Below, piece by piece: positions 1 through 64,000 of a stretch of DNA of 64,000 nucleotides. The translations under genes were made by a program, and so were the position numbers. The first letter of the stretch is position 1. Every line of letters begins with the position of its first letter. This DNA comes from Chloroflexia bacterium SDU3-3 (GTDB lineage Bacteria > Chloroflexota > Chloroflexia > Chloroflexales > Roseiflexaceae). The notes under the pieces were generated by a model. It was not told where the DNA came from, searched no databases, and saw only the letters and a list, made by a program, of their open reading frames with translations. The DNA is taken from contig WBOU01000003.1 of the NCBI GenBank assembly GCA_009268125.1, forward strand, positions 310,001-374,000. The letters are read 5' to 3'.

Positions 1-1
1 G

Positions 2-1231
2 TTCAGCGCGCAGAACTACCGCGGCGGCACCAACACCGCCGCCACCAACCGCAACGTGCAGGCCCACATCCAGTCCAGCCGGTCGCTTGAGGATATGAAC
101 GGCATCGCCCAGCAGGTGGCCGCGCAGATGCAGCAGATCCCCGGCTTTATCGACATCGGCTCCAGCTACAACCTGGGTCGGCCCGAGCTCAAGATGACGC
201 TGGACACCGACGCATCCCGCCAGCATGGCGTCACCAACACCCAGGTGGCCAGCGCGGTGCAGACGCTGATCAACGGCAGTGTGGCCACCACCCTGCAGCA
301 GGGCGGCCAGAACACCGATGTGGTGGTGCAGATCCCCGCCGAGCGCCGCAGCGACCTGGGCGTGCTGCAGCAGATCAGCCTAGACACACCCAAGGGGCCG
401 GTGCCGCTGGGCGAGGTGGCCGTGCTGGAAAGCGGGGAAGGCTCGACCAGCCTACGCCGCTACGACCGCCAGAACGAGATCGTGATCGGCGCGAATGTGG
501 CCCCTGGGCAGGATCAGAACGCGCTCCAGCGCCAGCTGCGCGACCAGCTGCCCGCCCTGGGCCTGCCGCCCGATGTGACGGTGCGCTTCGGCGGCCAGAG
601 CGAGAACCAGCGCGAGGGCTTCCAGTCCATGCTGCTGGCCATGGCCTTCGCGGTGCTATTCGTCTACGTGGTGCTGGCGGCGCAGTTCGAGTCGTTCGCC
701 CAGCCGCTGGTGATCATGCTGGCCATGCCCTTCAGCTTCCTGGGCGCGTTCTTGGCGCTGCGTATCAGCGGGCTGACGCTCGACATCACCGCCATGATCG
801 GCCTGATCATGCTGTTGGGCCTGGTGGTAAAAAACTCCATCCTGCTGGTGGATGTGGCCAACCAGCAGCGCCGCGCGGGCATGGCGCTCGAGCAGGCGAT
901 CATCTACGCGGGCGCGATCCGCCTGCGGCCCATCCTGATGACCTCGGCGGCGATCATCGGCGGGGCGATGCCCACCGCCATCGGCCTGCACTTCCTCAGC
1001 AGCGGCCAGGGCAGCGAGTTCCGCAAGACACTGGCCGTGGTGCTGATCGGCGGCATGCTCACATCCACCCTGCTGACGCTGCTGGTGGTGCCCGTGGCCT
1101 ACAGCATGCTCGACGCGCTCCAGGCGCGGCTGGCCCGCCGCCCCGCCGCCGAATCGCCGCCCGCCGCCGAATCGCCGCCCCAGACCGCCGAACAACCCAC
1201 CGCCGAAAAGTATAAGGAGCACACCGCATGA
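2..1231 (+). CDS. RND-family efflux permease, C-terminal part (5' end outside window)
   Basis: The frame is open from the first bases, so only the last ~410 residues are seen. They match the second half of an AcrB/HAE1-type inner-membrane RND pump: part of the second extracytoplasmic loop, then a block of hydrophobic helices starting near base 630, with RND signatures such as VLAAQFESF and GLVVKNSILLVDVANQQ. The next permease (2688-5852) has the same C-terminal half with long stretches of near-identity, so the two are paralogues. The C-terminus carries a short Pro/Ala/Glu-rich tail with a repeated AAESPP unit. The last 4 bases overlap the adaptor gene (ATGA), so translation is probably coupled. 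Substrate unknown. Confidence 0.93.
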   Translation, partial: FSAQNYRGGTNTAATNRNVQAHIQSSRSLEDMNGIAQQVAAQMQQIPGFIDIGSSYNLGRPELKMTLDTDASRQHGVTNTQVASAVQTLINGSVATTLQQGGQNTDVVVQIPAERRSDLGVLQQISLDTPKGPVPLGEVAVLESGEGSTSLRRYDRQNEIVIGANVAPGQDQNALQRQLRDQLPALGLPPDVTVRFGGQSENQREGFQSMLLAMAFAVLFVYVVLAAQFESFAQPLVIMLAMPFSFLGAFLALRISGLTLDITAMIGLIMLLGLVVKNSILLVDVANQQRRAGMALEQAIIYAGAIRLRPILMTSAAIIGGAMPTAIGLHFLSSGQGSEFRKTLAVVLIGGMLTSTLLTLLVVPVAYSMLDALQARLARRPAAESPPAAESPPQTAEQPTAEKYKEHTA

Positions 1232-2691
1232 AGCTGAAATCGCTGGCAGGCATTGGGATCTGCGCCTGCATCACCCTTGGGTCGCTCACCTCATGCGGGC
1301 TGGGGCTGCGCCAGAAGACCGGCGCGCAGGCCACAGCGCAGGCCGCCGTGGCCACGCCCACCGCGCTGCCCACCGCCGCGCCGCTGGGCACCAGCATCCC
1401 CCTGACCAGCACGATCGACCTGAACAACGCGCCGGTGGCCCTGGGCGAGGTGCGCCCGGCCCAGGATGCCGAGCTGATGTTCGCGGTGCAGGGCACGGTC
1501 GAGCAGGTGCTGGTGGAAGAGGGCCAGCAGGTGAAAGCGGGCCAGGAGCTGGCGGTGCTCGACCTGCGCCCATTCGACCAGAGCGTGGCTGCGGCCCAGG
1601 CCCAGGTCGACCAGGCCAAGGCCAAGGCCGCCGCGCTCACATCCCCGCCCTCGGCGGCCCAGGTGAGCGCGGCCAAGGCCCAGGTGCGCCAGGCCGAGAT
1701 CGCGCTGCGCCAGGCACAGTCTATCGAGCCTGCCGATCTGGCCGCCGCCCAGGCCCAGCAGGCCGAGGCCGAGGCCGCGCTGCAGACCCAGAAGGACACG
1801 CTCTCGCGCCAGAAGACCGCCGCCGAGGCCAGCGTGGAGAAGGCCGCCACCTCGCTGCAGGAGGCCCAGGCCAACTACGCCTCGGCTAAGAAGAACTGGG
1901 ACTACGTGCAGGAGACCGGCAATGACCCGGCCAACCCCTCGGTGACGGACAGCAAGACCGGCCAGAAGAAGGCCAACAAGCTGAACGATGTGCAGCAGCA
2001 GCAGTACTACAACGCCTACGTGCAGGCCGAGGCCGGGCTGCGCCAGGCCGAGCAGGCTGTGCAGCAGGCCCAGGTGGATGCCGAGCAGGCCCGCCGAAAC
2101 GAGGCCAGCGGCGTGCAGGCCGCCGAGCAGCAGGCCAACCAGGCCAGGGCCGGGGCGCAGAAGGCCCAGCTGCCCTCGGGGGCCACCACCGTCTCCATGG
2201 CCCAGGCCCAGCTTGATCAGGCCAAGGCCAGCCTGGCCATGCTCTACCCCGCGCCGAGCGAGGCCGACACGGCCCAGGCCCAGGCCAGCATCCACCAGGC
2301 CGAGGCCCAGCTGGCCCAGGCCCAGCTCGACCGCGAGAACGCCACGCTGCGCGCGCCCTTCGCGGGCGTGGTCGACCAGGTGAATGTGAACCCGGGCGAC
2401 CGCAGCAGCACATCCGGCAGCGCGCCCTTCTACATGGTAGATGCGGGCCAGCTGCATGTGGAGGCGGACGTGAGCGACATCGACATCGGCGCGGTGGCAG
2501 TGGGCCAGCAGGTACACGTCACATCGGCATCCTTGATCGGCAAGGAGTACACCGGCACGGTCACCACCATCGCCTCATCCGCCCAGGTGGCGGGCGAGGT
2601 GCGCACCTACCGCGTGCGGATCGCGCTGGATGCGAGCGCGGGGCTGCGCGCGGGCATGCAGGTGCGCGTGGTCTTCGGGGGTGGCGAATGA
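1228..2691 (+). CDS. RND/HlyD-type membrane fusion (adaptor) lipoprotein
   Basis: 487-residue periplasmic-adaptor-family protein that would link an RND permease to the outside. The N-terminus is a lipoprotein signal with lipobox LTSC and the lipidated Cys at residue 23. A first half-lipoyl segment lies near residues 70-110, then a very long Ala/Gln/Glu-rich coiled coil (about 110-360), the second half-lipoyl segment (LRAPFAGVVDQVNVNPGD) and a beta-barrel domain to the end. It overlaps both flanking permease genes by 4 bases, so permease-adaptor-permease looks like one operon. No outer-membrane channel gene is visible, which fits a monoderm cell. The coiled coil is longer than in typical adaptors. 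Confidence 0.92.
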   Translation: MKLKSLAGIGICACITLGSLTSCGLGLRQKTGAQATAQAAVATPTALPTAAPLGTSIPLTSTIDLNNAPVALGEVRPAQDAELMFAVQGTVEQVLVEEGQQVKAGQELAVLDLRPFDQSVAAAQAQVDQAKAKAAALTSPPSAAQVSAAKAQVRQAEIALRQAQSIEPADLAAAQAQQAEAEAALQTQKDTLSRQKTAAEASVEKAATSLQEAQANYASAKKNWDYVQETGNDPANPSVTDSKTGQKKANKLNDVQQQQYYNAYVQAEAGLRQAEQAVQQAQVDAEQARRNEASGVQAAEQQANQARAGAQKAQLPSGATTVSMAQAQLDQAKASLAMLYPAPSEADTAQAQASIHQAEAQLAQAQLDRENATLRAPFAGVVDQVNVNPGDRSSTSGSAPFYMVDAGQLHVEADVSDIDIGAVAVGQQVHVTSASLIGKEYTGTVTTIASSAQVAGEVRTYRVRIALDASAGLRAGMQVRVVFGGGE

Positions 2692-5600
2692 GCGAGAAGC
2701 CCGACCCCCAGCTCCACGGCATGGCGCTCTCCGACACGGCCATCCGACGGCCCGTGCTGATCACCGTGGTGGGCCTGCTGGCGATCGTGATCGGCCTGCT
2801 GGCCTACAGCGTGCTGCCGGTGGACTACCTGCCCGACTACCAGATCGCCACCGTGGCGGTGACGCTGGAGTACGCGGGCGCGTCGCCGCAGACCATGGAG
2901 GATCAGGTGGCACGCCCGGTCGAGGATCAGCTCACCACCATCAGCGGGGTGCGCCACATCACATCCGTGGCCGACGAGGGTCAGGCCATGATCACCGTCG
3001 AGTTCCAGGATGGCGTCTCGCCCGACGCCGCGCTCCAGGCGGCCCGCGACAAGGTCAACGCGGCGCTGCCCAGCCTGCCCAGCGGGGTGGCCACGCCGGT
3101 ATTCCAGCAGTTCAACCCCAACACCTCGCCGATCATGCAGCTCGCCATCACTGGCGACGGCGGCCAGACCCCGCTGGAGCTGCGCGCCCTGATCGACGAG
3201 ACCTTCGTCCCGGCGGTTGAGCGGGCATCGGGCGTGGGCGCGGTCAGCGTCAGCGGCGGCCAGGAGCGCCAGATCAACGTGCTGCTCGACCTCGACCGTA
3301 TGCAGGCGCGCGGCATCTCGCCCGCGCAGGTGACAAGCGCGATCGCCAGCGCCAACCCCAACCTGGGCCTGGGCAGCATCACATCCGAGAACGCCAACAT
3401 CAGCATGCGCGCGCCCAGCCAGATCACCCAGCCCGCCGATGTGGCCGCCCTGCCGATCACCGGCACGGCCTACCGCGTGGCCGACGTGGCCACGGTGCAG
3501 GACGGCGTGGCCGAGGCCAGCACCTACGCACGCCTGAACGGACAGGACGCGGTGACGCTGGCGATCTTCAAGCAGGCGGGCACCAACACGGTGCAGGTGG
3601 CCCAGGCCGCCAAGGCCGAGCTTGACGCCCTGATCGCCCGCACGCCTCAGCTCCAGCTGACCATCACCAACGACCAGTCCATCCAGGTGCAGGCCGCGAT
3701 CGCCAGCTCGATCGAGGAGACCATCCTGGCCGTGCTGGTGGCGCTGCTGGTGGTGCTGCTATTCTTCCGCGATCTGCGCAACACGCTGGTGACGGTGGCG
3801 GGCCTGCCGATCATCATCATCGCCACCTTCGCGGCGATCTGGGCGTTTGGCCTCACGATCAACACGCTGTCGCTGGTGGCGCTCTCGCTCTCGGTGGGCC
3901 TGGTGATCGACGACGCGATCGTGGTGCGTGAGAATATCTTCCGCTACCTTGAGCAGGGCGCGTCGCCCGTGCAGGCCGCCAGCCGCGCCACCGCCCAGGT
4001 GGCATCCTCGGTGCTGGCCATGACCCTGACGGTGATCGCGGTGTTCCTGCCCACCGCCTTCACGGCGGGCACCGCAGGCATCATCTTCAAGACCTTCGGC
4101 ATCACCATCGCCTGCGCCATGGCCATCTCGCTGGTCGAGGCCTTCACCTGGGCGCCCATGCTCTCGGCCCACCTGTTCAAGGGCAGCGACCACCCCCACG
4201 ACGACGAGGCCGAGCTGACCGACGAGCTAGAGGAGGCCGCCCACGCCGATCTGGGGGCCACCGCCCGCGCCTACGTGCGCGTGCTCGACTGGAGCCTGCA
4301 GCACCGCTGGGTGCCGCTGGTCGTGGCCGTGGTGGTGCTGGCCGCCAGCGTGGGCGTGGCCTTCACGCTGCGCTTCACCTTCCTGCCCGCCCAGGAGAAC
4401 GACACCTTCGGCCTGGGCTTCCAGTCGCCCCCCGGCGCGTCGCTGGCCGAGACCGACCGCCTGGCGCGGCAGGCCGAGCCGATCATTCTGGCCGACCCCG
4501 GCGTGGCCGCCGTGCAGACTCTGGTGGGCGCGACCGACACCAGCGCCAGCAGCACCACCTCGGCGGAGAGCGCGGCCTTCACCATCAAGCTGCACGACTT
4601 CCACCAGGCCGACGCCGTGCGCGAGCGGCTGCGCGAGCAGCTGGCCTTCCTGCCCGGCCTGGCGCTCAGCGCCCAGAGCTCGGAGGGCAGCACCAGCACC
4701 GCCGTCACCAGCCGCAACGTCCAGGTGCAGATCCACTCCACCCGCCCGCTCGACGAGCTGGCCGCGATCAGCGCCCAGGTGCAGCAGCAGGTCGGCTCGC
4801 TCGAAGGCTTCAGCGACATCGGCCAGAGCTACAGCACCGGCAAGCCCGAGGTGCAGCTCACGCTCAACACCGAGGTGGCCGGGCAGCACGGCCTGAGCAA
4901 CGCCGACGTGGCCAGCCTAGTGCAGACGCTGGTGAACGGCACCGTGGCCACCTACTGGCAGCACAGCGGCGAGGATATCCCGATCATGGTGCAGCTGCCC
5001 GCCGAGCGCCGCCAGTCGCTGGAGACGATCAACCAGATCACCATCCCCAGCAGCCAGGGCAGCGTGCCGCTGCGCTCGCTCACCCAGATCTCGCTGGAGG
5101 CCGGGCCAACCAGCCTGCGCCGCTACGACCGCCAGAACGAGATCGTGATCGGCGCGAACGTGGCCCCCGACGCCGACCAGAACCGGCTGCAGCAGGCCCT
5201 GAATACGAAGATCGCCGCGCTGGGCCTGCCCGCCGATGTGCGCGTGAGCTTCGGCGGCCAGACCGAGAGCCAGGACGAGGCCTTCGCCACGTTGTTCGGC
5301 GCGATGTGGTTGGCCATCCTATTTGTGTACGTGGTGCTGGCCGCGCAGTTCGAGTCGTTCACCCAGCCGCTGGTGATCATGCTGGCCATGCCCTTTAGCT
5401 TCATCGGCGCGTTCCTAGGCCTGAAGCTCACCAACCTGGCGCTGGATGTGACCAGCATGGTCGGCCTGATCACGCTGCTGGGCCTGGTGGTGAAAAACTC
5501 CATCCTGCTGGTGGATGTGACCAACCAGCTGCGCAAAAATGGCATGGAGACCCACGAGGCGATCAAGCGGGCGGGCGCGATCCGCCTGCGGCCCATCCTG

Positions 5601-5852
5601 ATGACCTCGGTGGCGATCATCGGCGGGTCGGTGCCCACCGCGCTGGGGCTGCACATCCTCAGCAGCGGGCAGGGCGGCGAGTACCGCCAGGGCCTAGCCG
5701 TGGTGCTGATCGGCGGCGTGCTGGCATCAACCCTGCTGACCCTGCTGGTGGTGCCCACCGCCTACAGCCTGCTCGACTCGCTCCAGTCGTGGCTGGCCGA
5801 GCGCCTGGGGCGCAGCGCCGCCCAGCCCGCCCTGGCCACCCAGGAGGAGTAG
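2688..5852 (+). CDS. RND-family efflux permease (HAE1-like)
   Basis: Full-length 1054-residue RND pump. TM1 (about 22-42) follows the conserved IRRPVLITVV start. A large loop domain precedes helices 2-6, and helix 4 has the proton-relay pair in GLVIDDAIVVREN near residue 410. A second loop domain and the second six-helix bundle follow. Length and motif order match AcrB-type proton-driven exporters. The start overlaps the adaptor stop (ATGA). Paralogous to the partial permease upstream, so the complex may be a heteromer or two pumps sharing one adaptor; the sequence cannot decide. Substrate unknown. Confidence 0.95.
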   Translation: MSEKPDPQLHGMALSDTAIRRPVLITVVGLLAIVIGLLAYSVLPVDYLPDYQIATVAVTLEYAGASPQTMEDQVARPVEDQLTTISGVRHITSVADEGQAMITVEFQDGVSPDAALQAARDKVNAALPSLPSGVATPVFQQFNPNTSPIMQLAITGDGGQTPLELRALIDETFVPAVERASGVGAVSVSGGQERQINVLLDLDRMQARGISPAQVTSAIASANPNLGLGSITSENANISMRAPSQITQPADVAALPITGTAYRVADVATVQDGVAEASTYARLNGQDAVTLAIFKQAGTNTVQVAQAAKAELDALIARTPQLQLTITNDQSIQVQAAIASSIEETILAVLVALLVVLLFFRDLRNTLVTVAGLPIIIIATFAAIWAFGLTINTLSLVALSLSVGLVIDDAIVVRENIFRYLEQGASPVQAASRATAQVASSVLAMTLTVIAVFLPTAFTAGTAGIIFKTFGITIACAMAISLVEAFTWAPMLSAHLFKGSDHPHDDEAELTDELEEAAHADLGATARAYVRVLDWSLQHRWVPLVVAVVVLAASVGVAFTLRFTFLPAQENDTFGLGFQSPPGASLAETDRLARQAEPIILADPGVAAVQTLVGATDTSASSTTSAESAAFTIKLHDFHQADAVRERLREQLAFLPGLALSAQSSEGSTSTAVTSRNVQVQIHSTRPLDELAAISAQVQQQVGSLEGFSDIGQSYSTGKPEVQLTLNTEVAGQHGLSNADVASLVQTLVNGTVATYWQHSGEDIPIMVQLPAERRQSLETINQITIPSSQGSVPLRSLTQISLEAGPTSLRRYDRQNEIVIGANVAPDADQNRLQQALNTKIAALGLPADVRVSFGGQTESQDEAFATLFGAMWLAILFVYVVLAAQFESFTQPLVIMLAMPFSFIGAFLGLKLTNLALDVTSMVGLITLLGLVVKNSILLVDVTNQLRKNGMETHEAIKRAGAIRLRPILMTSVAIIGGSVPTALGLHILSSGQGGEYRQGLAVVLIGGVLASTLLTLLVVPTAYSLLDSLQSWLAERLGRSAAQPALATQEE

Positions 5853-5920
5853 CACAAGAGACACGTTGGCGGGCGCGGCTCGTGCGGCGCGCCCGCCCCA
5901 AGCACAAAGGAAGAACCACC

Positions 5921-6619
5921 ATGAGAATACCGATCATAGCGCTGGCCCTGCTCGGCGCACTGGCGCTGGCCGGCTGCCGCCCAGCCGGGCAGGCGCAGGC
6001 CCCAGCCGAGACCGCCGCCAGCGCGCCCACCGCCACCCCGCCAGCCACGCTCATCCCCACCCTGGCAGCCACGCTCATCTCCACCGAGGCACCCGCCGCC
6101 GCCACGCCCGCCCCTGCCGAGACCGCCACGCCCGTGCCCGCCCAGGCCACCGCGACGCTGCCCACCCAGGCCACGCCCGCCCCTGCCGAGGCTGCCACGC
6201 CCGTGCCCGCCCAGGCCACCGCCGCCCCCGCCGCAGGCGGATCCAAGACGGCCCAGGTCGATGCGGCCACGCTCAACGCCGCGCTGCAGGCCAACCTGGC
6301 CGCCCGGCCCAACTCGCCCATCACCGGCACCACTGTCACACTCGGCAGCGGCACCATCGATATCGCCTTCACCGCCGAGCGCATGGGCATGCAGCTCACC
6401 GGCAACGCTGTCATCCAGCCCCAGGCCGCCGACTGCAAGCCCAACGCCACCGTGGCATCCGCCACCGTGGCAGGCCAGGAGCTGGGCGATAAGCTGAAAG
6501 AGACCCTAGCCGCCGAGGCCGACGCCGCCATCGCCCAGACCATGGCGCAGTACGGCGACCAGGTGTGCATCGAGCAGATCAGCGTGGGCGACAAGGCCGT
6601 GACGGTGACATACCACTAG
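5921..6619 (+). CDS. putative lipoprotein with Pro/Ala/Thr-rich stalk
   Basis: 232 residues, starting at the ATG preceded by AAAGGAAG. The signal peptide ends in lipobox LAGC (Cys19). Residues ~25-105 are a low-complexity Ala/Pro/Thr stalk with two copies of a TPAPAE-A-TPVPAQAT unit. The remaining ~125 residues form a compact domain with two cysteines (after IQPQAAD and in GDQVCIE) that I do not recognise. It lies 68 bp after the permease and may belong to that operon. Probably surface-anchored in a monoderm cell. The domain is too divergent to name. Confidence 0.8.
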   Translation: MRIPIIALALLGALALAGCRPAGQAQAPAETAASAPTATPPATLIPTLAATLISTEAPAAATPAPAETATPVPAQATATLPTQATPAPAEAATPVPAQATAAPAAGGSKTAQVDAATLNAALQANLAARPNSPITGTTVTLGSGTIDIAFTAERMGMQLTGNAVIQPQAADCKPNATVASATVAGQELGDKLKETLAAEADAAIAQTMAQYGDQVCIEQISVGDKAVTVTYH

Positions 6620-6682
6620 GGGGCAGGGATCAGGGGATAGGGATCAGGGATTGGGAAGGATAAAACCTGCTCAATAACAGGT

Positions 6683-6710
6683 GGCCCAGGGCAGCAGCAT
6701 GCCCTGGGCC
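6683..6710. terminator. hairpin between convergent genes
   Basis: Perfect 11-bp stem (6683-6693 with 6700-6710) and a 6-base loop between the lipoprotein gene and the convergent helicase gene. There is no clear T-run, so it may be a weak or bidirectional terminator. It sits at the left edge of the AT-rich island. Short direct repeats of GGGATCAGGG lie just upstream at about 6625-6650. Confidence 0.45.
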
Positions 6711-6731
6711 GTGGTTGTTATATATCTTAAC

Positions 6732-9653
6732 TTAGTGCTCGAATTCGCTAAATGCACGTGCTGCTTGGATCCCTAAATCTCCTGGTATATATATATCCGA
6801 CGGCTGAGATTCTTCTTGAAAATCTTGTGCTATCTTCGGGCATAAAAGCTTGAAGTCACAAGAGGCACACTTACTATGATGTGGCCGCATTGGGAAATCA
6901 CCTTTTAAGATGCGGTCAACAGCCCATTCAACATTAGATATAGCCGATTGGACAGCAGCATCATTAATAGGAACATCTATCCTTTGCCCATCTTTAAGTA
7001 AATGGACTGCTCCCGTTTTAGCTTCTTCTCCTAAGACATCTCTTGCTGCCTTAGCGTATAGCTGCACTTGTAGAGCTAATTCAGTCCAATGCAAATCTTC
7101 ATTTTCTTCAGGATTATCTCCTCCTTCCATAGCTTTGAAATCAATAACTCGTGCATCTACTATTTTCTCACCCTGATCTAGTTTTAGCAGAAGATCTATA
7201 GAACCAGATATAACTGCTTGCATAACAGGAACTTCAAATCTCACCTCCACTTCTCTTTCCTGAGAAAAGTCATCTACAAAATCTTCAACATACTTTCGAA
7301 CTATCTTACATGCGCTATCCTGAGCACGCTCATAACCCCCAGGTCTATTAACTGGATCATTACTAGGAGGCACATGCTTAAGATGAAATATTTGTCTAGC
7401 AATCTCTTCAGCCTCATCTCCCGTTGGAGATGTTTGCAAAAAGATTTCATGTAATTTTTCTACAGCCGTGTGAACAGTCTTACCATAACCAAACAACGTG
7501 GGAACAGGTGGGCTAAAACCAAAACTCTTACGAAACTGATAGTCTTTAGGACAACGCAGATAATATTTAATATCCGAATAACTTGTAGGGACGACTGTCT
7601 CATCAATTCTAGGAATAGGTAAAGCTGGTACCAGTCCCAAAGGGAGTTGACTGGGATCTTTACTAATTTCTATATGTTGCAATCTTGAAGCAAAAGGTGA
7701 AGGTCTCCGGACCAATTTCCCAGCCGGTAATAATTCACTCCCTGTTACATATAAGAACCGCTCTGCTCGCGTTAAAGCTGTATAAAATAATCTTGCCTCC
7801 TCATCCGGGGACCCTTGATATGCACCTCGCTGTAGAGCTGGCTGTATCACTTTCTTAGGAAGATAGCCATCATATTTACGTATGCTATTAGGAAATCTTT
7901 GGCGCTCAACATCAACAATAAAAGTAACAGGGTATTCTAATCCTTTTACCTTATGAACAGTTGCAATAGTAACAGCATCAGGCCTTTGAAGAACATCATC
8001 AGTCGATGTATCATATCCTGTCTCAGCGACATTATTAAGGAAATTTAATATCTCTTGAAATCTTTGCTTAGTATCTATACTTATATATACAGACTCTACA
8101 TCTTGTATCATTCTACTAAATACGCCCAAATCCCGCATTTTAACAGAGTCTATTCTTGTCTTTTGGATACCAAATGCTTGTAATAATTCATGCACTAATC
8201 TCTGTGGATATACACGTCTACGGCTACCTGAAGTCACAGGGGCATGTATCAATCTTCCCCATTCAGCAAGAATTCGAGCAAAGTCACCGAAATCAGCAAA
8301 AGGAAAAATTGGCACAACTTGATTATTAAAATGGTCTAACGCAGTTTGGCGATCTGGCGATTTTTCTCGCAGCAAATTGAAAGTCTCACGTAATACGTTT
8401 ACTTCAGGACGTTCAAATACCCCTCCTCCTGCTTCCAAAGTAAAAGGGACACGTAAAGCCTCAAGAGCATCTGTAAACGCAGCATGACGTGGTCGCTGAT
8501 CCCCTTCTAATGAACGAGTCGAACGCATCAAAATGCTAAAATCACCAGGAGTTAGGCCTCTAACACGGCCATGATCTTCATATGCTGAGCCCAATAGACT
8601 CATGATTCTCTCGGCTACCCAAGTAGCCTCATCAGCCCTGGTTTGAAACCAAAGGTTTCGAAAGTCTCTTGGCCCATTAGGAGTATCAGCAGATGGATCT
8701 TTTGTAATTCTTGTAGGCCCTAATTCAGCAGCAGCAAATAAATCTGCTGTATGAACTATCGCCGGTGTACTTCGGAAATTATGTGAAAGCCTATAGCGTT
8801 TACACTGTGAATATCGCTGTTCAAATGTCAATATATTAGTAACATCAGCCCCCCTCCAAGAATATATTGATTGATCATCATCACCTACAACAAATAGAGT
8901 GTCTGAACGCTTATGTAGCTCTTTGATCAAAGTTTCTTGAACAGGATTAACATCTTGATATTCATCAACCATTAGATGTTTAAGCTTTACAATTGCTCGA
9001 TTTGCGTCCGTACCATTAATCTGCAATAATTTTACAGCCCTATTAACTATCAAAGAAAAATCTATAAATTGATCTCGTTCAAGCTGATTTTTTAGTACCT
9101 GAAGCAAATCACCTAATTCTCGATCCTCTTTCTTAATGATATCTATTTCCAACATCTCATCATTCATTGTTTTCCAAGCATCAGATACCTTTTTTATAGT
9201 ATCGAAATATCCGTTTTTATTACTATTTCTACTCCTAATTTGATGAATACCAAGCTTTGGGTATCTAGATATCAAATAAAGTATCAATCTATTATCATCT
9301 AAAATATCAAATTGTCTATATCTAGCATCCATATCCCCAAGAATCTTATGACAATATGAATGAATAGTACCAATATACATTGCACCTAATATAGTCGATG
9401 GCAAACCAGAAATCTCTAAAGCTTTAGCAACTTGGCGCTTAATGGACTCAGCAGCTTTCTCTGTAAACGTAAACGCAACAATATCAGACGGTAAAGCACC
9501 TTCAGCTATTAAGCGTGCAATGCGAAAAGATAAAGTGCGAGATTTACCAGAACCAGCACATGCTAGACAAAGTATCTCGCGAGATGTATCTTTTGCCGCA
9601 AGATACTGCTCATCTGTAAGGTTATTTCGAAGTACATCATTGATATCAGCCAT
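6732..9653 (-). CDS. UvrD/PcrA-type superfamily 1 helicase fused to RecB/Cas4-like nuclease
   Basis: 973 residues; the ATG follows a strong GGAGGT. Helicase motifs in order: Walker A AGSGKS (34-38), DEYQD Walker B (~229), DDDQSIYSWRGAD, SHNFRS, TVHKVKGLEYP and TALTRAERF (~623). The C-terminal ~280 residues form a PD-(D/E)XK nuclease of RecB/AddB/Cas4 type: GSIDLLL (~814) and VIDFKA (~835) supply the acidic and Lys active-site residues. One Cys at ~699 (YLRCPKDY) and CX2CX5C at ~927 could bind an Fe-S cluster. It lies 49 bp downstream of the methyltransferase in the same AT-rich island. Known for the family: ATP-driven unwinding plus DNA degradation. A role as the restriction arm of a defence pair is inference. 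Confidence 0.92.
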   Translation of the reverse strand: MADINDVLRNNLTDEQYLAAKDTSREILCLACAGSGKSRTLSFRIARLIAEGALPSDIVAFTFTEKAAESIKRQVAKALEISGLPSTILGAMYIGTIHSYCHKILGDMDARYRQFDILDDNRLILYLISRYPKLGIHQIRSRNSNKNGYFDTIKKVSDAWKTMNDEMLEIDIIKKEDRELGDLLQVLKNQLERDQFIDFSLIVNRAVKLLQINGTDANRAIVKLKHLMVDEYQDVNPVQETLIKELHKRSDTLFVVGDDDQSIYSWRGADVTNILTFEQRYSQCKRYRLSHNFRSTPAIVHTADLFAAAELGPTRITKDPSADTPNGPRDFRNLWFQTRADEATWVAERIMSLLGSAYEDHGRVRGLTPGDFSILMRSTRSLEGDQRPRHAAFTDALEALRVPFTLEAGGGVFERPEVNVLRETFNLLREKSPDRQTALDHFNNQVVPIFPFADFGDFARILAEWGRLIHAPVTSGSRRRVYPQRLVHELLQAFGIQKTRIDSVKMRDLGVFSRMIQDVESVYISIDTKQRFQEILNFLNNVAETGYDTSTDDVLQRPDAVTIATVHKVKGLEYPVTFIVDVERQRFPNSIRKYDGYLPKKVIQPALQRGAYQGSPDEEARLFYTALTRAERFLYVTGSELLPAGKLVRRPSPFASRLQHIEISKDPSQLPLGLVPALPIPRIDETVVPTSYSDIKYYLRCPKDYQFRKSFGFSPPVPTLFGYGKTVHTAVEKLHEIFLQTSPTGDEAEEIARQIFHLKHVPPSNDPVNRPGGYERAQDSACKIVRKYVEDFVDDFSQEREVEVRFEVPVMQAVISGSIDLLLKLDQGEKIVDARVIDFKAMEGGDNPEENEDLHWTELALQVQLYAKAARDVLGEEAKTGAVHLLKDGQRIDVPINDAAVQSAISNVEWAVDRILKGDFPMRPHHSKCASCDFKLLCPKIAQDFQEESQPSDIYIPGDLGIQAARAFSEFEH

Positions 9654-9702
9654 ATGCTACCTCCGTTAATCTCTAAATAAATTATTCACGAGATAAAAGT
9701 TA

Positions 9703-10752
9703 TTACTTATTATACAGATGAAGCACTATCTCTTTTGCCTGACGCTTAATAAATTCAGGAGGTAGCGCATTACCTATCATCTCAGCAGCATATTGCTTCC
9801 CTCTCCTAAGGGAAAATATATAGTTTATAGGAAAAGACTGTAATAAAGCAGCTTCTCGCAAGGTTATTGCCCTATTTTCTTCAGGATGAATAAATCTTCC
9901 TTTTGAAGGATTATAGCAACCTCCCGTAATAGTAGGTGCTACTGAATCCCAAGACATTCTTCCATAAACATCATTAAACCCTTTACACTTCTTATGACAA
10001 TCAAGTTGATCCTCAAGGGGAAGGCTACTCCTGCTACCTCCATCTTTAGGTATCTGCTGTATGATCTTTATGACTTTCTCGCTTCTTCTCTCTGGTAAAT
10101 CATGCAAAGCATCTCCACTCTGACCAGCTTTAGGAAGCGAACCTATTACAGATCTTACAGTAATATATTTAATTTCTTGTACTGCAAATGGTATAATACC
10201 AAACCTACTAGCAATTAATATCATACGACGTCGACGTTGTGGTACACCATAATCTGCGGCATTAAGAACACGAACACTAGAGGTATCTACTAGATAGCCA
10301 AGCTCTCTAATTCTAGACAGAAACCTAGACATGCGCTCATCAGAAGCTAATTCAGGAACATTCTCAAGCATTATAGTTTTAGGCATAAAAGCTTCTACAA
10401 ATCTTAGGAACTGAAATATTAAGTCGTTTCTGTCATCAACTACCTTGCGTGAGCCATTTAATGTCCTCATTGACGAAAATCCTTCACACGGGGGACAGCC
10501 AGCAAGCAAATCCAATTGTCCAGATCGAATTTTAAGTTTCTTTTTAACATCTTCAGGTTTTAGACAACAAATGTCAGTATTCCAGACCTCAACCTCAGCA
10601 TGATTAGCCTTGTATGTTTCGGCAGCAAGAGAATCTATCTCCACAGCACCTATAACTTGAAATCCAGCAAGTTTCAAACCTAGGGTTAAGCCACCACAAC
10701 CAGAAAAAAGATCAATAGCTCTGAGTTTTCTTCTTCGATTTGTTGTCATCAT
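9703..10752 (-). CDS. DNA (cytosine-5-)-methyltransferase
   Basis: 349 residues, full length for a bacterial C5-MTase. Motif I DLFSGCGGLT (14-23) binds AdoMet. Motif IV GCPPCEGFS (~83-91) holds the catalytic Cys. Motif VI ENVPEL, motif VIII QRRRRM and motifs IX/X near the C-terminus (APTITGGCYNP, ALPPEF) follow. The target-recognition region between VIII and IX does not let me predict a site. Two ATGs in a row (10752, 10749) are possible starts. First gene of the apparent two-gene operon with the helicase-nuclease; no classical restriction endonuclease is adjacent. AT-rich codon use marks it as foreign. Confidence 0.95.
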   Translation of the reverse strand: MMTTNRRRKLRAIDLFSGCGGLTLGLKLAGFQVIGAVEIDSLAAETYKANHAEVEVWNTDICCLKPEDVKKKLKIRSGQLDLLAGCPPCEGFSSMRTLNGSRKVVDDRNDLIFQFLRFVEAFMPKTIMLENVPELASDERMSRFLSRIRELGYLVDTSSVRVLNAADYGVPQRRRRMILIASRFGIIPFAVQEIKYITVRSVIGSLPKAGQSGDALHDLPERRSEKVIKIIQQIPKDGGSRSSLPLEDQLDCHKKCKGFNDVYGRMSWDSVAPTITGGCYNPSKGRFIHPEENRAITLREAALLQSFPINYIFSLRRGKQYAAEMIGNALPPEFIKRQAKEIVLHLYNK

Positions 10753-10791
10753 ATATTGTATCTCTAGAGGGTAGTACGTTAATTAATAGAT

Positions 10792-10833
10792 CACTAAATA
10801 TCTTAGTCTTTAATAGACATAAGATATTTAGTG
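10792..10833. promoter_or_regulatory. long inverted repeat upstream of the methyltransferase
   Basis: CACTAAATATCTTA at 10792-10805 is perfectly repeated in inverted form at 10820-10833. The inner bases GTCT/AGAC extend the stem to 18 bp with one bulged A and a 5-base loop. It lies 39 bp before the methyltransferase start and has no T-run on either side, so an operator or an element end is more likely than a terminator. No gene is seen in the rest of the gap up to 11023. Confidence 0.6.
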
Positions 10834-11023
10834 GCTATAAAAAAGTAGCAGATCGATATTGCTTACTTTAACTGTACTAGGCACTGATGTCAAGACTGAG
10901 CAGGAATTTATTAGCCTATTTACTAGGTGCTAAGCTACATGAAGAAGACAGGTCTTGGGGGACCTCACAAGTTACCTCTATACACCCCCGCGCCCGTAGC
11001 GAGCGCGGGAACCGCAGTGCGCC

Positions 11024-11431
11024 CTACGCCGCGCCGAACATCCCCAGCGGGTAGCGAATGCCGCGCCGCGCGTCGGCCAGGATGCGCTGCAGCAGCGCGT
11101 CGTCGATGGCCTCGATCTCGGCGGGGGACAGCCAGCCCAGCGCGGCCACGCCGGGGGCGGGCGTGGAGTGGCCGGGGTAGATGTAGGCGCTGAACACGAA
11201 CAGCAGCTGGCCCGCGCCGCTGTAGATGCCCACCAGGTTGGCCAGCGCCACCGGCACGCCTGTGGCCTCCAGCACGGCGCGCTGGGCGGCGCGCTGCACA
11301 TCCTCGCCCTGGGCCAGCGCGGCCTGGGGCAGCGCCCACGCGCCGTCCTCCTCGCGGCGCACCAGCAGCACGCGGTCCTCGTTCGGCAGCACCACGGCGG
11401 CGGCGACTGCGGTCATATATGGCTCGCTCAT
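11024..11431 (-). CDS. Nudix-fold protein with degenerate Nudix box
   Basis: 135 residues. The opening beta strand and VLLVRREEDGAWALP are typical of Nudix hydrolases. The Nudix box is altered: where GX5EX7REUXEEXGU is expected it has GEDVQRAAQRAVLEATGV, keeping Arg, one Glu and Gly but losing the first Glu and one of the paired Glu. Diphosphatase activity is therefore doubtful; it could act as a ligand-binding protein. The ATG overlaps the stop of the HxlR regulator (ATGA), so the two are translationally coupled. Confidence 0.75.
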   Translation of the reverse strand: MSEPYMTAVAAAVVLPNEDRVLLVRREEDGAWALPQAALAQGEDVQRAAQRAVLEATGVPVALANLVGIYSGAGQLLFVFSAYIYPGHSTPAPGVAALGWLSPAEIEAIDDALLQRILADARRGIRYPLGMFGAA

Positions 11432-11799
11432 AGCTCGGCGCTCCTCTCCATGCACTGCGGGGCGCGGGTGGCCTGCACCGTAGAGCGGTACTGCTCGCCC
11501 CAGTCGCGCATCAGCAGCAGGATGGGGCGCAGGCTCTCGCCAAACGGCGTCAGCCGATACTCCACGCGCGGCGGCACCTCGGCGTAGACGGTGCGCGTGA
11601 TCACGCCGTCGGCCTCTAGCTCGCGCAGCTGCAGGGTGAGCATGCGCTGGGTGGCGTTCGGCAGCAGCTTGCGCAGCTCGCCGAAGCGCTTCATGCCATC
11701 CAGCAGGTGGTAGAGGATGACGCTCTTCCACTTGCCGCCGATGATATCGGTCGTGGTCTCGACCGGGCAGGCGAACTGGCAGTCGTAGATCTTGCCCAT
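11428..11799 (-). CDS. HxlR-family winged-helix transcriptional regulator
   Basis: 123 residues. Family hallmarks: CPVETTTDIIGGKWKSVIL near the N-terminus (Cys close to the start, then the first helix), FGELRKLLPNATQRMLT (recognition helix) and LRELEADGVITRTVY (wing). HxlR proteins commonly control a divergent redox enzyme, and here a quinone-oxidoreductase-like gene starts 153 bp away on the other strand. The ATG at 11799 gives the usual family length; longer upstream extensions have no family match. Cys10 could be a redox sensor, as in related regulators (inference). Confidence 0.9.
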   Translation of the reverse strand: MGKIYDCQFACPVETTTDIIGGKWKSVILYHLLDGMKRFGELRKLLPNATQRMLTLQLRELEADGVITRTVYAEVPPRVEYRLTPFGESLRPILLLMRDWGEQYRSTVQATRAPQCMERSAEL

Positions 11800-11820
11800 G
11801 TTCTTCCTATCTACGCGCAA

Positions 11821-11856
11821 TAGTATCAAAATAGGTACTACTGCACAAAATTGTGC
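11821..11856. promoter_or_regulatory. putative HxlR operator region
   Basis: Two dyads lie in the divergent gap: an imperfect one at 11821-11840 (TAGTATC/GGTACTA arms) and a perfect 6-bp one at 11843-11856 (GCACAA-AA-TTGTGC). Both sit just upstream of the regulator gene and beside the likely promoter of the oxidoreductase, as expected for autoregulation plus control of the divergent gene. Confidence 0.5.
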
Positions 11857-11860
11857 GTTC

Positions 11861-11888
11861 TTGCGCTGCCAATTGTAACAGCTATACT
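11861..11888 (+). promoter_or_regulatory. sigma70-type promoter for the oxidoreductase gene
   Basis: TTGCGC at 11861-11866, a 16-bp spacer and TATACT at 11883-11888, ending 63 bp before the ATG at 11952. The dyads at 11821-11856 lie directly upstream. Confidence 0.45.
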
Positions 11889-11951
11889 TACACCTATCAA
11901 GCGGCGTAAACGCGACCGAAACCAAGCGATAGAGCGAAGAGGAGCAATACG

Positions 11952-12896
11952 ATGGCAACCATGAACGCGGTGCGGATCCACGCCTACGGCGGGCCGGAGG
12001 AGCTGAGGCTGGAGCAGGCCGAGCGGCCCACGCCCGGCGCGGGCGAGGTGCTGGTCAAGGTCGAGGCGGCGGGCATCAACCCGGTGGATATCAAGACGCG
12101 CGCGGGCGGCGGCGTGGCGGGCATGCTGCCCGAGTCGCCCTTCCCGCTGACGGTAGGCTGGGATGTGGCCGGGGTGGTGTCCGAGGTGGGCGCGGGTGTC
12201 ACCGCGCTCAAGCCGGGCGATGCGGTCTACGGCATGGTCAACTTCCCCAAGGCCGGGGGCGGCTACGCCGAGTACGTGGTGGCCCCGGCGGCGGAGCTGG
12301 GCATCCGCCCCGCCAGCCTTAGCGCCGAGGAGGCCGCCGCGCTGCCGCTGGTGGCGCTCACCGCCTGGCAGGTGCTCGACTTCGCCCAGGTGCAGCCAGG
12401 CCAGCGCGTGCTCATCCACGCGGCGGCGGGCGGCGTGGGCCACGTGGCGGTGCAGCTGGCCAAGGCGCGCGGCGCGTTCGTGGTCGGCACGGCCTCGGCC
12501 CGCAACCAGGCCTTCGCGCGCGAGCTGGGCGTGGATGAGTTTGTGGACTACACCGCCGCGCCCTTCGAGCAGCAGATCGCGCCGGTGGATGTAGTGTTCG
12601 ACGCGGTGGGCGGCGAGGTGCTGGCCCGCTCGTACGCGGTGCTGAAGCCGCATGGCTCGCTGGTGTCGATCGTGGCCGCGCCCCCGGCAGATCTGGCCGC
12701 CGCCCACCAGGGCATCAGCAGGCAGCTGCTGGTGCACGCCGAGCCGTCGCACCTGGCCGCGATCAGCGCGCTGGTGGATGCGGGGCGGCTGCGCGTGGTG
12801 GTGGAGCAGGTGCTGCCGCTGGCCCAGGCCGCCGAGGCCCACCGCGTGAGCCAGGCGGGCCGCGTGCGCGGCAAGCTGGTGCTGCGCGTGGGGTAA
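11952..12896 (+). CDS. NADP-dependent zinc-less alcohol dehydrogenase / quinone oxidoreductase family
   Basis: 314-residue medium-chain reductase. The N-terminal GroES-like fold has GEVLVKVEAAGINPVD, followed by VGWDVAGVVSEVG. The Rossmann domain begins at GQRVLIHAAAGGVGHVAVQLAKA, the AAxGGVG motif of quinone reductases that favour NADPH. Zinc-ligand cysteines are absent. The AAGAGGAG Shine-Dalgarno supports the start. Divergent from the HxlR regulator, which probably controls it. Exact substrate (quinone or enal) unknown. Confidence 0.9.
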   Translation: MATMNAVRIHAYGGPEELRLEQAERPTPGAGEVLVKVEAAGINPVDIKTRAGGGVAGMLPESPFPLTVGWDVAGVVSEVGAGVTALKPGDAVYGMVNFPKAGGGYAEYVVAPAAELGIRPASLSAEEAAALPLVALTAWQVLDFAQVQPGQRVLIHAAAGGVGHVAVQLAKARGAFVVGTASARNQAFARELGVDEFVDYTAAPFEQQIAPVDVVFDAVGGEVLARSYAVLKPHGSLVSIVAAPPADLAAAHQGISRQLLVHAEPSHLAAISALVDAGRLRVVVEQVLPLAQAAEAHRVSQAGRVRGKLVLRVG

Positions 12897-12929
12897 TTAC
12901 CGCTAAGGCCGTATAGATTCACTACCAAG

Positions 12930-12972
12930 CCACCAAGGCACCAAGAACAAAAGAATCTTGGTGTCTTGGTGG
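12930..12972. repeat. ACCAAG-type hairpin repeat between convergent genes
   Basis: 17-bp stem (12930-12946 with 12956-12972, one mismatch) built from CACCAAG/CTTGGTG units, lying between the oxidoreductase and the convergent glycosyltransferase. Similar repeats recur at 15226, 30121, 32045, 33515 and 62111. It could act as a bidirectional terminator. Confidence 0.7.
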
Positions 12973-12996
12973 CTATTGGTGCCCTTCGCTCGCTTT

Positions 12997-14238
12997 CTAG
13001 AATGCCTGGCGCACCTGCTCAATGATCGCAACGGCGGCCCCCACGCCGTCCTCCGCCTGGATCTGCCTGCCCATATCAGCGGCGCGCCGCCGCATGGCCG
13101 CATCGCTCACAGCCGCATGGATAGCAGCGGCCAAGCGTCCAGCGCTCAGGCGGCGCTGCGGGATCGGCTGCGGCCCAAGCCCACGCGCATGCACGATCGC
13201 CCCCCAGAACGGCTGATCGCCCAGGAACGGGCAGATCACCGTCGGCCTGCCAGCCCGCAGCCCTGCGGCGGTTGTCCCCGCGCCGCCGTGATGCACCACA
13301 GCGACGACCTGTGGAAACAGCCAGTCGTGCGGGGCGGCATCGATGAGATGAGCAGTCTTCGGCAGATCCGTGGCCTGAAGGCCGCCCCAGCCGCAGGCTA
13401 GGATGCCGCGCTGTCCCGCGCTGGAAAGCGCATCCAGAACTATGCGCGTGCGGTCGTTGGCATGTTTTCCGCTCATGCTGCCAAAGCCAACATATACCGG
13501 CGGCGGCCCATCGCTCAGAAAGGCGCAGAGCGCAGGGTCGGCCTGCCATTCAGCGGCCTGGTCGAGAAACCACGAGCCTGTAACATGGACATGCGCGGGG
13601 AAATCATCGGGCCGGGGCAGCAGCGCCGGGCTGTAGGGATACAAAATGGGGATGGGCTGCCCGTCCTCTCGTCGCAGCATATCGGCAAAGCGCCGCTGGC
13701 GCGGCAGTCCCAGGGTATGCTGCCGGAAGAAGTTGGTCATGCCAGTGGCGACTGCCGAGGAGAGCGTGTTCAGGTGATAGCTCAGCAGGTTGAACTGTGG
13801 GCCAAGCCGCCATGCGCCAAAAAAGGGGTTGGGGAAGGCGCGGGTCGGGGTATAGAAGGGCAGCGGGATGGCCATCACCAGCGGGATGCCAAGCTTCTCG
13901 GCGATGTGATAGCTGCCCAGCATCTTTGGGTGGTGCACGATCAGATCGGGTTGGACCAGCTGCGCCGCCCGCCACTCCTCCTCCAGCAGGTGCCGCATCG
14001 CGGCCTTGATCTGCCGGAGCAGCGCGAAGGTAGTGCCGCCCTTTAGCAAGGCCCGGCTCAAATCAAGCAGGGTGTTGCGCATAAAGGCGTAGCTCAGCCC
14101 GTGCGATTCGATCAAGGGCTGGAATTCTTCCGATGCGCATAGGGCCACCTCGTGCCCCGCGTCGCGCAGGCCCCTGCCGAGGGCGATAAACGGCTGGATA
14201 TCGCCATAGGTGCCAAAGGTGCTGATGAGGACACGCAT
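12997..14238 (-). CDS. GT1-family glycosyltransferase (MGT/sterol glucosyltransferase-like)
   Basis: 413 residues with a GT-B fold. The N-terminus MRVLISTFGTYGDIQPF is the acceptor-domain start typical of UDP-glucosyl/rhamnosyl transferases of macrolides, sterols and lipids. The C-terminal sugar-nucleotide domain has VHHGGAGTTAAGLRAGRP, the His-Gly-Gly-rich donor motif of GT1 enzymes, then GDQPFWG. The gene starts 29 bp after the TetR gene and is probably co-transcribed. The acceptor is probably a small lipophilic molecule, but nothing nearby names it. Confidence 0.9.
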   Translation of the reverse strand: MRVLISTFGTYGDIQPFIALGRGLRDAGHEVALCASEEFQPLIESHGLSYAFMRNTLLDLSRALLKGGTTFALLRQIKAAMRHLLEEEWRAAQLVQPDLIVHHPKMLGSYHIAEKLGIPLVMAIPLPFYTPTRAFPNPFFGAWRLGPQFNLLSYHLNTLSSAVATGMTNFFRQHTLGLPRQRRFADMLRREDGQPIPILYPYSPALLPRPDDFPAHVHVTGSWFLDQAAEWQADPALCAFLSDGPPPVYVGFGSMSGKHANDRTRIVLDALSSAGQRGILACGWGGLQATDLPKTAHLIDAAPHDWLFPQVVAVVHHGGAGTTAAGLRAGRPTVICPFLGDQPFWGAIVHARGLGPQPIPQRRLSAGRLAAAIHAAVSDAAMRRRAADMGRQIQAEDGVGAAVAIIEQVRQAF

Positions 14239-14267
14239 AGGTCTTCCTTTTCCAAAACGCCGCGCCG

Positions 14268-15002
14268 CTACGAGAGAACCCGCGCGCCGATCTGCTCGGC
14301 TGCGTAGGCGTGCGCCTGTTCAAGCAGCGCCCGTATCTTCGGGGCAGCGTGTTCGCGCATCCAGGCCTCATCGGGCGGGGTATCGGGTTCAAGCGTGCGC
14401 TGAACGGTGGATATCAGCGCCTCGGTCTGAACATCGAGCGATGGGCGGTCTTTCGGCGGAAGCAGCTGATCGACCAGCACAAAGCCGGTCCACAGTGCGC
14501 TAAACGTGTGTAGCTGCACGCTCGGGTCGACATCGGCGCGCAGCAGCCCAAGCTCGCGCAGAAGCGCCAGCAGATCGGTGCCTTCAATAAAGGACTGCTG
14601 CTGGATGAGGCTGCGCTGGGTGAGCTTGCCAAGCATGAGGGTGTCGCGGGTAAAGAGCGCACAGGCGATAGGCCGTAGCTTGATCGCGCGGAGCAGCGCG
14701 CTCAGCAACCGGTGGAGCGTGGCTTCACGCGGGTCTGCTTCCACGCGCTGGATCAGCCCGCCCCACAGCAGCTGCAGCTCGCGCAGCAGCACCGACTCGA
14801 ACAGGGTCTCCTTGCTCTTCCAGTGCAGATACACTGTGCCGGTGCCAATGCCAGCGTGCTGCGCGATATCGCTGATGGTAATGCGCTTGTAGCCCCATTG
14901 GATCAGTAGTATGGCGGCGCTATCCAGGATGCGATCTGCGCGCTCTGTCAGCCCCGCCCCGCCTTTTCCCTGGCCCCCAGCGATGGGTGGTGTTGACTCC
15001 AT
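14268..15002 (-). CDS. TetR/AcrR-family transcriptional regulator
   Basis: 244 residues from the ATG with AGGAAG 4 bases upstream; another ATG at 15026 lacks such a site. The N-terminal HTH spans about residues 20-65 (ITISDIAQHAGIGTGTVYLHWKSKE). The C-terminal ligand-binding domain is all helical and divergent. First gene of an apparent pair with the glycosyltransferase, which it probably represses. An inverted repeat just upstream of its start (15013-15035) is a likely operator. Confidence 0.92.
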   Translation of the reverse strand: MESTPPIAGGQGKGGAGLTERADRILDSAAILLIQWGYKRITISDIAQHAGIGTGTVYLHWKSKETLFESVLLRELQLLWGGLIQRVEADPREATLHRLLSALLRAIKLRPIACALFTRDTLMLGKLTQRSLIQQQSFIEGTDLLALLRELGLLRADVDPSVQLHTFSALWTGFVLVDQLLPPKDRPSLDVQTEALISTVQRTLEPDTPPDEAWMREHAAPKIRALLEQAHAYAAEQIGARVLS

Positions 15003-15012
15003 AGTCTTCCTG

Positions 15013-15035
15013 TGAATAAATAACAAATATATTCA
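15013..15035. promoter_or_regulatory. putative TetR operator
   Basis: TGAATA at 15013-15018 and TATTCA at 15030-15035, 11 bp apart, directly before the TetR start in an AT-rich patch. Extending the arms to 9 bp leaves one mismatch. Position and symmetry suit autoregulation. Confidence 0.5.
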
Positions 15036-15225
15036 AAAGTATAGTTGGATCTAATCCGTGTGTCAAGAAGACCCGAGGCGTACCTACCAAAAACCCAAGC
15101 ATACTGCTTTTCCCCATTGCGCTGCCAGCAATGCGTGATCAGCGGAGAAGGGTTGGCGCTGTGCCATTTCCAATGCCCTTCTGTGCTCTTGGTGTGTTGT
15201 TATCCGCCCCCTTCATGCCTTCGCA

Positions 15226-15345
15226 TCTTCGTGGTATTCGTTTTACCGCCAAGACTCCAAGCACCAAAGAATCTGGGTGTCTTGGAGCCTTGGTGGTTAT
15301 TCGTCCCCTTCGTGTCTTCGTGTCTTCGCGGTATTCGTCTGCCGA
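15226..15345. repeat. composite ACCAAG/CTTCGTG hairpin repeats
   Basis: Part of the 419-bp gene-free stretch 15003-15421. It holds CTTCGTGG-type units at both ends and an imperfect long dyad in the middle (CCAAGACTCCAAG pairing with CTTGGAGCCTTGG). Same family as the other intergenic hairpins. The rest of the gap shows only the TetR operator and a TATAAT at 15378-15383 before the phosphopantetheinyl transferase. Confidence 0.7.
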
Positions 15346-15421
15346 GCGATCGCCATTCCCTCGCGCGTGGTTTCGTATATAATGCCGCAAGCATCCGCCG
15401 CATAGCCCGACAGGCAGTTCT

Positions 15422-16183
15422 ATGGCCTACACTCTGAGCGAATGGAGCCGTATCAGCGCCACAGATGCGCTGCGCGAGCGCGAGGCCCACGTGTGGCAGA
15501 TCGGGCTGGAGCAGCCGCCCGAGGCGGTGACCCTGCTGCGCCGCCTGCTCTCGCCCGACGAGCTGGAGCGCGCCGATCGCTTCCACTTCCCCGACGACCG
15601 GCGGGCCTTCGCGGTGTGCCGTGGCGTGGCCCGCCGCATCCTGGGGCGCGAGCTGGGCGTGCCCGCCCACGAGCTGCGCTTCACCTACTCGGCCTACGGC
15701 AAGCCCGACATCGCGCCCGAGCAGAACCCCAGGGGCCTGCGCTTCAATATCTCGCACTCGGGCGGGGTGGCGCTGTGCGCGCTGGCCTACGGGCGGCGGC
15801 TGGGGGTGGATATCGAGCGCGTGCGCGAGGATCTGGACTACCTGCCGCTCTCGGCGCGCTTCTTCGCGCCCGATGAGCACGCCGCGCTGCTGGCGCTGCC
15901 CGGCGCGCTGCGCCGCCGCGCCTTCTTCGCGTGCTGGACGCGCAAGGAGGCCTACATCAAGGCGCGCGGCGAGGGTCTGTCGTTCCCGCTGGAGTCATTC
16001 TCGGTGTCGCTGGGGTCGCAGGCGCGGCTGCTGCGCACCGGCGTGCGCCAGGAGGCCCCGGCCACCTGGCGCATGGCCCAGGTGCCCGCCGCCCCCGACT
16101 TCATGGGGGCGCTGGCCGTCGAGGTGGCGGGTGCGCCGCTCGATGCGCTGGGCTTCGGGCAGATCGACGCGGTGGTGGGGTAG
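15422..16183 (+). CDS. 4'-phosphopantetheinyl transferase (Sfp/AcpT superfamily)
   Basis: 253 residues, the Sfp-type double-domain length. It has the Mg2+/CoA motif GVDIERVRED in the middle and FFACWTRKEAYIKARGEGL in the C-terminal half, the WTxKEAxxKxxGxGL signature. It would transfer phosphopantetheine from CoA to a Ser of a carrier protein. Candidate partners are the acyl carrier protein at 36246 or carriers outside the window. Not in an operon: the next 1.2 kb is repeats, and the stop is 10 bp before the 21-bp tandem array. Confidence 0.93.
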   Translation: MAYTLSEWSRISATDALREREAHVWQIGLEQPPEAVTLLRRLLSPDELERADRFHFPDDRRAFAVCRGVARRILGRELGVPAHELRFTYSAYGKPDIAPEQNPRGLRFNISHSGGVALCALAYGRRLGVDIERVREDLDYLPLSARFFAPDEHAALLALPGALRRRAFFACWTRKEAYIKARGEGLSFPLESFSVSLGSQARLLRTGVRQEAPATWRMAQVPAAPDFMGALAVEVAGAPLDALGFGQIDAVVG

Positions 16184-16193
16184 CATCGGCCGG

Positions 16194-16499
16194 TCGTCTG
16201 GCCCGCTACCGTGGTCGTCTGGCCCGCTACCGTGGTCGTCTGGCTCGCTACCGTGGTCGTCTGGCTCGCTACCGTGGTCGTCTGGCTCGCTACCGTGGTC
16301 GTCTGGCTCACTACCGTGGTCGTCTGGCTCGCTACCGTGGTCGTCTGGCTCGCTACCGTGGTCGTCTGGCTCACTACCGTGGTCGTCTGGCCCGCTACCG
16401 TGGTCGTCTGGCCCGCTACCGTGGTCGTCTGGCTCGCTACCGTGGTTGTCTGGCTCGCTACCGTGGTTGTCTGGCTCGCTACCGTGGTTGTCTGGCCTC
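16194..16499. repeat. 21-bp tandem repeat array (14 full units plus a partial one)
   Basis: Unit TCGTCTGGCTCGCTACCGTGG repeats head to tail from 16194 to 16487, followed by a partial unit to 16499. Variants differ at few positions: CCCGCT in units 1, 2, 10 and 11, CTCACT in units 6 and 9, TTG in place of TCG in units 13-15. Because 21 is a multiple of 3, several frames stay open and read as heptapeptide repeats, but none has start or context support. Minisatellite immediately after the phosphopantetheinyl transferase stop. Confidence 0.95.
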
Positions 16500-16624
16500 T
16501 GAAAAGGGCACCACAGACCGTAGGCAATGCTTGCAGCGTTGCTCGGTCGCCCCGACCGCTTGCAGCTTCGATGATGATGGGTGCTCTTGGTTGTTTGGTG
16601 TGTGCCCTGCGCGGGCGGCGGCTA

Positions 16625-16985
16625 GGGGCCAGCCCCCTCACATGGTGTCACTTTTTCGTGGTGTTTCTCATCAGCGATAGCGGTGGTACGTGTTCGGTGG
16701 GTGGATGCCCTGCGCGGGCGGCGCCGAGGGGCTCGCCCCTCGGAACCCCACGAGGGGGCGTCGCCCCCTTCGAACTCCCAATTTGAAGCATTCCAATGCC
16801 GAATGCTGGCGGCTGGTGTTCGTGCATATGGCCAGCAAAACACTATCGGCACCTTCGCCGCATGGGCCGGGTGGATGAGATCCTCAATCTCACATGCGGT
16901 GCATGGCTTGGCACGCGTTCTCTCGACATGTGCCGCATCCAGAAGCCCCGCACAAAAAAGTGACACCTGTTGAGGGCCAGCCCCT
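16625..16985. mobile_element. MITE-like non-coding element with imperfect inverted ends
   Basis: GGTGTCACTTTTT at 16644-16656 is repeated in inverted form at 16955-16967. Flanking GGGGCCAGCCCC-like sequence (about 16625-16637) matches the reverse complement around 16975-16985. The ~360-bp segment codes for nothing recognisable. Structure suggests a small non-autonomous element, but no transposase or clear target duplication is seen. Confidence 0.4.
16708..16874 (+). repeat. dispersed ~165-bp intergenic repeat, copy 1
   Basis: Shares with copy 2 (16971-17119) and the inverted copy 3 (32212-32378) the blocks CCCTGCGCGGGCGGCG, GAGGGGGCG...GCCCCCTTCGA, GGCGGCTGGTGTTCGTGCAT and CACCTTCGCCGCATGGGCC. 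A partial copy of the first block lies at 16604-16637. No coding frame is conserved between copies. Confidence 0.75.
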
Positions 16986-17119
16986 GTGAACCCCGCGAGG
17001 GGGCGATGCCCCCTTCGATCCCCCAATGTTGGGCGTTCCCGTGCCATTCCCTGGCGGCTGGTGTTCGTGCATAGGGCCAGTTTGCGCGAGTAGCACCTTC
17101 GCCGCATGGGCCGGGTGGG
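16971..17119 (+). repeat. dispersed ~165-bp intergenic repeat, copy 2
   Basis: Second member of the family described at 16708-16874, with the same block order and ending in CACCTTCGCCGCATGGGCC followed by GGGTGG. The remaining bases to 17330 contain no gene I can support. Confidence 0.75.
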
Positions 17120-17331
17120 GAGGGCTGGGTGGTACTGCTTTTGAGGTTGGTTTGCTGGCAATGATTGTTGTGCAGGGTTTGGCACGCGGTTTTGCACGCT
17201 TTCCCGCTTCCCAATGCCTCGCCCATCCGGCGAAGGTGCCGCACATACCTACTGGCCATCACCCCCACCGCAGCGACGAGGCCGCACCCAGCGTGGCGGG
17301 TCTCTTTTTCCCAATGCCTTTTCGGCCCATA

Positions 17332-17370
17332 CAAAAGCCCCCGCCTTTATTCAAAAGTCGGGGGCTTTTG
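17332..17370 (-). terminator. Rho-independent terminator of the GT39-like gene
   Basis: Perfect 12-bp GC-rich stem (17332-17343 with 17359-17370) flanked by A/T runs, 18 bp past the stop of the minus-strand glycosyltransferase. On that strand the stem ends in GGGGGCTTTTG. Confidence 0.75.
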
Positions 17371-17388
17371 CTATCGGCTGGGGGGCCG

Positions 17389-19458
17389 CTAGGGCATCGC
17401 GTCGAGCACGATCGAGTCGAGCAGCAGGGCGTCGGGGCCATCGAGGGCGGGGTCGGCGGGCTGCATGCCGGTGAGCGGCAGGCGCTGGCCGTCGGGGCCA
17501 TACATGCCCACCACCAGGCGGTAGGAGCCGGGCGGCGCATCCTCGGGCACCTTGAGTGGGATCTGCATCTCGCTGTAGCGGTCGGGGGTCGAGCCTTCCG
17601 GCGGGAAGGGCACATCGGCCTGGGCGTAGCGCTGGCCGTCCGGCCCGATCACATGGGCGAACAGCATCACATCGCTCCTGGCCACGTGGGCCGAGTGCCA
17701 CACCAGCGTCCAGGTGAAGGTGGTGCCCACGGTGCGCTGCTTGGGCGAGCGGATGCCATAGAGCCAGCCGCCACCGGTAAACTGGGCAGGCTTGCGGTAG
17801 TCGACGGTCGGCGGGGCCTCGTAGATCCAGGCGTAGTCCACCCCATGGATCTGGATGACCTTCAGCGGCTCGGCCTTGCCGTAGAACTCGTCGAAGGGCG
17901 GCAGCAGCGGGCCGATCTGCGCGTCGTTCACATACACCACCACATAGCCGCTCTGCGGCGGCAGCGGGCCGATGTTCGGCTCCAGCGACTGCGCGCCATC
18001 GCGCAGGTAGAGCTGCAGGCCGGTCTTCAGCGTGGTGACCACGCGCACACCGGTGATGTCCTTCTGCTCATTCAGCCAAGCCGCCGCCAGATCCATGCCC
18101 TCACCCCAGCCGGTCTTGAAAGCCCACGCGCCCGCCTTCGCGCCGCCCAGCAGCTGGTTGAAGGCCGCGATCTGGTAGGGGTGCCACGAGGCCACGTTCA
18201 GAGCCGCGCCCAGGGCTACCGCGCCCAGGGCCGCTGGCCCCAGCGCCGCTACGCGCCGCCGCGTGAGCCGGGCCAACAGATCGGGCAGCAGCTGGCCCAG
18301 CAGCCAGCACAGGCCCAGCGCCGCCAGCACATCGATGGCGGGAAACGACGGCTCGACGTAGCGGTTGAACTTCTTGGCGAACAGGCTCATGGCCAGCGCG
18401 AACAGCACCGCAAACCACGAGAGGCCCGCGAGGGTGCGCTGGGCGTGGGGCGGCATGGCCAGCTTGCGCCAGGCGAAGGGCAGCGCCAGCAGGCCCACAG
18501 TGGTGATGGGGGTGAGGCGCAGCGCGATCGCCACCGGGTAGAACAGCAGGCCGGGCGCTGGGTCGCTGCGGCCCAGGAAGAAGTTGCCCAGCTGGTGCGG
18601 CTGGGTGCCCTCGGCGGTGTAGCCGATGCGGATCTGCTCGAAGGCGGCCATGGGCGCGGCCCACAGCGCGGGCCAGACCACCATGGCCGTGGCCACCATG
18701 GCCGCGCCCCACCACACCAGCTCCAGCGCCAGATCGCGGAAGCGGCGCTTCTGGCCGCAGCCGTAGGCCGCCCACAGCGCGATGGCCGCCACCGCAGGCC
18801 CCATGATCAGGCCGGGCGACTTGGTGTCAACCGCCAGCCCGGCGAACACGCCGGAGAGGATGAGGTCGGCCTTGCGCGGCGCGTAGAACCAGTAGCGGCA
18901 GGCCGCGATGATGCCCAGCGTCATGAAGGTGCCCGACAGCGCATCCACGTGCAGCACGCGGCTGTAGGCGATCACGAAGGGGTCGAGCGCCCACAGCAGC
19001 GCGCCCATCAGCGCCACGCCGCGCGGCAGCACGCCGCGCAGCTGCACGTAGGCCACGCTCACCGCCAGGGCGTTGACGATGGCGGGGAAGAGCTGGAAGA
19101 AGGCAACGTAGTGCTGGGGCGTGATCGCGGGCAGCATGCCCGCGTCGCCCATGGCGTTGCGCAGCAGGATGCCGAACGCCCCCAGCCACATCGTCGTCAC
19201 GCCGGGGTGGTCGGTGATGGCCGTACCGGCGAAGTTGCCCGCCTGGATGGCGCTTAGGAAGGTCTCGGAGCGCGTGAACCAGAAGTTGACCTCGTCCATA
19301 GTGGCGAAGCGCCCTAGGTCGAGCACGCGGGGTATGAGCGCCACCACAAAGATCGCGAGCGGCAGCAGGGCGGCCACCAGGCCCAGCGGGCGCGATCGTT
19401 CGGCGGCGGGTAGGCTATAGGTTCGTTCCAAAAAGTACCTCTCCATCCATTCGATCAT
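17389..19458 (-). CDS. GT39-like (ArnT/PMT-type) membrane glycosyltransferase
   Basis: 689 residues. The first TM helix (about 25-45) is followed by RFATMDEVNFWFTRSETF, carrying the acidic residue in the first extracytoplasmic loop typical of GT-C enzymes, then DHPGVTTMWLG. About ten more hydrophobic helices reach to residue ~440. The C-terminal ~240 residues are a soluble beta-rich domain ending in a GSYRLVVGMYGPDGQRL-type segment. Such enzymes move sugars from polyprenyl phosphate to proteins or lipids on the outer face of the membrane. Monocistronic. Substrate unknown. Confidence 0.85.
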   Translation of the reverse strand: MIEWMERYFLERTYSLPAAERSRPLGLVAALLPLAIFVVALIPRVLDLGRFATMDEVNFWFTRSETFLSAIQAGNFAGTAITDHPGVTTMWLGAFGILLRNAMGDAGMLPAITPQHYVAFFQLFPAIVNALAVSVAYVQLRGVLPRGVALMGALLWALDPFVIAYSRVLHVDALSGTFMTLGIIAACRYWFYAPRKADLILSGVFAGLAVDTKSPGLIMGPAVAAIALWAAYGCGQKRRFRDLALELVWWGAAMVATAMVVWPALWAAPMAAFEQIRIGYTAEGTQPHQLGNFFLGRSDPAPGLLFYPVAIALRLTPITTVGLLALPFAWRKLAMPPHAQRTLAGLSWFAVLFALAMSLFAKKFNRYVEPSFPAIDVLAALGLCWLLGQLLPDLLARLTRRRVAALGPAALGAVALGAALNVASWHPYQIAAFNQLLGGAKAGAWAFKTGWGEGMDLAAAWLNEQKDITGVRVVTTLKTGLQLYLRDGAQSLEPNIGPLPPQSGYVVVYVNDAQIGPLLPPFDEFYGKAEPLKVIQIHGVDYAWIYEAPPTVDYRKPAQFTGGGWLYGIRSPKQRTVGTTFTWTLVWHSAHVARSDVMLFAHVIGPDGQRYAQADVPFPPEGSTPDRYSEMQIPLKVPEDAPPGSYRLVVGMYGPDGQRLPLTGMQPADPALDGPDALLLDSIVLDAMP

Positions 19459-19838
19459 CCTCGTTCCAACGGCCCGTATTGTAGCGCGAGAATAGCCGGG
19501 CGGATGCCCAGATGGGCTAGTCCTTCTGTGTGATTCTTCACAGGTAGAAAAGGATGACCGCTTTTTTCTCCCCGCTATGATTGTACCAAGAATACCCGCC
19601 CCGCCCGAAGCTCGCGGTGTTTAGGCAGCCCTGATCTTTGCCAGCGCAGCGGCCGGAGCGCATGCGGAAGCCCTGGCGTGACCGCAGGGCGCTAGGCCAC
19701 CAGCGCGAACAGTTGCGGTATGCCCCGCCATCGTTAACAAACTCTTGATTGTTGCCCCTGCATTCATGTGGTACACCTTGAAGAGAAATAAGGCATACCT
19801 TCAGATGCCCGATCGAGACCAAGAGCGAGGGCCGACCG
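19459..19838. other. 380-bp divergent intergenic region upstream of the feo operon
   Basis: Carries promoters for the minus-strand glycosyltransferase (TACAAT-like box at 19481-19486 on that strand) and for the feo operon. Apart from the direct repeats at 19770-19803 and the weak palindrome inside them, I see no gene or clear structure. Confidence 0.5.
19770..19803 (+). promoter_or_regulatory. putative metal-regulator binding sites before the feo operon
   Basis: Two direct repeats, GGTACACCTTGA (19770-19781) and GGCATACCTTCA (19792-19803), are spaced 22 bp start to start, about two helical turns. The second sits in an imperfect palindrome AAGGCATACCTT (19790-19801). They end 35 bp before the regulator start and could be the operator of the DtxR-type protein encoded next. 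Confidence 0.45.
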
Positions 19839-20519
19839 ATGATCACCATGAGCGAAAGCACCGAGATGTACCTGCTGCGCACTGCGCTGCTGCAGCGCGA
19901 GAGCCAGCCGGTGCCGCTTTCTCTCCTCGCGCAGGAGCTAGATGTCTCGACCGTCTCGGCCAACGAGATGTGCCGCAAGCTGATGCACGATGGCCTGCTG
20001 ATCTACGAGCCGTACAAGGGTGTGAGGCTCACCGAGCACGGCTCGGCGATCGCGCTGCGCGTGCTGCGGCGGCGGCGGCTGTGGGAGGTCTTCCTAGTCA
20101 CCCACCTGCACCTGCCCGCCGACGAGGCCGAGCGCATCGCCTGCCGCTTCGAGCATGTGACCCCCGACCATGTGGCCGACCGGCTGGGCACCATGCTGGG
20201 CGAGCCGCGCTACACCACCCGCTCCGAGCCGATACCGCAGGCCGCCGCCACCGAGATCGAGCTGCCAGCGCTGGCCGCCACCGAGCTCGGTGTGGGTGGC
20301 GAGGGCGAGGTGGTAGCGATCACTGCGTCGCCGACGGTGGGCGGGTTCCTCTGCAGCCAGGGGCTGCGGCCAGGGGCGCGCATCCGCGTGCTGGCGGCCT
20401 CGGGGCGCGGGCAGATCATCGTGCGGGTGGGCGGGCAAGAGCTGGTGCTAGAGCAGGCGCTGGCCGAGCATATCCGTGTTGTGGTGGATCACCACCATCT
20501 AATCTCCGAAGAGGTATAG
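19839..20519 (+). CDS. DtxR/MntR-family metal-dependent regulator
   Basis: 226 residues. An N-terminal winged helix (VPLSLLAQELDVSTVSANEMCRKL, then DGLLIYEPYKGVRLTEHG) leads into the dimerisation/metal region (LWEVFLVTHLHLPADEAERIACRFEH, with the usual acidic and His ligands). The C-terminal ~80 residues are an SH3-like FeoA-type domain. Three-domain layout as in IdeR/DtxR. First gene of the feo operon, followed after 5 bp by feoA, so it most likely senses Fe(II) and represses its own operon. Confidence 0.9.
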   Translation: MITMSESTEMYLLRTALLQRESQPVPLSLLAQELDVSTVSANEMCRKLMHDGLLIYEPYKGVRLTEHGSAIALRVLRRRRLWEVFLVTHLHLPADEAERIACRFEHVTPDHVADRLGTMLGEPRYTTRSEPIPQAAATEIELPALAATELGVGGEGEVVAITASPTVGGFLCSQGLRPGARIRVLAASGRGQIIVRVGGQELVLEQALAEHIRVVVDHHHLISEEV

Positions 20520-20524
20520 AACCC

Positions 20525-20767
20525 ATGGCAACCACACAGGTACCACTGAGTCACCTGAATATCGGCAACCAGGCCACCATCGTGCGCATCGGCGGCGAGC
20601 GGCTACTGCGCCGCAAGATGCTGACGATGGGCATCATCACCGGCGAGCAGATCACGCTCACCGCGCGCGCCCCGCTGGGCGACCCGCTTGAGTTCCAGGT
20701 CAAGGGCTACCGGCTCTCGCTGCGCTCGCACGAGGCCGAGCAGGTGCTGGTGGAGGTGGCCCAGTGA
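20525..20767 (+). CDS. feoA: FeoA domain protein (first copy)
   Basis: 80 residues of SH3-like FeoA fold: LSHLNIGNQATIVRIGGE, RRKMLTMGIITGEQITL and a closing LRSHEAEQVLVEV. FeoA is a small cytosolic partner of the FeoB Fe(II) transporter. Sits 5 bp after the regulator and overlaps the second feoA by 4 bases (GTGA). The two FeoA proteins are clearly divergent, so they may have different roles. Confidence 0.9.
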   Translation: MATTQVPLSHLNIGNQATIVRIGGERLLRRKMLTMGIITGEQITLTARAPLGDPLEFQVKGYRLSLRSHEAEQVLVEVAQ

Positions 20768-21003
20768 GCGCATCATCGCAGCTTCCGCTGGCCCTGGCCG
20801 CCCCCGGCCAGCGGCTGCGCCTGGTGGCCCTGCGCTGCGCCGAGGGGCCAGCCCACCGTCTTTCTGAGCTGGGGCTGAACCCTGGGGCTACGGTGGAGAT
20901 CGTGCAAGATACAGGCCACAACCTGCTGCTGGCCGTGGGCGACACGCGGCTGGCGCTGCGCCGCAGCATGGCGCACATGGTTATGGTCGAGCCAGCAAGC
21001 TAG
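20764..21003 (+). CDS. feoA: FeoA domain protein (second copy)
   Basis: 79 residues from a GTG that overlaps the preceding stop. FeoA features: PGQRLRLVALRC, HRLSELGLNPGATVEIVQD and LRRSMAHMVMVE. It precedes feoB by 6 bp. Probably supports FeoB function like the first copy. Confidence 0.9.
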   Translation: MSASSQLPLALAAPGQRLRLVALRCAEGPAHRLSELGLNPGATVEIVQDTGHNLLLAVGDTRLALRRSMAHMVMVEPAS

Positions 21004-21009
21004 AGAGGG

Positions 21010-21597
21010 ATGGGAGAGATGACCGCACCAACCATAGCGCTCGCCGGCAACCCCAATGTGGGCAAGAGCACGGTGTTCAACGCGCTCACCGGGTCGCGCC
21101 AGCACGTGGGCAACTGGCCCGGCAAGACCGTGGCCAAAAAGGCCGGAACCTTCACCCACGGCGGCCAGTCGTACGTGGTGGTCGACCTGCCTGGCACCTA
21201 CAGCCTCTCGGCCTTCTCGCCCGAGGAGCAGATCGCCCGCGACTTCCTCGTCCACGAGCGCCCCCAGCTGGTGGTGAACGTGATCGACACCGCCAACCTG
21301 GAGCGCAACCTCTACCTCACCGCCCAGATTCTTGAGATCGGGCTGCCGATCATCCTGGTGCTGAACATGTGCGACGTGGCCGAGTCGCGCGGGCTGCGCT
21401 GCGACGCCGCCTGCCTCTCCAGGGCGCTGTCGGGCAGCCACGTGATCTCGCTGGTGGCCAGCCGAGGCCAGGGCATGGCCGAGCTCAAGCAGGCCATCGC
21501 CGCATCGCTGGGCCAGCACACCACCGGCGCAGCCGACCTGCGGCGCATGGTCGCCGCCATGAACAGCGACGACGCCGGCGCGAGCGACTGCCACTAG
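21010..21597 (+). CDS. feoB: FeoB GTPase domain as a separate protein
   Basis: 195 residues: only the N-terminal G domain of FeoB. G1 GNPNVGKS (13-20), switch region [11 protein letters not shown]3 DLPG (59-62), G4 NMCD (119-122) and a G5-like loop SLVASRGQG. The protein stops soon after the G domain, and the helical regulatory domain begins the next gene 27 bp on. This looks like a true split, not a frameshift, because each part has its own start and stop and the break falls at a domain boundary. Confidence 0.93.
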
Positions 21598-21624
21598 CGA
21601 TACCGATAGAGAGCGAGTAGACCA

Positions 21625-23355
21625 ATGACAACGCTACCACTCGCCGCAGGCATGCCGCCAGCGGCGTTCCACTACGACGACGCGATCGAAAATGAGATCG
21701 CCGCGCTGGTGGATGTGATCGCCAAGACGCCCGACCTGGGGCGCTACCCGGCGCGCTGGCTGGCCGTGCAGCTGCTGGAGGACGACGAGGAGATGACCGA
21801 GCGCGCACGCCAGGCCCAGGGCGGCCTGGCCGTGCTGGCCGCCCTGGCGCTGGGGCGCTCCCGCCTGGAGGCCCACTATGGCGACGAGGTGGATGTGGCC
21901 CTGGCCGACGGGCGCTACCGCTTCGTGCACAGCCTGGCCAGCGGCGCGCTCACTCGGCCCGCCACGCCGCCCAAAACGATCTCGGACCGCATCGACCGCG
22001 TGGTCACCAACCGTTACCTCGGTATCCCGATCTTCCTAGGCCTGATGTGGGTGGTGTTCAAGATGACCACCGATATCTCGGCCCCGCTCAATGGCTGGGT
22101 GGATGGCATTGTCAGCGGGCCGCTGACCCGCTGGGCCGCCGCGCTGATGGGCGCGATGGGCCTGGGCGGCACCTGGGCCGAGAGCCTAGTGCTGGATGGC
22201 GTGATCGCGGGCGTGGGCGGCGTGGTGGTGTTCGTGCCGGTGCTGATGTCGCTCTACCTGGCCCTGGGCCTGCTGGAGGACTCGGGGTACATGGCCCGCG
22301 CCGCCTTCGTGATGGACCGCCTGATGCACGCCCTGGGGCTGCACGGCAAGAGCTTCCTGCCCATGGTGGTGGGCTTCGGCTGCAACGTGCCCGGCATCTA
22401 CGCCACCCGCACGCTGGAGCACGAGAAGGACCGCATCCTCACCGGCCTGCTGGTGCCCTTCATGAGCTGCAGCGCCCGCCTGCCGGTCTACCTGCTGCTG
22501 GCCTCGGTGTTCTTCCCCACCAGCGGCGGGCTGGTGGTGTTCAGCATGTACATGCTGGGCATCGTGGTGGCGGTGCTGGTGGGCATGCTGCTTAAGCACA
22601 CCCTGTTCGCCGGGCAGCCGCCCGCGCCCTTCGTGATGGAGCTGCCGCCCTACCGCCTGCCCACCCTTGGCAACCTCTGGCAGCAGATCTGGGAGCGCAC
22701 CGCCGCCTTCCTGAAGAAGGCCACCACGATCATCATGGGCACCAGCCTGGTGGTCTGGCTGCTGCTGGCCATCCCCGTGGGCGGCAGCGGCAGCTTCGGC
22801 AACACGCCCGTGGCCGAGAGCGCCTTCGCCAGCGTCTCGCGGGCCTTCGCGCCCCTGTTCGCGCCGCTCGGCTTTTCCAGCTGGCAGACCAGCGGCGCGC
22901 TGGTCTCGGGCTTCGTGGCCAAAGAGGTGGTGGTCAGCACCATGGCCCAGGTCTACGATGTCGAGGAGGCCAGCGCCGAGGAGACGCCCACCTTCCAGGA
23001 GGATCTAGTGGGCATCGGAACCAGCTTCGGCGCGGCGGTGGTGGACACAGTCAAGTCCATCCCGCTGATCGTTGGCATCAACCTGTTCGGCAACGCGGGC
23101 GACGAGACGCCCACCGGCCTGCCCGCCGCCATCGAGCAGGGCTTCAACCAGAGCAGCGGCGGCCACGGCGCGCTGGCGGCGCTGGCCTTCATGGTCTTCG
23201 TGCTGCTCTACACCCCCTGCATGGTGGCCGCCGCCGCCACCCGCCACGAGCTGGGCAGCAAGTGGATGTGGTTTAGCATCTTCGGCCAACTGGGTATCGC
23301 CTGGGTGGTGGCCGTGATCGTGTTCCAGGTCGGCAGGGCGCTGGGCCTGGGCTAA
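21625..23355 (+). CDS. feoB: FeoB membrane permease part as a separate protein
   Basis: 576 residues. The first ~120 hold the helical regulatory segment found after the G domain in normal FeoB. The membrane core follows with both Gate motifs: LEDSGYMARAAFVMDR, GFGCNVPGIYATRTLE and PFMSCSARLPVYLLL (conserved Cys), then SGALVSGFVAKEVVVSTMAQ. Multiple TM helices run to the C-terminus. It would carry Fe(II) across the membrane together with the separate GTPase at 21010. Confidence 0.95.
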   Translation: MTTLPLAAGMPPAAFHYDDAIENEIAALVDVIAKTPDLGRYPARWLAVQLLEDDEEMTERARQAQGGLAVLAALALGRSRLEAHYGDEVDVALADGRYRFVHSLASGALTRPATPPKTISDRIDRVVTNRYLGIPIFLGLMWVVFKMTTDISAPLNGWVDGIVSGPLTRWAAALMGAMGLGGTWAESLVLDGVIAGVGGVVVFVPVLMSLYLALGLLEDSGYMARAAFVMDRLMHALGLHGKSFLPMVVGFGCNVPGIYATRTLEHEKDRILTGLLVPFMSCSARLPVYLLLASVFFPTSGGLVVFSMYMLGIVVAVLVGMLLKHTLFAGQPPAPFVMELPPYRLPTLGNLWQQIWERTAAFLKKATTIIMGTSLVVWLLLAIPVGGSGSFGNTPVAESAFASVSRAFAPLFAPLGFSSWQTSGALVSGFVAKEVVVSTMAQVYDVEEASAEETPTFQEDLVGIGTSFGAAVVDTVKSIPLIVGINLFGNAGDETPTGLPAAIEQGFNQSSGGHGALAALAFMVFVLLYTPCMVAAAATRHELGSKWMWFSIFGQLGIAWVVAVIVFQVGRALGLG

Positions 23356-23369
23356 GAAAGAGAAACGCA

Positions 23370-23630
23370 ATGCTCCATCGAGTGCTAGAGGAGCTTCAGC
23401 AGTCATCCGCCCCCATCAGCCTGGATGCGCTCAGCGCCAGGCTGGGCATCGAGCGGACCGCACTGGAGGGCATGATCGCCTACTGGGTGCGCAAGGGCCG
23501 CCTGAGCGACAGCGCCGTGGCGGGCTGCAGCACCAGCAACTGCGGCTCGTGCGCCGTCGGCCCCAAGGGCTGCTCGTTCGCGCAGAGCAGCCCGCGCGTG
23601 ATCACCCTGGTGGACCAGCGCAGGCACTAG
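23370..23630 (+). CDS. feoC: FeoC-like protein with four cysteines
   Basis: 86 residues: a winged-helix (LDALSARLGIERTALEGMIAYWVRKGRL) followed by a Cys cluster CX4CX2CX6C (C53, C58, C61, C68), the arrangement that in FeoC proteins binds an Fe-S cluster. Last gene of the feo operon, 14 bp after the permease. Probably a redox or oxygen sensor that controls FeoB stability or transcription. Confidence 0.85.
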   Translation: MLHRVLEELQQSSAPISLDALSARLGIERTALEGMIAYWVRKGRLSDSAVAGCSTSNCGSCAVGPKGCSFAQSSPRVITLVDQRRH

Positions 23631-23651
23631 GACACATCGGCGGGCGCAAAC

Positions 23652-23683
23652 AAGGGCAGGGGTGGCAATCCACCCCTGCCCTT
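23652..23683. terminator. terminator of the feo operon (bidirectional)
   Basis: Perfect 14-bp stem (23652-23665 with 23670-23683) and a CAAT loop. A short A/T edge on both sides lets it serve both feoC and the convergent MFS gene. Confidence 0.75.
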
Positions 23684-23708
23684 TGCCATGCACGCCCGAT
23701 GGACCGGC

Positions 23709-24926
23709 CTAGCCCTCGCTCAGCTCGGCGGCGCGGCCCACAGCGGGGGCGCGGCCCAGCAGCGCGAACACGCCCAGCGCGCAGCAGCCCAGCGCCGCCA
23801 TCACCGCCGCCATCGGCAGGGCGCTCGTGCCGCCGCCCAGCCCCACGAACGGGGCCGCCGCCGCGCCCAGCGCGTACTGCAGCACGCCGATCAGCGCCGA
23901 GGCGCTGCCCGCCATGCGCGGGTGGCCCGACAGCGCTAGCGTGGTGGCGTTGGGCAGCACCAGGCCCATGCTGGCCACCACCACGAACAGCGCAGGCAGG
24001 ATGCCCCACAGCCCAGCCCCGGCCAGCACCACCGCCAGCAGCGCCACGCCGCCCAGCGCCGTGCCCGCCAGGCCTGCGCCCAGCAGCCGCCGTGGCGAGA
24101 CCCGCCCCACCAGCCGACCGCTCACCTGCCCCACCACCATCAGCCCCAGCGCGTTTGCGCCGAAGATCATGCTGAAGGCCTGCGGCGAGACGCCGTACAG
24201 ATCCTGCAGCACAAACGACGAGCCAGAGATATAGGCGAACATCGAGCTGAAGGCCAGCCCGCACGAGAGCGCGTAGCGCATGAAGCCGCCGTCGCCCAGC
24301 AGCGTGCGGAAGGTGCGCAGCGTGGCACCCACCCCGCCCGACTGGCGGTGCTCGTCGGCCAGGGTCTCGGGCAGCAGCAGCGCGGCCAGCAGCAGCAGCA
24401 CGCCCACCACCGCCAGCGTGGCGAACACACCCCGCCACGAGGTGAGCCGCAGCAGCTGGCCACCGAACACCGGCGCGAGGATGGGCGCGAGGCCGTTCAC
24501 CAGCATCAGCAGCGAGAAGACCTTGGCGGCCTCCACCCCGGCGAACAGGTCGCGCACGATCGCGCGGGCGATCACGATCCCAGCTGCACCGGCCACGCCC
24601 TGCATCAGCCGCAGCAGGGCGAACGCGCCAATGCTGGGCGCAAACACGCACAGCAGCGAGGCCAGCGCGTAGGCGGCCACACCCACCAGCAGCGGGCGCC
24701 TGCGGCCCACCGCGTCGCTCAGCGGCCCGGCCAGCACCTGGCCCAGCGCCAGACCCACCAGGCACGCGCTCAGCGTGATCTGCGCCGCCGAGACGCTGGC
24801 CCCGAAGCTCTGGGCCAGGCTGGGCAGCGCAGGCAGATACATGTCCAGCGACAGCGGGCCAAATGCGCTCAGCGCGCCCAGGATGATGATCAGCCGCACA
24901 CGATGCGGCACGGGTGAGGTTCCCAC
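23709..24926 (-). CDS. Bcr/CflA-type MFS drug exporter
   Basis: 405 residues with 12 predicted TM helices. The N-terminus LSLDMYLPALPSLAQSFGAS is the Bcr/CflA signature, followed by GQVLAGPLSDAVGRRRPLL (MFS motif A) and LRLMQGVAGAAGIVIARAIVRDLF. The GTG start has AAGGAG well placed upstream. Known family function: proton-driven export of antibiotics such as bicyclomycin; substrate here unknown. Alone, convergent with feo. The leader contains an inverted repeat (24942-24976) just before the ribosome site. Confidence 0.93.
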   Translation of the reverse strand: MGTSPVPHRVRLIIILGALSAFGPLSLDMYLPALPSLAQSFGASVSAAQITLSACLVGLALGQVLAGPLSDAVGRRRPLLVGVAAYALASLLCVFAPSIGAFALLRLMQGVAGAAGIVIARAIVRDLFAGVEAAKVFSLLMLVNGLAPILAPVFGGQLLRLTSWRGVFATLAVVGVLLLLAALLLPETLADEHRQSGGVGATLRTFRTLLGDGGFMRYALSCGLAFSSMFAYISGSSFVLQDLYGVSPQAFSMIFGANALGLMVVGQVSGRLVGRVSPRRLLGAGLAGTALGGVALLAVVLAGAGLWGILPALFVVVASMGLVLPNATTLALSGHPRMAGSASALIGVLQYALGAAAAPFVGLGGGTSALPMAAVMAALGCCALGVFALLGRAPAVGRAAELSEG

Positions 24927-24941
24927 AGTCTTGCTCCTTCA

Positions 24942-24976
24942 AAATAGAGGGGATATGATATAACCGTCCTCTATTT
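24942..24976. promoter_or_regulatory. inverted repeat in the leader of the MFS gene
   Basis: AAATAGAGG (24942-24950) and CCTCTATTT (24968-24976) are perfect 9-bp arms around a 17-bp AT-rich spacer, next to the AAGGAG ribosome site of the exporter. Could be an operator or an mRNA hairpin masking the site. The rest of the gap to 25190 shows only the promoter of the SPFH genes. Confidence 0.5.
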
Positions 24977-25127
24977 CTAGAGCGGCGTTCCGTTATACAT
25001 AGAGAGTATTCCTGCACGTACTGCTCTTGTCACATCTTTACACGCAAGCGTCATTCAGAAGCGTAGATCTGCGGTAGCCCAGCAGACACGCAGCATACCA
25101 AAGCCATCCTGAAACCTTTTGGGGGCT

Positions 25128-25155
25128 TGCCCGTATCTAAACCAAGAGTATGATA
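25128..25155 (+). promoter_or_regulatory. sigma70-type promoter for the SPFH operon
   Basis: TTGCCC (25128-25133), 16-bp spacer, TATGAT (25150-25155). It lies 35 bp before the ATG at 25191, which has GGAGG 6 bases upstream. Confidence 0.5.
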
Positions 25156-25190
25156 AACGCGATGACCGCTTTCAGACCAACGGAGGCGCT

Positions 25191-26177
25191 ATGAGTTTTG
25201 GAGCTGGCCTGCTCATCGGCTTTATCGCCTGGTTTCTGGTGCGCTATCTGGTCGCCGGGATCTACACCGTCGACCAGAACGAGCGCGCTGTGAAGACCAT
25301 CCTTGGCCGCGCCGAGCGGCTGAATAAATCCACCCTCGAAGACCCCTTCGCCGAGTACCTTCGCCCCGAGGAGCGCGAGCGCTACGACTACCCGCAGCTG
25401 CGCGTCATCCCGCCCGGTGGCCCCTACTTCAAGTGGCCCTGGGAGCGCATCTACAAGGTCAAGATCGCCACGCAGACGGTGGATATGGCGCTCGACCCCG
25501 AGGATCCACGGGCCAACCACAACGGCACCGTGCTGGAGGCCGTAACCAAAGATCAGCTGAACATCGGGCTTCAGGGCCAGATCCGCTACCGCGTGTGCGA
25601 GCGCAACCTCTACGCCTACTTCTTCGGCGTCAAGCGCCCGATCGTGCACGTGCTGGGCTACTTCGTCTCCATCCTGCGCGAGCGCATCGCCAACTTCGAG
25701 GCCCCGCGCGCGCTGGTGGATGGCGAGGCCGCCAACGACCCCGTGCTCAACACCGGCGTCTCGATCAACGACCTGCGCAAAAACCTGCGCGACCTGAACG
25801 AGCTGATGGACCGCGAGTGTCTCTCGTCCGAGGCGCGCTACGGCATCACCTTCGACGCCTCGCTGATCACCGCCATCGACCCGCCGCAGGATGTCGAGAG
25901 CGCGCTGGCCGCCATCAACACCGCCCACAACCACGTCTCCTCGGACATCAGCCTGGCCCAGGCCGCCGCCGACCAGAAGATCGTTCAGTCCAAGCGCGCG
26001 GTCGAGATCGAGACGCTCAAGGCCCAGGCCGAGGTCGAGCCGCTGAGCGCGCTGGCCAGCCAGCTGGGCGAGCTGCGGCGACGCGGCGGGCCGCAGGCGA
26101 TCGGCAACTACCTGCGGAATGTGCGCCTGCAGCTCTACAAGCAGGCCCAGCGCGTATTTGTGGAGGTGCAGCAATGA
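25191..26177 (+). CDS. SPFH/band 7 membrane protein (first of a pair)
   Basis: 328 residues. The N-terminal TM helix (about 4-24, GAGLLIGFIAWFLVRYLV) is followed directly by a band-7 domain beginning VDQNERAVKTILGRAERL and by alpha-helical Ala/Glu-rich sequence (AQAAADQKIVQSKRAVEIET) typical of the flotillin-like stalk. Such proteins oligomerise at the membrane. The GGAGG site sets the start. Overlaps the next SPFH gene by 4 bases, so the two probably form one complex. Specific function unknown. Confidence 0.85.
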   Translation: MSFGAGLLIGFIAWFLVRYLVAGIYTVDQNERAVKTILGRAERLNKSTLEDPFAEYLRPEERERYDYPQLRVIPPGGPYFKWPWERIYKVKIATQTVDMALDPEDPRANHNGTVLEAVTKDQLNIGLQGQIRYRVCERNLYAYFFGVKRPIVHVLGYFVSILRERIANFEAPRALVDGEAANDPVLNTGVSINDLRKNLRDLNELMDRECLSSEARYGITFDASLITAIDPPQDVESALAAINTAHNHVSSDISLAQAAADQKIVQSKRAVEIETLKAQAEVEPLSALASQLGELRRRGGPQAIGNYLRNVRLQLYKQAQRVFVEVQQ

Positions 26178-27118
26178 GCGGTTTCGTCATCGGCTTCTTT
26201 CTAACCTTTATCGGCGGCTTTATCGCGCTGCCCATCCTGCTGGGCATCCTCCGCATGTTCGGCTTCTACACCATCGTGAACGAGGGCTACTGCCACGTCT
26301 ACGTGCTGTTCGGCAAGGTGCTGGCGGTGCTGAAGGAGCCAGGGCTGTACGTGCTGCCCTTCAAGCTTGGCCCGGCGGCCTTTATCATCAACTGGTTCGG
26401 GCGCTGCCACGTGGTGGACATGCGCATGGATCAGGTCTACCTGCGCAGCCAGGCCGTCAACTCCGAAGAGGGCGCGCCCATGGGCATCGGCGTGTGGTAC
26501 GAGATGGCAATCAGCGACCCGGTGGCCTTCCTGTTCAAGAACGCCGACCCGCGCGGCTCGCTGTCGGCCAACGTGTCCAACGCGGTGGTGCGCACGCTCA
26601 GCAACATGCCGCTGGCCGAGATGCTGGAGAGCCGCCACAGCATGAGCCAGGCGGTGCGCGCCGATGTCTCGCCCAAGTCGCTTGAGTGGGGCTACCAGCT
26701 CGGCTCGATCTACATCCGCAAGGTGCACTTCCGCGATGTGGAGATGATCCGCCAGATCGAGGCCAAGGTGGTCAACCGGCTGCGCCAGGTGACCAGCGCG
26801 ATCAAGCAGGATGGCGCGAACCAGGTGAACATCATCACCAGCACCGCCGAGCGGCAGGCCGCCATCGAGTTCGCCAAGGCCGAGGCCATGCGGCCCTCGA
26901 TCGTGGGCGGCGCGCTCCAGCGCATCTCGGAGGATCCCGAGATCGCCGATGCGCTGTTCGAGATCCTGCAGATCCAGCGACTGGCCGAGGGCAACGCCCA
27001 GATCACCATGCTGCCACAGGGCGCTGGCCTGCTGCCGCAGATGCTGGCCGCCGAGGGGCCAGCGCAGCCGCAGGCCCGGCCCCAGCCGCGCATCCAGTCG
27101 CTCGAAGGCAAGAAGTAG
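26174..27118 (+). CDS. SPFH/band 7 membrane protein (second of a pair)
   Basis: 314 residues. N-terminal TM segment FVIGFFLTFIGGFIALPILLG, then a band-7 domain (NEGYCHVYVLFGKVLAVLKE, VDMRMDQVYLRSQAVNSEEG, ISDPVAFLFKNAD) and a helical tail with ERQAAIEFAKAEAMRP. The Pro/Gln-rich end (residues ~290-314) is low complexity. Co-translated with the gene before it (ATGA). Two different SPFH proteins in tandem suggest a hetero-oligomer, as with HflK/HflC, although they are not close to those proteins. Confidence 0.87.
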   Translation: MSGFVIGFFLTFIGGFIALPILLGILRMFGFYTIVNEGYCHVYVLFGKVLAVLKEPGLYVLPFKLGPAAFIINWFGRCHVVDMRMDQVYLRSQAVNSEEGAPMGIGVWYEMAISDPVAFLFKNADPRGSLSANVSNAVVRTLSNMPLAEMLESRHSMSQAVRADVSPKSLEWGYQLGSIYIRKVHFRDVEMIRQIEAKVVNRLRQVTSAIKQDGANQVNIITSTAERQAAIEFAKAEAMRPSIVGGALQRISEDPEIADALFEILQIQRLAEGNAQITMLPQGAGLLPQMLAAEGPAQPQARPQPRIQSLEGKK

Positions 27119-27190
27119 CCCACACGCCAGGGCGGCGCTGATCAGCCCCGATCAGCGCCGCCCCGCCATTGGAACCGCGTTTCTCTCCCC

Positions 27191-27601
27191 CTACGCCGCA
27201 GGCCACGGCGAGCCGGTCACCGTCAGCTCAAAGCGCGGGATCGGCACATCGAACAGCACATCATCCACCCCGATAAACCGATAGCTGCCATCCATGGCGC
27301 CCTGCGGCGACTTGAGCACGCAGAAGCTCTGGTACTCGAACACCTCGCCGGGGGCCAGCGTGGGCTGCTCGCCCACCACCCCATCACCGCGCACCTCGCT
27401 CTCCTCACCGATCGAATCGAAGATCCGCCAGTGCCGCGAGAGCAGCTGGGCCGTCTTGCGGCTGGCGTTCTCGATCCGCACAAAGTAGGCGAAGACATAC
27501 TCGCCCTGGTCGGGGTTGGAGTGATCGGCCAGGTACAGCGGTCGGACGCTCACGCGGATGCGCTCTTCCTCCATCTGCAGAAAGGGATTATGTCTCATCA
27601 T
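27191..27601 (-). CDS. apaG: ApaG-domain protein
   Basis: 136 residues, slightly longer than typical ApaG. The fold markers are ADHSNPDQGEYVFAYFVRIEN, RHWRIFDSIGEESEVRGDGV, GEQPTLAPGEVFEYQSFCVL and PQGAMDGSYRFI. ApaG is a single immunoglobulin-like domain whose biochemical role is unsettled. Two ATGs in a row at 27601/27598. Lies 30 bp before the M20 peptidase stop on the same strand, so it may share that transcript. Confidence 0.9.
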   Translation of the reverse strand: MMRHNPFLQMEEERIRVSVRPLYLADHSNPDQGEYVFAYFVRIENASRKTAQLLSRHWRIFDSIGEESEVRGDGVVGEQPTLAPGEVFEYQSFCVLKSPQGAMDGSYRFIGVDDVLFDVPIPRFELTVTGSPWPAA

Positions 27602-27631
27602 ACTCTCCCTATGGCGGGCGGGGCCGCGCCG

Positions 27632-28891
27632 TCACTCGTCGTAGCCGCAGAAACGCAGCGCGGCCAGCGCCAGGGTGCGCACGGCAGCGTGCAGGTGGGC
27701 CAGGGGCACGTGCTCGTCGGGGCGGTGGGCGTGGCGCACGTCGCCCGGGCCAAACATCACGGTGGGGATGCCGCCCACATTCATCAGCAGGCGCATGTCG
27801 GCACCGTAGGTCATCCCCTCGAATCGCGGCGCGGCCCCGGCGGCGTCCGCATAGGCCCCGGCCAGGGTCTGGGCCAGCGGGTGGTCGGCGGGGATGGCCG
27901 CCGGATCGAACTGGCCGCCCCACCACTCGACGGTGGGCGGGCGCTGGGCCAGCCACGGGTCGGCGGCCACAGCCCGCGCCACCGCCGCCTCGAACTCCGC
28001 GCGCGCGCTGGCCGCATCCTCGCCGATGGCGATGCCATAGCGGCCCTCGCACACCAGCGACTCGGGCACCGACGAGGGCCAGTCGCCCGCGCGCAGCACC
28101 CCGATCGAGAGCGGGTAGGGCAGGCGGTAGCGGGCGAACAGCGGCGAGCGCTCGCGGGCGTTGCGCTCGGCCTCCAGCTCCAGCAGGGCGCGGTGCAGCG
28201 GGATGAATTTCTCAATCGCGCTCACGCCCTCCTCGCGCACACAGCCGTGGGCCGACAGCCCTGGCACGATCAGGCGGAAGTTGAGCGCACCGGCCTGGGC
28301 GGGGGCGATCGCCAGCTCGGTCGGCTCGGGGATGATCGCGCCGTCGGCGGTGTGGCCGCGCAGGATGCTGGCCAGGGTGCCGCAGCCGCCGTCCTCCTCG
28401 CCGATCACGCTCTGCACCAGCAGCCTGCCCCGCAGCGACACGCCCGCATCGCGGATGGCCTTGGCAGCAAACAGCGCGCAGGCCAAGCCGCCCTTCATGT
28501 CCAGCGCGCCGCGCCCGTACACCTGGCCGTTGTCCAGCGTGGCCCGCCAGGGCGCGTGGCCCCAGTTGGCCTCGTCGCCAGCGGGCACCACATCCACGTG
28601 GCCGTTCAGGATGAGGCTGCGCCCGCCGCGATCCTCGCCCAACCAGCCCACCACGCCCAGGCCCTCGGCCCGCTCCACCTCCCAGCAGAAGGCGGGGTGC
28701 TGGCGCAGCGCGGCTAGGTCGATCTCCCACTCATCCACCGCCATGCCAAACGAGCGCATGGAGCGCGCCATAAAGCGCTGGGCCTCGCTCTCGTGGCCAT
28801 CCAGGCTGCGGATACCCACCAGCTCGCCCAAGAAGCGCAGCATGGCCTCGGTGTCGATGGCGTCGACCACGCGCCGCTCGATCTGGTTCAT
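27632..28891 (-). CDS. M20-family metallopeptidase / deacylase (ArgE/DapE-like)
   Basis: 419 residues. Zinc ligands and catalytic Glu are in place: NGHVDVVPAG (His and Asp), GRGALDMKGGLA (bridging Asp), VIGEEDGGCG (general-base Glu and ligand) and GPGDVRHAHRPDEHVPL near the end (C-terminal His). A dimerisation lid domain lies about 190-310. Closest to acetylornithine deacetylase and succinyl-diaminopimelate desuccinylase; the substrate cannot be fixed. The start overlaps the end of mgsA by 4 bases. Confidence 0.9.
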   Translation of the reverse strand: MNQIERRVVDAIDTEAMLRFLGELVGIRSLDGHESEAQRFMARSMRSFGMAVDEWEIDLAALRQHPAFCWEVERAEGLGVVGWLGEDRGGRSLILNGHVDVVPAGDEANWGHAPWRATLDNGQVYGRGALDMKGGLACALFAAKAIRDAGVSLRGRLLVQSVIGEEDGGCGTLASILRGHTADGAIIPEPTELAIAPAQAGALNFRLIVPGLSAHGCVREEGVSAIEKFIPLHRALLELEAERNARERSPLFARYRLPYPLSIGVLRAGDWPSSVPESLVCEGRYGIAIGEDAASARAEFEAAVARAVAADPWLAQRPPTVEWWGGQFDPAAIPADHPLAQTLAGAYADAAGAAPRFEGMTYGADMRLLMNVGGIPTVMFGPGDVRHAHRPDEHVPLAHLHAAVRTLALAALRFCGYDE

Positions 28892-29256
28892 GCGTCGACC
28901 CCCATCAGCACGATCTCGGCGGTGGCGATGTTGGTGGCCACCGGGATATTGTAGACGTTGCAGACGCGCAGCAGGCCCTGGATGTCCGGCTCGTGCGGGT
29001 GGGCGTAGAGCGGGTCGACGATAAACAGCACGGCGACCACCTCGCCCTGGGCCACCCGCGCGGCGATCTGGGCGTCGCCGCCCAGCGGGCCGGAGAACAT
29101 GCGCGTCACCGGCAGGCCGGTGGCTTCGGCGATCCGCCCGCCAGTGGTGCCGGTGGCGATCAGGTTGTAGCGGGCCAGCACCTCGCGGTGGCGCAGGGCG
29201 AAGGCTACAATGTCATCCTTCTTGGTGTCGTGGGCGATCAGTGCGATGGTCGGCAT
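28888..29256 (-). CDS. mgsA: methylglyoxal synthase
   Basis: 122 residues, normal length. IALIAHDTKKDDIVAFA opens the family, LIATGTTGGRIAEATGL binds phosphate, SGPLGGDAQIAARV holds the catalytic Asp, and VLFIVDPLYAHPHEPDIQGL completes the site. Converts dihydroxyacetone phosphate to methylglyoxal. The ATG at 29256 was chosen because the family start follows directly. Translationally coupled to the M20 peptidase. Confidence 0.95.
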   Translation of the reverse strand: MPTIALIAHDTKKDDIVAFALRHREVLARYNLIATGTTGGRIAEATGLPVTRMFSGPLGGDAQIAARVAQGEVVAVLFIVDPLYAHPHEPDIQGLLRVCNVYNIPVATNIATAEIVLMGVDA

Positions 29257-29320
29257 AGTCACTCTCTCTATAGCGCTACAGCGGGGCGCGCGGGCCACAA
29301 CGGCGTGGCCCCGCTCTCCC

Positions 29321-30055
29321 CTACTCAATCGGGCGTCGCTCGTCGCCAGCGCCCATACGCTGGCGGGCCTCGTCGCGCGGGATGTTCTCATCGCTCTGCG
29401 CGACGGTCTCGCGGTTCGAGAAGATGATCCAGCACAGGAAGCAGTGGAACCAGACCCCAAACAGCAGCACAAACCAAGCTGGCAGCGGCCCGATGGCCGC
29501 TCGGTCTAGCAGGTCGGCCAGGCTGTCGGCGGGCACCGGGTGCAGCAGCACTTTCACCACCCAGCTCAAGAACAGCACCAGGAACAGCCACACATAGTTG
29601 CGCCGCAGCCGCCGCGCCAGCGCCTGCCAGATCGTGATGCTGAAGCGCGGGTGCAGCAGGTCGTCGGCCAGCAGCTCGCGCCATGTGGCCACCTCTTCAT
29701 CGCCGGCCTGCGGCGCGAGCATGTCGGCAAAGAACTCGACCTCGATCAGTCGCACCCTGGCCCGCCACAGATCGTAGAATCGGTAGCGCCGCGCCTCGAT
29801 GAACATGAAAAAAAACACCAGCAGCGTGTTGATCAGGATCATCACGTGGGTGTTGCTGGCGCTGGCGAATGCGAACGACAGCGTGGCGGCGGTGGTCAGC
29901 ACCGCCCAGTTGGTGGTGCCATCCAGCCGCGCGCGCCAGGTGTTGGCGCGGCCCACCTCGCCACGGTAGAGATGCACCATGGCGGTGTGGAACTCGCCCC
30001 GGCTGATCGCCCGCGTGGCCGGCGGGGCCGCGCTGGCTGGCTGCTCGGTGGTCAT
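29321..30055 (-). CDS. DUF2270 predicted membrane protein
   Basis: 244 residues. The cytosolic start contains FHTAMVHLYRGEVGRANTWR, the family signature, followed by a TM pair (about 50-90) and EARRYRFYDLWRARVRLIE. Two more TM segments lie near residues 155-175 and 190-215. Start set by GAGGAGGG upstream. Function of the family is unknown. Confidence 0.85.
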   Translation of the reverse strand: MTTEQPASAAPPATRAISRGEFHTAMVHLYRGEVGRANTWRARLDGTTNWAVLTTAATLSFAFASASNTHVMILINTLLVFFFMFIEARRYRFYDLWRARVRLIEVEFFADMLAPQAGDEEVATWRELLADDLLHPRFSITIWQALARRLRRNYVWLFLVLFLSWVVKVLLHPVPADSLADLLDRAAIGPLPAWFVLLFGVWFHCFLCWIIFSNRETVAQSDENIPRDEARQRMGAGDERRPIE

Positions 30056-30120
30056 TGGGCGCACCCTCCTCGCAAGAAACACCACCATGATACAACGGGG
30101 CTTGGCCACAGGGCAAATGC

Positions 30121-30200
30121 CGATCCGCGAATACCTCAAAAAACGAATACCACAAAGCGCCCCGCTTGGCCCCCTTCGTGCCTTCGTGCCTTCGTGGTGA
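30121..30200. repeat. CTTCGTG/CACGAAG-type intergenic repeat
   Basis: Between the divergent DUF2270 and deoxyhypusine-synthase-like genes. Holds CTTCGTGCCTTCGTGG-type units and CGAATACC copies that pair imperfectly, a member of the hairpin family seen at 12930, 15226, 32045, 33515 and 62111. Confidence 0.6.
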
Positions 30201-30223
30201 ATCAGCCGCCCGTGGCACCAGTT

Positions 30224-30233
30224 GTGGTATAGT
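30224..30233 (+). promoter_or_regulatory. extended -10 promoter of the deoxyhypusine-synthase-like gene
   Basis: GTGGTATAGT with TG one base before the hexamer, 38 bp before the ATG at 30272. The same GTGGTAnAnT block lies at the same distance before the agmatinase gene (32563-32572) and at three other gene starts. Confidence 0.5.
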
Positions 30234-30271
30234 CTCCCCCGGCAGGAATTACGCCCACAAGGAGGCAAACC

Positions 30272-31348
30272 ATGGCTTATGGCGTCAAGCTCGATCCGCG
30301 CCCCATCGGGGCCGGGCTGACCGTGCGCGACCTCGTCGATCAGCAGCTCTACTCATACAACGCTGGCCGCCTGCGCGAGCTGTGCCAGCTCTTCGCCCGC
30401 AAGATCGCCCAGAACGACGTGACCATCGGCGTCACGCTCTCGGGCGCGATCACGCCCACCGGCCTGGGCACCGCCGCGATCGTGCCGCTCATCCGCGCGG
30501 GCCTGATCGACTGGATGGTCTCCACCGGCGCGAACCTCTACCACGACATGCACCGCTCGCTGGGCTTCGAGCTGTTCGGCACCACGCCCTTCACCAACGA
30601 CCTTGAGCTGCGCGAGCAGCACCTCATCCGCATCTACGACATCCTGTTCGAGCAGGACGTGCTGCTGGAGTCGGATGAGTTCCTGCGCCAGTGCCTGCGC
30701 GGCCCCGAGTTCCAGCGCACCATGAGCACCGCCGAGCTGCACTACAACCTGGGCCGCTACACCCAGGCCCGCGAGAAGGCCCTAGGCACCGACTACGTCT
30801 CCATCCTCACCGCCGCCTACGAGGCGGGCGTGCCGCTCTACACATCCAGCCCCGGCGACTCGACGATCGGCATGAACGTGGCGGCGCTGGCCCTGGCCGG
30901 CAACGAGCTGCGCTTCGACGTGGAGCGCGACGTGAACGAGACCACCGCCATCGTGCACCACGCCAAGAAGAGCGGCGGCAAAAGCGCGGTGCTCATCCTG
31001 GGCGGCGGATCGCCCAAAAACTTCATCCTGCAGACCGAGCCACAGATCCAGGAGATCATGGGCATCCCCGAGAAGGGCCACGACTACTTCATCCAGGTCA
31101 CCGACGCCCGCGCCGACACCGGCGGCCTCTCGGGCGCGACCCCGTCCGAGGCGATGACCTGGGGCAAGGTCGACCCCGAGCAGCTGCCCGACACGGTGGT
31201 GTGCTACGCCGATAGCACGATCGTCATCCCCATCCTGGCGGCCTACGCGCTGGAGATGGCAGGCTCGCGCCCGCTCAAGCGGCTCTACGATCAGCGCGAC
31301 ACCCTGGTGGATGAGCTGAAGCAGGCCTACATGGCGGCCAACAGCTAG
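30272..31348 (+). CDS. deoxyhypusine synthase-like protein
   Basis: 358 residues across the whole DHS fold. NAD-binding and substrate segments are recognisable: VTLSGAITPTGLG, VSTGANLYHDMH, LYTSSPGDSTIG, LILGGGSPKNFILQ and GATPSEAMTWGKV, with Lys299 at the position of the lysine that forms the enzyme-imine intermediate. Bacteria have no eIF5A, so the substrate is not hypusine precursor. Related bacterial enzymes make homospermidine or similar polyamines from NAD, spermidine and putrescine. A nearby agmatinase (32611), a putrescine source, supports a polyamine role. Ends at a strong terminator. Confidence 0.92.
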   Translation: MAYGVKLDPRPIGAGLTVRDLVDQQLYSYNAGRLRELCQLFARKIAQNDVTIGVTLSGAITPTGLGTAAIVPLIRAGLIDWMVSTGANLYHDMHRSLGFELFGTTPFTNDLELREQHLIRIYDILFEQDVLLESDEFLRQCLRGPEFQRTMSTAELHYNLGRYTQAREKALGTDYVSILTAAYEAGVPLYTSSPGDSTIGMNVAALALAGNELRFDVERDVNETTAIVHHAKKSGGKSAVLILGGGSPKNFILQTEPQIQEIMGIPEKGHDYFIQVTDARADTGGLSGATPSEAMTWGKVDPEQLPDTVVCYADSTIVIPILAAYALEMAGSRPLKRLYDQRDTLVDELKQAYMAANS

Positions 31349-31368
31349 GCCGAGCCTTGGCACACAGC

Positions 31369-31403
31369 AAAGCCCCAGCGGCAGCATACCGCTGGGGCTT
31401 TTT
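31369..31403 (+). terminator. Rho-independent terminator
   Basis: 13-bp perfect stem (31369-31381 with 31389-31401), 7-base loop and a TTTTT run, 20 bp after the deoxyhypusine-synthase-like stop. Its A-rich left side lets it serve the convergent YbjN gene too. Confidence 0.85.
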
Positions 31404-31421
31404 GCGGTGCGGGAAATAGCG

Positions 31422-31934
31422 CTAGCTCTCGATCTCGGCGATCGCCTGCTCGGCGGTAGCGCCGCCGTAGAGCACCTTCAGCACGCCGGGAAAGTACGAG
31501 TTCATGGTGCGCACCGCCGGGTAGATGGCGTTGCGGATCAGGTTCGGCGTCAGATCTGCGCCCTCGAAGTCGAGGCTCGCCTTGAAGCGCAGCCGCCCGT
31601 CGCCGAAGTTCAGCTCGAAGTTGCCGATATTGAGGCCATAGTTCGCGCGGGCGATGAACTCGGCGATCGCGGGCCGATTCTCCTCGGGGATGCGCACCGG
31701 GGCCATCGCGTAGATCAGCAGGATCTCCGACTCCACGCGGATCTGGGAAAAGCAGCGGATCTCGGCATTCGAGCCAGTGTAGTGAACCCAATAGCCATGC
31801 CATCCATCGGCGCGCTGCGGGTACCACTCATCCTCATCCAGAAATGCGCCCAGCGTGTCGAAGGCGCGGATGCTATTGGGGTGGGCCAGCGCCGCATCGG
31901 GGTTCTGGTCGGGGGTCTCATCAATATGATCCAT
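31422..31934 (-). CDS. YbjN-domain protein
   Basis: 170 residues, acidic. WVHYTGSNAEIRCFSQIRVE, LLIYAMAPVRIPEENRPAIAEFIARANYGLNIGNFELN (positions ~70-115, given in part: PEENRPAIAEFIARANYGL) and DGRLRFKASLDFEG match the YbjN/type III chaperone-like alpha-beta fold. These proteins are thought to act as small protein-binding chaperones or regulators. GGGAGA supports the start. Monocistronic, sharing the terminator with the gene before it. Confidence 0.8.
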   Translation of the reverse strand: MDHIDETPDQNPDAALAHPNSIRAFDTLGAFLDEDEWYPQRADGWHGYWVHYTGSNAEIRCFSQIRVESEILLIYAMAPVRIPEENRPAIAEFIARANYGLNIGNFELNFGDGRLRFKASLDFEGADLTPNLIRNAIYPAVRTMNSYFPGVLKVLYGGATAEQAIAEIES

Positions 31935-32044
31935 AGTCTCTCTCCCTGGCTCTCTGGGTTGGTTGCCCCAATTTTAGCGCATTTTCGCCAGAACTCCTAG
32001 CGACTCTTGTCGCATCCATAGGGCCTATGCGTTCTCGTTCACCA

Positions 32045-32180
32045 GCAGGTTTTTACCACCAAGACTCCAAGACTCCAAGACTCCAAGGGCACAAAAGGGA
32101 AAGAATACCACGAAGGCGCGAAGACGCGAGGGGAAGAAAAGAACCGTTTTACCACCAAGACTCCAAGGGAAGAAAACCTC
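32045..32180. repeat. ACCAAGACTCCAAG/CACGAAG repeat cluster
   Basis: In the 676-bp gene-free stretch 31935-32610. Repeated GACTCCAA units in tandem (32060-32090), CACGAAGGCGCGAAGACGCG, then a second TTTTACCACCAAGACTCCAAGG. Same family as the other intergenic hairpins. Confidence 0.7.
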
Positions 32181-32211
32181 GTGGCAAAGAGAGACGGAGC
32201 CAGCCCTACCC

Positions 32212-32378
32212 ACCTGGCCCATGCGGCGAAGGTGCCGCTCATGTTTTGATGGCCATATGCACGAACACCAGCCGCCAGATTTCAGCACGGGAACGCCTGA
32301 AGTTGGGGGTTCCAAGGGGGCTACGCCCCCTTGCGGGGTCGCTAGGGGCTGGCCCCGAGCCGCCGCCCGCGCAGGGTA
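32212..32378 (-). repeat. dispersed ~165-bp intergenic repeat, copy 3 (inverted)
   Basis: Reverse complement of the repeats at 16708 and 16971: it starts with GGCCCATGCGGCGAAGGTG and continues through ATGCACGAACACCAGCCGCC and GGGGGCTACGCCCCCTTGCG to CGCCGCCCGCGCAGGG. Remaining bases to 32560 hold short direct repeats (CAAGCAGCCCTxCATCAACCC twice near 32490-32530) and no gene. Confidence 0.75.
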
Positions 32379-32562
32379 CACACCAACCAATCACGAGGGT
32401 CCATCATGATCGAGGCCGCAGCCGGTCCGATCGACCGGGCAACGCTGCAAGCATGCCGACGGTCAACCGAATGCGGAGCCGCCACCAAGCAAGCAGCCCT
32501 CCATCAACCCCAAGCAGCCCTTCATCAACCCCAAAAGAGCATCGCAGCGCCATAGCCGCGCT

Positions 32563-32572
32563 GTGGTACAAT
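32563..32572 (+). promoter_or_regulatory. extended -10 promoter of speB
   Basis: GTGGTACAAT, 38 bp before the ATG at 32611. Same motif and same distance as before the deoxyhypusine-synthase-like gene. Confidence 0.5.
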
Positions 32573-32610
32573 CCCCGCCGTATGTCGCGAAACAGAAGGA
32601 GAACAACATC

Positions 32611-33504
32611 ATGGCGCACTACGAGCTGCTGCCACCAGAGAATTTTCTTGGCCTAGATGAAGAGTTCAGCGCCTACGAGAGCAGCGCCGCCGTGGTGCTG
32701 CCTATCGGCTACGAGGGCACCGTGAGCTACGGCCAGGGCACCCGCGAAGGCCCCCGCGCCATCATCAACGCCTCGCGCCAGGTCGAGCTGTACGACCGCG
32801 ACCTAGATGACGAGGTAGCGCTGCGCTACGGCGTCCACACGCTGCCCGCGCTGGCCCCGGTGATCAGCGGCCCCGAGGGCATGGCCCAGGCCGTGGCCGC
32901 CGCCGCCGAGGAGCACCTGCGGGCGGGCAAGCTGCTGGTGGGGCTGGGCGGCGAGCACAGCATCTCCAGCGGCTTCGCCAGCGCGGTGCAGGCCGTCCAC
33001 GGCGACTTCGTGATGGTGCAGATCGACGCCCACTCCGACCTGCGCGACGAGTACGAGGGCAGCAAGTACAGCCACGCATGCATCGCCAAGCGCGTGCTGG
33101 ACATGGGCGTGACGGTGGCCCAGTTTGGCATCCGCTCGATCTGCAAAGAGGAGATCGACCTCATCCGCAGCGAGCGCGAGCGGCTCTACGTGGCCTTCGC
33201 CGAGGACGTGCACGCGGGCGGCCACCTGGCGAAGCTGGCCGAGCTGGTGCGCGGCAAGAAGGTGTTTCTCACCATCGACCTCGACGGCTTCGACCCCTCG
33301 CTGGTGCCCGCCACCGGCACCCCCGAGCCAAACGGCCTCAGCTGGGTCGAGGGGCTGGAGATCATCCGCACCGTGGCCCGCGAGGCCAGCATCGTGGCCT
33401 TCGACTGCGTCGAGCTGGCCCCCATCGCCGGCCAGCACGCCAGCGACTTCCTGGCCGCCAAGCTGATCTACAAGACCCTCGGCCTCGCCCTCACCAGCCG
33501 CTAG
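32611..33504 (+). CDS. speB: agmatinase (ureohydrolase family)
   Basis: 297 residues. The binuclear Mn site is complete: GGEHS (His116), QIDAHSDLRD (Asp139, His141, Asp143) and TIDLDGFDP (Asp223, Asp225). SYGQGTREGPRAIINASRQ is the agmatinase N-terminal signature and favours agmatine over arginine. Hydrolyses agmatine to putrescine and urea. The ATG follows AAGGAG. Own promoter, but close to the deoxyhypusine-synthase-like gene, and together they suggest a polyamine route. Confidence 0.93.
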   Translation: MAHYELLPPENFLGLDEEFSAYESSAAVVLPIGYEGTVSYGQGTREGPRAIINASRQVELYDRDLDDEVALRYGVHTLPALAPVISGPEGMAQAVAAAAEEHLRAGKLLVGLGGEHSISSGFASAVQAVHGDFVMVQIDAHSDLRDEYEGSKYSHACIAKRVLDMGVTVAQFGIRSICKEEIDLIRSERERLYVAFAEDVHAGGHLAKLAELVRGKKVFLTIDLDGFDPSLVPATGTPEPNGLSWVEGLEIIRTVAREASIVAFDCVELAPIAGQHASDFLAAKLIYKTLGLALTSR

Positions 33505-33514
33505 GGAACCGATA

Positions 33515-33612
33515 AACCACGAAGACACGAAGACTCCAAGTGTAGAACTTGGAGTCTTCGTGTCTTAAAAAGAGATGCTATAAACCTTCGAGCCTTCGTG
33601 TCTTCGTGGTTA
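33515..33612. repeat. long perfect hairpin repeat between speB and pdxH
   Basis: A perfect 20-bp stem (33522-33541 with 33547-33566) around a 5-base loop, nested in a larger dyad: AACCACGAAGACACGAAG (from about 33515) pairs with CTTCGTGTCTTCGTGGTT (ending at 33612). Fits a bidirectional terminator between convergent genes and is the strongest example of the hairpin family. Confidence 0.85.
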
Positions 33613-33617
33613 GAAAC

Positions 33618-34256
33618 TTACGGCGAGAGGCGCTCGATCTGCCACGCGTCGCCAGCGCGGCGGTAGCGGATGCGGTCGTGCAGGCGCGAGGGGCGGCCCT
33701 GCCAGAACTCCACCGCCTCGGGCAGCAGCCGGAACCCGCCCCAGTGCGGCGGGCGGGGCACCGCAGCGCCCTGGTGCTGGGCGGCCAGCTCGGCGTAGCG
33801 CGCCTCCAGCGCGGCGCGGCTGGGCAGCGCCGCGCTCTGCGCCGAGGCCCACGCGCCCACCTGGCTGCCGTGGGGCCGCTGCGCGAAATAGGCGTCGGAC
33901 TCCTCGGCGCTCACCTGCGCCACCGCGCCCTCCACGCGCACCTGGCGCTCCAGCTGCTCCCAAAAGAACACCAGCGCCGCGTAGGGGTGGGCCAGCAGCT
34001 CGCCGCCCTTGCGGCTGCCGTAGTTGGTGTAGAACACAAAGCCGCCCTGCTCGACGCCCTTCAGCAGCACCACGCGGGCCGATGGCCTGCCATCCGCGCC
34101 CACGGTGGCCAGCGTCATCGCGTTCGGCTCGGCGATGCCCGCCGCCACCGCCGCATCGAACCAGCGCTGGAACTGGCCCAGCGGCTCGGGCAGCACATCG
34201 GCCTCATCGAGGCCGCGCAGGGTGTACTCTTTCCGCAGATCATCGGGCACTGTCAT
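33618..34256 (-). CDS. pdxH: pyridoxamine 5'-phosphate oxidase
   Basis: 212 residues, full length. FMN-binding and substrate segments: [65 protein letters not shown] and the C-terminal [19 protein letters not shown] with LHDRIRY. Oxidises pyridoxine or pyridoxamine phosphate to PLP. Starts 85 bp after tatC on the same strand; separate function. Confidence 0.95.
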
Positions 34257-34340
34257 CGCAACCTCCTCTGGCAGCGTGCAGAAAACAGCGGCGGCACCAG
34301 GAGCGCGCTCCTGATGCCGCCAAGCAAGGGTGGCCGCCGC

Positions 34341-35276
34341 CTAGCCGCCCGAGCTAGGCTGGGCCGCCGCGTCGGCGCTGGGGCGCGGCACCAGCCGCGC
34401 CAGCAGAATGCCCATCTCGTAGAGGGCATACATCGGCAGGGCCATCAGCAGCAGGTTGTAGGGGTCGCCGGTGGGCGTGATGAAGGCCGCGATGATCACG
34501 ATGATCACGAAGGCGTAGCGCCGCGTGCTGCGCAGCGTCTCCAGGCTCACCACGCCGATGCGGGCCAGCAGGAAGATCACGGCGGGCATCTCGAAGATCA
34601 CCCCGTTCCACAGCATCAGCCGTGTGATAATGCCCAGGAAGTCGGACACCGTGGGCTTGATCTCCACCGCCTGCGACCACGAGCCGAACGTCACCAGGAA
34701 GTTGATCGCGGCGGGCACGGTGAAGAACCAGCCGAACACCAGCCCGGCCAGGAACAGCTCCAGCACGAAGGGCAGCGCCGTGAACACGATCCGCTTCTCG
34801 CGGGCGTAGAGGCCCGGCGCAAAGAAGGCCACGATCTGGTAGATGATTATCGGCATAGCGATGGCGATGCCGATCGCGATCGCCACGCCCATCGAGCTGA
34901 CGAAGAACTCGGCCACCTCCACCGCCTGCAGGCTGCCCTCCAGCTTGCTGGTCTGAAGGAAGTGCGCCGCCAGAAAGTCGATCAGCGAGAAGCCGAAGGG
35001 CTGGGCGAACACCACGTAGCTGCCCACCATAGTGCCCAGCAGCACGCCCGCCACCGCCTTGATCAGGCGGTCGCGCAGCTCGATCAGGTGGGGCACGTTG
35101 CTCTCCCAGAAGTCGCGCAGGCTGTCGAACTGCAGCGGCGGCTCGATCTGGGCTATCTCGTCCTCGTCTGGCTCCTCGTCGCGGATGAAGTGGCGAACCG
35201 CCAGCGCCACGATCGCGGGGATGATCAGCAGGATGAGGATGATGCTAATCGCGAGAATAAACTGGCTGCTCGACAT
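34341..35276 (-). CDS. tatC: Sec-independent translocase TatC with N-terminal extension
   Basis: 311 residues. The canonical six-helix TatC core starts around residue 65 with VPHLIELRDRLIKAVAG and includes FFAPGLYAREKRIVF and IITRLMLWNGVIFEMPAVIFLL. Before it lies an extra hydrophobic helix (about 5-30) and an acidic linker (DEEPDEDE), absent from typical TatC. Translocates folded proteins with twin-arginine signals. It overlaps tatB by 32 bases, so the two are co-expressed. Confidence 0.93.
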   Translation of the reverse strand: MSSSQFILAISIILILLIIPAIVALAVRHFIRDEEPDEDEIAQIEPPLQFDSLRDFWESNVPHLIELRDRLIKAVAGVLLGTMVGSYVVFAQPFGFSLIDFLAAHFLQTSKLEGSLQAVEVAEFFVSSMGVAIAIGIAIAMPIIIYQIVAFFAPGLYAREKRIVFTALPFVLELFLAGLVFGWFFTVPAAINFLVTFGSWSQAVEIKPTVSDFLGIITRLMLWNGVIFEMPAVIFLLARIGVVSLETLRSTRRYAFVIIVIIAAFITPTGDPYNLLLMALPMYALYEMGILLARLVPRPSADAAAQPSSGG

Positions 35277-35982
35277 GGGTGCCTTCCTCTTGGGGTGCGC
35301 CTGGCGCGGCCCCGATCTGCTCTACAGGCCCAGCGTCTGCCAGGGGCACGGCCCCGCGCACCAGGGGGGCGGGGTCGATCAGGCCGCGCGACTGCAGGGT
35401 GGCCTGCAGCCTGCGCAGCTCCTCGGCCAGCGCGGCCACATCGGCCTGCAGCGCGGCCACATCGGGCGCGGCGATCAGCTCGCTGCCGTCGGTGGCCACC
35501 AGCTGCGGCTCCGGCGCGGCCACATCGGGTGCGGCGATCAGCTCGCTGCCGTCGGCGGCCACCAGCTGCGGCTCCGGCGCGGCCACATCGAGCGGCGGCT
35601 GGGCCACGGCGGGCAGCCCGTTGGGCTTGGTGGTGCGGGCCACCGGGCTGGGCTGGGCAACCTCGTCCAGCGTGGCGCGGGTGGGGGCGATCACATCATC
35701 CTTCACCAGCGTGTTCACCTCGCGGGCGGCCTTCACCACCTCGTCGCGGGCGCTCTGCACCTCGGCCAGGCTCTCGCGCAGGTTGGCCAGCTCGGCCTCG
35801 ATCTCCTGGCGGGCGCGCAGCACCATGGCCGCATCGGGCGAGCGCTGCACCCAGTTGCGCACTGTCACCAGGAAGCGCCCCGCCTGGCGGGCCAGCACCG
35901 GCAGGCGCTCTGGCCCCACCACCACCAGGGCGATGATCACCACAAAGATCAGCTCGCCTGGCCCGACGCCTAGAAATTCCAT
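35245..35982 (-). CDS. tatB: TatA/TatB-type translocase subunit
   Basis: 245 residues from the ATG beginning MEFLGVGPGELIFV; the short extension upstream is unlikely. A single TM helix (4-22) ends in GPERLPVLARQAGRF, the TatB-like amphipathic start, and a long helical region follows. Residues ~145-190 contain a 21-residue unit repeated twice (starting DVAAPEPQLVA). The length and hinge favour TatB over TatA. Overlaps tatC by 32 bases. Confidence 0.9.
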   Translation of the reverse strand: MEFLGVGPGELIFVVIIALVVVGPERLPVLARQAGRFLVTVRNWVQRSPDAAMVLRARQEIEAELANLRESLAEVQSARDEVVKAAREVNTLVKDDVIAPTRATLDEVAQPSPVARTTKPNGLPAVAQPPLDVAAPEPQLVAADGSELIAAPDVAAPEPQLVATDGSELIAAPDVAALQADVAALAEELRRLQATLQSRGLIDPAPLVRGAVPLADAGPVEQIGAAPGAPQEEGTHVEQPVYSRD

Positions 35983-36202
35983 CCAAACCTCCGCGCGTGC
36001 CGCCACCAGGGCGGCGGGAGAATGCGTTCACCTAGGGGCGAGGCGACCACGAACCGTGCCGCCGCTAGCATCATACCACGAAGTCTCGGGGCTGGCAGCA
36101 TGCGCCAGCGGTGCAACAAAACGCACCACAGCGGCAGGCGTGCGGCGGAACATCCGCAGGGCCTGGGCCAGTGGTGCGCTGCCTGCCGCTCGGCAGGGGC
36201 CA

Positions 36203-36238
36203 GGCGCACGCGCCGCCGCTGGGGGTGGCGCGTGTGCC
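36203..36238 (-). terminator. GC-rich hairpin after acpP
   Basis: 12-bp stem (36203-36214 with 36227-36238, one G-T pair) a few bases past the acpP stop on its strand, without a T-run. The gap to tatB (35983-36245) shows nothing else I can support. Confidence 0.4.
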
Positions 36239-36245
36239 CGATATA

Positions 36246-36491
36246 CTACGCCTCGCTGTGCGAGTCGACGTACTCCAGGGCGTCCTGAACGGTCAGGATC
36301 TTCTCGGCATCCTCATCGGGGATCTCGACCCCGAACTCCTCCTCAAGCGACATGATCATTTCGACCAAGTCGAGCGAGTCGGCATTCAGATCCTCGTTGA
36401 AGCGAGCGCTCGGAACCACCTTCTCCTCATCCACATTCAGCTGCTCGGCGACGATCTTCTTCAGCCGGGCCTCGATCTCAGGTGAAGCCAT
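36246..36491 (-). CDS. acpP: acyl carrier protein
   Basis: 81 residues, acidic and helical. The phosphopantetheine Ser39 sits in [12 protein letters not shown], and [13 protein letters not shown] is the third-helix signature. The ATG with AGGAGA 9 bases upstream was chosen over one six codons earlier. Carries acyl chains in fatty acid synthesis. Lies after nusB in a run with accC and fabG, so it is probably a lipid-synthesis operon member. Possible substrate of the phosphopantetheinyl transferase at 15422, although a separate AcpS is usual. Confidence 0.95.
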
Positions 36492-36533
36492 GGGGAAATC
36501 TCCTTTCAAGACATGTAGGCACGTTAGAGGGCG

Positions 36534-36974
36534 TTACGCAGACTCGCCACGGTCGGAGTCCTCAACATAGCGGATCACGACTGTGCCGAGCACACCGTTG
36601 ATAAAGCGGCTCGAGTTATCGCTGCCAAAATGCTTGGCAAGCTCCACCGCTTCGTTGATGACAGCTTTGACTGGGGTTTTCTCGGTGTCATCAAGGAGGA
36701 TCTCGTAGAGGGCGATTCGTAAGATGGCTTTATCTACGCCGGGCATCTGGCTCACCGGCCAGCTGGGCGCTGCCTCTTCGATAATGTGGTCAATATACGA
36801 CAGGTTTTCCCAGGCACCCTCGACCAGCTGGCGGAGAAAGCGCTGCCCTTCGGGGGGTAGCTGCTCTTCCTCGGCGCGCAGCGCCACGGCCTGGTCGAGC
36901 ACGTGGTCGGTGGCATCAAGCTCGAAGAGCACCTGCAGCGCCGCAATACGAACACGATGGCGCAAGCTAGCCAC
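36534..36974 (-). CDS. nusB: transcription antitermination factor NusB
   Basis: 146 residues from a GTG that overlaps the asp23-like stop by 8 bases and has GGAGG 6 bases upstream; two ATGs further up overlap that site. All-helical NusB fold: [54 protein letters not shown] and [30 protein letters not shown]. Binds boxA RNA with NusE in rRNA antitermination. Placed between asp23-like and acpP. Confidence 0.93.
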
Positions 36975-37299
36975 GAGGAACCTCCACATCTTGAATGTAG
37001 ACATTCACCTCGCGCACGCCCAGGCCCACCATGTCCTGGATCACCGCCGCAGCGGTCGCCTGGACTGTCACACCTAGTTCTAGCAAATTGGTATCCAGCT
37101 TCGCAATAATATAGCAGTCGGCGGTCACCTGTTCGTCCGCAACTTTCACCACGATCCCATGGTAGAGCGTCGCATTCAGTGCGCTTGCCGCCGGTGCCCA
37201 GCCCATACGCGCCACGCCTGGGACTTCGGTCACTGCAAGGTGCACCAGCTGCGCCAGCACACTTGGGGCCACTATCACGCTGCCGGATGCCTGCGTCAC
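36967..37299 (-). CDS. Asp23/Gls24-family envelope stress protein
   Basis: 110 residues. The single Asp23 domain shows [20 protein letters not shown] (start), GVARMG and [19 protein letters not shown], ending in [10 protein letters not shown]. In Firmicutes the YqhY member of this family sits between accBC and nusB and affects acetyl-CoA carboxylase; the same order here suggests a related role. Starts 6 bp after accC. Confidence 0.9.
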
Positions 37300-37305
37300 T
37301 ATTGC

Positions 37306-38658
37306 CTAACCTTTGCGCTGTTCCATCAGCTGCGGTAGGAAGCTGAGATCGAACTCGCCGCGCTGGAATAGCTCTTCACCCAGCAACATATGCTGGAAGG
37401 GAATCGTCGTCGTCACACCGGTGACCACACACTCGTTGAGCGCCCGCCGCATGCGCTGCACGGCATCGCCGCGCGTCTCGCCCCAGGCGATCACCTTGGC
37501 CAGCAGCGAGTCGTAGACCCCAGGCGGCGTGTAGCCGCTATAGATGTGGGAATCCACACGCACCCCAGGCCCGCCGGGCGGCAGGTAGAATTCGATCTCG
37601 CCGCCAGAGGGAAGGAAATCGCGGTCGGGATCTTCCGCATTGATACGGCACTCAATCGCGTGCCCGCGTATTCTAACGTCTTTCTGAGAGAGCGTCAAGC
37701 GCTCGCCAGAGGCGATCAGCAGCTGCCAGCGCAGCAGATCGAGGCCTGTCACCATCTCGGTCACGGGGTGCTCCACCTGGATGCGCGTGTTCATCTCCAT
37801 GAAGTAGAACTGGCCATCTGGCCCCAGCAGGAACTCGAGCGTACCCGCGTTCACATAGCCGATCGAGCGCACGCCGCGCAGCGCCGCCTCGCCCATGCGC
37901 TCGCGCAGCTCGGGGCTGACGGCGGGCGAGGGGCTCTCCTCGATGATCTTCTGGTGTCGGCGCTGCACCGAGCAGTCGCGCTCGCCCAGGTGGATGGCGT
38001 TGCCGTACTGATCGGCCAGCACCTGCATCTCCACATGGCGCATGCCGGTCAGGTAGCGCTCCATGTACAGGTCGCCGTTGCCAAACGCCGACTCGGCCTC
38101 GGCCCGCGCCGTGGCGTAGGCCCGCGCCAGCTCGCCCTCCTCTTGCACCACGCGCATGCCGCGCCCGCCGCCGCCCGCCACCGCCTTCAGCAGCACGGGG
38201 AAGCCGATCTGGGCCGCGATCTCCTGCGCCTCCTCCACCGAGCGCAGCACGCCATCCGAGCCAGGGATCACTGGCACGCCGGCGCGCTTCATGGTCTCGC
38301 GGGCGATCGCCTTGTCGCCCATCAGCCGGATGGCCTCGGGCGAGGGGCCGATAAAGGTCAGCTGGCACTGCGCACAGATCTCGGCGAAGTAGGCGTTCTC
38401 GGACAAAAAGCCGTAGCCGGGGTGCACCGCGTCGCAGCCCGTGATCAGCGCCGCCGAGATCAGGGCGGGCGGGTTCAGGTACGATCGGGCGGGCGAGGCC
38501 GGGCCGATGCACACCGACTCGTCGGCCAGGCGCACCGCCAGGCTGTCGCGGTCGGCCTGCGAGTAGGCCACCACCGTCTCGATGCCCAGCTCCTGGCAGG
38601 CCCGCACGATTCGCACGGCGATCTCGCCACGGTTCGCAATAAGAACTTTTTTCAGCAT
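37306..38658 (-). CDS. accC: acetyl-CoA carboxylase, biotin carboxylase subunit
   Basis: 450 residues, standard length. MLKKVLIANRGEIAVRIVRA opens the pre-ATP-grasp domain, GGGGRGMRVV is the glycine-rich ATP loop, HLGERDCSVQRRHQKIIEE and EMNTRIQVEHPVTEM complete the active site, and RGHAIECRINAEDP leads the C-terminal domain. Carboxylates biotin on AccB, the first step to malonyl-CoA. AccB and AccAD are not in the window. Operon with fabG upstream (59 bp) and asp23-like downstream. Confidence 0.95.
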   Translation of the reverse strand: MLKKVLIANRGEIAVRIVRACQELGIETVVAYSQADRDSLAVRLADESVCIGPASPARSYLNPPALISAALITGCDAVHPGYGFLSENAYFAEICAQCQLTFIGPSPEAIRLMGDKAIARETMKRAGVPVIPGSDGVLRSVEEAQEIAAQIGFPVLLKAVAGGGGRGMRVVQEEGELARAYATARAEAESAFGNGDLYMERYLTGMRHVEMQVLADQYGNAIHLGERDCSVQRRHQKIIEESPSPAVSPELRERMGEAALRGVRSIGYVNAGTLEFLLGPDGQFYFMEMNTRIQVEHPVTEMVTGLDLLRWQLLIASGERLTLSQKDVRIRGHAIECRINAEDPDRDFLPSGGEIEFYLPPGGPGVRVDSHIYSGYTPPGVYDSLLAKVIAWGETRGDAVQRMRRALNECVVTGVTTTIPFQHMLLGEELFQRGEFDLSFLPQLMEQRKG

Positions 38659-38717
38659 AATCCTGACACGCTCGTCATTCAGTGCGCCGCAGCAGCCGCG
38701 CGGGCCGCCGCCTGCGC

Positions 38718-39470
38718 CTACTGCATCACCATGCCGCCATCCACCGCCAGCGTCTGACCGGTGATATACGACGCCGCATCCGAGGCCAGGAAGCACACCA
38801 GCGCGGCCACATCCTCGGGCTGGCCCAGCCGCGCCAGCGGGATGCCGGCCATGATCTCGGCCTTTACCTGGTCGCTCAGCACGCCGGTCAGCTCGGTGGC
38901 AATATACCCCGGCGCGACTGCGTTCACCGTAATCGCCCGCGAGGCCATCTCGCGCGCCACACTCTTGGTGAAGCCGATCAGGCCAGCCTTGGCGGCGGCG
39001 TAGTTCGCCTGCCCGGCGTTGCCCATCAGGCCCACCACCGAGGTGATGTTGATGATCCGCCCGCCCTTGGCCTTGGTCATCGGGCGCAGCGCCGCCTTGG
39101 TGCACAGGAACACGCCGCGCAGGTTGGTGTCGATCACCGCGTCGAAGTCGTCCTCCTTCATGCGCAGCAGCAGGGTGTCGCGGGTGATGCCCGCGTTGTT
39201 CACCAGGATGTCGAGCCTGCCAAACTGCTCAAGCGTCGCCTTGAACAGCGCGTCCACGCCCTCGGCGGTGCTCACATCGGCCTGCACCGCCAGGGCTGTA
39301 CCGCTAGCCGCAGCGATGGCATCCACCACCTCCTGGGCCGCGTCGGCGTTGCTCTTATAGTTCACCACCACCGTCGCTCCTGCGCCGGCCAGGGCCAGGG
39401 CGATCGCCCGCCCAATGCCGCGCGAGCCGCCGGTGACAATCGCAACCTTATTCTGAAGGCTGATCTGCAT
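38718..39470 (-). CDS. fabG: 3-oxoacyl-[acyl-carrier-protein] reductase
   Basis: 250-residue short-chain dehydrogenase. TGGSRGIG (13-20) binds NADPH, NNAGITRD follows, and the Ser-Tyr-Lys triad lies in NITSVVGLMGNAGQANYAAAK. The C-terminal YITGQTLAVDGGMVM is typical of FabG. Reduces 3-oxoacyl-ACP in fatty acid elongation. The ATG with GGAG upstream is preferred over a GTG four codons earlier. Heads the accC cluster. Confidence 0.93.
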   Translation of the reverse strand: MQISLQNKVAIVTGGSRGIGRAIALALAGAGATVVVNYKSNADAAQEVVDAIAAASGTALAVQADVSTAEGVDALFKATLEQFGRLDILVNNAGITRDTLLLRMKEDDFDAVIDTNLRGVFLCTKAALRPMTKAKGGRIINITSVVGLMGNAGQANYAAAKAGLIGFTKSVAREMASRAITVNAVAPGYIATELTGVLSDQVKAEIMAGIPLARLGQPEDVAALVCFLASDAASYITGQTLAVDGGMVMQ

Positions 39471-39491
39471 GCCCCACTCCACTCAAACTCG

Positions 39492-40400
39492 CTACTTCTC
39501 CGCCATCTCGTACAGGGTCACACCATCGATCAGCACGATCGGGCGATCCTTCGCCGACTTGCTGGCCGTAGGCAGGAAGGTGGTGGATGCGACAACCACG
39601 CCCTTCTTGCAGCCCTCGCGCTTCATCTCCTGATACAGCCCCTCGACAGTGCCGGGGCCAACCTTATCGGCCACAGTCAGCCGCAGGTGCCACAGCTCTT
39701 CCTCGTGCTCCATCCAGAGATCGAGGTGCTTATCTTTGTCGGTGAACTGGTAGTTCTTGAAGCTAAATCCCTGCTTCTTCCAGATGCTGTTGACGTAGCT
39801 GCCAAACTGCGGCAGCGACATGCCGCTGATGTCGCTCGGCTCGCGCACCGCCGGGGCGCGCTCGAGCTGGCCGCCGCGCGCGTCGATCTCGGCCCGCACC
39901 AGACGCTGGCGCTCCTCGGATCGGCCCGCCATCGACGCGCCAAACGAGCAGAAGATCAGCAACGCCACGCTTACAAAGCCCGAAAACTGCACAAACTGCG
40001 ACTCGGGCGTCGCCAGCGGGGCCGGGGTGCCCTGGGTGATCGCGCGCTGCTCCATCGAGGCCCCCACCGGGGTAAAGAACAGCAGCACGTACAGCGTCGC
40101 CAGACCTATGATCGCGCTCACCAGGCCCATCATGAAGCCATGCAGGCCGTAGTAGCCCTTCACGCGCCGCCCAATGATCAGCCCAGCACCCACGGGCACG
40201 ATACCGGCAAACAGCTGCAGAATATCGGCGCTCGTGATCACGATCGGCATCAGCAGGCCCGCCCCCACGCCGATCAGCGCCACCATCCGCCAGTCGAGGC
40301 TCGCGAAGCCCTGGCGCAGGTAGGGCAATATATCTCCCAACTGCAGCCGGGCGCGAGCGCCCCCCTGCGGCTCACTCTGTTGCGTCACATCTACCCCCAT
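39492..40400 (-). CDS. membrane protein with restriction-endonuclease-like (Mrr-like) domain lacking the catalytic Lys
   Basis: 302 residues. Three or four TM helices lie at about 40-70, 85-115 and 140-165. The C-terminal ~110 residues resemble the Mrr/DUF2034 nuclease fold: HLDLWMEHEEELWHLRLTVA, GTVEGLYQEMKREGCKKGVVV, STTFLPTASKSA and IVLIDGVTLYEM. Where active members have QxK on the second strand there is LRL, so nuclease activity is probably lost. Follows fabG by 21 bp on the same strand. Role unknown. Confidence 0.75.
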   Translation of the reverse strand: MGVDVTQQSEPQGGARARLQLGDILPYLRQGFASLDWRMVALIGVGAGLLMPIVITSADILQLFAGIVPVGAGLIIGRRVKGYYGLHGFMMGLVSAIIGLATLYVLLFFTPVGASMEQRAITQGTPAPLATPESQFVQFSGFVSVALLIFCSFGASMAGRSEERQRLVRAEIDARGGQLERAPAVREPSDISGMSLPQFGSYVNSIWKKQGFSFKNYQFTDKDKHLDLWMEHEEELWHLRLTVADKVGPGTVEGLYQEMKREGCKKGVVVASTTFLPTASKSAKDRPIVLIDGVTLYEMAEK

Positions 40401-40453
40401 CTATGTGCTCTCACCTATTGCCGATTGGCATCAGGATATCCGATTCGTATCAC

Positions 40454-40915
40454 CTAGCTGTCGCTCTCGTCCAGCAGCTCATCCACCGCCTCGCGCAGCT
40501 TGCCGATGTCGGTGAAGGCGCGGTAGACCGATGCAAAGCGGATGTAGGCCACATCGTCTACCTCACGCAGCGCCCGCATCACCAGGTCGCCAATCGCCTT
40601 CGAGGAGACCTCTTGGTCATCCATGGCCATCAGATCGGCCTCCACATCGTTGATCAGAGCATCGAGCTGGTTGACCGATATCGGTCGGCGGTAGCAAGCG
40701 GTGCGCACGCCGCGCATCAGCTTCTCGCGGTCATAGGGCTCGCGCTCGCCGTCTTTCTTCACAACGGTCAGGCTTACCGACTCAATGCGCTCATAAGTTG
40801 TAAAGCGTTTTCCGCAGGAGACACAGCGGCGGCGGCGGCGAATAGTCTCGCCGCCGTTGAGCTTGCGTGTATCAACCACGTCGCTCTCTTGGTGCTGGCA
40901 AAATGGGCAACGCAT
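40454..40915 (-). CDS. nrdR: transcriptional repressor NrdR
   Basis: 153 residues. Zinc ribbon C3/C6 and C31/C34 (MRCPFC, RCVSC), then the nucleotide-binding ATP-cone ([20 protein letters not shown] to [16 protein letters not shown]). NrdR senses dATP/ATP and represses ribonucleotide reductase genes through NrdR boxes; no nrd gene is in the window. Own transcript. Confidence 0.97.
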
Positions 40916-41043
40916 GGTACCTAAACTATCTTTTTCCTCATCACATCGCCGCGCATTATAGCATAGTTTCCTTGCCCCCCCTTGGGAAGGGCCAAGATTA
41001 CACTTTTCACGGCTATTCGCCGCCGCTGACTGCCCCAGCAGGC

Positions 41044-41053
41044 GTGGTACACT
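41044..41053 (+). promoter_or_regulatory. extended -10-like element
   Basis: GTGGTACACT, 55 bp before the start of the hypothetical gene at 41109, matching the GTGGTAnAnT block of other promoters in the window. Confidence 0.4.
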
Positions 41054-41108
41054 AGGCAGCATCCGCCGCCCCGCTGGGCCGCCCCAGCCCCAATCGAAAG
41101 CAGCTGCC

Positions 41109-41534
41109 ATGATCAGCATCGCGCTCGCCCGCCAGCTCCGCGACGCCGGGCTTGTCTGGAAACCCGCCCCACTCGACCTGTTCGCCCTACCCGACCGGCA
41201 GATGGATAGCGACATCTTTGTGATCAGCGACCAGGCCGCCTTCCTCCAGCTCTACAACGGCTACCCCGTGGTGGCCTTCCACGGCAGCTCCGAGTGGGCG
41301 CTCGACTACGTGCTGCTCACCGAGGTGGTCTGGATGCCCAGCGAGGGCCAGATCCGCCAGCAGATCGAGCGGCGTATCGCCGCCGACGCGCCGCTCGCGA
41401 TCACCCGCACTGCCCAGGGCTACACCTGCCAGGCTGGCCCCAGCCAGACCCAAGCGCCCGCCGCCGAGGAGGCGCTGGCCCTGGCGCTCCTGACGCTGCT
41501 ACGCGCCGACCACCGCCCGATCGACGATCGCTAG
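41109..41534 (+). CDS. hypothetical protein
   Basis: 141 residues, not recognised. [20 protein letters not shown] and a mid-protein [27 protein letters not shown] are the most structured parts; the C-terminal third is Ala-rich. No TM helix or signal. Codon use fits its neighbours and a promoter-like element lies upstream, so it is probably real. Resembles small conserved proteins of filamentous Chloroflexota only in general character (inference). Confidence 0.65.
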
Positions 41535-41648
41535 CAGACGAGGCAGCAGTGCGCCTCGGGCACATGCAGCTCGACACGCCTATATCATCTATATAGAATA
41601 GAAGACGAGGATCGCTGCAGCCAAGTTGCACATTATGTACATTCGAAA

Positions 41649-42836
41649 CTAGACTTCGGCCGCGTGATCAATCTTCCGCACAATGCTCAGCACAAAGCGA
41701 ACAGCACGATCGAGCACGGCAGCATCCAGCGACGCAGGCAGATCATCGGCACTCGCATAGGCTGGTGGGAAGCCATCAGCATCAAGACACATCACGCCCA
41801 CTGCGCGCCAGCCCGCGCGCCGCAGCCATCCGAGCATGGTAGGCGCAAGCCGCACCGATCTGGGCACCGCATCGATCAGCGGGTCGGCTTGCTCGGCATC
41901 CGCCAGCAGCTGGGGCAGATCGGGGGGGCCTGCCTGTGGCCGCACTAAGCCCGACCGAGTCACATACGCCAGATCACCTCGGCCCAGACTCTCAAGCGTC
42001 ACAAACACCGTCGAGTCCCGCTCAAAGGGATAGCGCCGCAACAGATCGCCCAGGCCGCTACCCATAGTGCTCGCACCGACACCCACCGCCCATAGCTCCA
42101 CGCGCTCGGCCTTCACCAGCTCCTCGGCGCAAGCCAGCAGCACCGCGAGCGCCCCCGCGTGGTTCGCCGCCCCAGGCGACGCAGGCCTACGGCCAAGCCA
42201 CACATCCATGCCGCCCATCGCACCCAGCAGCGCCGCCAACACTATGCCCGCATACCAGCAGCCTAGGCGGACCTCAAGTGACCCAACAAGCATCCCAGCC
42301 AGCGACGCACACACGGCAACAACGCACAACCCAGCACGCAGCGCCAACACTGCCTCGCCAATATAGCGCCGCTGCAGGTAGCGCGGCAGCAACGGCGGCG
42401 CATCAAGCGGTGCCAGCAGTACCACGCGGCACTGTGGGCGTTGCGCCAGCGCGCGCGTGCCCACAATATTCTGGCTCGCCCGGCGCATGGCCAGCAGCAC
42501 AGGCTCATCACGCAAACACAGCCATATCGCAACGATAGCGGCTACCAATGCGCCAACACCACCCAGCATGGGCAGCCAGCGGTATACGATCATTGCTAGT
42601 AATACAATCGATGCAATCACCAGCCCATCCCAGCCAAAAACGCGCACCGACTGGAACGAATCAGCACTCACTTTCAACCCAGCGCGGCGCAGCCTACCAT
42701 CGAGATATGCCGCAGCCTGTGCTTCTCCCAGCATTGTAGTGCCACGCGCGCCAAACTGCTCTACAACGGCAGTAGCCACATCTATCGGTTCATCGCGTAG
42801 CCGCCGCGACGATTGAGGAAGGATGCGAGGGCCCAT
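41649..42836 (-). CDS. membrane protein with degenerate M28-peptidase-like domain
   Basis: 395 residues. TM pair at about 70-110, another pair at about 175-215. Flanking sequences have the layout of M28 zinc peptidases, but the metal-ligand sites are lost: the HxD segment reads VVLLAPLDAPP, and the NDNASG region reads GAANHAGALAVLLACAEEL. VFVTLESLGRGDLAYV matches the later strand. Probably a non-catalytic relative. Divergent from the pilin genes. Function unknown. Confidence 0.6.
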   Translation of the reverse strand: MGPRILPQSSRRLRDEPIDVATAVVEQFGARGTTMLGEAQAAAYLDGRLRRAGLKVSADSFQSVRVFGWDGLVIASIVLLAMIVYRWLPMLGGVGALVAAIVAIWLCLRDEPVLLAMRRASQNIVGTRALAQRPQCRVVLLAPLDAPPLLPRYLQRRYIGEAVLALRAGLCVVAVCASLAGMLVGSLEVRLGCWYAGIVLAALLGAMGGMDVWLGRRPASPGAANHAGALAVLLACAEELVKAERVELWAVGVGASTMGSGLGDLLRRYPFERDSTVFVTLESLGRGDLAYVTRSGLVRPQAGPPDLPQLLADAEQADPLIDAVPRSVRLAPTMLGWLRRAGWRAVGVMCLDADGFPPAYASADDLPASLDAAVLDRAVRFVLSIVRKIDHAAEV

Positions 42837-42988
42837 ATTTTTTTGCCTCAGCTCTTCTTACAAAAGTGAAAGAATCAGTACCGATACTTCTTAGGACCAA
42901 TAACCCATTGAGCGCGCCCCCCCACCATGAGATTATATACGTGGAAAGCGACAGTGAAACACCAAACAAATGGAAGGGGGTGACATCA

Positions 42989-43147
42989 ATGCTTCGCAGC
43001 TTTTTCGCTAAGGAAGAGGGCCAGGGCCTCGTCGAGTATGCGCTTATTCTCGTGCTCATCGCTATTGTCGTTATCGGTATTCTGAGCGCTCTCGGTGGCA
43101 AGGTCAGCGAGGTCTTCCAGACCATCAACGACTCGATGACCCCGTAA
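42989..43147 (+). CDS. Flp/Fap-type class III pilin (first copy)
   Basis: 52 residues, start preceded by GGGGGTG. Short basic/acidic head, then GQGLVEYALILVLIAIVVIG, the Flp pilin motif: cleavage by a TadV/CpaA-like prepilin peptidase just before GLVEYALI with the Glu5 equivalent kept. Would assemble into Tad/Flp pili. Encodes the same protein as the gene 60 bp downstream. No tad assembly genes are in the window. Confidence 0.92.
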   Translation: MLRSFFAKEEGQGLVEYALILVLIAIVVIGILSALGGKVSEVFQTINDSMTP

Positions 43148-43206
43148 TCCATCTGGTTGACACTTATATCGTACTTGTCTTCGTATCTCAGAAAGGACAC
43201 CCCGCA

Positions 43207-43365
43207 ATGCTTCGCAGCTTTTTCGCTAAGGAAGAGGGCCAGGGCCTCGTCGAGTACGCGCTGATCCTCGTGCTCATCGCTATTGTCGTTATCGGTATTC
43301 TGAGCGCTCTCGGTGGTAAGGTCAGCGAGGTCTTCCAGACCATCAACGACTCGATGACCCCGTAA
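43207..43365 (+). CDS. Flp/Fap-type class III pilin (second, identical copy)
   Basis: 52 residues with the same amino-acid sequence as the pilin at 42989; the DNA differs at only a few silent positions (for example TAC/TAT at the motif Tyr). AAGGACACC lies upstream. Followed by a strong palindromic terminator. A tandem duplication maintained at the protein level, perhaps for high pilin dosage. Confidence 0.92.
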   Translation: MLRSFFAKEEGQGLVEYALILVLIAIVVIGILSALGGKVSEVFQTINDSMTP

Positions 43366-43369
43366 TTTT

Positions 43370-43409
43370 ACAAAAAACCCGCCGCGCATATGCGCGGCGG
43401 GTTTTTTGT
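43370..43409. terminator. perfect 40-bp palindromic terminator
   Basis: The arms 43370-43389 and 43390-43409 are perfect reverse complements, with a GC core and A6/T6 runs at the ends. It should terminate the pilin transcript and, on the other strand, the HNH gene. Confidence 0.93.
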
Positions 43410-43436
43410 TGTTTTAAACACCCCTCAACCCCTCCC

Positions 43437-43943
43437 CTACGCAAAGGCATACTTCCGCCACACCTCGTGGCGCTCAAGCTCGCCGAGCAGCGCAAAGGCC
43501 ACATACTGCGGCTGCCGAGGCACGCTCATCAGCTGCATGCCCGCCTCCTCGGGGGTGCGCCAACCTTTGGAATGGTTGCACTCGCGGCAGGCTGTCACCA
43601 CATTATCCCATGTAGTTAGGCCACCACGTGAGCGGGGCAGCACATGGTCCACCGTCAGGTGCGAGCGCCCCGGCTGGGCACCACAGTACTGGCATGTCTC
43701 GCGATCGCGGGCGAGCACGCCACGGCGCGAGCATGGCAGCCGCAGCCGACGCGGGATGCGAATATAGCGGACTAGGCGGATGACCAGCGGGATCTCTATC
43801 GCAAAGCCCTGAGCGCGAAGCCGCTGGTGGGCAGCCTCAATCATCTCAGCCTTTTCTTGCAGGAGCAGAACGATAGCACGACGCGCGGAGATAAGCTGAA
43901 GCGGCTCGTAGCTGGAGTTCAGAACAAGAACACGTTGCCCCAA
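43437..43943 (-). CDS. HNH endonuclease family protein
   Basis: 168 residues from a TTG that has AAAGGGGG 6 bases upstream; an ATG nine codons earlier has no ribosome site, and family members usually start close to VLVLNSSYEPLQ. The HNH domain near residue 90-140 has CQYCGAQPG, LTVDHVLPRSRGG, NVVTACRECNHSKG: two CxxC pairs for zinc and the Asp-His active site. Stand-alone proteins of this type are common in Chloroflexota, cyanobacteria and actinobacteria, with unknown role. Shares the palindromic terminator with the pilins. Confidence 0.9.
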   Translation of the reverse strand: MGQRVLVLNSSYEPLQLISARRAIVLLLQEKAEMIEAAHQRLRAQGFAIEIPLVIRLVRYIRIPRRLRLPCSRRGVLARDRETCQYCGAQPGRSHLTVDHVLPRSRGGLTTWDNVVTACRECNHSKGWRTPEEAGMQLMSVPRQPQYVAFALLGELERHEVWRKYAFA

Positions 43944-44393
43944 GATGATCCCCCTTTCAAAAAAGGTCATGGCACATCATATGCCTGCGCTTCTTCGAAG
44001 GGGACACCCCTCTTAGAGCGCCCTACCTATGATATCGGCAGCGCTCCTTTGGAGCACTGCTTGCGATCTACGCCAGATTCTGCTTGTGGTACACCAAAAC
44101 TGATGCCACTGCCATACAGGCGGCAGAACATAGCTCGGTATAGGCATTGATAGTGAGGATTCGCTCAATTGCACACCCACAACCATGAGAGCTCTGGTCA
44201 AAAAACGCTGACCCGCTATACATAAAGAAGATCTAACTATAGCATACACGATCCGTCAAATGCTTGTCAATTTGTGCATCGAGATTCTCGACTGCTGCGC
44301 ACCACATCGGTCTTGTTCAGTATAATAGCCGCACCGCTATGGGTACCTTTGCCCAAAAGCGTCTGTATTCTGTCATCTGAGAAGGAGCATATG
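43944..44393. other. 450-bp intergenic region
   Basis: Divergent gap between the HNH gene and ridA. Contains an imperfect 10-bp hairpin (44038-44047 with 44051-44060) and a TATAAT at 44321-44326 that probably serves ridA. Noticeably less GC-rich than its neighbours. No RNA gene or ORF I can support. Confidence 0.5.
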
Positions 44394-44774
44394 ATGGAGC
44401 GCACTGTTATCAATACGCCCGATGCCCCAGCGGCGATCGGGCCGTACTCACAGGCCGTCGCGGTGGGTGAACTGCTGTTCTGCTCGGGGCAGATCCCGCT
44501 GCGCCCCGATGGCACCCTGAATGATGGCGATATCACTGCGCAAACGCACCAGGTATTTGCCAACATCAAGGCGCTGCTCCAGGCTGGCGGCAGCTCGCTT
44601 GAGCAGGTGGTGAAGGCGACCGTATTCTTGCAGGACATGGGCGAGTTCGCCGCCATGAACACGGTGTATGGCGAGTACTTCACGCAGAGCCAGCCAGCCC
44701 GCTCGACGGTGCAGGTGGCCAGGCTGCCCCGCGATGTGCGTGTGGAGATCGAGGTGGTTGCGGTACGAGGCTAG
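44394..44774 (+). CDS. ridA: RidA family reactive intermediate/enamine deaminase
   Basis: 126 residues. NTPDAPAAIGPYSQAVAVG, FCSGQIPLRPDG, NIKALLQAGGSSLEQVVKAT and ARSTVQVARLPRDVRVEIEV define RidA; the Arg in ARSTV is the conserved substrate-carboxylate binder. Hydrolyses 2-aminoacrylate made by PLP enzymes. An AAGGAG site precedes two tandem ATGs; the second has the better spacing. Confidence 0.95.
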   Translation: MERTVINTPDAPAAIGPYSQAVAVGELLFCSGQIPLRPDGTLNDGDITAQTHQVFANIKALLQAGGSSLEQVVKATVFLQDMGEFAAMNTVYGEYFTQSQPARSTVQVARLPRDVRVEIEVVAVRG

Positions 44775-44884
44775 GTGGTAATGGTGCGGTAGGGCATGCT
44801 GCGTAGAGTGAGAGGGCCTCGGCGCATTCGCGCGCACCGCTCTACCGGCGGGCTTGCGCCTCCGGCTGCAAGCATCCGTCCTCA

Positions 44885-45775
44885 ATGCCTATGCTACCTC
44901 GCTGGATGCGCCTGGTCGGCGCGATGCTTGCGGTGCTGATCGGGCTGGCCTACTGGCAGCAGCCCGACGGCAGGACACACCTCTTTTTTCTCGAAACTGC
45001 CGGAGATGCTTTCCTGATGGTGACGCCATCGGGGAAGCATCTTCTTATTGACGGCGGCAGTGACCCAGCCGCGCTCACCACGGCGGTGGGCAGGCTGATG
45101 CCGTTTTGGAAACGCGAGATCGATGCGGTGATCTTGACCAAGGCCGATCAGGCCCACGCAGCGGGGCAGGTGGCGGCATTGGCCCGCTACCATGTGCGGC
45201 AGGCATTCGCACCGCGCTACCGCAAAGCCGACGCGGTGATGCAGGAGTGGCAGCGGCAGATGGCGCAGCAGGGCGCGCCTGTGCGTACCATCGGCGATGG
45301 GGCACGCTTCACGATTGACCGCGTGCAGGTGCGCGTGCTGGCAGGCGCGAGCCCAGAGAGCGGGCTGGCGCTGTGGGTGGGGTATGGAAAGACCAGCGTG
45401 CTACTGGCCCATAGCAGCGCCGCCGGTGCACCGGTGCCAAGCCAGGGGCGCGGTGTCGAGCTCATCGCTTACCCATGGCAGCTCGACCCACGCGAGGGCG
45501 GGATAGCGGCACTGCGACCAAAGGCGATTGTGTTCACCGATGGGGTGCGGGTAGATGCGCCTGCGCTACTGCCAATGGACGAGCGGGCGATCGGCAAGGC
45601 CGCGCTCTACCACGAGGGCCTGAATGGGCTGATCACGTGGAGCAGCGACGGGCGGCGCGGCGCAGTGGCGGTCGAGCGCCACTACTGCGCCTCGATCTCT
45701 CTCAGCGGCTGGGCCGCACTCCTGGCTTCCGCCCAGCGCGATTCGGCATCCTGCAGCAGCTTCGACCGATCCTGA
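44885..45775 (+). CDS. ComEC C-terminal-like metallo-beta-lactamase-fold protein, probably non-catalytic
   Basis: 296 residues. N-terminal TM helix (about 8-25) then the fold seen at the C-terminus of ComEC/Rec2: FLETAGDAFLMVTPSGKHLLIDGG, LMPFWKREIDAVILTKAD. The usual HxHxDH metal site is replaced (LTKADQAHAAGQ), so metal binding is doubtful. Not fused to a ComEC channel. The 3' end overlaps a convergent small gene. Function unknown. Confidence 0.65.
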   Translation: MPMLPRWMRLVGAMLAVLIGLAYWQQPDGRTHLFFLETAGDAFLMVTPSGKHLLIDGGSDPAALTTAVGRLMPFWKREIDAVILTKADQAHAAGQVAALARYHVRQAFAPRYRKADAVMQEWQRQMAQQGAPVRTIGDGARFTIDRVQVRVLAGASPESGLALWVGYGKTSVLLAHSSAAGAPVPSQGRGVELIAYPWQLDPREGGIAALRPKAIVFTDGVRVDAPALLPMDERAIGKAALYHEGLNGLITWSSDGRRGAVAVERHYCASISLSGWAALLASAQRDSASCSSFDRS

Positions 45776-45891
45776 ACGCTGAGCGCGCTGGACGCGGTGC
45801 CCCGCCAGTCGGCACACTCGCGCCAGGCCCACTGACCCGACTCGGTGCTGATCCAGCGCGGTATCTTGGGGTATTCGCAGTTGGTTTCCAT
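45682..45891 (-). CDS. small hypothetical protein
   Basis: 69 residues; the ATG has a very good AAGGAG six bases upstream. Trp-rich N-terminal half (PRWISTESGQWAWRECADWRG) and a helical C-terminal half. Overlaps the end of the ComEC-like gene by 94 bp in convergent orientation. I do not recognise it; the strong ribosome site is the main evidence. Confidence 0.5.
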   Translation of the reverse strand: METNCEYPKIPRWISTESGQWAWRECADWRGTASSALSVQDRSKLLQDAESRWAEARSAAQPLREIEAQ

Positions 45892-46033
45892 GGGCACTCC
45901 TTTTGCTGAGCAACCTTCCTCTAGTACACCGCCCGCGTAGCGTTTCTGCCACGCCAGCAGCGCTCCTACGCGGGCTACATCTGCCTCGTCCGACTTCCCT
46001 GCCACACAAACGCGCACCCCGCTTGAAATACAG

Positions 46034-46039
46034 TATAAT
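46034..46039 (+). promoter_or_regulatory. -10 element very close to the flippase start
   Basis: TATAAT only 8 bp before the ATG at 46048. A transcript starting at the usual distance would be leaderless or nearly so. No convincing -35 box. Confidence 0.4.
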
Positions 46040-46047
46040 CGCCTGCC

Positions 46048-47661
46048 ATGCTGACACAACGATCGTTCTGGATTCTGCTGATCTCGGCGCTGGTGCTGCC
46101 TGCGCTGGGAATTGCCGCCTTTCTGTGGCGACGCCACTACCGCGACCAAGACGGCAATACCGCCCGTCGCGTGTTCAAGAACAGCGCGATACCGACCGCA
46201 ATGCGCATGGCGGTGCGCGCGCTCGACCTGCTGTTCGCCTTTGTGCTGTACGATGCGATGTCGGGTGCCGATATGGGGAAGTACACCCTAGCGGCGCTGC
46301 TGATCGTAAACTACCTGAGCACCTTCACCGACTTTGGTCTGGGGGTGCTGCTGACGCGTGAGGTGGCCAAGGACTCGGCCCACGCCAACAAGCTGTTTGG
46401 CGCGACGCTCGCGCTGCGGCTGGTGCTGGTAGTGCTGGCGTTTCCTATTGTAGCCTTTGTCATCGGGATTTACAATACGCTATCTTCTATTGGGGTGGGC
46501 GAGGCGATCTCGTCGATGGGGCAGGAGGCGCTGTGGGTGCTGACGCTGACCCTCATCCCTGCGGCCTTCTCGAACGCGGTGACGGCGCTCTACAACGCGT
46601 CGGAGCGCATGGAAATACCTGCGGCGATGGAGCTGGTGACCGCGATCGTGAACAACCTGGCGCGGATCACCGTGCTGATGTTGCACGGCTCGATTGTCGA
46701 TCTTTCGTGGGTGGCGGTGGGGGTGACAACCTTCACGGCGCTGGTGTACCTGGGGCTGCAGCTGCGCGATTTCTTCCCGCCGCGCCTCGTGTGGGAGCGC
46801 GCGCTGATCTGGGGCATGGTGCCGCTGGCGCTGCCGCTGATGCTGAACAATATGCTGAACGCGGTGTTCTTCCGCTTCGACACGTTTATCGTGAAGGCGT
46901 TCGGCGGCGGGCAGGGCGATCTGATGGTGCAGCAGTACAATGCGGCCTACCAGATCACCAGCATCGCGGCGATCATACCCTCGGTGGTGACGTTCGCGGT
47001 ATTTCCCGTGATGGCGCGCAAGAGCGGCGGCGACCGGCAGGGCCTGGCGGCGGCGCAGAACCGCACGCTGCAGATGCTGCTGCTGGTGGCCTTCCCGGTG
47101 ACGGTGGGGATCTTCGCGCTCGCGCCCGACCTCATCCGCATGATCAGCGGCAAGAACGCAGCATCCTACCTGCCGATCTCGGGGCTGGTGCTGGCGCTGC
47201 TGGCGTGGTATCTGCCGCTGTCGTTCGTGAATGGGCTGCTGCAGTATGTGCTGATCGCGATCAACCAGCAGCGCTCGATCACCAAGGCGTTTGTGCTAGG
47301 CGCGGTGTTTAACCTGGCGGCGAATCTGATCGGCATCCCGTTCTTTGGGCTGTACGCCGCAGCGGTGGTGACGGTGCTCTCCGAGATTGTGCTGCTGGCG
47401 GTGTTTATGCCGCTGCTGCGCCGCGAGGGCCTGGCGCCGCCGCTGCGGGCGCTGATGTGGCGACCCGGTCTGGCCGCGCTGGTGATGGGCGCGGCGATGC
47501 TGGCGGCGCACGCCGCGCTTGCGCCGCTGGTCGGCTGGCTGGGCGCGAGCGTGGCGGCGGGCGCGGTGGCCGTGGTGGTGTACCCGGCCATGCTGTGGCT
47601 GCTGGGGGCCGTCGGCCCCGAGGAGCGGGCGCTGGTGCTGCGCGTGCTTGGGCGCAGCTAG
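46048..47661 (+). CDS. polysaccharide/oligosaccharide flippase (MOP superfamily)
   Basis: 537 residues, about 14 TM helices. Positions ~45-90 (KNSAIPTAMRMAVRALDLLF, YTLAALLIVNYLSTFTDFGLG) match the start of Wzx/RfbX-type flippases, which move lipid-linked sugar units across the membrane. TM helices continue to the end. Probably takes part in glycan export; no glycosyltransferases lie beside it. The last ~110 bp are duplicated in tandem just after the stop. Confidence 0.87.
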   Translation: MLTQRSFWILLISALVLPALGIAAFLWRRHYRDQDGNTARRVFKNSAIPTAMRMAVRALDLLFAFVLYDAMSGADMGKYTLAALLIVNYLSTFTDFGLGVLLTREVAKDSAHANKLFGATLALRLVLVVLAFPIVAFVIGIYNTLSSIGVGEAISSMGQEALWVLTLTLIPAAFSNAVTALYNASERMEIPAAMELVTAIVNNLARITVLMLHGSIVDLSWVAVGVTTFTALVYLGLQLRDFFPPRLVWERALIWGMVPLALPLMLNNMLNAVFFRFDTFIVKAFGGGQGDLMVQQYNAAYQITSIAAIIPSVVTFAVFPVMARKSGGDRQGLAAAQNRTLQMLLLVAFPVTVGIFALAPDLIRMISGKNAASYLPISGLVLALLAWYLPLSFVNGLLQYVLIAINQQRSITKAFVLGAVFNLAANLIGIPFFGLYAAAVVTVLSEIVLLAVFMPLLRREGLAPPLRALMWRPGLAALVMGAAMLAAHAALAPLVGWLGASVAAGAVAVVVYPAMLWLLGAVGPEERALVLRVLGRS

Positions 47662-47782
47662 GTGATGTGGCGGCGGGCGCGGTGGCCGTGGTGGTGTACC
47701 CGGCCATGCTGTGGCTGCTGGGGGCCGTCGGCCCCGAGGAGCGGGCGCTGGTGCTGCGCGTGCTTGGGCGCAGCTAGGTGAT
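47551..47782 (+). repeat. 116-bp perfect tandem duplication
   Basis: 47551-47666 (end of the flippase gene including its stop) is identical base for base to 47667-47782. The flippase reading frame is unaffected because the stop lies in the first copy. Looks recent, or could be an assembly artefact. Confidence 0.97.
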
Positions 47783-48097
47783 GGGGTAGCGCTGTGGTCG
47801 CCACGGCGCTACCATTTTCACGGGATACCCCCGTTGCCGCAGAGGCTGGGCGGGTACGAGCACCGCTCTCCTACAGATCTCATTTCCTCGTTCTCCTCTC
47901 AGCGCCTCCGCTTCTTCTCACAGGTCAAACTTCCCGATCCTGCGCCACACGACCGATTCTAGATATCGGCCACACGTTCTGCTATACTGCACACACATCT
48001 TTCCTACGCGCTCGCCGCACGGCGGGGCCGCCCATACAAGGAGAACTGCCCAACGGTGGGCAGTGCCACCACTCGATGAGGAGCGGAAGCACACACT
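47783..48097 (+). other. 315-bp leader region before gdhA
   Basis: TATACT at 47993-47998 is a possible -10. A hairpin with an 8-bp stem (48045-48052 with 48057-48064) lies 33 bp before the ATG. No ORF or RNA gene supported. Confidence 0.45.
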
Positions 48098-49345
<1,248 letters not shown>

Positions 49346-49353
49346 GGGGCAGT

Positions 49354-49716
49354 ATGCCAGATCGGCGGCGGCAGGTGGGCAACTTTGGCGAGCAGGTGGC
49401 GCTGGGCTACCTGCTGCGCCAGGGGCTGGCCGAGGTGGCGCGGCAGTGGCGCTGCCGCGGCGGCGAGATCGACCTGGTGATGCGCGAGGGCGAGACCCTG
49501 GTGTTTGTGGAGGTGCGCACACGGCGCGACGGGATGGCGCTTGAGTCGGTGGGCGCGCAGAAGCAGGCCCGACTGATGGCACTGGCCTACAGCTACCTAG
49601 ATGCCCACCCCGAGGAGCAGGGGCGCGAGTGGCGGATCGACGTGGTGGGCATCTGGCTGGGGCCAGGCGGCGCGGCCAGCGACATCGAGTGGCTGCGCAG
49701 CGCGGTGGGCGAGTAG
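49354..49716 (+). CDS. YraN/UPF0102-family nuclease-fold protein
   Basis: 120 residues. QVGNFGEQVALGYLLRQGL, CRGGEIDLVMREGETLVFVEVR. The PD-(D/E)XK core Asp and Glu are kept (GEIDL, FVEV), but the usual Lys of EVK is Arg. Function in recombination or competence is suggested for the family but unproven. Probably co-transcribed with gdhA. Confidence 0.88.
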   Translation: MPDRRRQVGNFGEQVALGYLLRQGLAEVARQWRCRGGEIDLVMREGETLVFVEVRTRRDGMALESVGAQKQARLMALAYSYLDAHPEEQGREWRIDVVGIWLGPGGAASDIEWLRSAVGE

Positions 49717-49739
49717 GCCAGAAAACGACACACACGCGC

Positions 49740-49798
49740 TGCGCATATGCGCACGTGCGGCCGCAAAACGATACAATCTCCGGCAGGTATGGTATAAT
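49740..49798 (+). promoter_or_regulatory. promoter region of the hydrogenase-like operon
   Basis: ATGGTATAAT (49789-49798) is an extended -10 with TG before the hexamer, 31 bp before the GTG start. Upstream lies a perfect 14-bp palindrome TGCGCATATGCGCA (49740-49753), a candidate operator. Confidence 0.6.
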
Positions 49799-49829
49799 AC
49801 GCGCCCTGAAAAGGAGAACTGGAGGGCGC

Positions 49830-50906
49830 GTGAGCTATTCCCTTGCGCTTGGTCCGTTCCACCCTGCGTGGCGTGGGCCACAGCGCCTCATACTGCGTGT
49901 TGACGGCGAGCGAATCGCCGATCTTGAATATCGCGACGGCTACAACGAGCGCGGCATCGCCGACCGGCTTGCGCGGCTCGATCTCCCACAGGCCCTCTAC
50001 CTCGCCTCCCGTGTGTGCGGAACATGCTCGTTTGCCCATAGCCTAGCCTTCTGCCAAGCGATCGAGTCGCTGTGCGGGCTGGAGGTGGGCGAGCGGGCGG
50101 CGATGCTGCGCGTGGCCGCCGCCGAGCTTGAGCGGATCGGGTCGCACCTGCTGGCGGCGGCGATGCTGCTGGAGAGCCTGGGGCTGGAGCAGGCGGGCGG
50201 CAGGCTGCGCGCCCTGCGCGAGCAGGGGCTGGGCCTGATGGCGCGCGTGAGCGGGGCGCGGCTTGCGCCCGACCTGTGCGTGCCCGGCGGCGTGCGGCGC
50301 AACCTCGCGGCCTCGGACCGCGAGGAGGTGCTGATCGCGGTGCCGAAGCTGAACCGCGGGCTGTACGCCCTGATCGAGTCGCTGATCGACCAGCGCTCGC
50401 TGCTGGCGCGGGCGGTGAACGTGGGCGCGCTGCCCAAGACCGCCGCCGAGCAGTACGGCGTGCGCGGCCCGCTGGCCAGGGCCTCGGGGATCGCGCGCGA
50501 CCTGCGGGCCGACCACCCCTACGCGGCCTACAACTCCCTGCCGTTCCGGGTGATCACCCAGGATGGCGGCGACATCTACGCACGGCTGCTGGTGCTGCTG
50601 CTAGAGGCGTTCGAGAGCGTCAAGCTGGTAGAGCTTGGGCTGCAGAATCTGCCGATGGGCGACTGGCAGGGCGAGATCCCACGAAAGCTACAGCAGGGCC
50701 AAGCCTCTGCCGCCACCGAGGGGCCGCGCGGCCTGATCCGCTACACCATCGAGAGCGACGGCGAGCGGCTCAAGCAGGTGCGGATCGATGCGCCACGGCA
50801 GCTCGACCGGCTGCTGGCGCGCACGATGCTGGCGGGCGCGCTGCTTGATAACGCGGTGCCGATCATCGCCTCGTGCGATGTATGCACGGCCTGCGCGGAA
50901 CAATGA
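49830..50906 (+). CDS. group 4 [NiFe]-hydrogenase-like large subunit
   Basis: 358 residues, GTG start with GGAGG. L1 motif RVCGTCSFAH (Cys63, Cys66, His70) and L2-like C-terminus CDVCTACAEQ (Cys352, Cys355) supply all four Ni ligands; an extra Cys349 precedes them. GPRGLIRY is the conserved active-site Arg segment. The chain ends two residues after C-A, so there is no tail for a maturation protease. Closest to HycE/EchE/CooH-type subunits without the NuoC domain. Heads six genes (49830-56063) for one membrane complex. Activity is unproven: the final His/Arg of L2 is Gln. Confidence 0.88.
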   Translation: MSYSLALGPFHPAWRGPQRLILRVDGERIADLEYRDGYNERGIADRLARLDLPQALYLASRVCGTCSFAHSLAFCQAIESLCGLEVGERAAMLRVAAAELERIGSHLLAAAMLLESLGLEQAGGRLRALREQGLGLMARVSGARLAPDLCVPGGVRRNLAASDREEVLIAVPKLNRGLYALIESLIDQRSLLARAVNVGALPKTAAEQYGVRGPLARASGIARDLRADHPYAAYNSLPFRVITQDGGDIYARLLVLLLEAFESVKLVELGLQNLPMGDWQGEIPRKLQQGQASAATEGPRGLIRYTIESDGERLKQVRIDAPRQLDRLLARTMLAGALLDNAVPIIASCDVCTACAEQ

Positions 50907-52642
50907 TAGCACTACTGATTTTCACACTACCGCTGCTGGCGATGATCGCCTGCCTCGCGCTCAACCGCCTTGTCGACACCCGCGTGCTGGGCCTCGGCGG
51001 CGCGGCGGTGATGCTGATCGCCGCCGGGCTGATGGTGATGCAGCGCGAGCAGGGCGACGGCACACTGCTGACGCAGCCCTGGATCAGCCTGGATGGCCAG
51101 GATATGGTGGCCACGCTGCGGCTCGACGCCGCCAACACGCCGCTGGCGCTGGTGGTGGCGCTGGGCGGCGCGCTGGCGCTGGCGGCGCTGGCGCTGGCGC
51201 TGCCGGCCAAGCTGCGCGGCTACGGCAGCATGATCGCCGCGCTGCTGATGCTCTTTGTCACCACGCTCACCGGCCTAGTGCTGCAGGACATGCTGCTGGG
51301 CGTCATCCCATGGGCCGCGTTGCCGCTGCTGGGCTTTATCGCCCTGCGGTCGAGCGGCGGCCAGAACGAGGCCCAGGAGCTGCCGGTCGGCCTGCTGGGC
51401 AACCTGCTGGGCGCGGTGATGCTGCTGGGCGCGCTGCTGAGCGTGCGCTTCGCCCCCGTGGGCACGGCGGTGCCCGGCATGACCCTACTGGGCCTGCTGG
51501 TGGCATCGCTGCTGGCGCTTGGCCTGCCCCCCTTCCACCGCACCACCCACGACATGGCGCTCGGCCCGGCCAACATCGCAGGCCCGCTGATGGGGCTTGG
51601 CCTGCCGCTGCTGTGCGGCTTTCTGCTGACGCGCTTTATGACCCAGAACGCGCTGCCCGCCGAGTGGCGAGCGGCGCTGCAGATCGCTGGGCTGGCCGGG
51701 GTGGTGATCTGCGCGGCTGCGGCGCTGCGCGAGCGGCGGCTGCGGCGGCTGGCCGGATGGCTGGCCAGCACCCAGATGGGGCTGCTGCTGATCGTGCTGG
51801 GCCTCGATCCGGCGGTGGTGGCCGCCATCGCCCCGGCGCTGCAGATCAACGCGGCGCTGGTGACGCTGACCGCGCTGCTGGCGGTGGCGCTGATCGAGCG
51901 CAGCACCGGCACCGATAGCATGGATGAGATCCGCCTGGGTGCGCCGATGCTGCTGCCCGCGCTGGCCTTCTTCCTGGCCGCAGCCTCAGCGGTGGGCGTG
52001 CCCGGCACCTGGGGCTTCTGGATCATGCGCTGGCTGCTGACCGAGCTGGTTGGCGCGCGCCCGCTGCTGATCGGCCCGCTGCTGGCGGGCATGGCGCTGT
52101 TTGGCATGGCCTGGCTCGCGCCGCTGGCCGCATTCCTGCGCGCCCCGCACACCCAGCAGGCCGCGCCCGCCGGTGCGGTGCACGCGCTGCCGCTGCTGGG
52201 TGCGCTGCCGCTGGTGCTGTTCGGCATCGCGCCGGGGCTGGCCTGGGAGCGCTGGGGGGCCGCCGCCCGCACGGCGCTGGTCCCGCACAGCAGCGCCGCC
52301 GCGCCGCTGCTGCCCAGCCTGCCCGAGATGCTGGCCTGCGCACTGGCCCTGCTGGCCCTGATCGGCGCGCTGGTGGCGCTGCGGCGCAGGAGCGCGCGCA
52401 AGACCGTGGCCGACCCCGAGCTAGAGCCAGGCGGCGTGATCACGCCCGACGCGCTAGGCGAGAGCCTGGGCGCGATTGGCTGGCTGGGTGCGCCGACCGA
52501 TTTGTTCACGCAGCTGTGGGCGGGGATGGTGGCGCTGAGCAGCCGGATCGGCTGGGCGCTGGCCTTCTTCGAGCAGCGCTATTTTATGGCAGGGCTGATG
52601 CTCGCGCTTGTGGCGGTCATCCTGCTGCTGCTGCAAAGGTAG
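50903..52642 (+). CDS. complex I/hydrogenase antiporter-like membrane subunit (NuoL/HyfB-type)
   Basis: 579 residues, ATG overlapping the large-subunit stop (ATGA). About 14-16 TM helices, mostly Leu/Ala-rich. LGLPPFHRTTHDMALGPANI corresponds to the central PFHxxxxxA(x)P loop of antiporter-like subunits, but many charged residues of the proton path are missing or shifted. A hydrophilic stretch near 490-540 precedes a last TM helix, as in long NuoL-like proteins. Confidence 0.8.
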   Translation: MIALLIFTLPLLAMIACLALNRLVDTRVLGLGGAAVMLIAAGLMVMQREQGDGTLLTQPWISLDGQDMVATLRLDAANTPLALVVALGGALALAALALALPAKLRGYGSMIAALLMLFVTTLTGLVLQDMLLGVIPWAALPLLGFIALRSSGGQNEAQELPVGLLGNLLGAVMLLGALLSVRFAPVGTAVPGMTLLGLLVASLLALGLPPFHRTTHDMALGPANIAGPLMGLGLPLLCGFLLTRFMTQNALPAEWRAALQIAGLAGVVICAAAALRERRLRRLAGWLASTQMGLLLIVLGLDPAVVAAIAPALQINAALVTLTALLAVALIERSTGTDSMDEIRLGAPMLLPALAFFLAAASAVGVPGTWGFWIMRWLLTELVGARPLLIGPLLAGMALFGMAWLAPLAAFLRAPHTQQAAPAGAVHALPLLGALPLVLFGIAPGLAWERWGAAARTALVPHSSAAAPLLPSLPEMLACALALLALIGALVALRRRSARKTVADPELEPGGVITPDALGESLGAIGWLGAPTDLFTQLWAGMVALSSRIGWALAFFEQRYFMAGLMLALVAVILLLLQR

Positions 52643-52652
52643 GGGCCGAGCG

Positions 52653-53357
52653 ATGCTCAATATTCCTGTGATCGGCATCGGGCTGTGCTGCGCGGCCATC
52701 CTGCTGCTGCGCGACTGGCGCTTTACCGTCTCGGCGCTGCTGCTCAACTACCTGTGCCTAGCCTGGTTTTTCACCCAGCAGCAGTTTCTCGCGCCCGACC
52801 TGGTGCTGGGGCCGCTGCAGCTGAGCACCACTGTGCTGGTGAAGGTGATCACCGGCATGGCCGCCGCGCTGATCCTGGCGATCACCGGCCTGACCTTCTC
52901 GCGCGAGTACAACACCGAAGATCTCGACGAGTTCTCGCTGGCCGAGCTGCGGCGGGCCGCGCGGCGCGCCCAGCGGTCGAGCGAGCCGTTCCGCATATCC
53001 GATTATGTCGTGCCGTTCTGGTCGCTGCTGCTGGCGATCATCGCCGCCATGCTGCTGCCGCAGCTCTACCCGATCGCCAACACCTACGCCACCAACTTCG
53101 CATGGTACTGGCTGGGGCTGACCGGCATGTTCACGCTGGTGGGCGCAAGCGACCTGCTGAAGATCGGCCTGGGCCTGCTGCTGTGCGTGGCCAGCATCGA
53201 CGTGCTGTACACCGCGGTGGCCAGCCAGGTGCAGGTCTTCCCGCTGGCCATGCTGAGCCTGCTGACCATCGTGCTGGCGCTGGCGATCGCCTACCTGAGC
53301 GGCCTGCTGTACGGGCGGCTGAAAACGCTGGACCTGGGCGAGCTATACCGCAAGTAG
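52653..53357 (+). CDS. HyfE/NuoK-like membrane subunit
   Basis: 234 residues. TM helices at ~5-20, 25-45, 60-85, then a charged loop (EDLDEFSLAELRRAARRAQR) and four more helices. The C-terminal part LVGASDLLKIGLGLLLCVAS to ALAIAYLSGLLYG resembles NuoK/MrpC and HyfE. Eleven bases after the antiporter subunit. Confidence 0.7.
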   Translation: MLNIPVIGIGLCCAAILLLRDWRFTVSALLLNYLCLAWFFTQQQFLAPDLVLGPLQLSTTVLVKVITGMAAALILAITGLTFSREYNTEDLDEFSLAELRRAARRAQRSSEPFRISDYVVPFWSLLLAIIAAMLLPQLYPIANTYATNFAWYWLGLTGMFTLVGASDLLKIGLGLLLCVASIDVLYTAVASQVQVFPLAMLSLLTIVLALAIAYLSGLLYGRLKTLDLGELYRK

Positions 53358-53397
53358 TTCGGTGCGGCGGGAGACCGCGCGCGCCGCAGAGCGAGCT

Positions 53398-54861
53398 ATG
53401 TCATATCTTCTTCTGATCCTGTTCCCGATAGCCATGAGCGCCAGCGCCTTCCTGCTGCGCAAGCAGACCCAGTTTGTGGCGCTGGCCGCCATCGCCACGG
53501 CCCTAACCGAGCTGGCGCTGGTGAGCACCGTGCCGGTGGACGAGCCTGCGCGGCTGCTGGGCATGACCATGGTGCTCGACCCGCTCAGCAGGCTGTTCCT
53601 GGTGGCCTTCGCGGTCATCGCTATGGTGGCCTTCGCCGCCTCGATCTGGCTGCCGCACGGCGAGAACTTCGCGCCGATCGGGCTGATCCTGCTGTCATTC
53701 ACCAATGCCACGCTGCTGCTGCTGCAGGAGCCATTTGTGGTGGCGCTGCTGCTGATCAGCGGGGCGGTGCTGGCCGTGCTGGCGATCGTCGATCTGCCCA
53801 CCGGAAGCCCGCTGCTGGTGGGTAAAAAATCGCTGGCGGCGGCGCTGAAGTACCTGGTGCTGATGGTGATCGCAGGCGTGATGATGTACTTCGCCTATGT
53901 ACTGGTGAACATCTACGAGGACACCGGCACATCGCAGAGCTTCACCACCGCGCAGCTCATTCTGGCGCTGTTCGCTGTGGGCTTCGGCCTGCGCCTGGCG
54001 CTGGTGCCCTTCCACTCGTGGCTGCCCGACATGACCGAGATCGCCGCGCCCATGGTGTCGATGATCATCATCACGGTGATCAACGCCACCAGCCTGCTGG
54101 TGCTGATCAGCACGCTGCAGTTCTTCGGGCCGATCATCCTGAGCGGCAACGACATGGGTGTGCAGGTCTTCCAGGTGCTGGGGATCGCCACATGTGTGGC
54201 CGGGGCAGGGCTGGCGCTGGCCCAGCCGAGCCTACGGCGCATGCTGGGCTACCTGATCGCCTACGACGCGGGCATGATCATGTACGGCTTGACGACCATG
54301 AGCAGCATCGGGCTGGCTGGCGCGATCTTCGAGACCTTCAACCAGCTGGTGGTGGTGGCCCTGCTGTTCCTGAGCCTGGCGCTGCTGGAGCAGCCCGACG
54401 GGCGTCCTTCCAACGTGGCGCGGCGCGACCTGCTGCGGCGCTGGCCGATCGCCGGGGTGGGCTTTCTGGTGGGCGGGCTGGCGCTGATCGGCCTGCCGCC
54501 CTTCAACGGGTTCGCCAGCAAGCTGCTGATCTACCAGGCCGCCGCGCAGGATACCCTGCCCGCCGCGCTGCCGCTGCTGCTGCTCTCGACCGTGCTGGCG
54601 CTGCTGGCGCTGGGCAAGGTGGCCTACGAGCGGCTGCTGGGGCCGTCGGAGGACGAGCCGGTGGAGGAGTCGCCGCTGCTGCTGGGCGAGATCAATCTCG
54701 ATCAGCTTGCGCCGCGCAAGCTCTCGCCCGAGCCGCGCGGGCTGGCCGCGCTGGTGGTGGTGCTGGTGGCCGCCTGCCTGGTGATCGGCATCTACCCGCA
54801 GCCGGTGCTGGCCACCATCAACGATGTGATCCAGGGGCTGACATTTATCCGCGCGTTGTAG
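53398..54861 (+). CDS. NuoN/HyfF-like proton-pumping membrane subunit
   Basis: 487 residues, about 14 TM helices. ALKYLVLMVIAGVMM contains the conserved Lys, GLRLALVPFHSWLPDMTEIA is the core antiporter loop, and LIGLPPFNGFASKLLIYQA the later conserved half-helix with Lys. More canonical than the subunit at 50903, so a better candidate for ion translocation. Confidence 0.85.
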   Translation: MSYLLLILFPIAMSASAFLLRKQTQFVALAAIATALTELALVSTVPVDEPARLLGMTMVLDPLSRLFLVAFAVIAMVAFAASIWLPHGENFAPIGLILLSFTNATLLLLQEPFVVALLLISGAVLAVLAIVDLPTGSPLLVGKKSLAAALKYLVLMVIAGVMMYFAYVLVNIYEDTGTSQSFTTAQLILALFAVGFGLRLALVPFHSWLPDMTEIAAPMVSMIIITVINATSLLVLISTLQFFGPIILSGNDMGVQVFQVLGIATCVAGAGLALAQPSLRRMLGYLIAYDAGMIMYGLTTMSSIGLAGAIFETFNQLVVVALLFLSLALLEQPDGRPSNVARRDLLRRWPIAGVGFLVGGLALIGLPPFNGFASKLLIYQAAAQDTLPAALPLLLLSTVLALLALGKVAYERLLGPSEDEPVEESPLLLGEINLDQLAPRKLSPEPRGLAALVVVLVAACLVIGIYPQPVLATINDVIQGLTFIRAL

Positions 54862-54869
54862 AGGTGGCC

Positions 54870-55241
54870 ATGGCCGATACGATCAAAATCTATCGAATGA
54901 ATACCGGCTCGTGCGGCGGATGCGACGCCGAGCTTGACGCGGCGGTGTTTCTGAACGCCGATCTGGCATGGACATCCGACCCGCTGGAGGCCGACGTGCT
55001 GGTGCTGACCGGGCCGCTGACCGCCACTAGCAAGCCCGCCTTCATGGCCACGTGGCAGGGCCTGGCCGAAAAGGTGCCGCTGGTGGCCGTGGGGCGCTGC
55101 TCGATCGACGGCTACCCCTACGGGCGGGGCGGGCTGGCCGACAACCCCGATGTACAAGCGACGATCAAGATCGATGGGTGCCCGCCCGAGCCAGCGGCCA
55201 TAGCCGCCGGGCTGCGCGAGAGCCTCCATCGGCCCACATAG
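54870..55241 (+). CDS. [NiFe]-hydrogenase/complex I small subunit (NuoB-like)
   Basis: 123 residues. Four cysteines for the proximal [4Fe-4S] cluster: NTGSCGGCDAEL (C15, C18), VGRCSIDG (C77), DGCPPEP (C104). Shorter than NuoB but similar to EchC-type subunits, with no twin-arginine signal, so it faces the cytoplasm. Would pass electrons to the large subunit. Confidence 0.9.
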   Translation: MADTIKIYRMNTGSCGGCDAELDAAVFLNADLAWTSDPLEADVLVLTGPLTATSKPAFMATWQGLAEKVPLVAVGRCSIDGYPYGRGGLADNPDVQATIKIDGCPPEPAAIAAGLRESLHRPT

Positions 55242-55250
55242 GCACTGTCC

Positions 55251-56063
55251 ATGAACGAACTTGTTGCACTGCTGATCTTCCCCGGCCTGCTGTTCACGCT
55301 GGCGCTCGCGCTGGCGCTTGGTATGCTGTTCCAGCGCAAGCTCGCCTTCCGCCCGCGCCTGCCCGACTTCAGCTTCGAGAGCGCGGCGGGGGCGATCAGC
55401 GTGGTGCTGGCGGCCTGCGCCAACGCGCTGCTGCCCTGGCCGCTGGCTGGGGCGGGCAAGGCCGCGCTGGGCGGGCCGGTGGCCGCATGGCTCGCGCTTG
55501 AGGGCGCGTTCCTGCTGCCGCTGCTGCCCGGCCTGCTCTCCAGCAGCCCGCTGGTGAACCGCGCCACCATCCGCGAGGCCCAGATCGGCTTGGCGGGACG
55601 CAGCGTGGTGTGGCTGGCGGCGGGCACGCTGCTGTGGATGCCTGGGCAGATCAGCCTGGGCAGCCTGCCCGGCTGGGCGCTGCTGGGCGTGGGCGCGCTG
55701 CTGGCGCTGCCCGCCGCCATGGGCTTCGGCCCGTTCGCCGCCGAGCGCACGCTGGCGCTTGAGGGCGCGGAGCACGGCCTGGACGAGGCCACCGCAGGGC
55801 TGCTGCGCTTCGCCCGCACGGCGCGCGGGGCGGTGCTGCTGGCGGCCACCCTGCTGGCCCTGATCCCACGGGCGCAGTTTCGCCCACAGCTGGCCCTGCT
55901 GGTGTGGGTGGCCGCCGCCGTGGTCGCGGCGCTGGTGCTAGAGCGGGTGGGGCGGCGCATGCCGCGCATGGCGCTGCCCAGCGCGCTGCGCTGGTGCTGG
56001 TGGCGGGCCATGCCCACCGCCGCCATCGGCCTGCTGTACCTCGCGATCATCGCCCCCGGCTAG
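55251..56063 (+). CDS. NuoH/HycD-like membrane anchor subunit
   Basis: 270 residues, about 7-8 TM helices. MGFGPFAAERTLALEGAEHG corresponds to the PFD-(x)-EAExE loop of NuoH, with part of the acidic cluster kept. It would anchor the soluble arm to the membrane. Last gene of the cluster, 9 bp after the small subunit. Confidence 0.78.
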   Translation: MNELVALLIFPGLLFTLALALALGMLFQRKLAFRPRLPDFSFESAAGAISVVLAACANALLPWPLAGAGKAALGGPVAAWLALEGAFLLPLLPGLLSSSPLVNRATIREAQIGLAGRSVVWLAAGTLLWMPGQISLGSLPGWALLGVGALLALPAAMGFGPFAAERTLALEGAEHGLDEATAGLLRFARTARGAVLLAATLLALIPRAQFRPQLALLVWVAAAVVAALVLERVGRRMPRMALPSALRWCWWRAMPTAAIGLLYLAIIAPG

Positions 56064-56143
56064 GCGCGCACGCCGACGTTCTTCCTTCGTGCTAGGCTGG
56101 CTGCGCCCATCAGACGACGCAGGCCTGCGAGAATCATGCGGCC

Positions 56144-57226
56144 ATGGCAGCTATTGAGCTAGAAAATCTCTACAAGGCCCACCACGGCGCGTTCGTCATC
56201 CAGGGCCTCAGCCTCACCATCGAGCCAGGCGAGACCTATGGGCTGCTGGGGGCCGAGGGCGCGGGCAAAACCACCCTGCTGCACATGCTGCTGGGACTGC
56301 AGCGCCCGCAGCGCGGCAGCCTGCGCGTGCTCGGCACCACCAACCTTGGCCGCAATATCGGGCGCGTGGGCTACCTGCCCCAGCAGCTGCAGCTGCAGCC
56401 TGCGTTCTCGGGGGCGGCCCACCTGCAGATGCTCGGCAAGGCCGATGGCATGCGCGGCCCGCTGCTGGCCCAGCGCACCCACGAGGCGCTGGAGCGCGTC
56501 GGGCTGCTGGGGGCCGCGCACCACCCGGTGGAAAACTACACGCTGGCCATGCGCCAGCGGCTGGGGCTGGCCCAGGCGCTGCTCGGCCAGCCGGCCTTGC
56601 TGCTGCTGGACATGCCCGCCGCGCGGCTGGCCGACGACGACCGTCGCAGCATGCTGGCCCTGCTGGCAAGTCTGCGCGAGCACGGGGTCACCGCCCTGAT
56701 CGCATCCGACCACCCCGACGACCTAGCGCATACCTGCGACCGCGTCGGTATCCTGCACCGGGGCCGGATCGCCGCCGAGGCCGAGCTGGCGGCGCTGGGC
56801 GCGCTGGCCCCCAGCGTGCGCATCGCGGTGGGCGAGATCGCCGAGATCACCGCCGAGCGCCTGGCCCGCCTCTCCTCGGCAGTGCAGATCAGCCCGGGCG
56901 CGATCGACATTGACCCCAACACCCAGCAGCTCCAGGCCCGCGTGCTCAAGATCTTGGTCGACGCCCAGATCGACATCTACCGGCTGGAGCCGCAGGTCGG
57001 CCCGCTGGCCGCGCTCTTCCGCCGCGTGCTAGGCGGCGAGGATGTGGGCCCGGCCTTTACGCCGCGCGCCGACATGGCCGATGAGACCGAGCAGGCCCCG
57101 CCCAACAGCCTCTTCGCCCCACCGGGGCACCCCGACACGCTTGAGCAGGCCCAGGCCGCGCCCGCGCACGAGGGCGAGACAGTCGCGCAGGAGCTGCCGT
57201 CGGAGGAAAAACATGAGCTTCTTTAG
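56144..57226 (+). CDS. ABC transporter ATP-binding protein with altered Walker B
   Basis: 360 residues. Walker A LLGAEGAGKTTLL (35-47) and H-loop ALIASDHPDD are intact, but the signature is LAMRQRLGLAQ rather than LSGGQ, and Walker B reads LLLLDMPAARLADDD with Met where the catalytic Glu should be. ATP hydrolysis may be slow or absent. The last ~120 residues are a variable tail with Pro/Glu-rich end. Overlaps the permease gene by 14 bp. Starts 80 bp after the hydrogenase-like cluster; whether related is unknown. Confidence 0.85.
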   Translation: MAAIELENLYKAHHGAFVIQGLSLTIEPGETYGLLGAEGAGKTTLLHMLLGLQRPQRGSLRVLGTTNLGRNIGRVGYLPQQLQLQPAFSGAAHLQMLGKADGMRGPLLAQRTHEALERVGLLGAAHHPVENYTLAMRQRLGLAQALLGQPALLLLDMPAARLADDDRRSMLALLASLREHGVTALIASDHPDDLAHTCDRVGILHRGRIAAEAELAALGALAPSVRIAVGEIAEITAERLARLSSAVQISPGAIDIDPNTQQLQARVLKILVDAQIDIYRLEPQVGPLAALFRRVLGGEDVGPAFTPRADMADETEQAPPNSLFAPPGHPDTLEQAQAAPAHEGETVAQELPSEEKHELL

Positions 57227-57977
57227 CCGACTGGGCAGCTACACGGGGTTCCTGCTGGCATCCTACATCCGCTCGGGCCGCATCGCTGTGGAGGCCGTGG
57301 CCACGCTGGTGATCTACGCCATGCTGTTCCGGCCCGGCGTCAGCCTGCTGCTGGCGGGCGAGTTCCACGCGATCGCCGCTATGTGCATGCTGACGCTGTC
57401 GTTCTACACCTCGGTGGTGCTGATGGGCCAGTGCGACCGCCCCCAGGCCTACCTGCTGCTCACACGGCGGATCGGGCGCAGCGGCTACCTGCTGGCCCAC
57501 TACATCAGCTCGCTGATCATCACCAGCGGGTGCTACCTGGCGCTCTCGGCGCTGTGCGCAGCCACCCGCTCGGTGTCGGGCTTCACCCTGGCCGCGTGGG
57601 CGCTGGGCAGCCTGCCGCTGCTGCTGAACGTGGCCATCCTGGCCGCCGCCGTGACGCTGCTGGCCCCGGCGGTGCTCTCCACCTCGTGGCGGCTGGTCAT
57701 CCTCGCGGGCGTGGTGCTGGCCTTCTCGGAGTCGATGTTTAGCACCCAGACGCTGCGCGACATGCCGCCGCTGCTGCTGCGCATCCTCGACCTGCTGCAG
57801 CTGGTCTTCAGCATCCCCCTGCTGCCCGTGCTCACCGGGTTTGCGCTCGCCGCCAGCCACGACTACCGCGGCGCGGCCATGGCCATCCCCTTCGCCCAGG
57901 TCTCGCTGATGCTGGGGCTGCTGGGGGCTGCGCTGTTCGTCTTCAGCCGACGCGAGATCACTGTGCGCGACGCCTAG
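57213..57977 (+). CDS. ABC-2-like membrane protein
   Basis: 254 residues with GGAGG at the start and about six TM helices (e.g. 20-45, 55-80, 100-125, 150-200, 210-250). No sequence motifs beyond overall ABC-2 permease character. Partner of the ATPase that overlaps it. Substrate unknown. Ends at a strong terminator. Confidence 0.75.
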   Translation: MSFFSRLGSYTGFLLASYIRSGRIAVEAVATLVIYAMLFRPGVSLLLAGEFHAIAAMCMLTLSFYTSVVLMGQCDRPQAYLLLTRRIGRSGYLLAHYISSLIITSGCYLALSALCAATRSVSGFTLAAWALGSLPLLLNVAILAAAVTLLAPAVLSTSWRLVILAGVVLAFSESMFSTQTLRDMPPLLLRILDLLQLVFSIPLLPVLTGFALAASHDYRGAAMAIPFAQVSLMLGLLGAALFVFSRREITVRDA

Positions 57978-57993
57978 AACTGCCCCAACGAAG

Positions 57994-58034
57994 AAAGAAC
58001 GACGCTCGGGCCTCGCCAGAGCGTCGTTCTTTTT
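57994..58034. terminator. Rho-independent terminator (bidirectional)
   Basis: 14-bp perfect stem (57994-58007 with 58019-58032), 11-base loop and T5 run, between the ABC permease and the convergent sco gene. Confidence 0.9.
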
Positions 58035-58048
58035 GCCAGTATACCGCC

Positions 58049-58672
58049 CTACTTCAGCAGCGCGCGCAGCTCGTTTGCAAACACCTCGGCGGGCGTGCCA
58101 AACGGGAAAAGCATGCGCAGGCTGCCCTCGGCATCGATCAGGTAGGTGACCGCCGAGTGATCGACCAGATAGCCCGCCGAGGTGCCCTTCACATCCTGCT
58201 GCTGGAAGTACAGCCCGTAGTCGGCCCCGATCTTGCGCAGCGTGGCCTCGTCGCCAGTCATGCCGATGAAGCTGGGGTCGAAGCTCTGCACATAGTGCTT
58301 CAGCAGCGCGGGCGAGTCGCGCTCGCCATCCACGCTGATAAACAGGTAGCGGACCTTGTCGCCATCTGCGCCCAGCAGCCGCTTGGTATCGCGCAAGTCG
58401 ACCAAGGTGGTCGGGCAGACATCGGGGCAGTGGGTGTAGCCAAAAAACAGCAGGATCGGCTTGCCGCGCAGGTCGCTCAGGCGCATGTCGCTGCCATCCA
58501 TGCTGGTGAGGGTAAAATCGTGCAGGGCGCGCGGCGGGTTAACCGCCGAGCCGCCCGTGATCTCGGGGGTCGCGATCTCGTCGGCGGAGGCCGCGCCGCC
58601 CTGGCAGGCCGCCAGCAGCAGCGCCGCCAGCAGCGCCGCCCAGATACGCCAGAGGGATGCTTGCTTACACAT
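58049..58672 (-). CDS. Sco1/SenC copper chaperone lipoprotein
   Basis: 207 residues. Lipoprotein signal with Cys23 (LLLAAC). Thioredoxin fold with GYTHCPDVCP (Cys82, Cys86) and a later VDHS His for copper. Delivers copper to the CuA site of cytochrome oxidase subunit II, encoded upstream in the same operon. Overlaps the preceding small gene by 8 bases. Confidence 0.95.
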   Translation of the reverse strand: MCKQASLWRIWAALLAALLLAACQGGAASADEIATPEITGGSAVNPPRALHDFTLTSMDGSDMRLSDLRGKPILLFFGYTHCPDVCPTTLVDLRDTKRLLGADGDKVRYLFISVDGERDSPALLKHYVQSFDPSFIGMTGDEATLRKIGADYGLYFQQQDVKGTSAGYLVDHSAVTYLIDAEGSLRMLFPFGTPAEVFANELRALLK

Positions 58673-58979
58673 GGGGGTGCGATCTCTTGCTACGCTGGAA
58701 GAGCCGCGCGATCCGCCCGCCCCAGGCCAGCAGCGCCGCGCCAGCGACCACCGCCGCCAGGCTCAGGCAGATCATCAGCGGCATCAGCAGGGGGCTGCGC
58801 GACGGAGCGCCGCAGATAAAGCGCCACACCGCGCCCGGCGCGCTGGTGAAGGCCGAGAGGTCTTGGGTGTAGGCACCCACCATCACCAGCATCATCAGGC
58901 CAAAGCAGATCAAGCCCACGCCCACGATCTGGGGCACGACCGATGGCGCTGGGGCGCGGCGCTCATGATTCGCGGTCAT
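58665..58979 (-). CDS. small membrane protein of the cytochrome oxidase operon
   Basis: 104 residues, two TM helices (about 17-38 and 63-87). Not a known oxidase subunit by sequence, but its place between subunit I and sco, with the 8-base overlap, suggests an oxidase-associated role. Confidence 0.7.
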   Translation of the reverse strand: MTANHERRAPAPSVVPQIVGVGLICFGLMMLVMVGAYTQDLSAFTSAPGAVWRFICGAPSRSPLLMPLMICLSLAAVVAGAALLAWGGRIARLFQRSKRSHPHV

Positions 58980-59038
58980 AAAAATCCTAACCAAGCATCC
59001 GCCACCGGGCCGATCCCCCGTGGCGGATGCTGCCATGC

Positions 59039-60745
59039 CTACTTGAGCGGGTTTGGCACAAACGGCGTGTAGCCCGGCGAGGCGAACGTGCCCAGCGCAT
59101 CGGCCACCACCGGCAGCCAAGCCACGGCGGCCAGTACCAGGATAATGCCGACCCACAGGCCCCAGCGCTCTAGCCACAGCGGCGAGCCAGCAGGCCCCAC
59201 CGTGTCCACCGGCGCACCCTCGGTCACTGGCTCCTTCGAGAAAAACAGCGTGCCCACTAGGTTCACCAGCAGCAGCACCAGGCTGATCAGCAGGATCACG
59301 CCCGAGATCGCCGAGGTGTTGAGGAAGAAGGCCGCATCGGGGTTTACATACGGCGCGTTGCTCAGGTCGGTGCGGCGCGGCACCCCCGCAATCCCCGCAG
59401 CGCCCATGCCGTGGCCGAAGATCAGCATGCCCACCAGCCAGGTGTAGATCTGGGCTAGCGCCACCTTCTTGCTCCACAGCGCGCGGTTGCGGATCAGCGG
59501 CACGATCCAGTAGGCGATGCCGATATACGTCAGCGTCACTGCGCCCGCCAGCGTCATGTGGAAGTGGCCCGGCACCCACGAGGTGTTGTGCAGCGCGATG
59601 TTCAGCGTCAGCGAGGCCTGGATGATGCCCGAGAAGCCACCCGCGATGAACAGGATCATGCCCGCCAGCTGCGCGGCCACCACCGGGTTACCAAAATCCT
59701 GGTGCCACAGCCAGTCGAGCGCCCGCCGCGCGCCGCGCTGCCGCCCGGCCCGCTCCAGCGTCGCCCCGATGTTAAACGCGGTCAGGAAGCTGGGCACCGC
59801 CACCACAAACGTGAACACGGTGTGGATGCCCTTCATCACGCTGCTGACGCCGGGGTCCGAGAACAGGTGGTGCACGCCCACCGGCACCGAAAAGATCACC
59901 AGCATCAGGAAGGCCACGCGGGCCAGGCCATCGCTGAACAGCTTGCTGCCCACCTGCTTGGGCAGCATGGTGTACCACGAGATATAGGCCGGGATCAGCC
60001 AGAAGTACACCAGCGGGTGCCCGAAGAACCAGAACAGCACGCGGCCCATCTGCGGGTCGGTGGTCTTCAGCCAGCCCAGCGAGAGCGGCAGCAGCATGAA
60101 CAGCACCTCGACCGCCACGCCGAAGGTCGCCACGATCCACATGATGAAGTTGGCGATCGCCGCAAACACCGCCAGCGGCACCCGCTCGCCGGGGTGCTCC
60201 TTCCGCCACGCGGCGTAGGTCATGAACACATTCGCGCCCACCAGCCACGAGCCGACCACCAGCAGCACCAGGCCGATGTAGAAGGTCGGGTGGGCCACCA
60301 GCGAGGGGTAGAAGGTGTAGAGCACCGACGCCTGCCCCGAGCCGATGGCGAAGAGCACCAGCGCCAGCCCCACAAACATCATGGCGTACGAGACCCAGGC
60401 CAGCGTGCGGTTCCACAGCGGGCGCTCCAGCGAGCGCTGGGTGATAAAGTAGGTGAAGCCGACGATAAAGAACGTGGTGAAGAACAGCGCGTTCATCACG
60501 CCGTGGATGGTGAGCGCCTGATAGTAGAAGCTAAAGAACGGGATCTGCAGATCGGGGAAGGCCTCCTTCACAAACGGCGAGCGCCGGAAGGTCTGAAACG
60601 GCCCCATCAGGCTGCCGAGCAGCAGCGCCAGCATACCAGTGAGCACATGCGCGCCAACAAGGGTGCGCTCTTCCATCAACATTGCGAGCTTCGGGAAGGC
60701 GAGCGACGAAGGCTGCCGCTGGGGAAGCGGCGAGGCAACCTGCAT
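59039..60745 (-). CDS. cbaA: ba3-type (B-family) cytochrome c oxidase subunit I
   Basis: 568 residues, about 13 TM helices. Heme and CuB ligands are present: IHGVMNALFF (low-spin heme His), FFGHPLVYFWLIPAY (CuB His with cross-linked Tyr), GVHHLFSDPG (CuB His pair), HNTSWVPGHFHM (high- and low-spin heme His). The D-channel residues of A-type oxidases are absent, as in B-type enzymes, which have high oxygen affinity. Operon: IIa, II, I, small protein, Sco. Confidence 0.95.
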   Translation of the reverse strand: MQVASPLPQRQPSSLAFPKLAMLMEERTLVGAHVLTGMLALLLGSLMGPFQTFRRSPFVKEAFPDLQIPFFSFYYQALTIHGVMNALFFTTFFIVGFTYFITQRSLERPLWNRTLAWVSYAMMFVGLALVLFAIGSGQASVLYTFYPSLVAHPTFYIGLVLLVVGSWLVGANVFMTYAAWRKEHPGERVPLAVFAAIANFIMWIVATFGVAVEVLFMLLPLSLGWLKTTDPQMGRVLFWFFGHPLVYFWLIPAYISWYTMLPKQVGSKLFSDGLARVAFLMLVIFSVPVGVHHLFSDPGVSSVMKGIHTVFTFVVAVPSFLTAFNIGATLERAGRQRGARRALDWLWHQDFGNPVVAAQLAGMILFIAGGFSGIIQASLTLNIALHNTSWVPGHFHMTLAGAVTLTYIGIAYWIVPLIRNRALWSKKVALAQIYTWLVGMLIFGHGMGAAGIAGVPRRTDLSNAPYVNPDAAFFLNTSAISGVILLISLVLLLVNLVGTLFFSKEPVTEGAPVDTVGPAGSPLWLERWGLWVGIILVLAAVAWLPVVADALGTFASPGYTPFVPNPLK

Positions 60746-60826
60746 GACAATACTCCTTCTAGACCAAGCTACAAACGCCTCGGTGCGATTCCTAGGGAAG
60801 AAGGGAACCAGCCATAGGTGTGGACG

Positions 60827-61315
60827 CTAGGCATCCACGATAATCGTGGCGATCATGTTCTGGTGGCCCGAGCCGCAGTACTCGTGGCAGATGATGTGGT
60901 AGGTGCCGGGCTTTTTGAAGGTGGCCTTCTCGCGGGCGATCTGGCCGGGCAGCAGCATCATGTTCATGTCGTGGTGCTCGATGTAGAAGCCGTGCGTGAC
61001 ATCCTTGCTGGTTACCACGAACGTTACCTCGGCGCCCTTGGGGATGTGGATCTCGGCGGGCTTGCCCTTGGCCTGCCCCAGGTCGAACTGCCACATCTTG
61101 GCCACCACGTGCAGCGTGTACTGGTTGTCGCCCATCGAGCGCAGGCCGGGCGTGGCGAACTCGGTGCTGTCGAGCTGCATCGGGTCTACGCGGCCCACCG
61201 GGCTAGGCAGCGTGACGCCGAAGATGAACACGCTGGCCAGCAGGGCCGCCGAAAAGACGCCCAGCGTTCCAGCAACCGCGTAGATCCAGTAGCGCTCAAG
61301 ACGGTCGATGTACAT
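60827..61315 (-). CDS. cbaB: ba3-type cytochrome c oxidase subunit II
   Basis: 162 residues: one TM helix (about 10-35) and the cupredoxin domain. CuA ligands His108, Cys143, Cys147, His151 and Met154 (CHEYCGSGHQNM). Short form with a single TM helix is typical of the ba3 group. Receives electrons from cytochrome c or a copper protein. Confidence 0.95.
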   Translation of the reverse strand: MYIDRLERYWIYAVAGTLGVFSAALLASVFIFGVTLPSPVGRVDPMQLDSTEFATPGLRSMGDNQYTLHVVAKMWQFDLGQAKGKPAEIHIPKGAEVTFVVTSKDVTHGFYIEHHDMNMMLLPGQIAREKATFKKPGTYHIICHEYCGSGHQNMIATIIVDA

Positions 61316-61332
61316 AGCTTCCTCGCTTCTCC

Positions 61333-61500
61333 CTAACTGCGCTCGATGACAACAATGAACCAGAGGTAGGCCCAGTAGATCGCGTAGCCCAGCAGCATCA
61401 GCAGCACAAACAGCAGCGTGCCCGATGGGGAGAAGCCGTCGTGTCCGTGGTCGTCGATCTGCTGCGCGCCAGGCGCGGGGGTGAGTGGATCATCCGCCAT
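61333..61500 (-). CDS. ba3-type cytochrome oxidase subunit IIa-like
   Basis: 55 residues, single C-terminal TM helix (PSGTLLFVLLMLLGYAIYWA, about 25-45) ending in a short basic-acidic tail; size and topology fit subunit IIa of ba3 oxidases. ATG with AAGGAG seven bases upstream. First gene of the oxidase operon, 17 bp before subunit II. Confidence 0.8.
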   Translation of the reverse strand: MADDPLTPAPGAQQIDDHGHDGFSPSGTLLFVLLMLLGYAIYWAYLWFIVVIERS

Positions 61501-61593
61501 AACAGAACTCCTTCGTACACCGTACAGCGAGAGGATTGGGGGTTTTGTGTACTTTCTCACAATTTAGCTGACAGCCCCATAGTAAAGCAAGAA

Positions 61594-61643
61594 ATCGCAA
61601 CTGCTTGTTGTATCTTTTTTACAAAGTGTTGCGATCCTACAAC
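61594..61643. promoter_or_regulatory. inverted repeats between the oxidase operon and ArsR gene
   Basis: ATCGCAAC (61594-61601) and GTTGCGAT (61628-61635) are perfect arms 26 bp apart; GTTGTA (61607-61612) and TACAAC (61638-61643) form a second pair. In the divergent gap, so likely binding sites for the ArsR-type regulator. Confidence 0.5.
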
Positions 61644-61718
61644 CATGGGTTATACTTGGTATATTGACGCCTATTACTAGGAAATACCGCGGCCCCACGC
61701 CGCATACGGAGGCCGCCA

Positions 61719-62066
61719 ATGATGACGGCAGAACAGCCCCCACCTAGCGATAGCGATCTCTGGCGGGCGCTCAAGGCGCTCGGCAGCCCGGTGCGGCTGG
61801 AGGTCATCCGCTTCATCCAGGCCCACCCCCACTGCATCAGCAACCAGATCCAGCTCCACCTGCCGCCCGGCTGCGCCTGCGCTCAGTCCACGCTCTCGCA
61901 GCACCTCAAGATCCTGCGCGACGCCCAGCTGGTCGTCGCCGAGAGCGACGGCGCGGCCACTAGCTACACCCTGAACGCCGAGCGCATGGCCTGGCTCTCC
62001 GAGCAGCTCAGGGGCTATGCGCTCTGCCCAGCGAACGCCGCCGGGGTGCGCGCGGGCCGCCCCTAG
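61719..62066 (+). CDS. ArsR-family HTH regulator
   Basis: 115 residues. Winged helix: LWRALKALGSPVRLEVIRFI, then ISNQIQLHLPPGCACAQSTL and LSQHLKILRDAQLVVAES. Three cysteines (HCISN and PGCACAQ) lie near the recognition helix, where ArsR-type sensors often bind metals or use thiols. Divergent from the cytochrome oxidase operon, which it probably controls. Confidence 0.9.
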   Translation: MMTAEQPPPSDSDLWRALKALGSPVRLEVIRFIQAHPHCISNQIQLHLPPGCACAQSTLSQHLKILRDAQLVVAESDGAATSYTLNAERMAWLSEQLRGYALCPANAAGVRAGRP

Positions 62067-62110
62067 GCGCGGCTGCCCTGCGCGGGCCACACCCAGGGCG
62101 CGTAGATCTC

Positions 62111-62290
62111 CTCCCTTCGTGCCCTCGCGCCTTCGTGGTAAATCGGTCCCCTTGGTGTCTTCGCACCTTCGTGATAGTCGTTTCTTTTGTTCCTTGGTGT
62201 CTTGTGTCTTGGTAGTAAAGCGGTTCTCTCCTCCCCTTCGTGCCGTCGCGCCTTCGTGGTAAAAAATCCTCGCGCCCTCGCGGTTGCAGC
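62111..62290. repeat. CTTCGTG/CTTGGTG repeat cluster
   Basis: Fills most of the 345-bp gap 62067-62411. Five or six CCTTCGTG- and CTTGGTG-type units with GGTAAA between them, of the intergenic hairpin family. A GTGGTAGACT element at 62303-62312 may be the promoter of the MoxR gene. Confidence 0.65.
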
Positions 62291-62411
62291 CCCCCGGCGG
62301 GTGTGGTAGACTGCGCAGGCCCTAGCAAAACCCGATACCGCACAACGGTGCGCCCCATCGCCCCCCTGTCTTGGGCACTCACGCCACCATCGCTAGAAAC
62401 GGAGCCTACCC

Positions 62412-63362
<951 letters not shown>

Positions 63363-63375
63363 GCAGGAGGCCGCC

Positions 63376-64000
63376 ATGTTTCGCCCCGCCACCATTCGCG
63401 GGCTGGCATTCCTGTTCGTGCTGGCGCTGTTCTTCCGCGCGCCGCTGCTGGCCCTGCTCAGCGCGCTGCTGCTGCTGGCCGCAGGCCTGGCCTGGCTGTG
63501 GAACCGCTACGCCTTCGCCAAGGTGGCCTACGGGCGGCGCTGGGGCGCGGCCCGCGCCTTCCCCGGCGACACCGTGCCCCTGATGATCAGCATCGATAAC
63601 CGCAAGCCCCTGCCGCTGGCCATGCTCGACCTGCGCGACAGCTTCCCGCCAGGGCTGGAGGTGGATGACGCCTTCATCCGCGTGGACCGCGAGGATCGCC
63701 TGGTGCTGCAGCGCACCACCAGCCTGCGCTGGTACGAGCGCGTGACATGGACCTACCAGGTGCGCTGCACGCGGCGCGGGGCCTTCCGCGTCGGCCCGGC
63801 CACCCTGGATGCGGGCGACCCCTTCGGCTTCTTCCGCAGCAGCTGGCAGGTGCCCCCGCAGGGTTCGCTGATCGTCTACCCCACCCTGCTGCCGCTGGAG
63901 TCGCTGGGCCTGCCCGCCCGCAGCCCGATCGGCACGCTGCGCGCCCGCCAGCTCATCCGCGACCCACTGCGCACCGTGGGCGTGCGCGACTACCAGCCCG
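63376..64000 (+). CDS. DUF58-domain protein, N-terminal part (runs off the window)
   Basis: 208 residues are visible, starting 13 bp after the MoxR gene with GGAGG upstream. Two TM helices (about 8-45), then the extracellular-like/cytosolic domain with TRRGAFRVGPATLDAGDPFG and DPLRTVGVRDYQP, the start of the DUF58 core. The 3' end is cut by the window edge. Partner of the MoxR ATPase. Confidence 0.93.
   Translation, partial: MFRPATIRGLAFLFVLALFFRAPLLALLSALLLLAAGLAWLWNRYAFAKVAYGRRWGAARAFPGDTVPLMISIDNRKPLPLAMLDLRDSFPPGLEVDDAFIRVDREDRLVLQRTTSLRWYERVTWTYQVRCTRRGAFRVGPATLDAGDPFGFFRSSWQVPPQGSLIVYPTLLPLESLGLPARSPIGTLRARQLIRDPLRTVGVRDYQP

Follow-up and report, generated by a model that had tools for sequence, protein, structure and literature searches.

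A putative H2-inactive relative of group 4 hydrogenases encoded beside an ABC transporter in Chloroflexales

A single mechanism is held to be common to group 4 hydrogenases, Mrp antiporters and complex I: proton transfer along conserved Glu/Lys pairs, powered by a redox module. Residues of the TM5 Glu/TM7 Lys type have been reported to be key to proton transfer (PMC10212512) and to be absolutely conserved and essential (PMC7419157). The Ehr (energy-converting hydrogenase-related) complexes lack the ligands of the NiFe center, and no function is known for them (PMC6349859, PMC10284858); examples are GSU0739-0745 of Geobacter sulfurreducens and the complexes of comammox Nitrospira (PMC8691401, PMC6349859, PMC10284858). 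In Geobacter, Ehr combines a large and a small subunit with NuoL-like and HyfE-like ones (PMC8691401), and a layout of six subunits without a ferredoxin subunit is already known for Ehr (PMC8691401, PMC6349859).

In this work we have analyzed a cassette of hydrogenase-related genes in a 64,000 nucleotide stretch of the Chloroflexia bacterium SDU3-3 genome (contig WBOU01000003.1, positions 310,001 to 374,000), here called the window. Our best explanation, to which we assign a probability of roughly 0.55, is that the cassette encodes an H2-inactive "pseudo-hydrogenase" membrane complex of Chloroflexales which does not pump protons by the complex I/Mrp route. The complex has probably taken on a different role, perhaps in concert with the adjoining ABC transporter.

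Gene content, distribution and phylogeny

The six genes CL, L1, K, N, S and H are intact, tightly packed and all on the plus strand (Table 1), and the same order recurs in dozens of genomes, which excludes chance. An earlier sequence-only reading had recognized these six genes, including both cysteine pairs of the large subunit and the four cluster cysteines of the small one, all of which we confirm; it set the start of the unit at 49740, ahead of the actual first codon, the GTG of CL at 49830, and it missed two more genes of the unit, for an ABC ATPase and a permease-like protein, which overlap each other and extend the unit to 57977. CL carries the motifs RVCGTC (C63/C66) and DVCTAC (C352/C355) and ends without a C-terminal extension past the CxxC. 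It is named Complex1_49kDa and NuoD-like by Pfam and NCBIfam, and its best PDB matches are HycE (188 bits), MbhL (161 bits) and NuoD (129 bits or less). The cluster cysteines of S are C15, C18, C77 and C104 (CxxC..C..C); the protein is named Oxidored_q6 by Pfam/NCBIfam and a profile of its relatives finds MbhJ (E 4.5e-18).

Table 1. Features of the window and of other loci discussed in the text (positions in the window unless a locus is named)
Feature	Position	Strand	Remarks
CL, group 4-type hydrogenase/NuoD-like large subunit	49830..50906	+	358 aa; GTG start
CL codons of C63 and C66	50016-50018, 50025-50027	+	
CL codons of C352 and C355	50883-50885, 50892-50894	+	
L1, divergent NuoL/MrpA-like membrane subunit	50903..52642	+	579 aa; without TM5 Glu and TM7 Lys
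K, membrane subunit in the HyfE position	52653..53357	+	234 aa; conserved motif LDEFSLAELRRAARRAQR
N, NuoN/MrpD/HyfF-like membrane subunit	53398..54861	+	487 aa; Arg199 in place of TM7 Lys, without TM5 Glu
S, small [Fe-S] subunit	54870..55241	+	123 aa; four cluster Cys
H, NuoH/HycD-like membrane subunit (by predicted fold)	55251..56063	+	270 aa
ABC ATPase, ABC-2 type, DrrA/GldA-like	56144..57226	+	360 aa
Permease-like membrane partner of the ABC ATPase	57213..57977	+	254 aa; no family match
SCO1-like protein, cytochrome oxidase subunits I and II	58049-61315	opposite	downstream of the unit
S-H-ABC-permease second loci	L179 8744-11761; L180 2495-5625		Herpetosiphon-type genomes
CL with all four ligands lost (SADD)	L047 7313-8386		genome G051
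N split into two overlapping frames	L042 11187-12624, 12606-13010		Herpetosiphonaceae MAG G048
Plasmid Ehr-type operon, six genes	L218 873-8659		Candidatus Methylocalor cossyra
Plasmid Ehr-type operon, six genes	L219 1472-8634		Paraburkholderia aromaticivorans

The membrane subunits proposed in the sequence-only reading stand for the most part. N is named Proton_antipo_M by Pfam/NCBIfam, and L1, which gives only weak matches in NCBIfam, is identified by a profile of its relatives (MrpA, E 4e-23; MbhH, E 4e-21). H has no naming match in Pfam or NCBIfam; its NuoH-like character holds by predicted fold (AlphaFold pLDDT 90), for which the best Foldseek hit is ND1/NuoH (E 6.7e-5) and HycD gives a TM score of 0.68. 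The NuoK/HyfE-like assignment is weakly supported: K, the best conserved of the cassette's markers, gives nothing worth naming in Pfam or NCBIfam and matches no PDB sequence or fold, and what points to such a subunit is its operon position before N together with a profile match to HyfE that is collinear but weak (E 0.07). The operon contains neither a ferredoxin-like nor a NuoC-like subunit, nor genes of a NADH module, and no extra conserved gene of the ferredoxin type appears in the clustered neighborhoods of relatives. A promoter scan found nothing. The SCO1-like and cytochrome oxidase genes downstream were not seen beside the cassette in the relatives examined.

Cassette-type CL is present in 56 of 60 related genomes, the window's own genome included (CL search, E 2e-66 or better, weaker matches being NuoD-type proteins of complex I), and two of the four remaining genomes (G012 and G041) have other cassette genes. 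Scanning with K identified 63 public loci with a named source. Every one of them lies in a Chloroflexales-type genome, and together they span Roseiflexus, Chloroflexus, Oscillochloris, Chloroploca, Viridilinea and Herpetosiphon. Two loci titled Singulisphaera sp. GP187 (L097) and Thermoflexus hugenholtzii JAD2 (L118) carry a Roseiflexaceae-type cassette and are likely mislabelled MAGs. When 400 genomes of the phylum were searched, strong K matches were confined to Chloroflexales; a single more distant relative turned up in a different order of the same class (G319). Other Chloroflexota classes have pairs of K-like and N-like genes (L171-L178, L182, L183) with no detectable large or other redox subunits nearby, possibly a membrane-only module; a NuoL-like gene accompanies the pair in L172, where it precedes it, and in L177 (the L1 profile found only the latter, that of L172 being a Pfam antiporter match). 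Some of these pairs adjoin housekeeping genes (lgt-like, glycyl-tRNA synthetase-like). Our search of the open-access literature found no published description of the Chloroflexales cassette.

The position of CL was addressed with an IQ-TREE phylogeny of 78 large subunits, 40 of them from the cassette, which covers part of the HydDB subgroups and, for Ehr, two proteobacterial Ehr-type proteins other than those of Geobacter and Nitrospira. A branch supported at 100/99 separates all 40 CL proteins from HycE/HyfG, from MbhL and NuoD and from two further group 4 clades of Chloroflexota. Some 30 other group 4-like proteins of Chloroflexota fall outside the CL clade; the deeper branching order is weak (54/66). 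Two proteobacterial Ehr-type large subunits branch with HyfG and not with the CL clade. The kinship with group 4 hydrogenases as a separate lineage, which the sequence-only reading had suspected, is thus borne out, CL falling neither inside an Ech/Hyf subgroup nor within complex I.

Metal site, small subunit and pump residues

At positions 63/66/352/355, CCCC is found in 26 of the 39 CL proteins sampled, that of the window among them. Cysteines are swapped or lost in the other 13, with CHCC in four proteins (family f2), CDCC in five (the Herpetosiphon group and G048) and CCSC, CSCC, ACCC and SADD in one each, so that 35 of the 39 have a metal-capable set of Cys, His or Asp at all four positions. 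Few columns of CL are more conserved than 63, 352 and 355 (entropy percentile 0.09-0.11), and H70, E101 and R102 near the metal site are nearly or fully invariant. Residue 66 is the counterpart of a bridging cysteine of [NiFe]-hydrogenases; a His or Asp at this position would suit a mononuclear site better than a Ni-Fe one. In the genome where CL reads SADD (G051), S keeps its four cysteines and HypD is present.

The four cluster cysteines of S are kept in 16 of 18 sequences, which speaks for a continuing role of electron transfer in some of the Chloroflexales and counts against our best explanation. S is missing genome-wide in Chloroflexaceae g12, g16, g17 and g21 (most genera), single-contig genomes included, and also in G006; searches in the S-free genomes are answered only by NuoB proteins of complex I. 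Most CL proteins of the S-free Chloroflexaceae are still CCCC, so the cluster subunit and the metal ligands have been lost independently. In the MAG G048 all cluster cysteines of S are lost, which together with its split N represents either decay or sequencing error. CL and S are least eroded in the lineage of the window, where residual electron transfer is possible.

The antiporter-like subunits were aligned with 11 references (E. coli NuoL, NuoM, NuoN, HyfB, HyfD, HyfF and HycC, and four Ehr-type subunits). The TM5 Glu is present in 11 of 11 references vs none of 37 cassette N proteins, and the TM7 Lys is replaced by Arg in 36 of the 37; the N alignment is well anchored by PFHSWLPD, and these losses were repeated in an alignment with other sequences. 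In L1, which is divergent and weakly aligned so that its TM5 and TM7 columns are less certain, the TM5 Glu is found in none of the 37 residues listed (38 proteins aligned) and the TM7 position is hydrophobic in at least 36 of 38. Across the cassette antiporter-like subunits the TM8 Lys is absent and the TM12 Lys/Arg is mostly kept. With both TM5 Glu and TM7 Lys missing from the sequences, canonical proton pumping by the complex appears unlikely, and the suggestion of a redox-driven ion pump in the usual sense fails.

These data bear on a second explanation, that the complex is still a redox enzyme in which soluble ferredoxin or another donor feeds the [4Fe-4S] cluster of S and, through it, a non-NiFe site of CL that reduces some substrate, with a membrane arm coupling ion movement via other residues and with Chloroflexaceae having lost S and changed function later. 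It draws on the cysteines of S, the complete ligand set of the window's CL, the conservation of H70, E101 and R102 and the TM12 Lys/Arg and TM7 Arg retained in N. Taken as a joint claim it is nevertheless unlikely, since the operon has no ferredoxin-like subunit or other donor, S has been lost where the CL ligands stay, and the pump residues are lost throughout the order, in S-bearing members as well.

The ABC pair

Downstream sequence was sufficient at 31 cassette loci, and at 27 of these an ABC ATPase gene follows H; the four exceptions all belong to family f2, where the ABC genes are not beside H. Herpetosiphon-type genomes have CL-L1-K-N at one locus and S-H-ABC-permease at a second (Table 1), and counting these second loci the ATPase follows H in 29 of 33. 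Loss of S, H and ABC in Herpetosiphon was ruled out by the whole-genome searches which found them there. The best evidence for counting the ABC pair as part of the system is that S, H, ABC and permease have remained together where the operon is divided, although as gene neighborhood it falls short of proof of a complex. In the ATPase of the window the Walker B motif reads LLLLDMP (vs LLLIDEP) and the signature YTLAMRQR (vs LSxGxxQR), i.e., the Walker B glutamate and the signature motif have been lost, while most orthologues are intact. Judged by these motifs the ATPase is probably dead (ATPase-defective) in this lineage, and the ABC side may therefore be non-hydrolytic in the window's genome. 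A link to gliding by way of the GldA-like scores of the ATPase was considered unsafe in view of generic ABC similarity.

The f2 loci without ABC beside H and the dead-looking ATPase count against our best explanation, and they also weigh on a third one, in which the complex transports ions or small molecules along a path unlike that of complex I, either passively or by ATP-driven conformational change of the ABC transporter. The ABC pair as customary operon partner, with its catalytic motifs preserved in most members other than that of the window, is consistent with such transport, as are the K-N pairs of other Chloroflexota classes, two of them with a NuoL-like gene, around which redox subunits were undetected. 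With no known substrate or specificity to add, we regard it as improbable. Still less can be said for a decaying, functionless relic: ligands, S and ABC motifs have indeed been lost stepwise in different lineages, but the reading frames are intact, the gene order is conserved across a bacterial order from which the cassette has not been lost as a whole, and K is 38-77% identical to the K of the window with many invariant charged residues.

Hydrogenase status and comparison with known systems

No match to HypD was found in the window's genome, which is 100% complete by estimate (positive controls were used), and matches to HypE and HypF were far below cut-off. The sole PF00374 match in this genome is CL itself, below cut-off, and there is no other [NiFe] large subunit. 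In a genome without HypD, HypE and HypF a [NiFe](CN)2CO center is not to be expected. HypD is present in 30 of 60 relatives, and most HypD carriers encode a further, separate [NiFe] large subunit. In ten of the sampled genomes CL retains its four cysteines although HypD is missing, two of which (G003 and G019) are under 85% complete. It should be noted that G006 is HypD-negative and yet has a separate PF00374 protein, so that in an individual genome a missing HypD may reflect the assembly; the pattern of absence over the Herpetosiphon and g8 genomes is independent of G006. The complex is almost certainly not a hydrogenase. A new subgroup of true group 4 [NiFe]-hydrogenases, although suggested by the four cysteines, the RxCGxCxxxH and CxxC motifs and HycE and MbhL as top PDB matches, is hardly credible given the missing Hyp proteins, on which we reject hydrogenase identity, the His or Asp at position 66 in two families, the absence of S from another and an order-wide pattern of the cassette which does not track HypD. 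The sequence-only reading was correct that the complex has no ferredoxin-like or NuoC-like subunit and that no hyp gene lies in the window, the absence of HypD, HypE and HypF holding genome-wide, and its doubt about hydrogenase status was justified; its label of a minimal group 4 hydrogenase is not supported. CxxC/CxxC motifs alone are no basis for annotating a [NiFe]-hydrogenase.

At the level of sequence the comparisons establish descent from group 4-type large, small, NuoH-like and antiporter-like subunits, with loss of the pump residues throughout and of S and single ligands repeatedly. From this we infer, for the H2-inactive complex that we favor, that the old Ni-Fe pocket would hold a simple metal ion (Zn or Fe, with four C/H/D ligands) in a structural or sensing role, that the membrane arm would be a scaffold or transport partner physically associated with the ABC system rather than an energy converter, and that in S-keeping lineages the [4Fe-4S] cluster may still carry electrons to the CL metal site. 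More tentatively, the cassette could represent a hydrogenase/complex I superfamily member that is fully out of redox-driven ion pumping, combining a simple metal, a non-pumping arm and, as structural or regulatory partner, the ABC-2 transporter which most Chloroflexales keep. What is new is a separate lineage in which features of redox function and of pumping have been lost step by step and in which the operon is linked with an ABC transporter; we found no such clade (Hyp-free, with ligands kept or modified, pump residues lost and an ABC link) in the open-access literature. The architecture is kept while Hyp maturation, the cluster subunit S and individual metal ligands have gone in different lineages and the pump residues throughout, which makes the Chloroflexales clade a natural series for the uncoupling of redox function, metal binding and ion pumping. 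Several of its members (Herpetosiphon, Chloroflexus) are in culture.

Among known systems Ehr is alike in its hydrogenase-like large and small subunits, its NuoL-like and HyfE-like subunits and in not being expected to be a hydrogenase; the set of large, small, NuoL-, NuoH-, HyfE- (K, weakly) and NuoN-like subunits without a ferredoxin subunit is common to both, so that the novelty claimed for this layout does not hold while that of the lineage does. Ehr complexes are ligand-free by definition, whereas most cassette members keep the ligands or swap one for His or Asp, and the antiporter-like subunits of the proteobacterial Ehr-type complexes examined keep the TM5 Glu and TM7 Lys which those of the cassette lack. 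The two plasmid operons of Table 1 have no ferredoxin subunit, no NiFe cysteines and no ABC pair. An ordinary Ehr was rejected on the ligands kept and on the tested Ehr-type proteins lying elsewhere in the tree. E. coli Hyc/Hyf (group 4a) supplies the closest solved large subunit, HycE, and the HycD-like fold predicted for H; the cassette differs in having no formate dehydrogenase link, no ferredoxin-like HycB/HycF, no NuoC-like domain and no Hyp proteins, and in its loss of the pump residues. Similarity to Mbh of Pyrococcus furiosus (group 4d) extends over MbhL, MbhJ as best match of S and the MrpD-like N, but no Mrp small subunits were detected among the six genes, CL forms its own clade, and TM5 Glu and TM7 Lys are missing. 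With complex I the cassette shares common ancestry of CL and NuoD, S and NuoB, H and NuoH, and N and L1 with NuoL-M-N. The window's genome has two separate nuoD-type loci. A complex I paralogue was rejected on the clade of its own and the missing quinone-site residues: unlike complex I, the cassette has no NADH module, and CL has Arg15 and Gly64 where Nqo4 of T. thermophilus has His38 and Tyr87.
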